The position numbers and the translations under genes are program-made. Positions 1 to 64,000 of a stretch of 64,000 nt of DNA are shown here, one piece after another. Numbering within the stretch: the stretch's first letter is position 1; the number at the start of each line of letters is the position of its first letter. Source of the DNA: Hypomyces perniciosus (lineage: Eukaryota; Ascomycota; Sordariomycetes; Hypocreales; Hypocreaceae); assembly GCA_008477525.1 (NCBI GenBank), contig SPDT01000004.1:1364001-1428000 (forward strand), written 5' to 3'. The notes beneath the pieces were generated by a model. It was not told the origin of the DNA and ran no database searches. It was given only the letters and a program-made list of their open reading frames with translations.

Positions 1-118
1 GGTGAAGTCCTTGGTGGGGTGGGATGCGTTGCTTGGTGGGGGGTTGATGAGAAGGTATGGTGACTTTGGGCATCTTATAACATACTCAGAGAGTGGGACT
101 CAGTTGATCCGAATTAAT

Positions 119-3077
119 CTATCCCTCCTCATCATCGTCGTCTCCAGATTCACCTCTCCGGCGCCTGCTAGCTGTCCTTTTGTTGCTTCTCCGTGTTGAC
201 CGTTGAGTCTTGCTGGGCTCGACTTCTGGTTCATGGTTATGATCCTCCATGATCAGGCCGTCATCCCCGTCGCCCTCATCGTCCTCCTCCAAAGCCGGGA
301 AGAAACTCGACGTCTGTTGCGCCTGTCCATCAGCCTCCACATCCTCCTCATAGCCCTCAGGTAAGAAACCGCCCGCCATATCCTCATCATGGGGCTTGGA
401 CACGGCGCCTGCTGGATCGCCTCCCCGACTGTGTCCAAATACGGAGACGCTCTCATCGATCTCTCCGTACTCCTGCCGGATCCTCTCCACGATCCTCATC
501 CCCATGAGAAACTTGCGCCACATGCCTAAAGCGGCCTTTCGCCGTTTCTCGTCTTCCTTCCTCACGCGCTCTGCTTCGTCTTTTTCTAGCTCGGCCATTA
601 CTCTATCGTGATGTTCTTCTGCAATTACCACGCCTTGAATAACGGGGACGGCCATCCGATGGCCGAATTCGAAATCCACAACGGCTTCGGCATAATCTAT
701 CTGTAATCGCTTGCAGACTTTGACAACCCCCCTGTATGGTACGTGTACCGCGCCTTGTGGGCACATATGTTTGACAAACAGGTCAATATTTCTGCTCCAA
801 ATTAGCCCTTGAATCCCAGTAGATATAAACTGTCACTCACCCGTATTCATTCTTGGGAATGATGCCATCCTTGATAGGTGGCGGAACGATCCAATCTGTC
901 TGCTCATGGCTGTATAACCCCTGAAGAACCTTTTCTCCTGTTGTAGCTTCGAGCTCCAAGATTTCCCTTTTTCGGTTCAAGGTGGCCGCTCGATATGGAA
1001 CTCTCTTCAGAGGCTGCTCGCCCGCAATCGGCGCTCGACCTTGTTTGTGCCAAGTTTCAGCGCTCTTGACCAAAACGACGTCCGAGCGAAGGTACACATC
1101 TTCTTCCTCAACCTTCCCACCCCTGCCTTTATTCTTAAAGACCTTGACGGCTATAGACCCAGGTCTAAGGGCCTCTTCGCGCTTCAGGTGTCTCTGTAGT
1201 GCGTACTCCTTTGACTGTTTGTAATACTGTAGCGTCTCCTCGCCTTCTTTTACTTCCTTCTTTTCGGGCTTCGCAGCCTTTAAATCCGTAGCGTCTTCTT
1301 GTTGATCGGCCTCGGTCAGAGGGTGCCCCTTACCGCCTCTCCTATATCCCGACATTGCCGACTTGAACCAATCCAGAGCCTCGTAGTGCTTAACCTTGCC
1401 ATGGCGATTGTAAACTGGCACTTTCTCCAACGGCATTCTAACACCCTTGGTTCGACCTGGGAGCACCTGTCGTTTCAGGTATCTTACTGTCACATCCTTT
1501 GCTGTTCCATCCTTGGAAAACCCCACAATGTAGGACACGACCTGCCTAGCTCTGTCCGCCTTGGCACCTCGAGGTTCGAATGTCTCAATGAGATCCCTGT
1601 TCGTTGCGATGGTGCCCTTAACAATCGGCTCGACAGGCAGATATTTATTTGTCACGGGTGACAGGACCTCGGTCCAATAGTGGGGATAGTCGAGGTCTTT
1701 GTCATATTTATTCGCGGGTATTGGCGTCCTCTTGGGGGTCACCTTCATCTCGACGACGGATTCATCGTCAGTATCCTTGTACTCCAGCTCCAAGCCATCT
1801 GAGTCTTCTGCAACGGACACTTTCGCCTGCTTAGTAGACCGTGTCGGCCAAGAGGATTTCGAAGAGCCTTCGCTTTTACTTTGCTTCCCCCCTTTTTTCA
1901 CCGATCTCTTTTGTTCATCTGATTTCGACGTTTCTTTATTCAAAGTTTTGTTGGCTCCTGGGCCTTTCTCGTTGCTGGTAGTGTCTTCTGGATCTGCATC
2001 TTCTAGCTTGTTCCACCCGAAACCTAATGGCTGCAAACTGGCAACCATGCGGGCTTCAAGACCGATACCTCGAAGGAGAGCCGTGAAGAGTTGAGCCCCA
2101 ATGTCTCGACTCCCTCTACATTCTAGTGCACTTTTGCGAAAGTCATCGAGGCCGTCAAGTCGTTCGCCAAACTGGTCTTGTTCGTCTGCGTGGTCTTTGT
2201 AGGCCTTGGTAAGCCTATCCAGTCGTTCAAGTGACATATAGCCCCACTTCCTGAGCCCAGGAGCTGTGATCCGGAATCTCTGCTTCCACCAGGCGACTAG
2301 CGACTGCATCAAGCGGAAAAGAGGGTCACCGTGGCTCATATCAACCACCCCTTCTTCCAGCCTTTTCGCCGCTGCACCCCAATCACGAGAGTCTCGTTCC
2401 GCGCCTCTCTTCCCCTTCCCCTTCCCCTTTGATCTGGGTTGTGCGGGGACATCCACCAAGCCGCTATTCCGCCTCCACCGTTCAACTTCATCCCAGAGCT
2501 TTGGTGGGAGGTGGGATATCATGATCGCCTGGGCTTCGGGATCACAAAGCCACGAGTTGCGAATTGCATTGTGCCAAAGGAGGCAAAGCACATGGACGCA
2601 ATGCGTCGCATTCCGGACTTTGCGCTCGCGCTTCGAGGGACCCTTCTTATCCCCAAACTGGTTTGTCAAGGAAATCCGGGTGTCCCTATTGAGGGTCAAT
2701 TCGAGATTGCCTGAAGGTATTGGCACATCTGCGGTGGGTCGGCTTGGAGCTTCTACGTCCTCGAACTCGACATTATCATCCTCATCGTCGCTGGAATTGT
2801 CGACTTTCTGTCGTTTTGCGAGGGGCACATCCTCAAATTCCTCGTCGGATAACGATGATAAAGAGCTATCACTCCCGTCTCCACCAAGCCCCTCTAGTAT
2901 TGAGTTCGGCTGTTCCAAAGAATGTGATGTGGCGGTTGCATCGAGATCATCGTACAAGGTCGCCTTTCGCCGACTGGGACCTGCATTAGAGCTCGTACGG
3001 CTTGCGCCTCTCTCGGCTTTCGTCACATCCGCTGGGGTTGAATCGCGAAGGCGCTTGCGCGGGACATGAGGAGGCAT
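119..3077 (-). CDS. rad4: DNA repair protein Rad4/XPC
   Basis: Damage-recognition factor of global-genome nucleotide excision repair. It acts in the nucleus with Rad23 and binds distorted DNA through beta-hairpin domains. Two exons on the minus strand: 3077-841 and 791-119, 969 aa. The 49 bp intron (792-840) has donor GTGAGT and acceptor GAGCAG, and splicing creates the motif GNIDLFVKHM at about residue 746, as expected at the start of BHD3. An acidic, Ser-rich N-terminus is followed by the transglutaminase-like fold (RDIGAQLFTALLRGIGLEAR near 324; PHYWTEV near 462), BHD1/BHD2, BHD3 and a charged Arg/Asp-rich tail with basic stretches that could serve in nuclear import. Length fits fungal Rad4. 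It is divergent from the methyltransferase gene at 3780. Family assignment is firm; only the exact start (MPPHVPRKR) is inferred. Confidence 0.95.
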
Positions 3078-3779
3078 TTCTCCTTCAATGTGGAAATGCT
3101 AGGCTCCGCATTCTCGTCCTGAGATGACGGTCGTGATGGTAGAGTGGGACTGAATGACTCGCCTGTCGTCATCGAAACGCGAGAGAACGCGAAGTCACGT
3201 GATATCAAAATTAACAGGCTGGAGGGATACTTCGTAGGCGCCAAGGGATAAGCCATTTGAGCAAGCAAACACACCCCTCACGTCTGAGCATCCAGAGTTG
3301 TTTGCCTGAGAGGGATGTGATTGAGTCGCTATGTGACAAGCACAGGTGCCTGGAGAAAATAGTAATATCGTTACAAAGATGATTGACAATAGGTAGAAAG
3401 CCGCTTCGGCCACCTCTGTAACCCGACTGGTGAATGGGAACAGCCAAACAGGTGTGATTCACCAAACGCCATGGCCAAGCCAGCTGACCTTTTGTTATGT
3501 TGTCACAAAAAGCCAATCATGTAACAATACGGTGCTGTGGGAGGCCCATTATTGTTGTGTTGTTTGTTGGGTTTACGTATGCACCCAAGTTATATGACTT
3601 GAGGCAGTTATATAACTTGAAGCCAGGACTCGCCTCATAAAAGCCCTCCATGATCCCAGTCTCTCCCTTGATCACATCTATTCCATCGTACACCACCAAG
3701 TTCAGTCGTCAAGATACTATCCCTCCAGAACACGGACACATTCACATCAGCTCTACCAGACAAACGAACTCTTTGCGCG
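3078..3779. promoter_or_regulatory. Divergent intergenic region rad4 / FtsJ-like gene
   Basis: A 702 bp spacer between two outward-facing start codons. It holds an E-box-like CACGTG palindrome at 3196-3201, and an 18 bp imperfect tandem repeat at 3588-3605 and 3606-3623 (AGTTATATGACTTGAGGC-like, two mismatches). No coding potential recognised. Confidence 0.5.
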
Positions 3780-4939
3780 ATGAGAGCCCCGAACGACGCA
3801 CTGGTCGATGGCCAGGCTCCCAACCATGACGATCAGACGCCTAGGTCTGCCAGCGGAATGATTATATCGTATTTGCTCGAGAGGGTCCCTGAGTTCCGGG
3901 AACTTGCAGACCTCCGAGAGAAAGTCAGTGATACAAGCTTCAAAGTCATCCAAAATACTGATCAGTTCTGCAACAGGGATGGAACAACCCCGAGGGTGAT
4001 GCCTACTTTCAACGACAGCGTCAAAGTGCCGACGAGGCTAGTCAGCAGACAGCCATTTTCTTTTACAAGTTGATGCAGACTATTGGCGAAGAGCTCAATC
4101 ATTCTACCGATGCCTTTTGGATCAACCAAAAGCACCGGGGTCCGCCTCGTATTCTCGACATGTGCATGGCTCCAGGCGGTTTTCTTGCAACAGCGTTGAG
4201 ACGTAACCCTGGGTCTCACGCTCTGGCATTCAGCCTGCCTATTTCTAGCGGAGGGCACAAGGTCCTTTTACCTAGAAACCGGAATGTTGAACAGAGGTTC
4301 TTCGACATCACCATGCTCGCCGCAGATATGGGCATGACAGAGATTCCAGAAAACCACCCAGATGCCAACAACTTCATCATGCAACGACAGTTCAAGCCAG
4401 ATCAGCGGTTCAATCTAGTTCTCTGTGATGGCCAGGTTCTTAGAACGCACACACGGGCTTCTTATAGGGAGCACCGAGAAGCTCGTAGGCTGACGACCAC
4501 ACAGCTGGTTCTCGGCCTCGAACACATCAGACAGGGGGGAACCATCGTTATCCTTCTGCACAAAATCGAAGCGTGGGACACTGCATCCATGATATGGAAA
4601 TTCTCCAAGTTCTCACTGGTCCGCCTCTTCAAGCCACAGAAGGGTCACGCCAAACGGTCTTCTTTTTACATGGTTGCCAATGATGTCAACATTATGTGCC
4701 CAGAAGCAGCTGAGGCCATCGAGTACTGGAAGACAGTATGGAGAGTGGCTACGTTTGGATCAGACGAGGAGTATAAGAAGCTGCTTCATGATGCCGAGCT
4801 CAGCGTGGAGGAAATGCTCGAGGAGTTTGGACCGAAACTTGCGAATCATGGAAAGGAGATGTGGAAAGTTCAAGCTAATGCGCTTGCGAATGCGCCCTTC
4901 ATCCGGAATAATAAGGGAGCATCTAGGCAGTCTCTTTGA
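3780..4939 (+). CDS. FtsJ/RrmJ-like methyltransferase domain protein
   Basis: Predicted SAM-dependent (Rossmann-fold) methyltransferase of the FtsJ type; substrate unknown. Two exons: 3780-3923 and 3977-4939, 368 aa. The 53 bp intron has donor GTCAGT and acceptor CAACAG, joining ...LREK to GWNNPEGDAYFQ in phase 0. Motif I is LDMCMAPGGF near residue 107. The motif IV acidic residue lies in FNLVLCDG near 193, and a catalytic-type Lys in ILLHK near 242. FYKLMQTI upstream supplies the first Lys of the K-D-K-E tetrad. The fourth residue is not obvious, since KRSSFYMVAND has no Glu where RrmJ has SREVY, so activity is uncertain. It resembles fungus-specific FtsJ proteins more than the housekeeping Mrm2, Trm7 or Spb1 enzymes. 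Confidence 0.82.
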
Positions 4940-5268
4940 GTCGTTCTGACTGCATACACGTTTGTGTGCGATTGGTTGGTATGCATCTTCCTATCTCCTC
5001 GACTAGGGCGGTTCTCAATGAGATTTGATCTCTGACATGACGAAGCCTCTTCCCTATAGTCTGTTTTTTCCTAGGGATGAAACAGGGGATTGATATATCT
5101 CGTATGTGATGGGGATAGCTTTATTGAATTGAACAGTCCCTACAACGATCTACTCTCTCCATTATGAAGGCGGGTTATCTTCTCATAAGAGAGCCTTCAC
5201 TGATATACTTCCCATCAATAACGCCGAGAAATGCTCCCATCAGCCTAATCCAACATTCATAACTCCCT
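4940..5268. other. Convergent intergenic spacer
   Basis: 329 bp between the stop codons of the methyltransferase gene and the AN1 zinc-finger gene. It probably holds both 3' UTRs and polyadenylation signals; nothing else recognised. Confidence 0.4.
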
Positions 5269-6192
5269 TCAAACCTGAATCAAGTCTGGCGGCGCTCCAA
5301 CGCCCCTCAACAACACAATGGTATTGCCGCTTTGCAACGCCGATCCGACCTTCTCATTAAACTCCAAAAGTCTGCCACCCTCAACATGGAAAACCCGCAA
5401 TCTGTCCTCATCCAAGCTTTGGTTGTTGATGTTCTGCACCTGCAAGCTCCGCGCCGCTGCGTCCAGCACTCGTCCAACCACCCAGTCCTTTGAGTAGAAG
5501 AATTCTCCCTTGGGGAATTTCGCCTTTGTGGTTTCTGCCTCGGCCTCAACGTAGAGGTAAACTCGCTTCTCAGCCGCCAGCTTGCCATCGCCCTTTGCGG
5601 ATTTCTTCAAGTTGTTGACGGCCACCATGCGGGCTGCTGCAGAGCTTGGCTTCGGTTTGGGCAATACTCTGCCGGCTTGTTCTTTCTTGGCTGAGCCCCA
5701 GGCCCGTAGTCTATCCAGTGCTGATTTCGTCTTTTCCGCGACATCGAACTGAGCTGGCCGCGCCCCGATAGGTGTTAAATTCTTGCAATTGTGGTCATCC
5801 TTGAAGCGGTGTTTCAAACAGTAATCCCGATTACACGTCTCGCAGTGAACGCCAGGTCTTAATGACGTGCCAATAACCGTCTCGCATTCCGGCGAAGCGC
5901 AGGGTTTCTCCGATATTCTATCCCGAAGTGTCTTCCCTTGCCCGATAGAAGGCTTCGCCAACTGGGCCTGTCGTTTTCGCGCTGCCCAGGCTCCCGGGTT
6001 TGAGCACTTGTGCGCGGATTCCGTGCGATGATCCAGACAGAAAGTTCTGGTGCAAGACTGGCACGAAAAGGGGAGGAAATCAAGTTGGTTGCAGTATTCG
6101 TATTGGCAATGCTTGCCGACCAAGGTGGCGTCTGCTTTGTCTCTCATGATGTAACTCGTTTCCTGAGCGTCGGAATCTGAACCTGAAGCCAT
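5269..6192 (-). CDS. CUZ1: AN1-type zinc finger protein, Cuz1/ZFAND1-like
   Basis: Single exon, 307 aa. There are two AN1-type zinc fingers in tandem. The first runs about residues 27-70 (CQYEYCNQLDFLPFSCQSC, then FCLDH and HKC). The second runs about 97-137 (CASPECETVIGTSL, CETC, YCLKH, HNC). A ubiquitin-like C-terminal domain (about 205-305) starts with RVYLYVEAEAE and ends near VLLRGVGAPPD. This is the architecture of yeast Cuz1 and human ZFAND1, which link the proteasome and Cdc48/p97 during arsenite stress. The role here is inferred from that family. The gene is convergent with the methyltransferase gene and its start MASGSDSD is the first in-frame Met. Confidence 0.88.
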   Translation of the reverse strand: MASGSDSDAQETSYIMRDKADATLVGKHCQYEYCNQLDFLPFSCQSCTRTFCLDHRTESAHKCSNPGAWAARKRQAQLAKPSIGQGKTLRDRISEKPCASPECETVIGTSLRPGVHCETCNRDYCLKHRFKDDHNCKNLTPIGARPAQFDVAEKTKSALDRLRAWGSAKKEQAGRVLPKPKPSSAAARMVAVNNLKKSAKGDGKLAAEKRVYLYVEAEAETTKAKFPKGEFFYSKDWVVGRVLDAAARSLQVQNINNQSLDEDRLRVFHVEGGRLLEFNEKVGSALQSGNTIVLLRGVGAPPDLIQV

Positions 6193-6799
6193 TTTGAACG
6201 CTTCTGAGCCCCGGTTTATCCTCCTCTATAATAAGGCTGCGTAGGCGTAGGCAGAGCGAGCGTCGTCATTCAGACGAGGCTGTGATGAACAAGTCGGTCG
6301 GCTGACAAACGTGGCGAGGAAACGTCTGGAAACGCCTACCACAGGCTAGCAATGTGATTGTTCCGCTTAACAACTCCGAAGCTAAAGTTCTGTGTATATG
6401 ATATGATCATATGAGCTGCCTCTAATTCCAAAAGGCCGAAACTGTTAATGATGAAATGAATTATTATTAAGGGTGAAAGCGTGATCAGGCTGCCCCTTGG
6501 AGGTTTCGCGGGGTTGGTGATTCCCGCCCCCACCAGACATATGCATGTGCTTAATGGTACTCTGTACAGCCACAACACTCAACAAGGCCAAGACCTTTGG
6601 GGGTGCGCTTATGTCTATACTTCAAACTCGCTCATCCATGAAGAATGCCATTAATAATCGGTGTACATATTGCATTGAATTGTTATATATGGACGTATCC
6701 ACAGTGAAATAGTCAGAGTCGAGTACTCCGTATACATCCACCTATCCAAAACGCCAAAACGCACTATCCGGTGTTCTCACACAGCCCAGCTGTTTGTTG
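6193..6799. other. Intergenic region upstream of Cuz1-like gene
   Basis: 607 bp between the start of the Cuz1-like gene and the stop of MTP18, so it combines a promoter and a 3' UTR. It contains one TACTCCGTA motif copy at 6724-6732. No gene recognised. Confidence 0.4.
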
Positions 6800-7682
6800 T
6801 TACTCACCCTTCACCTTGGGGACCTTGTTCAGAAGCTTCTCTCGGCCTGTAGTTGGTGAGTCCCCAACGTAATCTTTCCCCCCAAACTGCTCGAAACCCT
6901 TATGGAATACCCATTCAACGGCATCCTCAACTGGCTTGTCAAACAGCTTTGGCAAGAATGGAACCACAGCCAGTCCGAGTCCGATCGGCGCCCACGTTCG
7001 CAAGGTAACATTCTTAACACTCTTCATCGCCCTTCCAGAGTATCGCACCACACTGTGGATGGTAAATGCGGGCAGTCCCATACTAGCGACACTCTGGAAA
7101 ATGGTCCGCTGCACCATCACGGTCCGCCAATCTTCCAGAGGGGTGACCACTCCAGGTGTTAAATTGCGTGTCTCGATCTCAGGAAGTCCGCAAATCTTCC
7201 GCTGAGGAGCAGTTAGTTGCAGATTTGGGTTGAGAATCCGCTGATTCTGCCAGTACGCTCGGTAGCCTTCGTGAGAGACGTCGCCGAGGATGTAAAGCCA
7301 GGAGATGCCATAGGCGGCGCGGACAAGGTTCGGGTGCGCCACGGGACGGAATGATTCGCCAATGTCGGAGGTATATGCGACATATCGATGGGCTGAAGTA
7401 AGAATCGTTCGGAATCTTGTTGCATAGGCAGCATATCGGACTTTGCTCTCTGTTGAGTCGGGGCCGCTGTAGGATGGTGTCAGTAAGTGACCCATTGGCG
7501 CGACAAGTGAAACCCTACAGTCCCTCAACTATGTTGTCAAAGAAACTCCCATCTTCATCGGCCTTGTCCACCAGTTTTTGTAGTTCTTTTGGGAGCTTCT
7601 CCGGCTTAGGGAGCTTGTTTGGATCGAAGGGCTCCTTTGGCTGCTCAGGCTTTGGCTCTTGCGATTTGCCCCACCACGGCAT
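6800..7682 (-). CDS. MTP18: Mitochondrial fission process protein 1 (MTP18/MTFP1)
   Basis: Predicted mitochondrial inner-membrane protein that influences fission and cristae shape. Two exons: 7682-7519 and 7466-6800, 276 aa. The 52 bp intron (7467-7518) has a less usual GTAGGG donor and CTACAG acceptor, joining DNIVEGL to GPDSTESKVRYAAY. The N-terminus (MPWWGKSQEPKPEQPKEP) is Pro/Lys-rich and hydrophilic. Family landmarks include RYVAYTSDIGESFRPVAHP, AYGISWLYILGDVSHEGYRA, and the paired hydrophobic stretches around FQSVASMGLPAFTIHSVVRY and WAPIGLGLAVVPFLPKLFDKPVE. It shares a 437 bp divergent promoter with ATP19. Confidence 0.92.
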
Positions 7683-8119
7683 GATGATAAATTGAGGATC
7701 GGCAGAATTGGAGAGGGCGAGAACTTGAGTGAGATTGATCGATGTAGGGATAGATCAATCGGATGCGCGCAACGACGACAGAATCAAGCAGATAACAGAT
7801 AGCGCTGCTTTAGGCAATTTCGGGGTTCGGGAGCAAAGGAACTCCCGCTATAAAGTGCTGGTGATGGAATGTCCAAGCCCTGTGACGTCGAATGGCGAGC
7901 ATTGGTGGCTTGGGCAGAACTGCTCGTGGGAGTGCGCCACAGACGGGCCGAAGAATAGCCGCAACGTTGATCACGGTCAGCCTGCAATTCCAGGCACAAG
8001 TATCCATTTTTGAGGTACTATCTCGGCAAAGACCATCGCCATTCATCAATTCTCCTCCGACCCATTGATTTCTGCCCATTCTTCCTCCGCCCCTCTCCGA
8101 GTCTCTAATCGAAGTCACA
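7683..8119. promoter_or_regulatory. Divergent promoter MTP18 / ATP19
   Basis: 437 bp between the two start codons; both genes encode inner-membrane mitochondrial proteins. No specific operator was recognised by eye. Confidence 0.45.
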
Positions 8120-8457
8120 ATGGCCGGTGTTGCTACCTACACGATTGCTGGCCGACAGGTCGGCGGCCACTACGTATGATTTCCCCGGAAACCGCAACTC
8201 TTTTCCAAGTTCTCGGATCGCATGGGCTAATTAGAATGGCAGCTTGCCATGGGCTGGTTGGCCACTCTTGTCGGCGGTGTCTACTTCGCCACCTCCGGAC
8301 CCAAGAAGACCACCGTTACTGCGACCCCGCCGATCAACGCCTCGAGCTCCGATGAGGCCGACTTCATCAAGTGCGTGATATTCGGTTTATCGCTGAGAGG
8401 ATCCGTTAGCTGACAATAAGCAGGAAGTTCATGGAGGAGCAGGAGAAGAAGCAGTAA
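8120..8457 (+). CDS. ATP19: ATP synthase subunit k (Atp19), mitochondrial
   Basis: Small F1Fo-ATP synthase accessory subunit associated with dimers in the inner membrane. Three tiny exons: 8120-8173, 8243-8370 and 8424-8457, 71 aa. Donors are GTATGA and GTGCGT; acceptors are GGCAG and AAGCAG, with branch-like GCTAAT and GCTGAC. The spliced protein starts MAGVATYTIAGRQVGGHY. It continues with LAMGWLATLVGGVYFATSGP, one membrane span, and then a hydrophilic tail ending FMEEQEKKQ. The order (short N-terminus, HxLA-type motif before a single TM, acidic/basic tail) matches yeast Atp19. It is too short and fragmented for simple ORF finding. Confidence 0.9.
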
Positions 8458-10281
8458 ATGGGGAATAGTGTGGCTACCAACGTTGAGCTTGTACGATGTG
8501 ATGTACATAAACGTCTAGAGAGACGGTCTCTCTAAGGATAGAAACGATGCGATTCGTCCTCCCGAAAAACCAACGATGCCCGCGCCAACGGCAGCGATAT
8601 TCACTTGTGCCTTCGTTCTGCTATTTTCGCTTCATCTCGTGACGCACTGAAATCATCCAGCGATGCGTGCACCCGCTCGTTCCTCTGCCAGATGTTGAAT
8701 CATCGAGATTGAGGAGATATTCGGACACTCTGCAAAACGAAAGAATTTGGAATGAATCCGTGCCATTTCGCTTGTTATTCTAGTGGTGCAACTCTTGAGA
8801 TCTTGGTAGGTCCGTTGTCATGCTGGGCCCTACAAACAGTGTAGCATGCCTTTGGTGAGTCAATGTAATGCTCAAGAATGACAAACCCGTGTCATTGAAT
8901 TACCTTGACTTTAGAACAGCGTCAACTTCAACGTTGCAATCGGATAGTTGTGAATCGACAGGGAAGGGCCTTGCGAGAGTGTGGTATTGGGGCAGATACA
9001 ACTAACGTTCATAACAGAACTTATGAGTTGTCGGCCAGAGGCAGACAAATCCTCCCTCAATCACTGACACCTGATGCGTTCGGGGGAAAGGGAGGTCGGG
9101 TCTCGCTCACGGTTCCGGGAACCTGCAGTGTTCTCAATACAATCACAGTTAAAGCGATTATCACATGCGAGAGACTACAAGACGCTGTCGAAGGTTAGGC
9201 GGGAAGAGTCAGCAAGCTTTCAAAACATGCTGATATAACAGGTTGCGACTACGATGTTGGGGCAGGTGAGCGCTTCTCTGACAGGTTGGGGGGTCATTAC
9301 TTCAATCAAAATCGAATTGACTTGGAAAGTTCGGATCGGAATCGGGAGGTAAAAGGTTTCTCTAGCAGACTAAAAGTTGCAACCACATGGTGCGAATGCG
9401 AACTCGTGTAGGAGTTGTACGGAACGCGGACTTCTTAATCTGCATCATCAGTGCACGAAAATAATTAAAAGTCCTCAACAATTGCCGCCGCCTACCATGG
9501 ATGTGAATTCACTTCTCCATGTGATGTTTTCTTTCGGAATATGTCTCAATTTGGTGAATTGAACTTAACTTGTGAAGTAACCAAGTGCTATGGATGACTT
9601 TCGGCCAATGGGCCTTGCTTTCAGCTCAGACAACACCACTCCGTAGGTATGTAACCGATAAACAAAAGGGAAGTATTAATTGTCCTGGCCGTATTAGCAG
9701 TTCAGCAAAATAAGACAGCAAGCGGGTAATTGTGGCGCGTTAAAAGCAGTAGCACCAAGTACTATACAAAACCTTGGTGGGCTGCGAATATGGCATGTCT
9801 GATTAGGAGGGGTATAAGCATAGCCAGAGCAAATCGTTAACTGGGTTATGCGAAGATGCTTCTAACCCTTGAATTTTCGGAATCGCATAACTACAGAGTA
9901 TGTGCTACAAGGAACAACTTAGCTAAACCGCCTCCGGAAATCGAAGCAGCAAGAACATATGGCCGACATGCATACAGAGGAGTACTGCATCAACAATTGA
10001 CCTTGAAAACAGTACATCCACTCAACCCTCTTTCGAACAATCATACTGCCATTTCCTCGCGCATGCAACATGTCGGTTTATGCTTTTGGAAATGCCGCTC
10101 CAAGTCACGTGTATGCCTTTTTTTCGCTGCGCCACAGCTCGAGAAAACACCTGACAAACCCCGCCACCTCATTTTTCGCATCTCCTAATCGAAACAATCC
10201 CACATCGCCTTCGGATACAACGATTGCAATCTTCGAGAAGACGCCAAGTCATAAACCATTTAGGGAGGATCGATTACTAGG
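8458..10281. other. 1.8 kb intergenic region without recognisable gene
   Basis: Contains the 3' UTR of ATP19 and the promoter of the CENP-B-type gene. Short ORFs (97 aa at 8905-9198, 110 aa at 9856-10188) lack domains, low-complexity signals or splice support. A CACGTG palindrome lies near 10106. No tRNA A/B boxes or transposon ends were seen. Confidence 0.4.
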
Positions 10282-11409
10282 ATGTCTGCCGCGCCTACAG
10301 ACCCGGCTCTTGTGCCCGCTGACACCACCGATATCTCAACGTCAGCGTCGACACCAAAGGAGCGGCACTCGCTGACGCTTGATCAGCGTCGTGCTTTGCG
10401 ACGATGGGCAAATGGTCAGAACATCCGGCCGTCGCACAAGGCGTGCATTGAGTGGTTTTATGCCCAATACGGCCAGCAGATCAGCCAGTCGACTGTCTCC
10501 CACTCTCTGTCTCCCAAGTATTCGCGCCTCGACGGCGACAACCCGCAGCTGTCAGGGTCGCGGCTTCGCTTTGGCAACTGGCCCGATGTTGAGAAGCTTG
10601 TTCTGCTATGGTACCAGCAAGTCCAAGCATCGGGACGCCAGCCGACCAACGAAGAGCTTGGTGAAAAGGCCAAGTCCATCTTCAACCAACTGCCGCGATA
10701 TAAGGAGGAGACCCCACCAGAATTCTCGCCTGGCTGGATCCATCGCTTCAAGAAGAGATATGGTCTTTTGATTAGGCGCCAACGACGCCATGGCGATGGT
10801 GGAATCAACCCTGCAGAGGATATTGACTATCTGGCCGACTGTGTACCTCGCTTCATGGCCATTGCTGCCGAGACGAGTCCTGCTGCTATTAGGGAACAAG
10901 TGCTGCGTGTTGTAGGTGTTGAGTCTAGCCTCAATACATGCGCGTTGGTTCGAGACGAAATTGTCCGGCGGCTGAATAACGCTCATGCGGCGACACTACC
11001 ACCACTCGCACCCGAACCGGCGTTGCCTCCGCCACAGCCAGAGCAGCACCTGTACGCCGATGATGATCCGGAAGTAGTGCTCCAAAACGCCCTTCGCCAG
11101 CTCCAGCAGGAAGAACAAGCCGCTGAGGAACAAGCTGCTGCCGTGAGGGAAGAACGTGAGCGTGCCGAGAGGGCGGGCCTCCAGCCCCAAGGGATCATAT
11201 CAACGCCGGGCGGTAGGGCAGCCTCTGATCCTCGCTTTGCTACGCCTGCCCAGGAGATTGCCCCTGATCTAACACTTACGCCAATACATTCTGACGTGCC
11301 GATTTCCACGCACGATAGACCACTCCGGTGTCCTTTCTGCGTTAACCAGCGGATGTTGCGCTCCATCAAGGAAGCGGTGGAACACATGTCAACACATGTT
11401 GTGGTATAA
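10282..11409 (+). CDS. CENP-B/Tc5-type DNA-binding domain protein
   Basis: Single exon, 375 aa. Two helix-turn-helix units stand in tandem. The first is a CENP-B N-terminal/psq-like unit (LTLDQRRALRRWANGQ through QSTVSHSLSPKYSRLD, about 32-80). The second is an HTH CENPB/Tc5-type unit (VEKLVLLWYQQVQASGRQPT through PGWIHRFKKRYGL, about 97-160). There is no DDE transposase domain. Instead come an acidic/Gln-rich coiled stretch (about 250-300) and a C-terminal CPFC...H-x4-H element resembling a lone zinc finger. This fits a host-domesticated pogo-type transposase, as in fission-yeast Abp1/Cbh proteins. Function in chromatin or transcription is inferred. Confidence 0.82.
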   Translation: MSAAPTDPALVPADTTDISTSASTPKERHSLTLDQRRALRRWANGQNIRPSHKACIEWFYAQYGQQISQSTVSHSLSPKYSRLDGDNPQLSGSRLRFGNWPDVEKLVLLWYQQVQASGRQPTNEELGEKAKSIFNQLPRYKEETPPEFSPGWIHRFKKRYGLLIRRQRRHGDGGINPAEDIDYLADCVPRFMAIAAETSPAAIREQVLRVVGVESSLNTCALVRDEIVRRLNNAHAATLPPLAPEPALPPPQPEQHLYADDDPEVVLQNALRQLQQEEQAAEEQAAAVREERERAERAGLQPQGIISTPGGRAASDPRFATPAQEIAPDLTLTPIHSDVPISTHDRPLRCPFCVNQRMLRSIKEAVEHMSTHVVV

Positions 11410-11772
11410 AAACCACCACATTGGCCATGACTATAGCGACATGACTTTATGATATAGGGTATATGTGGGTTGGCTTCGGCGGCTTTGATCGCTTGTTGGT
11501 ATTGGAATTACATTGGAAGAGGCATGGCCCAATCACGGAGTTCTGGCAGATATCGGCTATGGAGTTGGGGCATTTTGATTTTGTACGGGTACATGTAGGC
11601 ACAGTTTGACCTGCATTTTAGTTGCTACGCATCTCCCACGGTCGTTGCTTTGACGCATGACTTCGAGGGAGAAATAGGCTATCATTGAGACTTGGGCCTA
11701 TTCACTGTGTGTGGCCAGCAATGATACCCAAATGATGCATTAGATGCGTTTATTTCGTCTATCATTCAACAG
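11410..11772. other. Convergent intergenic spacer
   Basis: 363 bp between the stop codons of the CENP-B-type gene and VPS36; presumed 3' UTRs. Nothing else recognised. Confidence 0.35.
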
Positions 11773-13757
11773 TTATAAGATACCAGCCTCTCTTAAACGC
11801 CTCTCAATATCAGTGTCATCCGGAACATGGCGTTTCCGCGACGGGACTTCACTTGTTCCAATATAGTTCTTCCAGAACTTCAAACCCTCGAGTCCCTCCT
11901 CGCGGCACAGGGCCCCATGCTCCTCGGCCATCAGCAGCTCCTCCTCTGCCACACCAAGACTCCATCCGAATCGTTCGGCGGCTTCTTGCGCGGTAACACC
12001 GCGTCCAAACTCTCGCCAGTCCCATGCAACCTCCCGTTCCGGCGGAAACTCATGCAGGTCTTGTAACCAGGACAATATCGACTTGATGGTTGTCTCGTCT
12101 GTGCAATCACGAGCTTGTACGACCATAACTCCACTTCGGAATGTGCGTAGTCGTACGGGAAGCTTGAGGCTTTCCCACATCTGAGCTGCCTTTTCAAAGT
12201 CCATGGGACTTACAAGCTCAACCCCGCCGCGTGCTCTGTTGAACATGGCCCAGAGGTCGACTAGGGTAAGGATGCCGCCCGCCTTCTTGAGAACGCCTCT
12301 TGAGTCATCCGTTAGAAACTCTGCAAGGTTCCGAGACAATTCGGAGAGATAGAGGGACTCGGAGCCTCCTCCGCCCACAATGTCTTTCGTTGTGACCAGT
12401 CCAAGTTGACTGGCGGATTCGGCTAATATGGCGTTTTCCTCCGAAGACACCCCGTTGGATTGGCGAGCAAATCGCTCAGCCAAGGCGATAACTTCCTTGG
12501 CTGAAGCCATCAATGCCTCGAGATCTTCAAAAGCACTACCTATTAAAATCTCGTTGTTTTTACGCATGTTCAAGCCTAGCTGCTCCAGCCCAGCGATACC
12601 AGCAGTCTTAGTCCTGCTGGTAGTCGTGCCACTAGATGACCCGTTGGCGGGACTATCATCATGTATGCGGTTGCTCCTTGGTGCTGGAGGTGCATTGTGT
12701 AGTAGCCACTTACGCTGCGTCATGGCACCCTTTAGTCTTTCGTAGAAGATCTTCTCGCCTCCTCCGCGAAAGGAGACTTTGATGCTCTCGCCGATACCGC
12801 CCTGGCCTGGTTTGCCTGTGCCGCCCTTCACCGGGCCCGGAGATTGCGTTCTGCTAAGATCTGATGTTGAGAGAGATGGTGTTGAAGTAGAGCCTTGGGA
12901 TAGCAGCGGGCCTCCGCACATCTCGCATGAGAGCAATGATGGATGGTTCGAGAAAGTACATCGTGGGCATTGGAAGGAGGCAGTAGAATCAGTCGGATTC
13001 ACTGGAAGACTGTGAAGGCTTGAGCTTGACTGCGAGGGTGACTCGCCGTATTGTGACGGTGACCATATATCCGACTGTCCGGGCCGCACAGCATAGCTAG
13101 GGGCCGGTGAAGGCGAGGGACGATTGCTAGCGTTGGTAATTGCGGCCTTCAGAACATGAGGCAAGGTTGGTTTAATTCCGCATGCTAGACATGGAGGGAG
13201 AGGTGTATGGGCATTAGCAGCGACCGGGTCAAAGTTGGATGGCACTGGGTTAGAGAAACTGCATATGGTACACACCCAGGTCGCGGTGGTGAGAGCTGGA
13301 GGTTCTGGAGGAGGCCTAGAAGCACTGTCCGTCAAGGCGGGAGAAGGAGAGCCGCCACGCGGCGATGATCCTGAGTTGGACACCCGGCCATGAAGCGCTG
13401 ACCGTTTCAACGGCTTCGGAACAATGGTGATCTTGGGCGAGGACTTCAAGAACCCAGCATAGAACTCATATCGGTCCACTTCCTTGAGATTAAGAGCAGC
13501 CGAGTTCTTCCTTGGCTCGTCCTTGTCGACGTAGCATATGCGATGAGATGTCAAGTAAACCTGGCCGTTTTGCTGGCTCGGAAGCTTGAATTTGCTGCAT
13601 CATCTTATCAACTCCTTGTGATCTTTTGCCCCGCTAAAGAAGGGGAGACGGCTTACCCCTCGTACAGGCCGACATTGTCCTGGACAAAGAGTAACACCTC
13701 ATCCGGCAAATAAGAAGGCCGCAGTGCAGTAGTCAGTTCGATGTGTTTTAGGAACAT
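11773..13757 (-). CDS. VPS36: ESCRT-II subunit Vps36
   Basis: ESCRT-II component that binds ubiquitin and phosphoinositide on endosomes and sorts cargo to multivesicular bodies. Two exons: 13757-13657 and 13594-11773, 640 aa. The 62 bp intron has donor GTAAGC and acceptor GATGCAG, joining DNVGLYEG to KFKLPSQQNGQVYLTSHRIC. That restores the start of the GLUE (split PH) domain. Two NZF/RanBP2-type zinc fingers interrupt GLUE: TWVCTICSFSNPVP near 139 with CLAC downstream, and FQCPRCTFSNHP near 242 with CEMC. This resembles the insert of yeast Vps36. The C-terminal EAP45/Vps36 winged-helix region starts near GLEQLGLNMRKNNEI. It is divergent from THP3. Confidence 0.95.
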
Positions 13758-14346
13758 CCGTCATATCGCAGTGGCAAGGAGCCGGCTGCCAAACGTTGAT
13801 TCAGTCCAGGCTTGGTGGCATTCAACGTTGCGTATACTAGTATCAGCCCTGTCGCGTGACGATATAAGGTTTGCCTCGGCAGCAGAAGCCCAGGCCGATC
13901 AGGTGAGAGGAAAGTGGATTTCTCCTGGGGAAAACCTTCAGTGGGTGAAGTTTGAGCTTGTCATCAAACGTTAAATGACGGTATGCCCATCATTATATAT
14001 ATGGTCATGGCCGCGACAGTATCCTGAGTACTAGATAAGAGATGCCAATGAGATGCCCCACTTATGACACGCTGCACGGAATGACGCACACAGCTAGTCA
14101 AGAAAAAAAACCAATAGCCGTAGTTTTACCGACAGCAGGTCACGGGGCTTTAACCGCCACGTCGTGCCCACACTTCAACCGCAGCCCAACTCTCCACCCT
14201 CGTCCCCTAAAGTCATCCCGAAAAACCCAAGACCATCATCCTTCATTTTCGTCGCTTGACCGATCTCAGCCTTACCATCGCGGACCACGAAATCATATCC
14301 AGTACAACTAACTTCAGCATTCAGCTCTCAGCTCTCAGCCGCCATC
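13758..14346. promoter_or_regulatory. Divergent promoter VPS36 / THP3
   Basis: 589 bp between the two start codons. A CTCAGCTCTCAG-type duplication lies immediately upstream of the THP3 ATG. No named site recognised. Confidence 0.4.
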
Positions 14347-16040
14347 ATGATGCCGGGTTGGCCCGCCACCCAGCACGCGCCTGGCGTGGCCTCCCAACAG
14401 GCTGCACCACCATCCTACGCTTATCCAGCGAGTATGACATTCTTTCAAGACATGTCTGGAGGCTCTTGGATGCTAACCGATATTGTAGACCCTGGGTACA
14501 TTGCCGTTCAAGTGCGACAGAGCTTTGGCCCTTACGTTGCTCCAGCACAGTCATACAGCGCGTACCAATCTAATACCGCAACAACTAGCCATCAGGCACC
14601 AGGCACATCGGTCGGGACTGTGACTTCACCAGCTGCACAAGAGCAACCCAAAGGCAGGACAGAATGGCCGGAATCAGTCCGCAGCTATGTCCAAAGATCA
14701 TTCCTTCCTCAAAATGATGACCCCTCGGTGTCTCGTGCAGAACTGGAGGCGAAGCTCAAGGACACCATTGGTACCGCAAAAGAGAACGGCACGCTTTACA
14801 CCATCGACTGGGATGCAGTGCCACTGCCCCAGGCGTTGGTCAGAGCCGACCGTGAGGCACAACTCCAGCTTTGTGCTAGTGTAGTGGTCTCCCCTCAATT
14901 TGCCTCATCTGAGTCCCTCAACCCGAGGAAGCGGAAGTCTTCCGAATTCTCCAATGAAGAACCCTCCTCGTTGCCTCCATGGCACTCTGCTAACTCTCGG
15001 CCGTCCCTTGAGGACCGCATCTCGTACTCGTCCCCCGACAAGCGTGCCGCCTTCGATGATGCCATGCCGAAATCCAGTAAGTTCCAGAAGGAAGCGAACA
15101 AGCGCAAGCGCCGTTTCGAGAACGAATACAAGGCAGCCAACATCTTGCCAAGCTCGCCACCTCCAAGCTCCGGCCCAATCATTGGTACTTGCGAAGTCCT
15201 TGAAAAGAAGTATCTCCGCCTTACTGCCCCTCCTGTCCCATCCAATGTCAGGCCTGAAAGTGTCCTTCGTCAGACCTTGGACTTTTTGAAGAAGAAGTGG
15301 AGGAAGGAGAGCAACTACTCTTACATCTGCGATCAGTTCAAATCCATGCGACAAGATCTTACCGTCCAGCGCATCAAGAATGAGTTCACAGTTTCCGTCT
15401 ATGAAATCCACGCCCGGATTGCCTTGGAGAAGGGGGATATCGGTGAGTATAATCAGTGCCAGACCCAACTGCGTTCCCTGTACGCAATGGGTCTGAAAGG
15501 CAACCCCGTTGAATTTAAGGCGTATCGTATTCTGTACTTCATCCACACTGCCAACCGTACCGGGTTGAACGACACATTGGCAGATCTAACAGCAGCTGAG
15601 AGAGAGGAACGTCCGATCAAGCATGCGCTTGAAGTCCGTTCTGCGTTGGCTCTGGGAAACTATCACAAGTTCTTCCAGCTTTACCTGGATACACCCAACA
15701 TGGGTGCATATCTCATGGATATGTTCGTCGTTAGGGAGCGCCTCGGAGCTCTATGCAATATCTGCAAGGGGTATGTTCTCTCCCTTCCTTCTGTTGCTGA
15801 TCTAGTGCTAACGTATGCCCCGATAGATACAAGCCTGATGTTAAGCTGCGATTCATCACAGAGGAACTCGGCTTCGAATCTGATGCAGATGCCGCCCAGT
15901 TCATCATCGATTACCAAGGCCAGCACCTGCTTGAAGATCGTACTGAGTACATTGCGTTCCTGACTGGTAAAGCTGGCGCGCTCTTCGAGAACCCTAGAGC
16001 CACAGCCTTCCAGAAAGTGGACATCAAGGGCCAGATCTGA
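14347..16040 (+). CDS. THP3: SAC3/GANP domain protein Thp3 (LENG8-like)
   Basis: Nuclear protein that in yeast works with Csn12 in transcription elongation and mRNP/splicing control. Three exons: 14347-14431, 14489-15770 and 15827-16040, 526 aa. Intron 1 (57 bp; donor GTATGA, branch GCTAAC, acceptor TTGTAG) has no in-frame stop, so a naive ORF reads through it. Splicing gives YPANPGYIAVQ. Intron 2 (56 bp; GTATGT...GATAG) joins NICKG to YKPDVKLRFITEELGF. The N-terminal half is Pro/Gln/Ser-rich with a WPESVRSYVQRSF segment. The SAC3/GANP domain spans about 280-510 (ESVLRQTLDFLKKKW; DLTVQRIKNEFTVSVYEIHARIALEKGD). The end KVDIKGQI is typical for the family. Confidence 0.92.
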
Positions 16041-19000
16041 TCTCCTTGCATTTTCTTTTCGCTTCGTCTCTAAGCATTCCGTGCGGCATCTGCACACTGA
16101 CCTTATCATTCGGGAGACGCAAGCGCGTAATGGCCGCCTTCGGAGCGCGCCACGATATACATTGCCATCGCAGGCGATGCCTAAACGTTCATGTAGAAAC
16201 GGTTCCAACGTGTCGAATTCGCTTAAGTGCCTATTTGTTTCAGCTCGACCTCGGACAGCTTGATTTTCTTTTGTCGACTCCAATCATTGAGCAGCTGCGG
16301 ACGATGACGTCTGCCTTGATACGATTTTCTCATTTGCGACAGCTTTCCTTCTAACTTTCACCTCAGAATTTCGCTTTCACCGCTAGCGGCCATCATATGC
16401 TCCACAGTAGCAGTGACATGAAAAGGACCTTGATGTCGGATGGACTTGGGCGATGTGGCACACAGGGTGGCGGCGTGGATAATACTTGGAAAAAGTCGAT
16501 TTTGCTTGGCTTAGTGTGGTTCTGGTTCAGGTCGGGGGGAGTGCGGTTTGCTTGAGGCGTATGGAGTCCGGTAATACCCTTCACGACGTATATAACATTG
16601 GGACGTCCCACTCGTTGTCCATACAGTGCCAACGCTACTTGAGCCTGTTCGACTGTCAGGAGCACAGCTCCTTCGTCGACGAACATCTGAATTGATTCAT
16701 TCATCTTCATACCGGTTCCACCTCATGCCTTGACCATGTGTTGCTTGCTCCATGTTAAAGTCTCACGATACCATGATATAACTACTACTATTTCGTAGCG
16801 TCTTATATAAATGTGTGCTTGATTAATACCTGTGAGATATATTACTGGGTTGCTACCACATATTAAGCAATAAATCTATGGATGAAGGACGGCTCCTCAT
16901 TCTCCAGTAGAGAGCTTGAATATGGGATGATATGGAATGACGACGATCCAAATTAACGACCCCCAAATTAGGTCCTCAGCCTCACTATTGAGGTATTGCT
17001 CACCAAGCACGGTAGATTTGCGTTTGTCAATGCAAACCACAAAGGATCTCAACATCAGCCCTGTGGCGCACATACTACAATTTGCCCATGTATTACTCCG
17101 TACGAAGCAACGGGTCATCCGCCTACCCGCCAAAAGAGGTGGGGGCATGATGTTTGATGTAAAAAGATCTCATTTGCGTAGCGCCGGACTAGGGTGTTAG
17201 GACGGAGGATCAGCTGGCGGGCCAGATCGCGAGGCGCATAAGGTTGAGCGGTTGAAGGCCAGATCCGGTCTCAAGGGGGTCATGGCGGCTATGATGGAGG
17301 GCTGAGAGTCGCCCGATGCGACACTGGGCAGAGTTTGCCGCCGTGGGCTCAGCCTCGAGGCTTGAACGACAAGAAGAACACATGGCCTTGCTCGACTCCA
17401 GTTATCGAGCAGCAGCAAACATTGGAAGCAAACATCATGACAACAATGGGCTTGGTGCAGGCGTCACGGCCCCATCGGACATTGGAATAAGCCACATATA
17501 CGACGGCGGCACGATTGAGTAAGAAGGACAAGGGCGATTTTGCGCATCCCTGATTGCGGGAAATTATTGCAGGTCCCACGAGAAGTTGTTGAAACGAGAG
17601 AACCCGGTGCAATCGATAAGTTGCCGGTCCCGTCAAGGGCATTTCATGGCGTTTCACCATCAAACGAGATGACGACGTCCTCACTTGGCATGTGGGTGGA
17701 AGAGAATGCGAAATTGCTACTACCACAAACGCGTGGTGGTCATGTTGATGTGTTTGTGGCAGCGTAAACTGGCATTTTTGTTTGTGAGGTGTCCCGACTG
17801 GGAAGAGATGTCGAAACATTGGAGAAGTTCGCAATAGAACTGAATGAAGCTTCTCAGAATTGCGAGTCATGAGGTCTTCGGCCTTCCTAGGCGTTTTTTT
17901 TCTTCTTCTTTACCACACCCTAGTTGATATCCGAGAACATCGATGTCACCATCAGAGTTTTCCATGTATGGACGCGGATAATTGATGGTGGAAGGATGAG
18001 GTGAATGTATCTCCCTGAAGAGGAGCCGGGCCATAGCAGCCCAATGCAACCCTCGCATGGTATTCCTTGTGGCTCACGGAAATCCTCGTAGTATCAGATT
18101 CTTGGCATGGTTTACAAAGTAATCTATCTACAATAAATAGCATGCACAATTTTATTTTATTTTCTCAACTCGACGCAAGCCGGCGCTCGAGTCAATGAAA
18201 GTGATGTAATCTCGCCTCAGGGCTCTCGCATCTTCCAATGCTGCCTTTACCCGCTGTCCTGGCGGTCGGGTTTGTTAGCGCACATGGCCACTAATTCGCC
18301 ATGCAACCCCTCCCCCTCGTTAGCTCGCGCAGCCACCCATGGCCCCTCCCCTTGGCGCCCTACGCGTCCATTGGCAGCTTTTTGGGTGCCTCCAGGGCTC
18401 CAGAGCCATCTGTTCCAAGTGTTCCGGGCCTATTGCTGGCACTGGCAACCCCACCAAAAGTCCGCTCGCCAGCAGGTCTCTCTCCCCCAGGCGCCATTCC
18501 ATCCACTCCCATTCCTCCTCCATGCTCCTCTACCTTCAAGGCTTGCTTGGCCTCTCCATCCTCTCGCGTCCTGCCTTTCGCCTGCATCGCCACTGTTTTC
18601 TGCGCAACCCGCAACCCGCAACCCGCAGCATCTCGCCCTCCTCCTCGACCGACACGCGCGCGACTCTCTCTTGGCTGTTTGTCCGGGTGCAGGCGACTGC
18701 ATATAATTCTGCCTCGGTCGGACCGCATTGGATCGGATTGGACTGTGACTGTAACTGTGACTGGTCGGAGCCCGACGGGAGGAACTGCACACATCCTGGC
18801 GGCAACGTGCATCGCAGAGATTTGAGGCCCCAAAAAAATCACCGTGGCTGCGAGCGCCGCAGGTTTCGAGTTCTAGAAGCACGAGACGCACAAAGACGCA
18901 CGAAACAAAAGCGCACACAAGGCTGCTTCTTGGTCACCCAACAGCGACGCACGACAGACAACAGGAGGGGAGCTATTCTGCATCATCCCGTCCCTCAAGG

Positions 19001-19302
19001 CTTCTCGTCCTCCAGCGTTGTTCCGCACCTACCTACCTGCCTACCTATTCACGAACATCTCCATCACGCGAGTCGCTTGTTGACGCCCGCTAGTCTGGCG
19101 TTGAGAGACACCACCAGCGCCCCTCTCTAATTTTCCCATCCCTCATTGTGATTCGAGCCGAGCCACACGCACACACGCGCGCACACACACCGGCAATACC
19201 CGGCGGACTCAGTCGTTTTGGGAGGGAATCCCTATCTCGCGCAACACTCGCCGTTTGGGGGATTCGCGACTTGCGACTCCCAGGGAACGTAGTTACACCA
19301 AG
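16041..19302. other. 3.3 kb region without recognisable gene; contains BEM1 upstream/leader region
   Basis: Only scattered short ORFs on both strands, none with a domain or consistent splice model. A TACTCCGTA copy is at 17094-17102. Between about 18.3 and 18.9 kb several overlapping C-rich ORFs reflect base composition. CTAC(C) tetranucleotide repeats occur near 19031-19050 and a CA/CG-alternating tract at 19164-19190, both likely in the BEM1 promoter or 5' UTR. Confidence 0.4.
19164..19190. repeat. CA-rich microsatellite upstream of BEM1
   Basis: Alternating CACACG/CGCGCACACAC tract about 115 bp before the BEM1 start codon. Confidence 0.7.
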
Positions 19303-21503
19303 ATGAAGGTTCGTCACTGCCACTCTTTTCCTCACGCTTACAGCGCCAGCTGCCATCCAACCCCTCCTTCTGGCTGCCGGTCTGGCGAGAAGCGCACCTT
19401 CATGTCGATTGCGCCTGGCTGGCAGCCGTCACACTTTCTACCATGAACATCACAGAATCACAGAGCCCCCGCATCGATACGGATAGCTAACCGCGATGCG
19501 CTTCGTGCAGGCTCTTCGTCGGTCCATCAAGGGCGACAAGGAGAAGCAGCACAGCATCTCCATCGCACCCAAAGCTGCCGTTGCCATCGTTCCACCCAAG
19601 AAGGTGGGTTGTCCATGCACCCATTCACGCGCTCCCTCATCCACAACATGGCGAAGTTCTCGCTTGGCACTTTTTTTCCTTGCGTTTTTTTTTTGTTTTT
19701 GCCACCGTCTCGTGACTGTAGTGTGCCAGTGTACGACAGCTGCTAACCTTTGATTGCGTCTTGCAGGTTATCCGAGCGCTGTACGATTATGAAGCCCGTT
19801 CGTCGCAAGAACTGAGCTTCTCGAGAGGTGATTTCTTCCACGTCATCAACCGCGAGGACGATCCAGATTGGTATGAGGCGTGCAACCCTGCACTCCCAGA
19901 TGCACGGGGTCTTGTGCCTGTTGCCTTCTTCCAGGCCTTAGGAAAGACTGAGAGGGATAGCGCGCAGTCGGACGGTGGTCGCCCACTGACGGCGAACAAG
20001 AACCCTGATCATGACTCTGGCTATAGTGAGGCCTCGTCTGTGCAGAGCCCCGGTCCGTCTGCCGTGCCACCAGGCCAGCGCGACTCAAAGTCCTCAAAAG
20101 CAGGTGCCATGGTCTACGGAGTCGTTATGTACGACTTCACAGCTGAGAGGTCTGATGAGCTTGAGGCCAAGGCAGGCGAGGCCATCATCGTGATTGCACA
20201 GTCAAACCCAGAGTGGTTTGTTGCTAAGCCTATTGGCAGACTTGGTGGGCCTGGATTGATCCCTGTCTCTTTTGTCGAGCTTCGTGATATGACCTCGGGC
20301 AAGGCAATTGAGAATCCTGCGGAAGCAATCAGGAAGGCAGGTGTTCCTCGAGTCGAGGAGTGGAAGAAGATGGCGACGGCATACAAGAACAGCAGCATCA
20401 CGTTGGGCAAATTTGAGGGCGGCGGACCATCCCAGTCTATCGAGCAGGGAATGGAGCGTATGAGTCTTCAAAACGGAGCTCCGGTAAGTTTCTTCATACC
20501 CCATGTCCTCATAGAGCTCACCACCATTAACTGTTTGGTCATAGCAGCAAGCTGGTCTTCACAGCCGCTCTCAGTCCGTTCAGCATCCTGTCCAGCAGGA
20601 ACAGTATGTCTCAAATTCTACCTCTGAGCTCTATGCACCCATCTCTGCCAGGATACCCCGTTACTGCTTCGCAGAAGACAAGTACTGGTTTGTTATCGAG
20701 GCGGTGCTGGAGGATGGCCGTTCTTGGGAGTTGTCGAGATATTATGAGGATTTCTACGACTTCCAAATCGCGCTTCTTACAGAGTTCCCCGCTGAGGCCG
20801 GTAATACCGGAACTCAGAAACGAACTCTCCCCTACATGCCTGGCCCTGTGAGTTACGTTACGGACGCCATCACAGAGGGCAGGCTGCACAACCTTGACGC
20901 CTATGTCAGGAACCTGTTGAATCAACCACCATACATCTCACGATGCACACTCGTCAAGCAGTTCTTCGCGCCTAGAGAAGGGGACTATGAAATCGACACT
21001 GTCCCGGGCGATGAAGAATACCGTCTGTCTCAAGGTTCACAGCCTTCATCTACAGGCTCGCCTGCAAACGGCGCTTCTAGGCAGTCGTCCCGGAACAACC
21101 TAAACGGTAACGGATACTCGGGACTTTCGGCAACGCCAAGGCAGATGAGCAATCCTCCTCAGCCAGGTATGATGCCCCAAAGATGTTGAAAATGGCAGCC
21201 TACTTACTTGTTATTATAGGTATGCAACAATTGCAACAGCAGGCGCAGCCACAGCCACAGCAAATGAAGATCAAGATTGCTTACAATGGGGACCTGATTG
21301 CTATTCGGGTACCGACGGACATCCAGTTTCAGCAGCTATGCGACAAAGTTCGCGATCGACTCAAGGTGTCTCCAAACGAGCAACTCCAGCTCTTCTACAA
21401 GGATGAACCAACTGGAAACAAGCCAAGCTTGATGAACGACAACGACCTCGACTTTGCGCTTCAGCGCAATGAGAAGCTTCTGCTCTACGTCGAAGTGATG
21501 TAA
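19303..21503 (+). CDS. BEM1: Polarity scaffold Bem1/Scd2 (SH3-SH3-PX-PB1)
   Basis: Scaffold that binds Cdc42, its GEF Cdc24 and PAK kinases at sites of polarised growth. Five exons: 19303-19308, 19511-19603, 19767-20483, 20545-21166 and 21220-21503, 573 aa. The first coding exon is only ATGAAG, which spliced over a 202 bp intron gives MKALRRSIKGDKEK, the family N-terminus. SH3-1 is near 34-95 (VIRALYDYEARSSQELSF). SH3-2 is near 147-205 (YGVVMYDFTAERSDELE). PX is near 300-415 (RIPRYCFAEDKYWFVIE; ELSRYYEDFYDFQ). A Ser/Asn-rich linker follows, and the PB1 domain runs near 495-573 (KIKIAYNGDLIAIRVP; DNDLDFAL). Exon 4 may instead start at 20548 through a tandem NAGNAG acceptor, changing one Gln. 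Confidence 0.95.
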
Positions 21504-22616
21504 GCGTTTGCTTCCAGTCTTCATGCCTTTCTTGTTGATATTTCGGATGGCACGGCCTGGCCATGGAGCAGCAGCACGGCATGGTGCGATGACTACATGA
21601 CACGAAAAGTACCTACGACGAATGTCTTCGAGCCATACCCACCTCTGGATGGGGTTGATCTGGCACTTTTACTTACGAACATGACCCTTTGGTCTTCCCT
21701 GCACATAATTCACATGTTTTCAGCGGAGAACGTCACCCAACGTTTTGTGAAATGAGAATACGCCGATACGGATATTTTCATTTTGGGTACATGATTAGGA
21801 GCTGGATGATGCGACGTATGCAAGTTGCGGACCAGTGGACCATTCGTTGATTGCGCATTTTCTTGAGTCTTTTCGCCCTTCCCCTTGCTCTGAAGCTGCG
21901 TCCGGAGATAACGGATTGTTTGCGGGCACTTATTATTTGGCCCCTTTTCTCTGTCGGACGACAGACAGACACATGTTGCTCTTCTTCTCCTTTATATACG
22001 ATTGGCAGCCTTGGAAGGGCGTTCGGGAAGGATCTTGATTGAACTGCTGCCGTTGTTTTTGTTTTGTTTGTGTCAAATATGGACGGAATTATACCTTGTG
22101 GTTATTGAACTTGTTGCTGTTGAAGGGTGCAGAGGGATGAAAAGTCGTGTACTCCACATGGTCGGCAACAAGGGTTGGCCATTTTTAACGGCTACCGGAT
22201 GAACCGTTGATGCAGCCATGCAAGGAGAGGCTTCTATAGTCGTGGCTCGGCAAAATGTTTTCAGTCTTTAAAGACGGTTGCGATGTGTGAATTGATGATG
22301 AAATGTACACATTTCTGTATGGCGTTCCGTTTATATGCGAGATAGCTTTTATCTCTCTATGCTGCTCGTCTAGTCTATGCATATTACTCGGTCTATGAGT
22401 ACGTCTCACGCCATCAAGATGTCTATTCCCCTGCGTGTATCCTAATACGTCATAAAAGCATCGAGAAACCTGCCGGCAGAAGCCAAGATGCTGGGATGAG
22501 AAAAGCGCATGCTGAACACTGAATCTCAGCGTCAAAGAAAAGAAAAGAAATAAAAAAAAACAAAATACTACCACCCTCCGTCCGGTATATATACGCGGGG
22601 TCTTGAGCAAATATTA
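21504..22616. other. Convergent intergenic region
   Basis: 1.1 kb between the stops of BEM1 and the membrane-protein gene at 22617. Presumed 3' UTRs; short ORFs without support; an A-rich tract near 22530-22562. No gene recognised. Confidence 0.35.
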
Positions 22617-23640
22617 TCACTCCAGTTTTTCCATGAGATTTCGTCTTACTTTCATGTTGACGACGCCACCGACACCAAAGGCGGGTATGATACGACACAT
22701 TCTGGCCGCTGAACTTATAAGCCAATTGGATCGTACGCGGTCCCAGCGGTCGCGCCAGGATACTGGGGTTGGGCCAACGCCGCTGGGGCGGTTGTATATG
22801 TCCAAGCCGAGGAGGTGTATCGGCGTGGAGAAGAATTGTACGCAGGCCGGGGCGAGGAATTGGGCAGCTGTGAGGCCGGAGATGTGGCGGCGGAGGTCCT
22901 GCGATAGGCGGGCGTCGATGCTCGGAGCGAGTAAGGAGGGGACGTTGAAGGAGGCGAAGATGGTGAGGCAGTCGCGGAGGGTGAAGAGTGCGTAGACGGG
23001 GAGCGGGACGGGACGGGGGGTGGCGCCGGGGGGGCCGAACATGCGGACGAAGACTTGGTCCTTGTAGATGCAGAGCCCGACGTTGGCGGCGGTGGAGGCG
23101 AAGAACTTGCCGGGGCCGGAGGTGACGGCGGAGGCGGGGCGGTTGGAGAGGGTGGAGGAGGAGGTGTCGAGGGCGTTGGCGGTCATGTAGGTGCCGCTGT
23201 AGAGGAGGAAGATGAGGGCGCAGGGGCGGGAGAGGAGGAGAGACTGAGGGCGGCGGATGAGGGTGCGGAGGGAGGAGAGGATGGAGGCGGAGAGGGTGCT
23301 GCGGCCGGAGGCGTTTTCCATGATGGAGCTGTGGGAGGGAGAATATCTTGGTTAGCTATTGGACTTTGATAGCTTGCTTTGGAGGGGTAGCTTGGAGATG
23401 GCCGCCAAGAGTGAGGCTCATGTGAGCGTGTGGAATGTCAGAAAGGGCATACCGGTCAATGATGGAGATGATTGGCGCGATGAGGGCGCCTGCGGACGCT
23501 GCGCTTGCGGCATCTGCGGCGAGTCGCCATGAGAGGTGTTTGGTGTTCCACGTCGGTATGGGTTTGTTGGCCAGGGGAGATGACGACGTCATTGCGAGCT
23601 CCCTGGCCAAGGGTTGTGACGCGGGACCGTCCGTTTTCAT
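22617..23640 (-). CDS. Conserved fungal membrane protein, function unknown
   Basis: Two exons: 23640-23453 and 23328-22617, 299 aa. The 124 bp intron has donor GTATGC and acceptor CCACAG, joining ALIAPIISIIDR to SIMENASGRSTLS in frame. Several moderately hydrophobic segments are visible: ASAASAGALIAPIISIID, RPCALIFLLYSGTYMTANALD, LPVYALFTLRDCLTIFASFNVP, LTAAQFLAPACVQFFSTPIHLLG and IIPAFGVGGVV. Many Arg residues and no acidic signal peptide suggest an organellar, perhaps mitochondrial, multi-pass protein. I recognise it as fungal-conserved in style but cannot name the family. The start could be the Met at 23640 or an inner Met (MTSSSPLANKP). A longer start at 23712 would run through a Cys/Val repeat encoded by a CA microsatellite and is unlikely. 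Confidence 0.72.
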
Positions 23641-24590
23641 CGCGGCGGTGGCGGCAGATTTGGTGGTTTTGAAAGCACACACACAGACGCACACGCACAC
23701 AGGGCGCGCCACTTCTCTCTACTCGGGGAAAAAAAAAACGCTCTACGATGAGGGATACATCTGCTGGAGGGAGCGGGGAGTGTGTCGAATGAAGATTGGT
23801 GGCATTACTCCATAATCTTGGGAGAGAGCGGGTGAAAGAGGGAGAGGGAGACAGAGGCTGTGAAAAAAAAACGGTCGAATAGCATTACTCAGAATGAAGC
23901 TGACAGCTAATCCAACAACTGCTCACTTCTCACTTGGGAGAATTACGGCATCGGCCACCGATTTCGGAGTGTGAAAAACGGCGCGTGGAAGGGATCCGAG
24001 CAAGCCGGAGTTTCGGCGGCTCGGTTCCGTGACGGGAGGCGGAAGGGTCTGCCGAAGGGGGGGAGCGGACGGAGCTTGGGAGGAGCTTGGGGGTACGTAT
24101 CCTTCCCTCCTCCGGCTCAGGTACGGATACCGCTAGGAGGAGAGGGGAAGAGTGTGTGTGTGTGTGACTCAGCGAATTAGCGCAAGGTACGGAGGTGCGG
24201 AAGTTGGGAAGGTGCGGCCACCAGAGGGTCAGGTGCCCAACCCGTTAGCGCGCCCAGCGAAGACGTGGCCGCGTTTAGTGGATGGACGGCGTTTGACACC
24301 TCACAGCTATTTTGACAACGTTTTTGCCCACAACAGTCGATGATTCCATTCGGGAGATTTGATTTTTTTTTTTTTCGCTCATCCTTGCTGGGAGTGAACA
24401 GCCCATTCGGCCTGATTGCTAATTGTGCAATGGATGACGATTCACTTCTTATTATAGCGCCTAGACATACGGGTACGCGCGGACATGGGCGAAAAGGCAG
24501 GCCGCACTGGTTAGTATAGTACATACGAGTAGATACGGTCTTACAGTCTTACGGTCAGGCAGGGCAGAGCAACACCCGATCCAAAGCGGA

Positions 24591-24627
24591 CAAACGAAAC
24601 AAAACAAAACAGAACAAAACAAACAAG
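24591..24627. repeat. (AAAAC)n simple repeat
   Basis: AAAAC pentamers with one substitution (CAGAAC) in the intergenic region. Confidence 0.8.
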
Positions 24628-24682
24628 GATACGATACGGAGACCAGTCAGTGGCCATGCAGGAGCACGGGTTTTATCATGGC

Positions 24683-24709
24683 TATCTATCTATCCATCTA
24701 TCTATCTAC
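24683..24709. repeat. (CTAT)n tetranucleotide repeat
   Basis: About 6.5 CTAT units with one CCAT variant. Confidence 0.8.
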
Positions 24710-25543
24710 GAGAGAGAGTACGAAGTACGGAGTGCAAAGCATGTATTATCGATGCATTTCTGCTGATAAGCAACCGGTGCAGAGACGCCCATGTTCATTT
24801 ATAGCCCTCACTGCTTTTACGAGTGCGATGCAGATTTATGCATCAATAGCGGCGCTCCACCTGGTCGTTCGTTGTCAGGCCTGCATCGACGCTATCTCAG
24901 CCACACACAACTCTTCCTTTTGTCCAAGATCCCAGCATAATATGGGGAATTCTTGTCGATTGCGCCCACGTTTCACCACTGATGGAACCACTGCGACACG
25001 CAATCACATGCTATAGGTTTCGTCAGGCCAATTTCGAGTGCGTCGCGTGAGGTATTCCTGCGTCGTCGACTGGGGCAAAGGTCGTGGCTGCATAAGAACC
25101 AACGTATCGGCGTAAGGCTGCAATGCAGCGGTGGCGATCCATACAGATGGAGACACAACAACGCACACCACCAATGAACGATGTCCAACAATGGCGGTAT
25201 GCACGGCGTATGCCTCAACTACGTGGCTGGGGTCCAACGGGACGCTTTGCTCCTCCAAGGTCAGATCAGGTCTGCGGAGCGTGCCAAAGCCCTCCTTGGG
25301 ACGATACTGCCTTGGTCTCGATGCAGACGACGACGTGTTTGCACTCCTCTCCGTCCTGTCTGGCCCGAGGCATCTGACGCTGGGATAAATGGATATCTGA
25401 CTCTCGTCCTTCGTCGTTTGCGTGTGTATGAGATGCCAAACGTCCTCGCCGAAATATTCACATAACCCAACACTGCTTCCGCGACGGCCCAAGGTTTTCC
25501 TTCACCGTCAATTAGTGGTTGTTGTTCCTCGACGACCCCATCG

Positions 25544-25570
25544 CCAGCCCAGCCCAGCCCAGCCCAGCCC
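25544..25570. repeat. (CCAGC)n pentanucleotide repeat
   Basis: Five perfect CCAGC-type units about 25 bp upstream of the start codon at 25596, so probably within the 5' UTR. Confidence 0.8.
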
Positions 25571-25595
25571 AATCACCACCAGTCCCAATTCAATA

Positions 25596-27697
25596 ATGAG
25601 TCGGAGAAATGGAAGCTCAGATGCAACCTTTTACTTCCAGGCCTGGCGTGTCGACAAGGTCGTAGGCGGAGAGTCGTGGTCCCAGAACAAGGAATTGGCC
25701 GACTTTGTCGAGCAGCACCTCAGTGCGGATGCGAAGAAATGGCTCTTCGTGAGGGCTTGCGTCCCGACAAAGGAAAGGCCAGGCCTTCTCATCCCATACT
25801 CAGTAAGTGCCATCATCCAACTTCATCCAAGCAAAACAACATCAAACGTGCTGACGATGGAAAAAAAAATAGATATGTGTCAAGCAGCGAGCTGCCAAAA
25901 TTGGCCAGAATCCTGCTGATGCGGATCGATCGCTCCTCCAGTTCCGTGACAAGGAGTACCCCGCCATCGCGAGGAGCTACTTCCGGACCAGGCTGATGAA
26001 GTCGTTGGATTTCTTCAATGCTTACGCAGACGGAGTCGAGTCAGAATCTCCGCTGGCCAACTTCGAGGTGGTCAAGTCTTCCACCCAGCTGAAGGAGAGG
26101 ATTCAATCAGCAATTCGGTATGCGAAGAGGGAGTCGTGGGGCGATGTTGTCCATGGATTGTACGTTCAACCAACACCATCTTGAATCTATTAGTAGTACC
26201 TAGCTAACACTCCATTACAGGGTTGAGAATTCCTCGGGGTCCGACTTCAAGGCCGCTCGGTTCATCTCCAAGCGAAGTCAAGGTAATATGTGACATCATC
26301 ATCATCATCAAGAGGAGAAATATAGCAGACTAACACATGCTTCTCATACAGATCCCAAGGCCAATCCACATGTACTACCGACCGTTCCTCTCCGTTCGCC
26401 TTTGCTGTTGTGCAATGGCCAGAGCTCCGACAGCCTTATTTCAACTACCGCCACGGAGCTTCCCGGCTCCGATTCGACATCGATAGACGGCTCCAGTTCT
26501 GATGCGACCTCTGAGTGTTCGAGTTCCGACGAAACATCTCGGTCGTCCGTTGCTGAGGAGTCTTCTGAGGTCTGCAGCACAGAGGATGCCACCGAGTGCT
26601 ATGACACAAAGGAATCTTCTCAGTCATCCGACTTTGAGCAATCCGGTCAATCTCATGTTGCTGCCGAGTATGACGGCACTGTTGTGCGCAGTTCGTCCAA
26701 GGCTGTCGCTCCCAGACAAAAGATGTCATATGTCATGTCACAAGACGCGCAAACTGCAGTCCTCGTCTTGCAGAATGCCGGAAGCTGGCTTCAGTACTTG
26801 ATGGCGTCCAGAGGCAACGCAGGCCCTCAATTTGAGTTCAATTACAACACCCCCATCATCATCGCTGCTGCAGTTTCGCCGCTTCAGGCACTGAGGCCAG
26901 ACGGCACGATGCGGGTATTCTTCATGTCGCAGGCAAGAAGAATACTGAAGGATGACTCGAACTCTGATGATAAGGACCGACGAGTCTCTCTCCGCCGCAA
27001 AGGCAAGGCAGTGCGTGAATGGGTCATTGGGAGCGCCAAGGTTTCCACGCGCGCCCTGACAAAGAAGCTGCGAAAGAACCTCCAACAAAGGAACGAACCA
27101 GTCGAGTCAGTTGTTGGACCGAATAACCGAGTGATCGAGATGACCCCGGCTCCGGATATTCCTGAGGCCATTATCGTCACACCAACCCCCGAAGCCCAAA
27201 TCCAGGAGGGAGATATCATTCAGCATGAGGAGGACGAAGACGGATTTGTTCGCGTCGACACCACGCCTATCAAACGAGTGGTCGAGATCGTCGACGAAAT
27301 CGAGAAGAAGGGACAGAAGCGACCTGTCCGGAAGACACGGCGCTCAGCGGCCTCGAGCGGCTTCGTTGCCGAGAAGAAAAGAATAGAGGCCTCTGACTTT
27401 CCCCAGAAGCCGGCCAAGGCCTACACCCACCCCTTCGCGCGCAAGTCCTGGCGAGACGAGGAGCCCCAAGCTCCCCAGCTCATCTGCGACAACTTTTTGC
27501 ACGTGGAGGATGTTCAGGTCTTTTCCTTCTCAGCGTTCGGTCATACCCAAGACTTGATGCATGGAGGAGGTTATCTCGGAACACCACCGGATGACAATGA
27601 TGGGATCAAAGTCTGGTCGCCTCCCGTTGTTGGCATTTTTTCTTGGGTGTGGGATCACATGAGTGTGGGAGGGTGGTCCAAAACAACTGCCCATTAA
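25596..27697 (+). CDS. Unrecognised four-exon protein, Ser/Asp-rich middle
   Basis: Function unknown. Four exons: 25596-25802, 25873-26159, 26221-26282 and 26352-27697, 633 aa. Donors are GTAAGT, GTACGT and GTAATA; acceptors are AATAG, TTACAG and ATACAG, all keeping frame. The N-terminal 190 residues look folded and helical (FYFQAWRVDKVVGGESWSQN; KEYPAIARSYFRTRLMKSLD; IQSAIRYAKRESWGDVVHGL). A Ser/Thr/Glu/Asp-rich tract runs about 210-300. A second compact block follows (AQTAVLVLQNAGSWLQYLMA). A basic stretch (KKGQKRPVRKTRRS) could serve in nuclear import. The C-terminus is Gly/Trp-rich (GIFSWVWDHMSVGGW). No known domain seen. Confidence 0.75.
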
Positions 27698-28462
27698 TTG
27701 GGAGTTGTTGGAGCTATGAGAGACGGTGATACGACGGATTCAGATTGATGCTTTCATGATTTATGCGAATGGCATGGTGTCTGGCGTTGGATTATTTTGG
27801 GTTCTATCCTCGGGTGTTTTTTTTTGTTTTTTTTTTTACGAACTCGCCGAGCAACAAAGTCTGCACTCAACTACGACTCTCGGCGACTCACCGTCATCAC
27901 GAAACTTTCCTTTTGTCTTCAGCATGTACGATTACGACTTGGATGGGATATGGAGCATGATACTACACATGATACTACACGGGTTTGGATACTACAGGAC
28001 AAGGGCATACATACATAGCAGGATATGGGATACTAGCATTAGCATATGGTTGGGAAGAACCTTGATGGAGCATATGGGAGGATTGGATAGAAACAGATTG
28101 CCGCACACGCTTTTTTACGAAAGCGTTATTTTACCTTTCACGCATTGTACATATATTCGCTTCGTAGTATATTTAACCATTTTTTCTTGTATATTCTTGA
28201 TTTCCTGGTGTCCCGGTTGTGGACTCGACGCGCGGTGCCTCGTATGAGATATATGATGGAAGAGAGATGGGCACGATAGGAATTCCCGTATATATAGAAC
28301 TGCCATCGCTTCTTCTATCATTCCCGCTATGAAAACGAAGGACCAGAGCCAGTTGCAGACAGAACTGCATAAACATCAAACGCCAAGATAAATAGTACCC
28401 AAACCCCCAAAGCAATATCCAGTCGTTTGTTCAGTTACCAATCTAGAAAGCATCCAAGTATT
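27698..28462. other. Convergent intergenic region
   Basis: 765 bp between two stops. A short tandem repeat of ATGATACTACAC lies near 27957-27980, and a poly-T tract near 27817-27836. The 173-codon open frame here (27726-28247) looks like 3' UTR. No gene recognised. Confidence 0.4.
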
Positions 28463-30859
28463 TTACCACTCTGTGTCCCCTCTCTTGATTTCCCCATCGA
28501 CGCATCTCCTAACCCAATCCCAGACCGTGCGATGCCAGACCAGTGAGTTTTCCGCTGACAGCACCCAATGGCACTCATCTGAGAACGTTAGGAACCTGCT
28601 CGGTACGCCTTGTGCCTGTAAAGTATTAAAGCAGGCTATGCCCTCAGTGACAGGACACCGATAGTCCTTCTCGCTGTGGATAATAATGGTAGGCGGTGCG
28701 TTCTTCCAGTTGCGGAGGAGTTCCGGGCGGGCGGGATTCCAGCGTTCCATTTCCTCAGGGTGAACCCAAGGGTATGGTGATCTACCGTACTCGCCGTTAT
28801 CCATGATCACGTCGCTTTGGAGAGAAAAGCTGGGAAGGCTGAAGATTCCGTCGTGCCAGACAGCGCAGCAGAACTGAAAATTTGATTTAGTTGAGACGTG
28901 ATCAGAGGTGGTATTGGTCTTGAGCCTACCTTCTTGATGACTTCGTGGCCAAAGAACCAGCTGACCATATATCCTCCGTAACTGGCGCCTGCGAGGACAG
29001 CCTTTTCCTGGTCAAGATATGGAAGGCTTTCAAGGTAGGTGATAAGATTTAGGAGGTCCTGGAATGGATTTCCGCCCCATTGGCCGTCAACCCCTAGGCA
29101 AAAGTTAGATGAGTGCGCATTATGAATACAGTCTTACTTACGCTTCGAAAACTCGATTCCATAGCCGGTGCTGCCGCTGATATTTGGACAAATTACGATG
29201 TAGCCCTGCTCCGCCCAGGAGGCCATGTTCCACTGCGTAGATGAGGAGATTAGCAAGCAGATACGAACCATATCCAAATGATCAAAGATGAGACAACATA
29301 CCCTAGTGCTCCATCCGTCTTGCCAGGATGAGACAGGTCCTCCGTGTGGCATCAAGACCCAGGGGTACTTCTTTGTGTGATCAAAATCCTTCGGCCTAAC
29401 CATGAAGGAATGAATGCAGTAGTCATCAGCTCCCTCAAACCAGAACTCGGTGACCATGTTTGCTGACAGTCCGAACTTGAGCCCATGCTTTGTGGCAGAA
29501 GATATGGTCCTCACAACACTGCTTCTACTGTCGATATCGCCGTTCTCAGGGATTCTGATAATCTGCCATAGGCTGCTGTCGATGAAGCTGTTACTCGACA
29601 CCAACAGTTTGTCCCACTTGTCTTGCTTCAGGGGATAATAGCTAGTCACGGAGCCTTCATGGAAGAAGATTTGAGGCTTCTCGCCATCATGGAGCTTCAA
29701 ATAGGCAAGCGCATGACGACCGTGCCTTGTGGTCTGAATGATGACGGCGTCTGAAGTACCAGCAAACTCGAACCCGTCAGGAGGGAAGTAGTCTTCGTCA
29801 TTCTCACATGGGTCTGCGATCAGGCTGAAGATATCGAATGCGAGAAGAGATTCAACAGACGCTGTATACAGCCGGGCATTTTGCTGGTCGTCCTCATCGG
29901 CGTGGAGGAAAGCGATGGTGGATCCATCTGGAGATATCTTAATATTGGATGCCAGACCTGGGCCGGAGCCGGATTCCCTCTCAATTAGACGCGGGTCCGC
30001 AGTCGGGGAATGAGCGAAGGATTCTATAGGAATGAAATATGGCGAGCTGAATAGGACATGATCCGGTCTCCGATCTGACAGACTCCTGGCAAGGAAAGCA
30101 ATGCCTTTGTCGCCGACATCGAAACCACCTGTCGGATCACCAACGTCATACATATCCAGAGGCGCTTCTAAATCAGGTGAGGATATAGCATTAAAGAGGT
30201 CCCCAGTCAACCTCCAAAATCCATCTTGAAGCACCAGCTTGTTGTACCAAAGCGAGTAGCGTTGCGATCTGAACAATTCGTTCCACTGTGTGAATATTAG
30301 ACGAGCAGCCTGGTGACATCGACAGAGTACTCACAATTCGAACACGGGGGTTATCAAAGATTCTGGCGGTTGATGTTGCCTTCTTCTTAGCCGACTCCTC
30401 ATTCAAGAGAGACCCATCGTCACCAACGATTCCTGCAACAACAAAGGCGACGCTTCCATCCTCCAGAGCTTTAAGCTTCAAGCCCGAAATGGGTGCATCG
30501 ATATCAGCCACAACATATCTCTCCCTCTGGACATCTACTCCATTGACCACAGCGACCTGCGTGTGACCATTGGGCAGCGATCTGAGGTAGATGATATCGT
30601 CGGTGTTGCTAGCATGATATCCTAACCCACCAATACTCGGTATCCAGAGGGCATCGTGGATCTCGTGGCTGTCAGAGAGCTGCTCTGAGCGGCCGGTCTT
30701 GATATGTATGACTCTCAGCTCCTTGTGGGTCGTGTGCCCTTGGAAATCATGCGTCGATAGGCTATAGAGAGCGTGGGTTCCGCTCGGGTTGGGTATCGCT
30801 GCACCGCGTCTCGGAGTGCCGAGGAGAGTCTCTGCGGTCAACTTGTGTATCAGAACCAT
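28463..30859 (-). CDS. S9 prolyl-oligopeptidase family peptidase, DPP V-like
   Basis: Serine peptidase with a beta-propeller and alpha/beta-hydrolase domain. Five exons: 30859-30335, 30285-29302, 29232-29142, 29093-28930 and 28873-28463, 724 aa. Donors are GTGAGT, GTATGT, GTAAGT and GTAGGC. Intron 2 (69 bp) is a stop-free multiple of three. The catalytic triad is visible: Ser near 571 in AGASYGGYM, Asp near 658 in HSEKDYRCPV, His near 690 in SDECHWVL. PHGGPVSSWQDGW supplies the oxyanion region. The N-terminus (MVLIHKLTAETLLGTPR) is no signal peptide, unlike secreted DPP V antigens, so a cytosolic enzyme is inferred. Confidence 0.9.
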
Positions 30860-32053
30860 GATGAAAGAACGGAGCGTTGACGATGTCGAGCTGCAAATCG
30901 GACTGTCTGTTTGCCTATTGCTGTAACAGTGGTGGCAATTGTGACATCAGCTGTAACGACTGCTCAGCACCCTGTAAAGAACTACTGCAGAGCAAATGCA
31001 AGTGGTAAGAATAGGTTGCCAACAGCGAGAAGAATCCCGTAGAGCAGTTCTTATTGATGATGAACGAGGGATGTTGGGTGCATCAGCTGAAGGAGCTGAC
31101 GCAAGAGGATGATGTTTCCAACTCGATTCGGTACTTGTATTAGTGGCGATTGAATGGCCTGATGCACTGATGCCTAGGCATTTCTAGGAGGAAACTCCAG
31201 CCTGAACAGGTACTTATGTATCTACGTTGTCTTGTATTGGTGGCGGATATCGGTACAGTGCTAAAACATGGAAATGGATACAAGGCTGTCTTGGCTATCC
31301 CATTCGCCTTTATTAGCTAACGATGGAATACTCGTATACTTCATACGGAGTACTCCGTATTATTATCTTATTAGTAGTCCCGTTGGGTCGGGAAGTTCTC
31401 CAAAGTGAGGCTAACCTAGACACCCTCGAATTTATAACAACGCTGCAATTGTCGCCTCAAATCCATGCCTGACGTAAAAAAAAAAATAGATCATAGTCTT
31501 TGTAGAGTTATATAAGGCATATCAATTATAATTCCTGGGTAATTTAAATTGTCCGTGTCTCGCTGTGTAAACTGGTATTAAAGACCACCTTTGCAGTCAA
31601 TATCGCTCTCTAGTTCACCCTGCCCAAGCCTACGACCACAAGGATGCAGCCGGTCCAGATCAAATATGACTCACTTCTATCCAAAGGCACATGAATTGAT
31701 AGAAAATTTACAAGAAAATGGTATCAAATACTTCCGCAAGCAAAAACAACAGTAATTATCTCGGCTCCTAGATGTGCTTTCACAATAGAGCGTTGCCATG
31801 CTATAGCCCGATCTCGGTATTTCGTGGATATTCCTAACACTTCTTACTTCTTATGCACCTCCCGGATCTTCACATAGTATCTTTATTGACTTTAAGAGTT
31901 ACAGTAAAGCTCAGCAAGTTCGTATTCTTCGTAGGTATGTACTGAATGCTATCGGGACCCACGATCATGTTCAGACGTCATGGACATTCTCAGACAAGGA
32001 AATGCTCAACAACTTTGTGAAAACACCAGCAAGCACAAATGCCAAACTCAACT
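30860..32053. other. AT-rich intergenic region with perfect palindrome
   Basis: 1.2 kb between the DPP V-like start and the YVC1 stop. The 18 bp palindrome at 31343-31360 is the clearest structure. Other parts are AT-rich without ORFs of note. Confidence 0.45.
31343..31360. repeat. 18 bp perfect palindrome containing two TACGRAGTA motifs
   Basis: ATACGGAGT followed directly by its reverse complement ACTCCGTAT. It contains TACGGAGTA at 31344-31352 and TACTCCGTA at 31351-31359, overlapping by two bases. Confidence 0.85.
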
Positions 32054-34411
32054 TCACGCTTGATGCCCATTGCCGTTACCGTTGACCTGATTCTCACGCA
32101 ATTCCATAACCACAGACGTAAGCTGGTCAATCTTGCTCTGCAGCTCAGAAATTTGCACCTCTACCGCCGATGGGGCATCAAGATCATCTTCAGCTCGTCT
32201 CCGGCTGTCTGGCCTCAGTCTGGAGTCGCGAGGCGACATAAGAGGGCGACCAGCGTTGGATGACGGCCTACCCACATCCGACCTGCGACGAATTCCCTTT
32301 CGATCTCGAGGGCCTTTGAAGCCTCGGAATTCGTCTTCACCCTCTCCCTTCTTAATGTATTCATACAACTTGATCACAGCAACGATAGGTGTATGCGTAA
32401 CTTTGAGGAGCCAGATGCGACCTGCACGGAACTTGTGGGGTTCGTGCCACACGAAAAAGCGCCAGGGACGGAAGATGACCAACGCAAGAAGGTTAAAAGG
32501 TGGGTAGAAGTGAGTCAACCTGTTGCTCGTTGAAGCTTCCAACACATATACACTATACACGTAGAGGTACTCCTCCTTGGCATGTGTGATGACTCGCGAA
32601 AAGCTATTGGAGAGCATACCAGTGAGAGAGCCCATGAGCAAGAAAGACGAAAGCGTGACGAAGATGATCATCAACGGCGGTCCGAACACAGCGTCAATCT
32701 CGTCCATGATCTCAAAGCCGACAGAGCTTGAGCCGTAGAAAATCTTGGTCAGAATACCAGCCATTTTGCCAAAGGTGAAATTGTCACGGCCGACGAGGGA
32801 AAAGGTGGTCAGGAAGCCAAGGTAGACGATGATGACGAGCACCATGAACTTGACAAAGTCCTTGCCCATCTCCTTGAGGCAGGGAATAAGGGTTCCCCAG
32901 TAAGGGCTTAAACTGAGGATGGAGCAGATACGGGGCACCATGAAGAGCGCCTCGAGGGATAATACGTCGAATGCTAGGTTATTCAGATACTCGTTGTGCT
33001 GAGTGATGCCGATGGTTCCTTTGATAGTGTCAGTGTGTGTGCTGAAGAAGTAGGACTGGAAAAAAAGGAAGAAAACTCACTGAGAACGGCGAAAGTAAAG
33101 CCAATCATAATCATAATCATGTCAAACACGTTCCAAATATCAGTCGCGTAGAAGATGGATCCAGCATCAACCCATTCGCTCAACTCATCATAGAAGAAGG
33201 CAGCGATCCAGAAAAACAAGGCGATTTCAGCACCGGTGATGTGCTTCTCGTCTCGCACAATGAGCACAGCGTAGTACAGACACAAGAAGATGGCGAAAAA
33301 CAGAACCTCCCAGCTTTTCAGATACTTAGGGACACGAAGCCGAGAAAATGGATCTGACGTGTGAGGGTTGTAGAAGTGGGGATGCTTGTGTGAGTGGACG
33401 GATAGGCTGTCCCAGAAGACGATATCGCCGTTCCAGATGCCAGAAATGATCTTTTGCACGATATGCTGGCTGAGAAAGCGCTTGGCGTTAGCAATGGCAG
33501 CAATCTCTAGGGCATTTAAGCCTTCGAACGCCGCCGTGGGATCCTCTTCCTCCATATCCTCATCCATACTTAGGGTAGTCAGACGGGAGAGAGAAGACAA
33601 CAAGCGAGTTTTCTTGGCGCTACTGCCCACCGGTCCACGAGATGCTCCGCGGCCTTCAAAACTAGCGATGACGCGAGGGATCAACGGCGAGTGCTCGCCG
33701 GCTTCAGGATCAGGCTCGCCGCTCTGCCGGGGGGAGCTTTTCTTCGTGTCAGGAATCTCATAGAGGCAGAACGACACTGCCTCGCGCTCTGAGAGCCGGG
33801 TCAAGAATCTCCAGGCCACAATCTCGCAAGCATTGGATCGGGATTCGCCAAGGCCTTGGTTGTCACGATCCGCAGCATAGTGCCATTTGAGTGCGCTGTG
33901 GATTTGGTCAGTTCGGACTTGTACAGCCGTACGTCTGCATGTTTTTGTGAAGGGTACTCACAGGAGAGCATTTACAATGGCAAGGTTCGTGCACGTATCG
34001 CTCAAGTGGTCGACGAGCAGGCGGAGACAATTGCCTGCAGACGTGGTGCGGAGTTGTTCAAATGTGCTGGGGAGCTCGAGAGCATCTGTGAAGTATCTGT
34101 AACGTCAAAGCCACTCGGTCAGCATTGGGTATCGACTTCAAATTAATCAATCAATGCAACCCCATGCAATGCAAGCCGCTGGCCGGAAATGGCCAGACAG
34201 CGTGCCAATTGCAACCCAGCATGCATGCCAAACACGCTGTGGGACAGTGTCATGTCATTGTAATTTGTGGGACGTACAGCGAGAGCTTCTTCACCACATC
34301 CCGAAAGGAATCATCCGGCGCAATGTCCGGCAGCTCGATGAAGTCGAATCGCGTCGACACGGGACTCCCCTCCCGAATCGGCTGGGGCTTGAGCTTGACA
34401 CGAATTGGCAT
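32054..34411 (-). CDS. YVC1: Vacuolar TRP cation channel Yvc1
   Basis: TRP-like channel that in yeast releases vacuolar Ca2+ on stretch or osmotic shock. Four exons: 34411-34278, 34096-33962, 33895-33081 and 33018-32054, 682 aa. Donors are GTACGT, GTGAGT and GTGAGT; acceptors are TTACAG, CCACAG and an unusual CAAAG. That last choice joins GFTFAVL to RTIGITQHNEYL and is the only one that keeps frame and removes the downstream stop. TM segments: SWEVLFFAIFLCLYYAVLIV, ITGAEIALFFWIAAFFYDEL, FDMIMIMIGFTFAVL, the NLAFDVLSLEALFMVPRICS region, FVKFMVLVIIVYLGFLTTFS, and the pore/S6 (KIFYGSSSVGFEIMDEI; PPLMIIFVTLSSFLLMGSL). The tail ends in a coiled-coil-like VQISELQSKIDQLTSVVMEL. Confidence 0.93.
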
Positions 34412-36327
34412 CTTGTCGATGTCAATCCAATGCGTCCACTTCAAAGGAAAGGAAAAAAAAACCGATGGCAGTTGAAGTGGTGAAGGAAGAGGAGAGCTTC
34501 AGCAGTTGGAGGCAGCACCTGCTTGATAAACGAGCTTGGATGGGGCTTGGAGCCGCTGCTAGCTATCTGAAATGGCCTGTGCACCGCCCAGGTGACCGAA
34601 GATTGATGCTCTATTGGGCAGCTGTTGCCGCTGTCTCAGGCGCTTGATGCCATATCTCGCATCTACTGGATGACGAGCCTGCAAATCGCACTGCAAAGGG
34701 CCAAGGGTTTCCTGCCTCCATTGTAGTTTGTAGTTAGTATTGCTTCGTAGATACCTATGTTCGATAGCTGCAAGTACCACAGTGTATTTTGTACATACGG
34801 GCGAACAAACCCTACGGTTCTCTGGAAATGATCATCTCTTTCTAGTGTTTCACCCCCACGGCCTGAAACTACTGCTATGAGCTATGATAGTGCATCGTGG
34901 ACCCGGATAAGTGCTCTTTGATATGAGCAGTTTATATTAGTGCCACTATTGACAGCCCCTTGCAGCAGGCCTCTTTTCATTTTCTCTCCCTCGATACGGT
35001 GTATACCAACATGAAATGCCACTGCGGACGAAAAGAGGCTGCCATTGTGATAGAAATCGAATCGAATTCAATTGACTTCAACCCTATTGCCCCTCATCGT
35101 GAAACGCTGGAAGACGGTCATCGTGCGGGGAAAGGTCCTATTATCTCACTCCCAGCCACCAGAAATAATATTCCCAAGGCTATTCCGTATGGAGAGTACG
35201 GAGTACTCATGTTGCAAACAATGACTACGAAGCACAATGCGCCGCTTTGTTAACAGACAGAGTGCCGTTATTGCAATGACAACCAAGCGAATATTAGACT
35301 ATATGGTTTCTGAATATGTAAAGAGTTGGTGCGCCTTGCCAAGCCACACCGTCATTCCCACCCAATTCACTTTGACACTTCACCTCAGCCTCAATCTAAG
35401 GTATACATACATCTGTGCGAGTGAAACGTAACATCTCATGATATCGACGCTAGGAATACTCGATCACCTCGTCTACAAAGTACGTAGACTAAACTTTAAT
35501 TAATCTTATTCTACGAAGTACATACATGTGTTCGGCTATCCCAAACAGTATGTATGCATGCATGCTATTTTTAACCGTCTTAAGAGATGTTGCGTAGCAT
35601 CACGATTTGGCTGACGAAGCTCATGACGACGCTCAGCTGCATCTGGTATTGGCTGATTATCTCCACCATAGAAGGCTCAAATTATGCTTTTAATATTACC
35701 CTGTACGATTTCGCACGTAGAATCTTGTCTGATAAGAATCTCAACGTTACAATAAAGAAAGAGACGAGGATCGCAAGTAGGCCAGACGACGCAGAAACCA
35801 CGATCATGAAGGCTGTGTCATTCCTTCAAAAGTAGAGGTAAATCTTGACAGTATAGCGCAGCTTGAATGGCGATCACCATTCACGAATTGATAATCGTAT
35901 GAAATATAACTCCGTCTTCGGAGAAGCTAGCATCGCTTGCAGGCCGAGTTGGCCTCCACAACCTCGCCGATGGTGGGTCTTGAAGGAGAGTCAACATCAA
36001 CGGCTGGAACCGAGATAAACGAGGCTACCAATGATGTAAAAGGATTTCACTTACTCTTCGAACTAATTCTAGAATTGGGGGTATTCGGGGAATTAAGTTA
36101 CGCGTCCCGGCCTTAACCTTTGCCGCAGCCAACTAAGCCCATGTTGCAGACGCTGGATGAGCCTCATTGTGACGCGGTGGAGATGTGCCGCAGCACGGAG
36201 AGTGGTGGACTCTTGAAAGGCCTGTACAAGTAATAAGAAGCTGGGCTTACCAAGAGTATGTATAAAGTCCCCAAGTCAGGTGTTCGATAAGATCATGGAA
36301 TTTGGTCTTTGTGACACCAGATAAACA
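34412..36327. other. 1.9 kb divergent intergenic region
   Basis: Lies between the starts of YVC1 and the RTA1-like gene. Contains TACGGAGTA at 35197-35205 and TACGAAGTA at 35512-35520. An 82-codon ORF at 35587-35835 has no recognisable feature. No RNA gene seen. Confidence 0.4.
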
Positions 36328-37595
36328 ATGACAACAGCAACGATAACCCAAGGACCAACCTTGACCTCAGCGTCTATCGCTTCGTCAACCAGCTGCACAA
36401 CCGCTGTGCCTGGACAATACGGCCATGTGCCCCCCGGTTCATGCAACTCAAACTACAGCTATGACCCAAGCTTTGCTGGCAACCTTGCCTTTGCCGTGGT
36501 CTTCGGGATAAGCACTGTAGCCCATTTAATCGAAGGCATTGTACTCCAGAAGGTTTGTCAATAATCACGCCCGATATAGTATTTCTGCTCATTCAGAGAA
36601 CAGAGATTTTGCTGGGTCATTATTATGGGAGGGATATGGGAAACGGTGGCCTTCATCCTTAAAACCCTCGGTGCGCATGATCAGCAACAGCTGGCATATG
36701 CCATTGCCGGCCAGATCCTTTTCCTCTTAGCACCTTTATGTGAGTAATTATTATTCCCATTCCGTGACGGCTGGTAAAGCTCTGCGGTTGACCGTTAGTT
36801 AGGGATCAATGCCTTCGTATACATGACAGTCGCGCGAATGGTGTACTTCAGCCTTCCCGATAAAAAGATATGGGGCATCAGGGCAATCAAGTTGACTGTA
36901 CTGTTCGTTTGGCTGGATGTCGGTTGTTTCCTTGTTCAGCTTGGTGGCGGCGGTTTGTTATCCAATAACAGTCCCAACCTTGTGCAGATTGGCATGAAGG
37001 TATACATGGCTGGGATTGGAGTGCAGTTGGGTTTCATCATCATATTTGGAGCCATGACGATATGGTTCTACCGCAGATTGCATGTGATTACTACTGGTAA
37101 CACCGGTCGGATGAAGTTTCTGATCTGGGCCGTATTAACTGTAATGGTCCTGATTACGGTGAGTCGACTCTACTGAGGCATCGTCTGGATACAGCCATTG
37201 ACATCTGTTTTAAGATCCGAATCATTTATCGTCTAGTCGAATTTGGTCCAGGAGTGGACAGTAACAACCCGATCCTATCAAACGAAGCCTATCCGTTTGG
37301 GCTCGACGCGGCCCCGATGGTGCTGGCTCTCGTTATCATGAACGTGATACATCCCGGCTTCGTCCTTCGTGGTCCCGACAGCGAATTTCCACACCTGTCG
37401 CGAGCCGAGAAGAAAGCCCTCAAGATGCAGAAGAGGGAAGATAAGCGACAACGGAAGGCCGCGAAAAGGGCACGCAAACAGAATGGCGGACACGGACATG
37501 TATTCACAGACATTGGACTTGGACCAGCTCGGATGACCGACTTTGGCAGTGATACGGAGAGTTTGAGGCCAACGCATAATGGGCATGGTCGTTGA
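36328..37595 (+). CDS. RTA1-family lipid-translocating exporter-like protein
   Basis: Seven-TM protein of the RTA1/RTM1/Rsb1 family, linked in yeast to lipid translocation and resistance to toxic compounds. Four exons: 36328-36552, 36604-36739, 36803-37158 and 37215-37595, 365 aa. Donors are GTTTGT, GTGAGT and GTGAGT; acceptors are AACAG, GTTAG and TTAAG. Splices give IVLQK-RFCWVIIMGGIWET, LAPL-WINAFVYMTVARM and MVLIT-IRIIYRLVEFGPG. The last contains the RxxYRxxEF signature of the family, followed by NEAYPFGLDAAPMVLALVIM. A basic C-terminal tail (RAEKKALKMQKREDKRQRK) faces the cytosol by family topology. Substrate is unknown. Confidence 0.9.
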
Positions 37596-38910
37596 GAAAC
37601 GGGTGAGACATGCAGGTTTTGGTTTAATTATGAATGGGATAATGGAGGTGTGATTGTGTCAGTGGGTCTTGGCTATGGGTGTGTTGGAAAAAGGAAAGGT
37701 TGCATTTGGGGATTTCATGGTGGTGGGATAACAAGTTGGTACTACCGTGCACAATTGGCTGGTGAGAGGCATTCAACCTTGGCGCGGGAATTATGTAGGA
37801 GAAGTATTACGAGGTATCAGTAGTACTATTAAACTATTGGATAGTATATGGATTTCAATTTTAAATTTTTTTTTTCTTCTCCGTTGGATAGAAACATGAT
37901 GCATGATGCATGATACCTGATACACGGTGTTACTATCATATCATATCTCAGAGATCTGACGCCACAATGTAATTGTTGACTAAAACACCGCTTGATCTCA
38001 GATTGACCAACCACAGCCTCGCATAAACATGACCCTCTCCGCATGCACTGATGCAGCAAACACTTTAAACACACGGACGGGTTATGCATCCGGGATGGGG
38101 CTGCATGGCGCCGGGAGCTTGGGCCCTGAAATTTAGGGATAGCGTCATCATTACTAGCAGTACAGCTGCGTATCGCTAAACTAATTATGTCGTAGCACAT
38201 ATTACGGAGTTCTGTACAATATGCGAACTGGCTAATGCTATCTATGACACCCCGGCTCGCTGTGTTTTCAACCTCATCTCATTTAGGGGGACGGACCTTT
38301 CCCCGCTGTTTGCCGTGGGCTGGGCTGGGCGGTTGTTGATCAAAGACGTTCGCTTGATAAGAAGAAGAAATACAAATCATCGGCATGCGAGGTGCTCCGT
38401 ATTGGATGAGGGATTCATCAAAGTTGCCTGCTGAAGGCGATTCAACACCAAAAAAACATTGTGGTGATCCCTTATCACCATTACTATCAGACACGTGAAG
38501 CCGCAGCTGCAGCCAGCCGCAACCGCCAGGAGAGCAGCATACTCGTACCTTTGGGGGCTCCTTTTAGGCGTCATCCTGTCTCGCTCGTACTGCCTAGACA
38601 CCATACGGTGTAGGGTCGTACTCACCCGCCGCAGTGCATCACACTCTCCGTCTCTCTCTTTTCCGTTTCTTTCCTCCCCTCCCTTGCTGGCCAATCCCAT
38701 CGCCTCCCCTATCGTCACTCGTTTCTTTTAATGCAGCATGCTTCTTGCACTGTCATGGCCTATTGTTGTTCTCTTGGATACCCAGATCAATTAAAATAAA
38801 ACAGCCTGACCTTGCCCTGCGCTGCAAAAGCACCCCCACCGACTCTCCTTAATTGTATGCGATTACCTTAGCCTTCTTCACATGCACTACTCCGTACTAT
38901 CGAGACGAAA
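37596..38910. other. 1.3 kb intergenic region
   Basis: 3' UTR of the RTA1-like gene and promoter of the surface-protein gene. Holds ATGATGC repeats near 37897-37912, a CACGTG at about 38492 and TACTCCGTA at 38888-38896, only 15 bp before the next start codon. No gene recognised. Confidence 0.4.
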
Positions 38911-40219
38911 ATGATATCGCCCGATTTCTTAACGCGATTACCCACGACTGCCGCCATCCTCGTTGTCGCGTCTCTCTCACAACTCTGCGCCGGCCATGTC
39001 CTCCCACGAGAGACCAAGACGATCGAGCTTCGGGAGCTAAACGTGGTGGGTTGGCCCATCATCGCGACACCCGCCCCCGCGACCTCGCCCAACGATCTTC
39101 GACGTCGTCAGTTCAACACCGTCTGCGGTTACATTGGAGGAGACGCCGCGTCCATTGTGACATGTTCGGCCGGCTCACACTGCGCTGTTGATATCGATCA
39201 TCGCGCTATCGGCTGCTGTCCGAACGGTGGACCCTGCACTGGTGGCATCTTCACAGGCTGTGTTGACGTCAACAGTCCTCCCCAGACCGAGCTGGACCCT
39301 TATGTCTATACCTGTACCGGAGTCGATGTCTGCTACAAGAACCAATTTGATGGAGGAAACTTTCAATATGGATGCGGTTCGGCTTCGTACCTGGCGACTA
39401 CAGTGGCTACAACGGCCGTGAGCCGCTCAGCTTTGGACTTTAGTCTCATTTCTGTCGTTTTGACTGCGACGCCAACGCCATTAGCTGAGCCGACAACTAT
39501 TGGGTCGCCTAAATCGATGTCTGGTTCTACGACAGCAACGAGCTCTAGCACCAAATCAACCGACGGGTCAGGCAGCTCTAACACGGGTGCTGGATCGGGA
39601 AGTTCGACCTCAACCTCAACATCGACTGCCGATCCTTCAGCCCCAACTTCAAGCGGTAGCTCGACAGCTGTTGGACCTATCGTCGGAGGTGTGCTTGGTG
39701 GCCTATCTGGTTTGATTGTCTTGGGCGCTTTGGTGTTCTGGCTACTACGACACCGGAAGGGTGCTTTGCCGAAGCAATATATTAGGTAAGAGAGGAAGAT
39801 TGGTTGCCATGCTGTATGATCACAATCACTAACTGGAATACAGTCCATCAGCCGAGAAGGATGATGAATTCAGGCCTCGTACCTATTCCCACGACGCGTC
39901 TGCTGCTATTCTAACGAAAGAAACCCCCACCAGTCCCAACGACGTGGATTCTTTTCAACTCGATAGCCCTCTTGGAATTAACCGACATTCAAACCCCATC
40001 GGACTCGCGGTTCCCATGGACAGAACTATCAGCAGGCCATCAGACGAAATCCCTCTGACTAGCGATGGTCAAAAATCCCAGGCAGGCGGCACAGCACCCC
40101 TCAATGAATTTGAAGTGGAATCATATCCTGGACCAAGAAGGACAGGCGGCGGTAGCGGGTATCTGTGGTCGCAGAACAGATCGGTGCCGCGGAATAATAG
40201 GAATCGACCATGGGTTTAG
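38911..40219 (+). CDS. Secretory-pathway single-pass protein with Cys-rich ectodomain
   Basis: Two exons: 38911-39785 and 39844-40219, 416 aa. The 58 bp intron has donor GTAAGA and acceptor ATACAG. A signal peptide covers about residues 1-27 (hydrophobic AAILVVASLSQLCAG). A Cys-rich region spans about 70-160 (CGYIGGD, CSAGSHC, GCCPNGGPC, GGIFTGCVD, YTCTGVDVCY, YGCGSASY). A Ser/Thr-rich stalk runs about 190-250 and is likely O-glycosylated. One TM is near 252-280 (VGPIVGGVLGGLSGLIVLGALVFWLL), then RHRKG and a 130-residue cytoplasmic tail. The layout resembles fungal surface sensors such as Wsc/Mid2-like proteins, but the Cys pattern is not a WSC domain that I can assign. Confidence 0.85.
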
Positions 40220-40929
40220 TTTGGGGGAGACACATTCATTGCAGGCGACGATGCAAACATTCACGTTTATACTCTTTTTTTTTTTTTAATTCCAAAATAC
40301 GCCTACTAGTTTTGGGATACACAAGTCTCCTTGGGTTCCCCCTGTCACTCTCTTCTACGCTTCTTCTTTGTGAGGATTTTACCTGAGCAGAATACGGCCG
40401 GGCTTGTCTGACTTGGAAATTGTTCTGTGTGTATACTCTGGGTGGAGGTTTCTTTGGATTGGGGGTGTTGCTGTTGCTGTTGTTGCTTGTATGGTATGTA
40501 GGTGTACAGGCTAGTGAGTTGGGTGCTGGCGGTAGACTAATCTCCATAATTAAACAAGATGTCGATGCCATTCTATCGATGAGGCCGTGGGATGTCGGTG
40601 TATTTGGAAGAGCGGTAGCAAGGCTGCCAAGTCTAAGATCGTACGGAGTAGATGTCTGAATACATATTGATGGAAGACTGAGACTTTGGCCCCTTTTTCA
40701 TCATTCGATGGCGTTGGCCACCAAGCATGGCTGAAACATGGCTGATATGTCGACTTCGTACGTCAACTCCACCCAGTCTTTATGAAACAGGCGCTGTGAT
40801 ATCCCAAACAGGATGAACTGATGAATCCTATGCTCGGGGTTTCCTCGCCCTGTCATGTCATGCCATGGGTATATACATTTCTAGGTTGGTACTTCGTAAT
40901 TCTTTACATGAGAATCAAGATTTGGGATC
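40220..40929. other. Convergent intergenic region
   Basis: 710 bp between two stops, with a TGT/GCT triplet-rich tract near 40466-40488 and motif copies TACGGAGTA 40642-40650 and TACTTCGTA 40890-40898. No gene recognised. Confidence 0.4.
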
Positions 40930-42261
40930 CTATCCGCCAATGGACCACACTTTCAGGGAAGATTCATCCAAGATCCTGCTGCGGCATAAATCGTCCTGTG
41001 TCTTCCCAGTGGGAGGATCAACTTCCGGGTGGCCCCAACCTCCTGAACAAGTCGCCACCACTGAGCCGCTGGAGTGAATGGCGGTGCTCCCGATGGGGGA
41101 GTCATGAGCTTTCCATGTCCAAGTTGGTTCGACGGCGTCGTTTAGGCAACCTACGCCTTCCCATACTGCCACGGAGCCGTCTTGTGACCCGGCCCAGACT
41201 TCGAAGCCGGTTTCTCCTTGGAAGACGTCGCAGCGTAGTCTCTGTTGGGTATTTGATGTGCGGCCCTTTAATACACTCAAAAGTTGACCTGTGCCTCGGA
41301 TGTCGTAGACAAGTAACCCATCGGATTGGCGTTCGTTTATAATGAGATATCGTCCGCACGGACTCCACGCCGTCTGGACGATACCCTGACCACCCAAGGA
41401 AACATTGAATCCTGCTTCGGCATTCGCTATGCACCAGTTCGCAACCACCCGATCCGTACGGTGAAGATCATAAAGCCCCATCCAACGCGTCCAAGTCCCT
41501 GCAGCAACGATGCCATCCACCGGACTCGCAGCCAAGGCCGCCACGGTGCCCTTCATGCCCACGCCGCTGCCCTTGGAAATGTGCCGTCTAGAGGGTATCG
41601 TCGGGACGGTCAGCAGCGGGGCGTCGGAGCTGTGCTGTGATATGTCAAAGTAATCGAGGCGATTTGCCGAGCCGCATATGAAGTGCGTCCCGGGGGATTC
41701 CCAAAGTATGGAGGAGGGGGTGATGTATGCTTCGGATTCAGTCCTGATGAGCTTGTAGGTGCAGATGGGAGCAGAACGGGTGGCATCTTGGGGGAAGGCA
41801 TGATAGATGTGTAGAGGGTGGTCTCGACAACCTACGAGAAAGATTTGGGATGATGGATCGGCGAGGGAGAAGTAGGGCGCGGGGGCGAGGGCTTGGGTAG
41901 GCTCTGGGAGTTTGATGTGGGCTTGGGGGATAAGGCTTTGTGGCTCTCCTGAGGTCTGTAGGAGGTCGGCGGGCAGAACGAAGGACGAGACACTTTGGCT
42001 GGATGAGGTGGTGATGATGGAGGTCCCGTCAGCAGTCCATTGGGCGGAGGTGTAGAAGAGACGGGCGCGGAGTGCTGTGGACGGTTTGTCTTGCTGGTCA
42101 TTGGAATGAGCGGATCGTTGTGCAAGTAGACGGACAGCTGGGTTCTGTTGTGTAGCACTCGTGCCCTCAGCTGGGGTAGATGGTTCTGGTTCTGGTACTG
42201 CCTCTGCCTTTGCCTCTACCTCTGTGTGGCTCATGATGGCGATGATACCCTCATTGTCCAT
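40930..42261 (-). CDS. SWT21: WD40 protein, Swt21/WRAP53(TCAB1)-like
   Basis: Single exon, 443 aa. Divergent WD repeats match the TCAB1/Swt21 family: FYTSAQWTADGTSIITTSS near 70, VGCRDHPLHIYHAFP, THFICGSANRLDYFDISQ, VAALAASPVDGIVAAGTWTRWMGLYDL, and QTAWSPCGRYLIINERQSDGLLVYDIRG. In animals this family binds CAB-box RNAs and guides them to Cajal bodies. Yeast Swt21 is linked to splicing. The N-terminal 60 residues are Glu/Pro-rich and disordered. The nearest downstream gene is the convergent surface-protein gene. The start could be the second Met (MSHTEVEAKAEA). Confidence 0.82.
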   Translation of the reverse strand: MDNEGIIAIMSHTEVEAKAEAVPEPEPSTPAEGTSATQQNPAVRLLAQRSAHSNDQQDKPSTALRARLFYTSAQWTADGTSIITTSSSQSVSSFVLPADLLQTSGEPQSLIPQAHIKLPEPTQALAPAPYFSLADPSSQIFLVGCRDHPLHIYHAFPQDATRSAPICTYKLIRTESEAYITPSSILWESPGTHFICGSANRLDYFDISQHSSDAPLLTVPTIPSRRHISKGSGVGMKGTVAALAASPVDGIVAAGTWTRWMGLYDLHRTDRVVANWCIANAEAGFNVSLGGQGIVQTAWSPCGRYLIINERQSDGLLVYDIRGTGQLLSVLKGRTSNTQQRLRCDVFQGETGFEVWAGSQDGSVAVWEGVGCLNDAVEPTWTWKAHDSPIGSTAIHSSGSVVATCSGGWGHPEVDPPTGKTQDDLCRSRILDESSLKVWSIGG

Positions 42262-43095
42262 CCCCCCTATCGCAGGGGTTTCTCCCTCAATGGCCTTTTT
42301 TTTTCTTTTTCTTTTTTTGCTCTTTTCACTCTCAGACCTGCATGGTTCGTACTTCGTATATGTCGATCTTTCTTCACTTGTCCGGGGTCTGATATCGAAA
42401 TGTTATAGTACTATCCCCAGATCAACATGTAAATCCGATTGTGAGATGAGAGACGGATTGATGCGGATCTCCCTACTACGAAATCGGGCAGTCGGGATTT
42501 GCCTCGACGTCATCGGATGTGCCTGGGCGCGTTTCAGATGGTGACGGGCTGAAGGTGGGCCAGGCCAGCCCAAGGGTCACCTAGGGACCTAGTCTCCTAG
42601 GTACCTAGTCACCAACTACTATCTAAAGGTCAGTCACTACCAACTGACGACGAACGTCCCCCGACTCCGTCCCAAATCCCAATCCCAATCCCATTCCTAT
42701 TCCCATTCCCTCCCCCATTCACCATCTCACTTACGGCTCAGCAGCTGTCCAGCCAGACGCCGTCTCGCCTGGTCTCGTGCCATATCGATAGCGAATTTCA
42801 CTTTCTTCTCAGGTGTTCACGGCCGCCGACAAATCACGCCATTCACCTCCATCTCGCCCAATCCCACGCATCATGAAACCGTCTTAGCCCTGCAAAGCTC
42901 CAAGGCTTTTCCACCGAGCCATCGCAACTCCGCCTCGTGCACACTAGGCTTTCGAAATCGTCTCTGATACCGTCCTCGACTATTGAATCCAGCTTCTGCC
43001 AATCGAATCCCTCTACAGCTACGTGACGCATCGTCGCCATCGATACCGGCTGAGCCAACCTGCCATCGCCAGTGGCCCAGCCAAATACCGTCATC
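42262..43095. other. Divergent intergenic region with repeats
   Basis: 834 bp. Contains a poly-T/C tract near 42296-42320, TACTTCGTA at 42350-42358, a CCTAGG-based imperfect palindrome at 42575-42613 and a CCCAAT/CCCATT hexamer tract at 42671-42720. Confidence 0.5.
42671..42720. repeat. CCCAAT/CCCATT degenerate hexamer repeat
   Basis: About seven C-rich hexamers on the plus strand upstream of the PQ-loop gene. Confidence 0.7.
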
Positions 43096-44289
43096 ATGAA
43101 CGCCTCGCTGTTTAGCGGTGCTAGCACCATGTGCGATGCGCTTAAGGAGCCATCCTACATGGAGCTGGTTGTCTCCATGTGAGCTTCACCTCCAATTCCG
43201 CCCACCTCCCTGGTTGGCATAGTCACTGACAGGCAAGGCAGCATCATCTTGATCGGTCTCATGATTTCCTACCTCCCCCAGCACTACCGCATCATCTCCA
43301 GGGGCACCTCCGAAGGCATTTCCCCCTACTTTGTACTTCTCGGGACGACATCTGCTACCGCCGGCTTTGCCAATATTCTGACCGTAGCTCCGTCCAGGAA
43401 TGCCATCGGCTGCTGCAAAGAGTTGGAGACGTTCGAGTGTGTGGCTGGACTGCTGGGTGTCGCCCAGCTTGGCACACAATGGTTGTGCTTTACCGCCATG
43501 TACGCTAATGCCTCTCCCACCTTGACTGCCGAGTTGATGCTGACCATGTGCTACAGCCTTGTTCTGTTCCTCATCTTCTTCCGCTACCAAGACGCTAATG
43601 TGCCTCAGGAGGAGCTAGGCGGCGAATCTCCCAAGTGGCAGACGGCTGTTTCGGTTGGTGTGCTCTGTATTCTTCATGGTCTGCTTGTCATCGCTCTCAC
43701 TGGTGTGTTTGCCATTGCCTTCCCCGGCCAGCTTAACCTCTGGGCCAACTCCCTGGGAGTCATGGCTGCTGCCCTTGCAGCCGTGCAGTATATCCCCCAG
43801 ATCTGGACCACTTACCAACTCAAGCACGTCGGAAGCTTGAGCATTCCCATGATGTGCATCCAAACACCCGGTGGTCTCTTGTTCGCTGCCAGCCTCTTCA
43901 TGAGACTCGGCGCTGAAGGTTGGAGCACATGGGCCATTTACCTGCTAACGGCAGTCATGCAAGGCACCGTGTTAATCATGGGTATCTATTACGAGTTGTC
44001 TAGAAGACATGATAGCTACAGCTACGCGCACAGCTTCGTCAGCAGCGCACCCCAATCGCCGATTGAGCAACATCCTCAACGCCCCTTTGCTCCTCGCACC
44101 TACTCCGAGGGCTGGGAGCGAGGTCTTCCAGGCCCCTTTACGGGACATCCAGAGCGATATGCCGAGACTGAGGAGGACCTGGATGACATGGAAGCGCGAG
44201 AGGAGCGGGCCATTCTCCGAGAGAACCAGCCGCTGCTCCGTCCGGGCGGGATCGGAAACCCGCACCGGAACTACGACTCGACTCATTGA
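43096..44289 (+). CDS. PQ-loop repeat membrane protein
   Basis: Seven-TM PQ-loop protein, a family of lysosomal/vacuolar amino-acid exporters and related transporters. Two exons: 43096-43178 and 43242-44289, 376 aa. The 63 bp intron has donor GTGAGC and acceptor AAGGCAG, joining YMELVVSI to IILIGLMISYLPQHY. The two PQ motifs are seen as SYLPQHYRIISRG near 39 and QYIPQIWTTYQLKHVGSLS near 215, each in a helix pair. The region between them is hydrophobic throughout (TAELMLTMCYSLVLFLIFF; VGVLCILHGLLVIALTGVFA). The cytosolic tail is acidic and ends with a dileucine-like ENQPLL, a plausible vacuolar or endosomal sorting signal. Substrate unknown. Confidence 0.88.
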
Positions 44290-45339
44290 TCGACTCATCG
44301 ACCAACCCCTTGATATCATGTGATTTTTCTTTCTGGCGCAAAGGGGGTCTAGGTTGACACTTATCGAGTAAGAGGGCTTGCTATTTTGTGTGTTATTTCA
44401 GCATATGTTGCGGTCCGGGATAGAGTCCTTCCAATGCCGTTGAAAAAACATGACGGCTCTCTACTCAGGCGGCAGAACAGGGTGGCCGCCAGGATGAACA
44501 GACCCAGGAAATGGATCTGCTTGACAGGTACGATTGTGTACGATTACCACACTACATACATTGCTTTAGGGAACAGGGTCATATTTTTGGGATTGATGGA
44601 TTTGTGTTTTGTGACTGCTATCTCACGGGAGTTGCCGTGCTAGGTAGCTTATATCTACGAAGTGCTGACCCATTGATTTCTTCATGAACTGGCAGTTGTC
44701 TCCACATATGGTGGAAGTTTTCATCTTGTTGCAGAAATTACTCTTCGGTGACTCATTCCAAGCCACAGTAGTAGGTACGAGATGGTTATTTTGGGCCTGT
44801 GTTGGCTCCATTCCTATGTATACTGATCCTTTAAATAGTAATGCTTTCCTCAATTCGCAACCCGACTTTGGAATCGATATCCTTAGAACACAGCTGTGTT
44901 CTGTAGACAGCATTGAATTATAGGACAAAGTAATATTCCGTAGTTATCGCTGGATATCAATCACACGACCTGCACTTTACGCGTGACGATTCGCAGCCGT
45001 CTTAAGTTGTAACCGCGCCAGCTTCAGCACAGACCAGTCAACCAGTACATGTCCCCCCATGGCTTGCGCTCGCTCGCTGATTGGCTGTAGATATGTGTCA
45101 TTAGGAGAACCACATGGAGGACTCCGTACTGCTCCGTACTTTGTAGTTGACACGGATATCTATCGCATCTCCTCATTGCTTCTTGCAACTGCCATCGTTG
45201 CCATTCTTTGGGTAATTCATTCTATCGGGCACTCATCGTGATAGAGCATCATCCTTGATCTCTCTGTTGTTAGATTTCATACCTTAATTTAACCCGACTC
45301 TCCAGCGCCCACACACGTATATCCTCCAACACTTCAGCC
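44290..45339. other. 1 kb intergenic region
   Basis: 3' UTR of the PQ-loop gene and promoter of the R3H gene. Tandem 10-mers ACTCCGTACT/GCTCCGTACT at 45121-45140. ORFs below 101 codons without support. Confidence 0.4.
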
Positions 45340-46567
45340 ATGGCTATATTCAGCGCAGTTCCGCCTCCTCCCGAAGAACCTCCTTCGAACGATGTCGCCC
45401 CCTCGGGCAATCTACCCGCTGCTGTGTCAGTGGCAAACTCAGCCATTGACATCGAAGCGTGGACCATCTCTGCGCTTCAATCGCTCAGCGTCTCCCCTAT
45501 TGCCCGCGGCACTGGAACCCCGCTATCCATCCCCATTGACGAACATGTCACGCCCACCAAGCGCACAGCGAGCAGACAGCACGTCAAAATCACAACATCC
45601 TCCGATGCCGCTGCTACCGTCAAGTCGCCGCCCCGAAGGCCCCCTTCCGCAAGAGATAGCCAGAAGCACAGAGAGGCGCTGCTAAAGGGCAAGGAAGGAA
45701 GCCGGCAGCGCCGGAGATGGGAGAACGGTATACACTACCACCCCCTTTTCTGCTCTCCAAAGCATCAAGACCGCTGATCTCGGAATTTGGTGTAGATCAT
45801 CTCATGCATGTTCCCAACGTACAACCTCCAGAGCCCATGGACTGGGAGGTCCATCCCACACACCCCATCCACCGGGTGCCCTACCAACTCGCGCAATTCT
45901 GGGACCACGGCATCCGCCAGCGCATCGAAGACAAGACCTCCAGGCTGCAAGCCGAGCGCAAAAAGCAGCAGCTCAAGACCGGCAGCGCGACGGGTCTCAG
46001 CGTCGGGGAAGTGCCGCGCGACCTGCGCGAGACGACGAAGCGCAGCCCTGTGATTCGTAGCTGGGTGAGAGTCCTAGAGGAGCCGGTGCGGCAGTTCCTC
46101 GTGGCCGAGCAGAGGAGATGGAAGGAGGAGCAAGACGATGTGGACAGCGCGGCGGAGGAGATGGATTCGGAAGATGAGGAGATTGTGTTTGTGGGGAGGA
46201 ACGGCGCGATGAGAGAGCTGAGGGAGAAGAGGGCGAGATACAAGATGGCGCGGAGGGAGGTCTCACAGCAGACGGTTGATTCCGGCGTAGTGTTTGATTC
46301 GTTTGGCAACGATGAGAGCGCTGCATTCAAGTGAGACCACCTCCCTTGAACATGATTTGGTGCAATGTGCTGAGCTAACGCTAACACAAAACTAGGCGCT
46401 GGCTTACCCATAGTATTTCGGATTATTATGGCCTTGCCTCGAGATCGGTTACTGTCGCGAACACATCGCAGAGGGTCGTATACGTTAGCTTGAAGCAGAT
46501 GCCGAAGCAACGCACAGCACCACCGCCTCTTGCGGCACTGCCGCGACCCCTATGGGAGCTCTGCTGA
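45340..46567 (+). CDS. R3H-associated N-terminal domain / R3H-type protein
   Basis: Three exons: 45340-45727, 45796-46330 and 46396-46567, 364 aa. Donors are GTATAC and GTGAGA; acceptors are GTGTAG and AACTAG. A disordered Pro/Ser-rich N-terminus precedes RQRRRWENDHLMHVPNVQPP. MDWEVHPTHPIHRVPYQLAQFWD (about 137-160) is the R3H-associated signature. Arg/Lys/Glu-rich helices follow. The last exon gives FKRWLTHSISDYYGLASRSVTV, an R3H-like nucleic-acid-binding segment, ending PRPLWELC. A role in single-stranded nucleic-acid or RNA binding is inferred from the family. The GTATAC donor is weak but is needed to keep frame. Confidence 0.85.
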
Positions 46568-46818
46568 AACTTCGCTCTCCATGTCTTTATGCGGAAAGAA
46601 CACTGACTGAATTTTGGGATAAACGGTACCTCGTGACGCATAGCAATTCTGCTGGAAATCATTTGGGTCTGCATCTATTCTGGACAGATGGGCGTTATAC
46701 AGGCTATATAACCATGGCCAGGGGGTTGTAGAATCATCTCATTGCTATAAATGACGCATCTCCGGGTTTTAAATATCTGGCATTACACGCGGTGTCACAT
46801 TGTGCAACATATGCTGGG

Positions 46819-49535
46819 TCACCCCCATTTTCGATCCAATAGCTGCCCAGACATACGCAGAACCTTTTCCCCCTGGAGAAGCTGTGCATATCTTGAAATG
46901 CGTTCCTGTGTCGACATGGTCAGAAACTTGGCCAACCCGGACGCACCAGCTTGCTCAAATAGCATTTTGGATAGGACCTTGGCAGCAACGACATTCATAC
47001 CAGCTTGACGCAAGAAGACTTCCCACGTCGTCTCCTCTGCTGACAAAAGCGGCTTCAATCCTAAGGATTGGTGTGAATAACGGCACATGAGACACAAAAT
47101 CCACTTGGCCAGTGTCCCTTCTGCCCCCTGAACAAAGAAAACGTTCACACCAGCCTCGAGTGCGACAGCAAAGCGGACAAAGTCGGCATAGGCTGCTACG
47201 TCAGAAGGAGTCTGAGTTCTGGTGAACTCACCGGCGGGGTTGGACTCGGACACAAGGATAGTGAGAGTTTCATATTTTTGGCTGACTTTTTGAACACGTT
47301 CCCGGAGCTGTGTCTGGGTCTTTGAGCCGGGGAGAGGCCGTTGCTTAACTTTCAGGAGATTGGTGACAATCACTCCTGCGGCGGGTGATAGAGAGATGTC
47401 GGCTTCGAAGGTAAGTGGTGAGGCTGTTTCCTTGGGCTGGGCTGTGCTTGGCGGCCATGCCATGGTGTTGTGCCGCGAATAATCGATGTCGATCAGGTTT
47501 TCTGGAGGCCACAAGATCTCCAGGTGTCGAAGAATGGACCTCCCAAGACCCAGAGAAACAATGAAAGCTCCCTTCTCTGAAGCAATCTCCATTTCAGGTC
47601 CTGTAGCTGAAACCATCTCCTGATCATTTTCATGTGACCGAGCCTGTCCTTTCGGTACTTGAGGCGTGTTGTCCTGCAATCGGGGTGCCAAGATGCTTGT
47701 GGCCACGGTTTGAGGGATCGGAGTAGATGAGATATCGAGCCGGGGCTTTTTAGCCGCTCTCAATTTCATGAAAACTGATAATAGCTTGCTTGTGGCACTT
47801 GTATCGCTGGGTTTTGGTAAGACACTCACGGAGTCATTAATTGTCTTTCTGCGAAGTGGGCGAAGGAGACTGGGCGATTCCTGCTTTTGAAAGTAAGTCG
47901 ATTCGACTTCTGATGTAGACCCTTGGTGGTTAGGGACCCCATGATGCTTTTCTGTCGTTGTAAGGGATGGCGCTTGGTTTATGCAGTCATCGGTCAGGGG
48001 CTCCAGACCCTCGATTTCGTCGTCTTGAGGAAGTTGAAGGATCGCCATGCTCGCTGTGACAGAAACAAAGCTTGCACTGCTCAAAGTAGGGGTCCTCTCC
48101 AAGGCAAGGTAACTTCGAGACGATTGACTGAGCAGTTGCAGTTCCTCGTTTATAAGTACCCGACCGCTTCTCGGTGGAGCAGGTGTCCATTTCAGGGTAC
48201 TGTCTGATCGGGCGTCTCGAGGCATAACAGGAATATTAAATGTGCCCTGTAAAGTATCCTTGAGCTAAGCAAAGTGTGCTTTTGCACTTGAGCAGTCATT
48301 GCTCTATTCTGGCTGTGGAATCTTGAAATTCAATATAGGGACATGAACTCGTGAGATTGAGTCGGTCGGGTTTAGGCGCTCTTGTTCCGTTAGTTGATCT
48401 GCGTAAGAGCGACGACTGTTGAGCAAGGCCATAAATGTGTCTTCAAAATATGCTCCTTCATCGTGCTGCGGGCCAAAGATATCCTCATCGTTGGCGATAC
48501 AAGGGAGACCGACATTTGCCAGAATATTTTCATCACATGCCGTATCGGAACTTGTAAATACAACCGGAACTTCTACCATAATGTCTTCAAGGGACGCGCC
48601 GAGACCTTTCGTGCCCTCTGGGAGTCCCTGAGAAGGAGACGAGGTGGGAAGAGTTGACGGCATGACCGGCTCTGAATCGAGACATCCCTCTTGCAGGAGC
48701 TGAACTTCCCTATTTGTAGGGCTACTAGGTTCTGATGTAAGATCAATGATAGTGGAATCATCATTTGGAACAAATGGTAAAGGGTCATCGGAAACAGGAG
48801 ATAGAGGCGGGGTGATTGGCTCGGGGTAGTAGTAGTAAGGCGACTGAGCCAAGTCAGCTGGAGACGAGTATCTGGACCACACATTTCTCTTACAGCTTCA
48901 GGTTTGGCATAGTTTGCCAGGAACTGCCTATTCTCGGCCGTCAATGGGGGTCTATAAGCGTCCTGCTCAAATATTGAGGCATCGTCTGACACGGTAATCG
49001 TTTCACGTTCCAGTTCTCTCTGTAGCAGAGGTTGGAGCCTGTCGGTTTTTGGTGGGAAGGGCAAGCCCTCATCTTTGTCAACTCTAACGGAACTTAGAGG
49101 GAGCCATTGGTTGAACAGATTGGAATATTGCTTTGCAGAAATCTGGCTCAGGTACTCTTGAACATCGATCTCAGGCCGGGAGCCCAAGTCCAACGACTCC
49201 ACGGGGACAAGGAGATCTTTGAGAGAAGGTCTAGAAATTAGTGAAGGTGTTTGCAATGATGAATCCTCCAGAAGCCTTTGCAGCGCGACCTCCGTAATTT
49301 GGCCAAAGTCGAAGGCATCATCAATAATGCGGGCTTGCGGGAGTGCAATAGCTCGCAACCCAGACTGAGCTACCAGTCTGTCCTTCTCTGTCTTCTGTGC
49401 AGTACTTTGAAGATAGGGAATATGTGATTGGAAACAGAATGGTGCTCTTCGGTGATTTTTGAGGCAATTCTCTCGACGTCCGTACTCGTCGGCTGTTTCT
49501 GTCCTGTCTATCAGTTGTTCCCTCGTGGTCGTCAT
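46819..49535 (-). CDS. Putative ZIP2/SHOC1-like XPF-related meiotic protein with two in-frame TAG codons
   Basis: Two exons: 49535-48894 and 48843-46819, a 50 bp intron (GTAAGA...GCTCAG), 889 codons to the final stop. The frame is open except for TAG codons at 48306-48304 (codon 394) and 48267-48265 (codon 407). N-terminal landmarks are DKDEGLPFPP and YPEPITPPLSPVSDDP, which I recall from a fungal family labelled DUF7102. The C-terminal part is XPF-like: an inactive nuclease-like core (AAGVIVTNLLKVKQRPLPG; ETLTILVSES), then a helix-hairpin-helix pair (FLRQAGMNVVAAKVLSKML; SGLAKFLTMSTQERIS; LLQGEKVLRMSG), with no ERKxxxD site. ZIP2/SHOC1 proteins share this plan and promote meiotic crossovers. 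The TAGs may be edited to TGG, spliced out by a weak 102 bp intron (48348-48247), or mark a pseudogene. Family call is moderate. Confidence 0.62.
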
Positions 49536-50333
49536 GGTTATGAGCTGCAAGGTAATATGGCTGATACCATCATCAACCTAGCATTGAGAAGTCCACAAAG
49601 GATAAAAATGAAGAAAATGAAGAAAATGTAGCACAATTGGAAACATAGATGTCTGAGTCCAGAACGAAGAGCTGAATACGTATTTTGATGTCCATATTGG
49701 ACTCCAGGGCAGGCACAAGTTGCCCGGTGGTAGAGGAAAGAGCCCCATCTAAGGTACGAAGTGCAATACCGACACTAAGGGCAAGAATGAAAATCCAGAA
49801 GACGGTTAATTGTCTGGAATATTTTGAAGCAGTGAAGCTATTGGATTTCACACACAAATTATCAGTGGGCTATTCTGTCTCATCACTCATCAACTGGGCT
49901 TTAGTTGAAATGTTTATGCCAGGCCCAGTGGGAAACCAATTTAAGCTGATATTTGCATCCACAGCGGTCATATTCTCGAGGTCGTCGACTGACCTCTAAG
50001 GAGGTATGATAGGTGATGGGATACGGAGATAAAGCTAGTGCTCCGTAACTACGGAGTACATTTATCGAAAGTAGGGGAAGCCTCGGAACCCCACGCTGAC
50101 ATAGCGATCGCTGCCCCGCCAAATACTTAGTACTACAGGGCTTTAGCTCCCTGCAGGCTTTCGTAACTCCGGAAACTGACATGGGAGCTCTGAACTTCGA
50201 ACTTCGAACTTCCAACCGCGATTCAACAACTTGTCTTCGGGCTACGGCATGAAAGAACCTCCTGCGCAGCTCTCTTCGAGGGTAGCATAGCCTCCCAACT
50301 CCTCCATCACCGTCTTCCAACAATTGTTCCGTC
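49536..50333. promoter_or_regulatory. Divergent region between ZIP2-like gene and DDB1
   Basis: 798 bp between two start codons. Contains the inverted repeat CTCCGTA-AC-TACGGAG at 50041-50056 with TACGGAGTA at 50050-50058, and direct GAACTTCGAACTTCGAACTT repeats near 50191-50211. Confidence 0.5.
50041..50056. repeat. 7 bp inverted repeat CTCCGTA/TACGGAG
   Basis: Arms separated by two bases; upstream of DDB1. Confidence 0.8.
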
Positions 50334-53300
50334 ATGGCGTACGTCGCGCCCGTCCACAAGCCAACCAGCATCCGGCATGCGCTGCGCATCCGATTTCTGT
50401 CGCCGGATGCTGAGGAACTCGTCATCGCGTGAGTTTTTAACGCTTTTGAGATTGCATAGGATATAGCTCATGGAATTCCACATCACAGAAAGGCGAACCG
50501 GCTAGAAATATGGCGCGTCGACGAAGAGGGCATGACCTGCCTGCACACAAAGGTCGTTCATGGCACGATAGACATGTTGCAACGATTGCAGCCGAAAGAC
50601 TCCAACACAGATCTGCTGTTCATCGGAACTAATCGGTTCCAATATTTCAACATCGCGTGGAACCCCGTGACAAATCAGCTAGATGCTGTTGAGCAGACAA
50701 TGGAGGATTTCGCAGAACCATACATGCGACAGTCGCAAAGCCAGAATAAGTGTTTGGTTGACCCGACTGGGAGATTTGTGGCAATGCACCTCTGGGAAGG
50801 AGTATTAAACGTCTTCCGACTTCCTACACGGAAGGGCTCCACCACAAAACTCGAGGTGCTGGATCAAGTCCGCCTAACTGAACTGTGGATGAAAGCCAGC
50901 ACGTTTCTCCATAGCCGAACTGGCCACCCGAAGATTGCATTTCTTTACAAAGGCCAGCTAGATCGAGAGGAGGCCAGAATAGTTGTCTATCGGCTGACGA
51001 AAGATGACAAAGGCGGAGAGGTATCCAAGTTCGACCCTCACAAAGATAGGGAGCTCGACCAAATCATCCCTGACCCATATGCCTCCATGCTGATCCCTGT
51101 TCCTGTGTACGAGGAGAAGCGCTATCATGTGCGTAACAACGAAGGAACTAGGGCTCATTTGGGGGGCCTGCTTGTTGTAGGAGAGACGCTTTTAGTCTAC
51201 TTTGACAGTCTCACGTACACAACTGTGTGTTCCAAATTGACAGAGCCAAAGATATACGTGGCCTGGGCGCAATACGACGGAACGCGCTACTTCCTCGCTG
51301 ACGATTACGGTCGCCTCGATCTTTTAGAAATCGAGACCACCAACGAGTCAACCGGCGTGGTAGTGACGGGGATGAAAGTTCATCCCATCAGTTTTGAGGA
51401 TTCCGGCCTATTCACGTCCAGAGCAGCCACCTTGGTTTACATGGGAAATAACATGCTGTTTATCGGCTCGCACCATGGAGACTCTCAGCTCATACAAATC
51501 AGCATTGAATCACAAACGATGTCCTTGGTCAAAGTGTTATCAAACAATGGACCCATAATGGACTTTAGCATTATGGACATGGGGAACAGAGATGGGGATA
51601 CGCAAGCCGGAAATTCTTTCTCCTCAGGACAAGCGAGGATCGTGGCTGGTTGTGGTGCATATCGGGATGGAAGTCTGCGGAGCATCCGCAGCGGCGTTGG
51701 CCTCGAAGACCGAGGTATACTTGACGAAATCCAGAGTACCAGAGGACTGTTTACACTGCGCTCCGGAAATTCTGACAAGGTTGATACCGTGATAGTATCA
51801 TCCATATCTGGAACACGAGTCGTTCGACTCGAACCAGATATCATTGAGGAAGTGTTTTCATTTCAAGGGATGGACCTAGAATTGGAAACGCTCTGGGCGT
51901 CGAACTTGACGAACGGTCAGTTGCTACAAATCACGACGCGTTCTGTGACCATCCTTGACCCTGACAGTGGTATTGCCTTATGTTCGTGGGAGACGCCCGG
52001 AGGAAAGACCATTACAGCAGCGTCTGCTAACGATAAATGGGCTTTGATATCTGTGGAGGGGGTGACGTTGGTCTCGTTGAATCTGCTAGACAACTTGAAG
52101 GCCTCAACTCAAGTTGCCCCAGAAGATCCTACGTCTGGACAACAGGACCAAATATCGTGCCTACATGCGGCACGCCACCCTCAAGATTTCGGCGTGGTTG
52201 GCTGGTGGACCTCGGGCACGATTTCAGTCGTAGACATGCAATCCTTGGAACCGCTTCATGGCGAGTCCCTCAGGGAGACCGACGACAGTGCCTCAGTTCC
52301 ACGAGATATCGCCCTAGTTCAGCTTCATCCCCCTGAAATTTCAGGCCCCACAATGTTGGTGGCCTTAGAAGACGGAAATGTCGTCAGTTTCAATGTCTCA
52401 GTCAGGGGGTTCTCAGTATCAGGGCGAAAGTCTGTGATTCTCGGGAGCAGTCCCGCTAGACTGCATATCCTTCCTCAAGAAGACGGCACCTGTAATGTGT
52501 TCGCCACTACAGAACATGCAAGCCTGATATACAGCGCGGAGGGGAGGATCATTTACTCAGCAACGACAGCTGACGACGCAACCTATGTCGCACCATTTGA
52601 TTCCGAAGCTTTTCCGGACTCGATCGTTCTATCCACAGACAGTCATGTGAGAATATGTCGTGTTGACAAACAAAGGCTTACCCATGTCAAAACTTTGCCT
52701 GTCAACGAGACGGTTCGCCGGGTTGCATATTCTCCAGGACTGAAGGCCTTTGGTCTGGGTTGCGTCAGGAAGGAGCTTGTGAACAACGAGGAGGTGATTA
52801 CGAGCACCGTCAAGCTGGTGGACGAAATCGTATTTCAAGAGCTGGGCAAACCATTTTTCTTAAATTCTTCTGATTCACTTGAGCTGGCCGAGTGTATCAT
52901 TCGTACAGAACTCCTTGACAGTGGTGGAAATTTCACAGAACGATTCATTGTTGGAACCAGTTTTATCACTGATTCGGACATAACTGAGGCAGGGGAGACT
53001 CGAGGCAGAATACTTGTTCTGGGAGTCGACGAAGACCGGCAACTGTACCAGATTGTCTCCCACAATCTGAAAGGTGTTTGCCGTTGCTTGGCCATCGTCG
53101 ACGGCCACATTGTTGCTGGGCTGTCTAAAACAGTCGTTGTTTACAGCTACACAGAGGAAACGACAACTGCTGGCAGTCTTCAGAAGGTCGCAACTTATCG
53201 CCCCGCCTCGTTTCCTGTTGACTTGGATGTCTCTGGAAACATGATCGGCGTTGGAGATGTCATGCAATCCCTGTCCTTGATTGAGTTCATACCGGCGCAA

Positions 53301-53929
53301 AATGGCGAGCGGGCAAAACTAGAGGAACGAGCGCGGCATTACCAACAAGGATGGACTACATCTATCTGCAATTTGGATGACAAGAGATGGCTAGAAGCAG
53401 ATGCTCAGGGCAACATCATTGTGCTTAGACAAGACTCGGACGCCCCTATGGAACAGGATCAAAGTCGACTGGAGATTATAAGTGAGTTGAACATCGGCGA
53501 GCAAATCAATCGGATCAGGAAGCTGCATATTGCAACCAATGAAAATGCTATTGTGTCACCAAAGGCATTCTTGGGTTCGGTGAGTTGAATTCGTATTTCC
53601 AGGCTGGATTAGAGCTGACGTTGCCATAGGTTGAAGGCACTCTATACCTCTACGGGGATATTGCCCCCAAATACCACGATCTGCTCATGACCTTCCAGTT
53701 ACGGCTACAAGAGTATATCCACAGCCCCGGAAACTTATCATTCGAGTTGTGGCGGTCATTTAGAAACGAGGCCAGGGAAGGCGAAGGCCCATATCGGTTT
53801 GTCGATGGCGAGCTGGTGGAGCGGTTCCTAGATCTAGACGAAGGCAAACAAGAGATGGTATGTGAGGGGCTTGGGCCTAGTGTGGAGGATATGCGGAGCA
53901 TTATTGAAGAACTTAGGAGGATGCATTGA
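50334..53929 (+). CDS. DDB1: DDB1, UV-damaged DNA-binding protein 1 / CRL4 adaptor
   Basis: Large triple beta-propeller adaptor of Cullin-4 ubiquitin ligases, acting in UV-damage recognition and, in fungi, heterochromatin and DNA methylation control. Three exons: 50334-50428, 50489-53579 and 53630-53929, 1161 aa, the usual length for DDB1. Donors are GTGAGT; acceptors are CACAG and CATAG. The N-terminus MAYVAPVHKPTSIRHALRIRF and KANRLEIWRV are DDB1-like. The middle carries YMGNNMLFIGSHHGDSQLIQI and GCGAYRDGSLRSIRSGVGLED. The C-terminus has GNIIVLRQD, then VEGTLYLYGDIAPKYHDLLMTFQ and the helical EDMRSIIEELRRMH end. The SHHGDSQL and RSGVGL motifs separate it from CPSF160 and SF3B3. Confidence 0.95.
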
Positions 53930-54527
53930 ATGTAGCCGCAAAGGGACGTGCCATGCCAAATGATGACAATGTACATATATTATACTTTATGTAGAATTAT
54001 ATGAGTTGATGCCGGTCAACCAGTGTCTGAGCTTGGGGGGTGACATCGTGACATTGGGTGAGATCTTATTGGCTAATCAATCAATAGAGGCATTGAATTG
54101 ACATGTGTGTTGGAATCTGAACAGTGACCATAATGATTGTGTTATTGGATCATAATGAAATTGGGCATTTCTCAGGGCAATTGAGAAAACCTGAGCCTTA
54201 ATACTTAATACTCTACTTCGTACTCCGTACACAAACAGCTATCATGGGTCTGAACCGCGGGAGAGTCCGGGAGACCGAAAGGGTCCATCCCGGCAGCACC
54301 GCCCCGACGAATCAGCGCCCTCCAATTTCCGAGCTTTTGGGCGCAAGTCACTCTGTACCCGCCAGCCTAGCAGCCTGAGGCCGCCACACCACCACTGCAA
54401 TCCCAAAACTTTCGGCAAAGCCATCATCATAGTACCAAAAACGAGTTGGGAAAAAGACCTCAAACCTCTGTCTTTCGACGACCCGCCCGTCCACAACACC
54501 ACCAACGCCTCGAAAGACATCCCCACG
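53930..54527. other. Intergenic region DDB1 / RIP1
   Basis: 3' UTR of DDB1 and promoter of RIP1. Overlapping TACTTCGTA (54214-54222) and TACTCCGTA (54221-54229) motifs lie about 300 bp before the RIP1 start. Confidence 0.45.
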
Positions 54528-55445
54528 ATGGCGCCCCTCGCTACCGCTTCCCGTCTGTGCGTGCGCTCAGCGGCTGCTGCGAAGCCTGCTGCTGCTGCGG
54601 TGCGCGCGCTGAGCTCCACGGCTATGCGCCAGGGCGGCGGCGGCGATGCTTCGGCCGCGGCGTACACGAGTCCCTTCAAGGGCGGCGACAAGGGCAACAG
54701 TGTGCCTGATTTCGGAAAGTACATGGCCAAGGGCAGCGGGAACACGAATAAGCTATTCTCGTACTTTATGGTTGGCACGATGGGTGCGATTACGGCGGCT
54801 GGAGCCAAGAGCACTGTTCAAGGTGCGTTTGTTCTGCGTGTGGGATTAGAATTGCCAGTGCTTGGGAGGCTGCCATTGTGGAGATTGGGACCTGGGAGGT
54901 TGATTACTGGGCAATTGGGTGTTTTCAATGGATGATGCTGACGTTTGGGGGGGGTATAGAGTTCCTGGTCAACATGTCTGCCTCCGCTGACGTCTTGGCC
55001 ATGGCCAAGGTCGAGGTCGACCTCAACACCATCCCCGAGGGCAAGAACGTAAGGCCACCCAAACTCCACCTACGACACAATGCAATTCATTATTCATCTA
55101 ACGCATCACCAGGTCATCATCAAGTGGCGAGGCAAGCCCGTCTTCATCCGACACCGAACCCAGGACGAAATCGACCAAGCCAACAAAGTCAACATCTCCT
55201 CCCTAAGAGACCCTCAGGCCGACGAGGACCGTGTCAAGAAACCCGAGTGGCTCATCATGTTGGGCGTCTGCACCCATCTGGGCTGTGTGCCCATCGGTGA
55301 GGCCGGTGACTATGGCGGTTGGTTCTGCCCCTGCCACGGCTCCCACTACGATATTTCTGGCCGGATACGAAAGGGCCCTGCGCCGCTCAACCTCGAGATT
55401 CCCGCGTATGACTTCCCCGAGGATGGAAAACTGATCATTGGTTAA
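54528..55445 (+). CDS. RIP1: Rieske iron-sulfur protein of cytochrome bc1 complex
   Basis: Complex III subunit carrying the [2Fe-2S] cluster that accepts electrons from ubiquinol at the inner mitochondrial membrane. Three exons: 54528-54822, 54960-55048 and 55113-55445, 238 aa. Donors are GTGCGT and GTAAGG; acceptors are TATAG and CCAG. An Arg/Ala/Ser-rich presequence ([21 protein letters not shown]) precedes the TM and hinge ([40 protein letters not shown]). Cluster ligands are C181 and H183 in CTHLGC and C200 and H203 in CPCHGS. C186 and C202 form the expected disulfide. The end [10 protein letters not shown] is typical. Length fits fungal Rip1. Confidence 0.97.
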
Positions 55446-55838
55446 ACGTCGTTTTTTTCTTCGGTGGGGAACGGAGCGGGGGATGAGTACGTGGTGTACG
55501 AGTAAACAAAAAGAGTCTTGATACAAAAAACAATCAACAGAAGACATAGATTCTCTATTTCATGGAGAGCAGGAGAAGGAAGATGGTGGTCCCGTGAGTG
55601 GGAAAAGGAGAAAGTGTCTCGTGTCCTGAGGGGACGCAAGCTCCTTGTTTCTTAGACGTGAGCTATACGCACACTGTATAAATAAACGTCATATGAAATA
55701 TTATGCTCCGTCCGGCACGGTCCTCTTACATTACAACGAGAATTGATCCTTTCTGGAAAGCGGAATCAGAAGAGTTATTATAGACCAATTCTTAATTTCT
55801 TTTGTCTATATCATAAAACCGTCCCACCTAAAATGTCA
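55446..55838. other. Convergent intergenic spacer
   Basis: 393 bp between the stops of RIP1 and TCP1; presumed 3' UTRs. Nothing else seen. Confidence 0.35.
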
Positions 55839-57701
55839 TCAATGTCCGTGTCCATCATCCTCCCGTAGCTCCGGATCCAGCTTAATCAGTGTATCAATCC
55901 GCATGATGCTGATACAAGCCTCGACCGCACTCTTCAACTGCCGAACCTTGCTGATGCTGGGCTCTAGAACACCGAGCTTAATCTCGTCCACCACCTTGCC
56001 ACGTGTGAGATCCAGACCGTAGTTCTTGTAGCTCTTCTTCTTCGCAATGGTCTTCTCGTCCTCATTGGCGTCACCCTCCTGGATCCGTTGTGACAAAGCA
56101 TGTCTGGATCGGAGCTGGGCAACGAGCTCTGCGGCGTCCTTCGCGGCGTTGATGGCCAGCGTCTTGGGGATGACGAGGAGGGACTGGGCAAACTCGCCGA
56201 TGGCGAGCTGCTCACGGGATCCAACCGTGCCGGCAAACTCCTCGAGGTAGATGTGCAGGGCGGTCTCGACGGCACCACCACCAGGCACAATGCTGCCGCT
56301 TTCTAATGTCCTCTTGACTGCACACAGTGAGTCATGGACGGAGCGCTCGGTTTCATCCAAGGAGTATTCGTTAGGGCCTCGCAAGATGATGGAAGCAGAA
56401 GACTGAGCCTTGGTTCCCTTGACCAGGATGCACTCGTCATCGGAGATACGCTCCTGGACAACCTCCTCGGCATGGCCCAGGTAGGATGCTTCGAACTTCT
56501 CATCACCGTTGAGGTCAGAGAGAGTGCTCAGTAGAGTACCTCCAGAGGCCCTGGCAATTCTTCTCAAGTCCTCCTTCTTGCATCTCCTGACACCCATGCA
56601 ACCCCGCTCAATCAACATCTTCAATACCAAGTCATCAATGCCCTTGGTTGTAAGAATGACATTGGCACCGGCCTTGAGGATCAGCTCGACTCGCTCAATG
56701 ACCATGCCAGACTCTCGAGCACGGATCTGTTCCAGCTGTTGGGGGTCGTCAATGGTAATCTGCACACCGAGCTTCATCCGCTCCTTTTGCAGGTTCATAT
56801 CCAAAATGGCAATCTTTGCATCCTGGACACGAGTTGGCATGGCCTGTGAAGCAACTGTGCAGTTCAAAGCATAACCCTTGACCAGGACAGATTCGAGAGC
56901 GCTCTTGCCGTGTGCCTTGAGGATGTTGACAGCCTTGACCGGGTATTTGGTCTCATTCCTGTTGTTGGTCGTCTTAACTGCCTGGATGGAATCAACAACG
57001 AGGTCGGCAAAGAAATCAGAGTCGGCACCGATGATCTTGCTGGACATGGAGGTCTTGGCAATGTTGAGGAGGGATTCCCTGCCGAGATTGTCGACCTTGA
57101 TGCTGACGTTCTCGCCGAGATACTTGATGGCTTCTCGCAGCGCCAGTCGGTAGCCCGTGATGATAGTGGTAGGGTGTATGCGGTTCTTCATCAGCTCGTT
57201 GCCCCTTCGCAGCAGCTCGGCTGCAATCAAGACAACTGATGTCGTGCCATCGCCGACCTCCTTGTCCTGCTGTTGGGCCAAGTCGACCAAGATCTTTCCG
57301 GCGGGGTCCTCGACATCGAGAAGGCTAAGAATGGTAGCACCGTCGTTTGTGACCGTAACATCCTATTCATGATGCAGCATGAGTATGGGTTCTGTCAAAC
57401 GCAAGCCTGCAAGTCCTGCCTTGGAGGGGTAATAAGGGGTTGAAGATCGTGGGGCAGTCGGTGTATGCACTCACTCCAATGTCATCCACCATCATCTTGT
57501 CGAGGCCGCTGGGGCCAAAAGAGCTCTTGACGACATTTGCGATCGCTTGTGTCGCCAGAACTACGGCAATTAGTCTCCGGACTGGACAGTTCTGGACCAG
57601 CTACCCAACGCACCATTTTGGTCTCGAATATCGGACCCGGAAATCTTCTGGCCGCCGAGAAACAGGGTGCCGTTTCGGGGTTGCTCAAACATGGATGCCA
57701 T
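55839..57701 (-). CDS. TCP1: CCT chaperonin subunit alpha (Tcp1/Cct1)
   Basis: Subunit of the cytosolic TRiC/CCT chaperonin that folds actin and tubulin. Three exons: 57701-57614, 57560-57475 and 57362-55839, 565 aa. Donors are GTGCGT and GTGAGT; acceptors are CCGTAG and GAATAG. The alpha-subunit N-terminus [22 protein letters not shown] distinguishes it from other CCT subunits. Nucleotide-binding landmarks are [25 protein letters not shown] split over exons 2 and 3, and [10 protein letters not shown] near 93. [15 protein letters not shown] is in the equatorial domain, and the end [19 protein letters not shown] (with Ile) is typical. It is divergent from prolyl-tRNA synthetase. Confidence 0.96.
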
Positions 57702-58232
57702 GGCTGCAGCAGCTTTTCTTCTATGACGCCGGGCAGTCTTCTGTTGGGGGGTAGTATGAAAGGAGAGAGGTGGAGGAGGAGGAGAGGAAGAAGAATAGAG
57801 GTTCTGCTGCCTTGCGGACGACCCTGGTTCGCTCACCAGCCAAGCTGCTGCGAAGCTCAATAATATGGCGTCTGTCCCGCTGTTGCCCCTCGACTTTTTT
57901 GTCGGAAGCAGAGATTCTCCCAGCTCCGTTTGGCAGCGCCTGGAGCCGCCCTGATTGGACGGCACGAGTGACCTGAATTTTTGTCCACCACTGACTGCCC
58001 CTCCTTTCCAACCGCAAGTGACGGCGGGGCAGCGCCTGCTGCCCACCACGAAACCCTTATCACTTTGGTGTTCAGCCTTTGTCTCGCCGCCTTCAGGTGA
58101 CTCATTTCAATCACTTCTTTTTCGCACATAGAGCAGTCTTTGGGATACGATCGGAGGTGCCTCTGGAGTCGCCATTTTACATCTCGATAGAATTACCCAT
58201 TTAGAGGAGAAAGACAGCGCAGCAGTTACACC
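57702..58232. promoter_or_regulatory. Divergent promoter TCP1 / prolyl-tRNA synthetase
   Basis: 531 bp between two housekeeping starts, both of translation/protein-folding function. No specific site recognised. Confidence 0.4.
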
Positions 58233-59963
58233 ATGGAGAACGCCGCCGAGCAGCCCAAGGAACCCTCCAAGAGCGCCTTGAAGAAGGCCGAGAAGCAGGC
58301 CAAATTGGCTGCTGAGAAGGCCGCAAAGGCCGCAAAGCAAGCTAGCCTTCCTGTCGTAGGTGGCAAGAAGACGGACGACATTATTGGAATTACCGTTTCC
58401 AAGGCGGAGAACTTCTCAGCATGGTATCAGGAGGTTGTTCTCAAGGCCGAGATGGTCGAGTACTATCAGGAGATTTCCGGCTTCTTCGTTCTGCGCCCTC
58501 TGTCAATGCACATCTGGAGCGTGATTCGCAAGTGGTTCCAGGAAAACATCGAGCACATGGGCGTGGAGGAGACGTGCTTCCCTATGTTCCTGTCTTCCAA
58601 GTCGCTGGAAAGGGAGAAGGATCACGTTGAGGGTTTCGCCCCTGAGTTGGCTTGGGTCACCAAGGCGTACGTATACGCGCACAAGATCATGAACACGTTC
58701 GAATACTGACTGCGCCACAGCGGTGACAAGGATCTCGAGGTCCCTGTTGCGATTCGCCCAACCTCCGAAGCTGTCATGTACCCCTACTATGCCAAGTGGA
58801 TTCGCAGCCATCGCGATCTCCCCCTGCGATTGAACCAGTGGAACTCTGTTGTTCGATGGGAGGCTAAGCAGACTACTCCCTTCCTCCGAACGAGAGAATT
58901 CCTCTGGCAAGAGGGCCACACTGCCCACCTGACTGAGGAGCTTGCCGGAAAGGAAGTGTTGGAGATTCTGGAGTTGTACGCTGGTGTTTACGAGCAGCTT
59001 CTTGCGGTTCCTGTTGTCCGGGGAAGGAAGACGGAGAATGAGAAGTTCGCCGGTGGTTACTACACCACCACTGTCGAAGGCTACATTCCATCCAACGGCC
59101 GTGGTATCCAGGGCGCCACCTCTCACTGCTTGGGACAGAACTTCAGCAAGATGTTCGACATCACCGTCGAGGACCCTGCTAACAAGGGCTCCCACATTCA
59201 TGTGTGGCAGAACTCTTGGGGTCTCTCCACTCGTGTCATCGGAGTTATGGTCATGGTCCACGGTGACGACAAGGGTCTCGTGCTCCCTCCCCGAGTTGCC
59301 AAGGTCCAGGCCATTCTCATCCCCGTTGGCATCAACAAGAACACTACTCCTGAGGACAGGAAGAAGCACGAAGAGCAGCTTGACGGAATCCGGGACACCC
59401 TGAAGAAGGCTGGCGTACGTTCCGAAACGGATTGGAGAGAGGGTTACACTCCGGCGTGGAAATTCAACGACTGGGAACTCAAGGGCGTTCCCCTCAGAAT
59501 TGAATTTGGCCCCAAGGATGCCGCCAAGGAGGTTATCAGCTGGGCTCGGAGAGACACAGGCGAGAAGGGCACCATCCCCATCGCCGACGTTGCCACCAAG
59601 GTCCTTGAGCTTCTGGAGACTATTCAGAAGGACATGTACACCAAGGCCGAAACCGCCTTCAGGGAGCATCGCCGTCAGGTCACCAAGTGGGAGGACGTGC
59701 TCCCAACTTTGGACGGCAAGAACGTTGTTCTCATCCCCTTCTGCGGCGATGGCAAGTGCGAGGATCGTATGAAGGAGCTGACCACCCGAGTGGATGATCA
59801 ACCCGATGTGCCCGAGAGCCAGAAGCTTCCTTCAATGGGCATGAAGAGTCTGTGCGTTCCCTTTGAGCAGCCCGAAGGCCTTGTTCCAGGAGAGACGGAG
59901 TGTCTTAACCCTGAATGTCAACGCAAGGCGCAGAACTGGGTCATGTTTGGAAGAAGCTACTAA
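58233..59963 (+). CDS. Prolyl-tRNA synthetase, cytosolic eukaryote-type
   Basis: Class II aminoacyl-tRNA synthetase charging tRNA-Pro. Two exons: 58233-58666 and 58721-59963, 558 aa. The 54 bp intron has donor GTACGT and acceptor GCCACAG, joining ELAWVTKA to GDKDLEVPVAIRPTSEA. A Lys/Ala-rich N-terminal extension (ALKKAEKQAKLAAEKAAKAAK) lacks an obvious mitochondrial presequence. Class II motifs include RPTSEAVMYPYYAKWIRSH, RWEAKQTTPFLRTREFLWQEGHTAH and PLRIEFGPKD. The archaeal/eukaryal C-terminal zinc-binding part follows, with CGDGKCEDRM and ECLNPECQRK, ending in the conserved Tyr (MFGRSY). High-bias codon use fits strong expression. Confidence 0.96.
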
Positions 59964-60191
59964 ATGTTGGAGAGGGAATTTGAAGGCGGCTGGAGTTTGT
60001 GGGTAAAAGATGTAAAGGACGGCTACGATTTTCTCCTATGATTTGCAAAACATAGGGCTTGATGTTCACAAGGGAGTGGGAAGGGATGAAATCAAATGAC
60101 TTAATGACCCCACGTTTTCGATCTGTGAAGAGATGTCTACTCCGCACGTTTCTAACAGCTATCTTGTGTCTATCTACTCCGCTGAAGGTGT

Positions 60192-61349
60192 TTAGCACCA
60201 CTCGAACTTTTCGTTCGCAACCCACTCAACGTCTCCCGTAGATCCCTCGCCAAACCATTGCAAGCTAGCGAGACTATCCTCCTCTCGGACAACAAGTTTG
60301 CTCTCCAGCTCTTTGTCCTCTTCGATCACCCTCTTGACCCTTTCACTCGGATTCCACATGTCAATCTTTGCAGTATTCCACTCCTTAGCCTCATTTTGCG
60401 CAACGTGCAGGACCCCCCTTATGGCCCTCAACAGCTCCTCATCAGAGATGTTCTTATCCTCAATGACGAACCGGATAAAGTTCAGGACATTCTTCTCGGG
60501 CTTTTCCAACCCCCCGTAGTACGTACGCGTCCAGAGTCCCCAAACTCGAGCATTGGGTGATGATGGAGGGGTGTACAGGGCACCTCGGACGGTGGGTTTG
60601 CGATGGAGGATTGTGTTGCAGATGAAGCCTTCGCGGAAGAAGTGCCATTGCAAAGCATCAAGATCTGGTAGAACTGCGACCCGGATCTTGGGAGGGTCTT
60701 CGGCACTGGGGGCGGAAAGCTCTTGGCGGAGGAGTTGCTCATCGACCTCGGCCAGCGCGGGTAAATCCTCATCATGAAGGATCTTCACAGAAGAGTCGGT
60801 TTCAGCCATGGAAGAGGAAGTCTTAACGGGGAATTCCAAATGTGTGTTCTCAAAGGGTATCCATCCAACTTTCGCATAGAATTCCTTCCCGATGTCAGAA
60901 AAGAGCACTGAAAACATTGGTTCTTCGGAGTCACGCTGCTGCGAAGCCATGTACTCCCCCAACACGGCCATCAACTTCTTTGCATAGCCCCTCCCACGGA
61001 ATTCCGCCTGCGTGAAGACACTGGCTATGCCATGTGCCCATACGTCTTTGACTTGGCCATCTTTCCCCCTGATGAGCGCTCGCTTGCGCAGGGTTTCCAA
61101 TGAGGAGAGTACGGGGCGCTGACCAGCGGGGATAGAAGAGTCCGTGAGGATCCAATGCGTCATACCACCGTCCTTGGCGAGAGGGATAGTCAAAAGGTAA
61201 GCCTCGCGGTCGAGATAGCCTTGAAGAGTGAGTCCGTGACCCCATTCGGGATGAGTGTAGGCCCATGTGCGGACACGTTCGTCGGCGGTTGGGTTAGTGA
61301 GGATAATGGTTGGGGAGGAGGAATACGGTAAGGAAATGTTTGGCGACAT
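60192..61349 (-). CDS. GNAT acetyltransferase, LYC1-like
   Basis: Single exon, 385 aa. A GNAT fold occupies about residues 10-180. VWAHGIASVFTQAEFRGRGYAKKLMAVLGEYM carries the acetyl-CoA-binding Q/RxxGxG/A-type motif (RGRGYA near 127), and VLFSDIGKEFYAKVGWIPF follows. The C-terminal half (VRVAVLPD-like, LQWHFFREGFICNTIL, GLWTRTYYGGLEKPEKNVLNFIRF) matches fungal LYC1-type proteins. In Yarrowia, LYC1 is lysine N6-acetyltransferase of lysine catabolism. That substrate is inferred by similarity only. It is convergent with prolyl-tRNA synthetase, with 228 bp between stops. Confidence 0.82.
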   Translation of the reverse strand: MSPNISLPYSSSPTIILTNPTADERVRTWAYTHPEWGHGLTLQGYLDREAYLLTIPLAKDGGMTHWILTDSSIPAGQRPVLSSLETLRKRALIRGKDGQVKDVWAHGIASVFTQAEFRGRGYAKKLMAVLGEYMASQQRDSEEPMFSVLFSDIGKEFYAKVGWIPFENTHLEFPVKTSSSMAETDSSVKILHDEDLPALAEVDEQLLRQELSAPSAEDPPKIRVAVLPDLDALQWHFFREGFICNTILHRKPTVRGALYTPPSSPNARVWGLWTRTYYGGLEKPEKNVLNFIRFVIEDKNISDEELLRAIRGVLHVAQNEAKEWNTAKIDMWNPSERVKRVIEEDKELESKLVVREEDSLASLQWFGEGSTGDVEWVANEKFEWC

Positions 61350-63364
61350 CTCTTATATGTTCTTCCCTATACAATATGGCAATATCCTTGCTGTGTAGTT
61401 GTGCGGTGCTCTGGAGACGTATATGATGAGAGGAACGTCGTGGATTGATATTGCCGGTGGTTTACCCTAGTAAGTGGATGACAATAAAACAGGGTCCACA
61501 AGACATCTACATTTCCGCAGTTAACTTCAATTACATGGATAACTCTCGTTACCACAGATAACTCTTGGCCAGCGGTTATTTACGATGCTGTAATACAATA
61601 GTAAAAGCTCCGAATCTCTATCAGTTAACCGCCTCTTAGGGTATCTATATCTTCTTGTAGTCATTATTTTATTTCCATCTGCTTGCCTAGATACGATAAC
61701 GGAGTCCGTAATTCCCCGCATCCACGTATCGGATCGGACCTCCATCGGCGTGGTGTTGAATGGAGTAGTATCGGGAATGAATACGATCCGAAGCGGGATA
61801 ATACTATCGTCAAGCAAGTGTTTAGTAATCAGCCAACTCCTACTCAGTCATACCAGAAAAAATGAGAATACTGGCATATTTCCCATCTCCATTCCGAATA
61901 TCAACGCATGGTGTCACGGTTGATTCCCTTGCAAGAAATCTGTACGCTTGGCACGGAGGATCCGACGGCCCATGCAATTCTCCAGGCAACTAGTATATAA
62001 GCGACCGCCAAGCCCAATATTCTTCCTTTAATACTCCGCAGGCCAAGGGAAAATAAATCGAGATCTTTAATAATAGAAACATACCTCGATGGGTCGGAGA
62101 CGCCGACCGGACAGATGTAGGCAAAATTCAATAGTCTCATGTATATCTCTGCGGTACAACGTTGCAAATAGGGTCGTGCATATGCACGGATCGTCAAGGT
62201 TCATTCGAATGAGTTGCAGAGATTTGACTAGGGACTCCCCCACTCAAGCCCAGATTCGCAGTCGCCATTTTCATGTGATGCAGCAATTGAACTGACCAGT
62301 TGTCTCAATAAACGGAGGCGCTTGGTTGTCCATACGTGGCCTAGAGATTCTGGAACCAGGTCGAACATGGGAGGGTGGCTGTTGAAACGTAACTTGAAGC
62401 ATTTCGGGAACCGTGAGCCACATCGACCGGCATGGGCGGGACACGATCGGCTCTATAGCGGAACGGGACGCATAGTCTATGGCACTCGTCTTCCAACTCG
62501 CTGAAGGTTTGCAAGAGCCTTACGTATAAAATGACCCGCTGGCAGGTAGAAGAAGTGTTGCCACCCGGAGAAGGTATATTGGAAATGGGAGAGAAATCCG
62601 AAGATGGAAGGCCAAGGCGTTGTATAAAGACAACTCGACTGATCAGAAGAGTCCAATGCACTTCAGCCGCACGACCCGCCCTCGGAAACCATCCGGCGGG
62701 GGTTGTAGGATCACCCTGAACCCACTCGTAAATGCCGCTGGCAGATAAACCTCGACCGGTGGCGATACTCGTGGACTCTATCATCCATGGAAGAAAGAGA
62801 CTTGCAGAATCTTCAGGTATAAGTGGCCAGAAGCAACCACCTACTTAGACACTTGATATCCGATCCATTCCTGACTCCAGTGCATCCCAGGGTGTTCTTA
62901 AGCATCAAGCCTGTCCTGGATCTCTCTCAAAAGCTCGCGTTCGCTGTGCCCCCTTGTTCCTAATGGAGACCAGATGTTATCTTTCAGTTGCGACTAGGGT
63001 CCATGCAAATTGCGTAGGCGATCTCAGGTGTGGCAAAACCTGGTCCACATGAAATCTCAACAACCCCCCAGAAAAGCCGTTACTAATGGCCAATTGGCCG
63101 TTGGCCGCAAGTCCAAAAAAGTATTCGTGCCAAGCTCCTCAAAGAACGCACCAGGCGCATCACTTGTGAGTTGTTCGGCGGATTGGGGAAAACTCCCGTC
63201 CAGTCCGTGGGGACGGAATAATTGGCAAGGACAAGCTGGCAGGTCGAATTCTTATTGAGGCAACTGAGTTTAAAACGGGGTTCCTATATCCCTTTATCAA
63301 CCTCCTTCATCCCACTATGTGCTAAAAGCTCGATTTTCTGATTATAGGAGGTATCACTTGAAGT
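61350..63364. other. 2 kb divergent intergenic region
   Basis: Between the LYC1-like start and the transcription-factor ORF. A near-palindrome ACGGAGTCCGT is at 61699-61709. Short ORFs (147 aa at 62341-62784 on minus; 82 aa at 63010-63258 on plus) lack recognisable domains. No Cys-rich Zn2Cys6 exon seen on the plus strand. Confidence 0.4.
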
Positions 63365-64000
63365 ATGACGAGACAAAACCGAGTAGTACGAAGTGCCTTG
63401 ACCGAGTTGGATCCTGTGGTGGCGATGAAGACCCTCGCAGTTACGCAACCTCTTCCATTCCAGAGCTTGCCATTGCGGCCTCGTCTGACGGTCCATTGGG
63501 CGTCGCCTATTGTATCTGGTGAAATGGAATCAAACAGCAGCCCGAGTCCTGTTTCGTACGACTTCAGCACGCACCACACGACTAGTCTTGGTTTAGGGAA
63601 TATCTTCTTGACGACACCATGTGAAGAGACACTGCAAGTTGTGCATCTGAGTTTGGGTCAACCACAGCAGCATCAACTTGTCTCGGATAGCACCGTCTTC
63701 GAAGCAGCGTTCTGGAGAGAAGCCGTGGCGACGCTGGTACGCGATGACGTTGCGGTGCGATACGCCAACCTAGCCGTCCTGACGCTCGTCTTCGCCCACT
63801 CAACTGTCGGTCTCGGAGGCAACTATTACGGCGAGGCGTTGGCATATCATGGCCAAGCTCTCCGCCATGTGAGGGAAACAAGGGCTTGCCAAGGAAGCCT
63901 TCGCTCGGCTATTTTGTGTTGCATGTTCTTCGTCATCTTCGAGATAATGAACGGCGACACAAAAGCAGCCGAAGCTCACCTGTGGAGTGGGGAGAGAATG
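63365..64000 (+). CDS. Fungal-specific transcription factor domain protein, partial (cut by window)
   Basis: Open reading frame from the ATG at 63365 to the window end (212 codons visible) with no stop. The first 80 residues are Ser/Thr-rich. From about residue 115 it matches the PF11951-like (Fungal_trans_2) regulatory domain: FEAAFWREAVATLVRDD, RYANLAVLTLVFAH, YYGEALAYHGQALRHVRE, LRSAILCCMFFVIFEIMNGD, AAEAHLWSGERM. These proteins usually carry a Zn2Cys6 DNA-binding domain N-terminally. None is visible in this frame, so it is either a regulator lacking the zinc cluster or has an unseen 5' exon; an acceptor-like ATTATAG lies near 63350. Family call good, gene limits uncertain. Confidence 0.65.
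   Translation, partial: MTRQNRVVRSALTELDPVVAMKTLAVTQPLPFQSLPLRPRLTVHWASPIVSGEMESNSSPSPVSYDFSTHHTTSLGLGNIFLTTPCEETLQVVHLSLGQPQQHQLVSDSTVFEAAFWREAVATLVRDDVAVRYANLAVLTLVFAHSTVGLGGNYYGEALAYHGQALRHVRETRACQGSLRSAILCCMFFVIFEIMNGDTKAAEAHLWSGERM

Follow-up and report, generated by a model that had tools for sequence, protein, structure and literature searches.

The locus and its gene model

The window analysed here is a stretch of 64,000 nucleotides from contig SPDT01000004.1 of Hypomyces perniciosus, an organism that is probably a mushroom parasite; the genus is placed in the Hypocreaceae. On the minus strand, from 49535 to 46819, lies a ZIP2-like gene whose translated model has one intron of 50 nt and 889 codons before the final stop. 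Two TAG codons interrupt the frame, at codons 394 and 407, and apart from these and the final stop the translated model is free of stops. The features of the gene are listed below.

48894..49535, minus strand: exon 1, with ATG at 49535; N-terminus resembling, by eye, that of the Cladobotryum mycophilum homologue P0002
48844..48893, minus strand: intron 1, 50 nt, GTAAGA...CTGAC...CAG; inferred, joins two frames, splice and branch motifs recognized by eye
46819..48843, minus strand: exon 2, open save for two TAG codons, with TGA at its end
48304..48306, minus strand: codon 394 (TAG 1); of the 84 homologues with a residue there, 79 have Trp
48265..48267, minus strand: codon 407 (TAG 2); of the 84 homologues with a residue there, 39 have Trp and 33 have Phe
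48258..48274, minus strand: predicted hairpin CUUUG-CUUAGCU-CAAGG, with a stem of 5 bp and a loop of 7 nt that has the A of TAG 2 at its middle
47068..47565, minus strand: Pfam DUF7102 (C-terminal domain, XPF-like part), E 1.4e-47
46849..47040, minus strand: Pfam SAM_6 (C-terminal domain, helical HhH-like part), E 8.7e-20

Retranslation agrees with an earlier note on this DNA, in which the frame from 48843 to 46819 was described as open save for TAG at 48306-48304 and 48267-48265; the numbering of these as codons 394 and 407 is also that of the model starting from the ATG at 49535. Intron 1 (48893-48844) has the sequence GTAAGA...CTGACTTGGCTCAG. The codons directly 3' of TAG 1 and TAG 2 are AGC and CTC, respectively. 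The gene is single-copy, with one match at both the DNA and the protein level in searches that covered the whole assembly (44,002,379 bases in 23 contigs). Within the exon-2 frame, TGG to TAG accounts for 8 of the 248 possible single-base nonsense changes, 8 of the 59 that are transitions and 8 of the 44 of CpA type. The probability that both of two random nonsense hits would be TGG to TAG is about 0.0009, 0.016 or 0.03 on these three bases, and the two hits exceed chance expectation. A codon-usage scan of the window failed to pick out genuine gene frames and was uninformative for other interrupted genes; its 25 best-scoring stops lay in frames on both strands, with the TAG codons of the ZIP2-like gene absent from these.

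Homologues at the two TAG codons

A homologue search with X at both stops yielded 89 proteins, which were then aligned with the query; 84 of these have residues at both TAG columns. The column of TAG 1 holds Trp in 79 homologues, Tyr in three, His and Ser in one each and a gap in five. At the column of TAG 2, Trp is found in 39, Phe in 33 (19 of them in rows named Trichoderma), Arg in five, Ala in two, and Leu, Tyr, Val, Ser and His in one each, again with five gaps. Trp occupies both columns in 37 of the 89 rows, among them C. mycophilum, all three Tolypocladium and 10 of the 12 named Fusarium rows; the Fusarium sporotrichioides homologue P0074 also has Trp at both sites. C. mycophilum provides the nearest protein homologue (52% identity), and a motif, VPxLDFxIPxPEW...HFxWL, is conserved among the homologues over the TAG stretch. 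The earlier note had proposed that orthologues be aligned for Trp at the two codons: codon 394 bears this out (79 of 84), whereas codon 407 is mixed (Trp in 39 of 84 vs Phe in 33). Because homologues have Trp at these columns, the TAG stretch is read as exon, and both TAGs would most simply derive from TGG.

No relative with TAG at codons 394 or 407 was found. A search for truncated relatives with the 296-residue 5' piece gave none among 1123 candidates, at low sensitivity, as it also missed P0083, a homologue within the length range. Both columns are missing in five homologue models, namely Trichoderma P0050, P0062, P0068 and P0083 and Claviceps P0085. The Trichoderma model P0050 omits the TAG stretch, P0062 and P0068 begin downstream of it, and stops in this stretch may lie behind these three models.

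The conservation of the remaining protein was also assessed. At the 83 columns with at least 90% agreement among the other rows, the H. perniciosus protein deviates at three, compared with 5 of 86 for its closest relative and a median of 3.2% over 84 rows (six rows, P0083 and P0086-P0090, were omitted from this count). A FastTree tree was built from 76 rows after removal of 14 partial or divergent ones. In it, H. perniciosus is separated from its common ancestor with C. mycophilum by 0.38 vs 0.54, in a pairing with a support of only 0.28, and its root-to-tip distance is 1.65 vs a median of 2.02. The evolution of the putative protein is not unusually fast.

Predicted product

The predicted structure has a C-terminal XPF-like plus HhH fold resembling that of yeast Zip2, with FANCM scoring equally high in the fold comparison; the long N-terminal part is mostly of low model confidence. 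This predicted layout, a long N-terminal part followed by an XPF-HhH fold, is shared with yeast Zip2 and mammalian SHOC1 (MZIP2). ZIP2/SHOC1 proteins act in meiotic crossover formation, with Zip4 and Spo16 as binding partners. A sequence-profile search with the H. perniciosus protein against PDB chains gave no match. An assignment of the C-terminus to the XPF-fold/HhH of ZIP2/SHOC1, made earlier by inspection, is backed by the Zip2-like predicted fold and left ambiguous by the tied score of FANCM. FANCM bears an N-terminal helicase domain; no helicase family is found among Pfam matches up to E 1 in the three gene pieces scanned. The signature of XPF nucleases is ERKx3D, and no ERK string was seen by eye in the exon-2 translation; the XPF nuclease motif is lost in the predicted ZIP2-like protein. 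We know of no premature stops in the genes for yeast Zip2 or mammalian SHOC1.

RNA structure and sequence context

Both sites were folded with flanks of 30 nt, following the published analysis, and seven flank lengths were also tried. The hairpin predicted round TAG 2, which we take to match a tRNA anticodon arm in size, was found with flanks of 10, 12, 30 and 40 nt and was absent with 15, 20 and 25. With 30-nt flanks the A of TAG 1 is unpaired and outside a hairpin loop. Over the seven flank lengths, TAG 2 falls in a hairpin loop in four and TAG 1 in two; as background, the prediction also puts 229 of 800 TAGs sampled across the window in loops. The predicted folds lend weak support to editing, weakest at site 1. 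Editing has a sequence preference for U at -1 and for A or G at +1 and +3. The -1 U and +1 G are set by TAG itself, and the +3 base is G at site 1 and U at site 2. Among the editing sites of Fusarium graminearum, 62.4% have been reported with the edited A in a hairpin loop (PMC4817773).

Editing machinery and other editing-type genes

Ame1, a DUF726 protein, has been reported as the cofactor that enables Tad2-Tad3 to edit mRNA; its function requires M500 V501 and D589, E546 and R548 are important for the binding of Tad3, and the catalytic-triad residues S531 and H629 are not needed (PMC11087585). The H. perniciosus assembly holds three DUF726 genes (six exon matches). The gene at C23:755629-756700 (plus strand) carries MV, E, R, D and H spaced from the catalytic Ser exactly as in Ame1; in the other two, AS and SL stand in the place of MV. 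This C23 gene is an Ame1 homologue bearing the residues required for mRNA editing.

PUK1 of F. graminearum carries UAGUAG in kinase subdomain IX, where F. verticillioides has UGGUAG and Neurospora crassa UAGUGG; all are edited in perithecia, and about 90% of perithecial PUK1 transcripts are edited at both sites (PMC4817773). The earlier note described UAG editing as established in Fusarium, Neurospora and Sordaria, with paired UAGs in PUK1; for PUK1 of the three species named here it is published, with the pair in F. graminearum (PMC4817773). A PUK1-type kinase of H. perniciosus reads ...YYDGRCDW[TAG]SIGIILYEC..., with the TAG at C23:2069560-2069562 (plus strand), which is the F. verticillioides form; the assignment to PUK1 was made by the Trp-Trp site of subdomain IX, without a tree. 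Of the 136 kinase matches (from scoring 128 of 216 first-look candidates), 18 contain TAG, and among the 16 of these that were read only the PUK1-type gene has a TAG that replaces an exonic Trp, as judged by eye. Another kinase-like locus, L050 (C5:1079696-1080445, minus strand), mixes TGA, TAA and TAG, with one TGA at the second Trp of a DWW-type site, and looks like a true pseudogene in its sequence.

RID is among the 70 F. graminearum genes with premature-UAG correction (PMC4817773). The RID gene of H. perniciosus, identified by the names of its homologues, such as rid1 of Drechmeria, has an in-frame TAG at C3:1351006-1351008 (minus strand). In a search with X at this TAG, the best 120 of 354 proteins were aligned, and of the 108 with a residue in the TAG column 107 have Trp and one Cys. 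The column is gapped in the other 12 of these 120, and these 12 coincide with the full set of named Trichoderma models among the 120, with gap borders that vary by species. This is the pattern published for false introns round editing sites (PMC11169179, PMC4817773), and the alignment suggests a genus-wide RID editing site in Trichoderma. The TAGs of both the PUK1-type and RID genes lie in predicted loops at 30-nt flanks.

SPO11- and SPO22-family matches are present in the assembly. No in-frame TAG was found in the stretch of SPO22 seen, where the interruptions are TGA and TAA and were taken as intronic, and none of 11 RhoGAP matches contains TAG. A split HMG box lies at C5:1818474-1818730 and is presumably, by its motif, of MAT1-2-1 type. 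A search of the assembly for the mating-type alpha box, which had no positive control, gave no match, and an alpha-box gene may still be present. The genome of H. perniciosus HP10 has been described as about 44 Mb in 23 scaffolds with an N50 of 5.10 Mb, sequenced with 190x PacBio coverage and having MAT1-2 only (PMC6627653).

Origin of the in-frame stops

The stops could mark a recent pseudogene or a null allele of this strain, with the crossover factor lost, perhaps through asexual reproduction. We regard this as unlikely, although the gene carries nonsense codons in its DNA, the closest homologue (Cladobotryum) keeps Trp at both sites, and a MAT1-2-like HMG gene is present with the alpha box unmatched in the search lacking a positive control. 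Both hits are TGG to TAG on Trp columns, with a chance of about 0.0009 to 0.03, and the model has no other stop or frame break. Drift that produced two nonsense hits should have brought frameshifts as well, and the model needs none. Conserved columns and branch length are normal, on which grounds an old pseudogene was discarded and only a very recent one stays as a rival. In addition, the PUK1-type and RID genes show the same pattern of TAG at Trp, whereas the decayed kinase-like L050 mixes all three stops instead, and the genome retains SPO11- and SPO22-family matches. An intron splicing out both stops is very improbable: both do lie inside each of 20 in-frame GT-AG pairs, 45-300 nt long, but none of these pairs has a donor matching GTAAGT at five of six positions, or at four of six together with a branch site. 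This intron was discarded on its poor donors and on the homologues, of which 84 of 89 have residues at both columns and in which the motif across the stretch is conserved.

The TAGs are also highly improbable as products of RIP or other duplication-triggered mutation, even though TGG to TAG is a CpA to TpA change on the opposite strand, an RID-type gene is present, and TA/AT reaches 0.81 in the 221 bp round the sites, a short stretch, vs a mean of 0.62 in 2-kb windows. The gene-wide TA/AT is 0.617 vs 0.62 +/- 0.08 for 2-kb windows and the gene has a single match in the genome, for which RIP was discarded; there are only two such hits, in an intact frame. The sequence comes from one assembly, and a sequencing or assembly error is extremely unlikely: two identical G to A changes at Trp codons, with the same class in the PUK1-type and RID genes, would be an improbable error, and the assembly resembles the 190x PacBio genome of H. 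perniciosus HP10 (PMC6627653). As for readthrough without editing, UAG can be decoded at a low rate. To our knowledge, AGC and CTC after UAG are not among the contexts that promote it, and two serial stops would multiply the loss, which makes this account scarcely credible.

A ZIP2/SHOC1-type crossover protein whose UAGs become UGG by sexual-stage A-to-I editing is, on the sequence and the predicted fold, the likely reading, and the ZIP2-like gene is a probable new premature-stop-correction gene. We infer the editing itself, its timing and the meiotic role; editing is drawn from the position of the stops on Trp columns, the intact frame, the Ame1 homologue and the two further editing-type genes. 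The earlier proposal of stop-to-Trp A-to-I editing thus gains from the Trp columns, the want of a plausible intron, the Zip2-like fold, the Ame1 homologue and the TAGs in the PUK1-type and RID genes. Counting against editing are the weak hairpin placement, the U at +3 of TAG 2, the local TA/AT of 0.81, the failure to find relatives with TAG at these codons, the lack of TAG in the SPO22 stretch seen and in the 11 RhoGAP matches, the fold tie with FANCM, and the 33 of 84 homologues in which Phe takes the place of Trp at codon 407.

Proposed mechanism and comparison with known systems

In the proposed mechanism, the gene product would be a fungal ZIP2/SHOC1-type crossover protein with an XPF-HhH C-terminus. 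During perithecium development the Tad2-Tad3-Ame1 deaminase would edit both UAGs to UIG, read as Trp. An unedited transcript would stop after 393 residues, without the entire C-terminal domain, and a doubly edited one would encode all 889 residues, with Trp at positions 394 and 407. If the two serial sites are edited independently, the yield of full-length protein would equal the product of their rates.

Like PUK1, the gene has UAGs at Trp codons of a putative sexual-stage gene, two of them in F. graminearum PUK1, where automated annotation spliced the UAGs out (PMC4817773). Unlike PUK1, a kinase whose UAGUAG is tandem and whose editing is documented in RNA, the ZIP2-like gene has its UAGs 13 codons apart, as seen in the DNA. 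The case is also like those of SPO22 (ZIP4, FGRRES_01563), AMA1 and RID of F. graminearum, which are meiosis or sexual-stage genes with a corrected premature UAG (PMC4817773, PMC11156358). In yeast, Zip2 interacts with Zip4/Spo22 through its N-terminal part (PMC6155065). Unlike in F. graminearum, the affected partner here would be the ZIP2-like gene, with SPO22 free of TAG in the stretch seen. CHE1 of Fusarium likewise has an in-frame TAG corrected to Trp, which is conserved and in a predicted hairpin loop, and its gene models have been reported as truncated or with a false intron; unlike the ZIP2-like gene, it encodes a zinc-finger transcription factor and is edited in hyphae (PMC11169179). 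Fusarium ZIP2 may be among the 69 further editing genes of F. graminearum, yet P0074 of F. sporotrichioides has Trp at both sites.

A tentative and rather doubtful extension is that ZMM is a recurrent editing-gated target in Sordariomycetes, through ZIP4/SPO22 in Fusarium and its partner ZIP2 here. Full-length ZIP2 would then be made only if both stops were edited, class I crossovers and RIP (via RID) would be switched on together by Tad2-Tad3-Ame1, and the 393-residue N-terminal fragment might still bind Zip4. If editing is true, a core crossover factor joins the genes dependent on stop-codon editing, and the genomic evidence of the ZIP2-like, PUK1-type and RID genes and the Ame1 homologue extends the editing system to Hypocreaceae. 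No report of editing in Hypocreaceae was found, as judged by titles and abstract openings (A-to-I/RNA editing, Trichoderma), nor any literature tying ZIP2 to A-to-I editing in perithecia, the matches for Zip2/Zip4 and editing being on yeasts only. Loci such as the ZIP2-like gene show where gene models likely break, and 48305 and 48266 are the two exact bases to inspect in sexual-stage RNA data.

Other interrupted genes

A Rho GTPase figures among the editing genes of Fusarium. The Ras family has 47 matches in the H. perniciosus assembly, several with TAG. At C5:1220919-1221419 (plus strand) there are two Ras-family matches of equal open-frame length (207 aa), one with two TAGs, which may mark a further editing site or simply an intron. 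At C12:169845-170078 and C3:5239267-5239494 (both plus strand) lie two closely similar stop-containing kinase fragments, probably derived by duplication of a single gene that is decaying.
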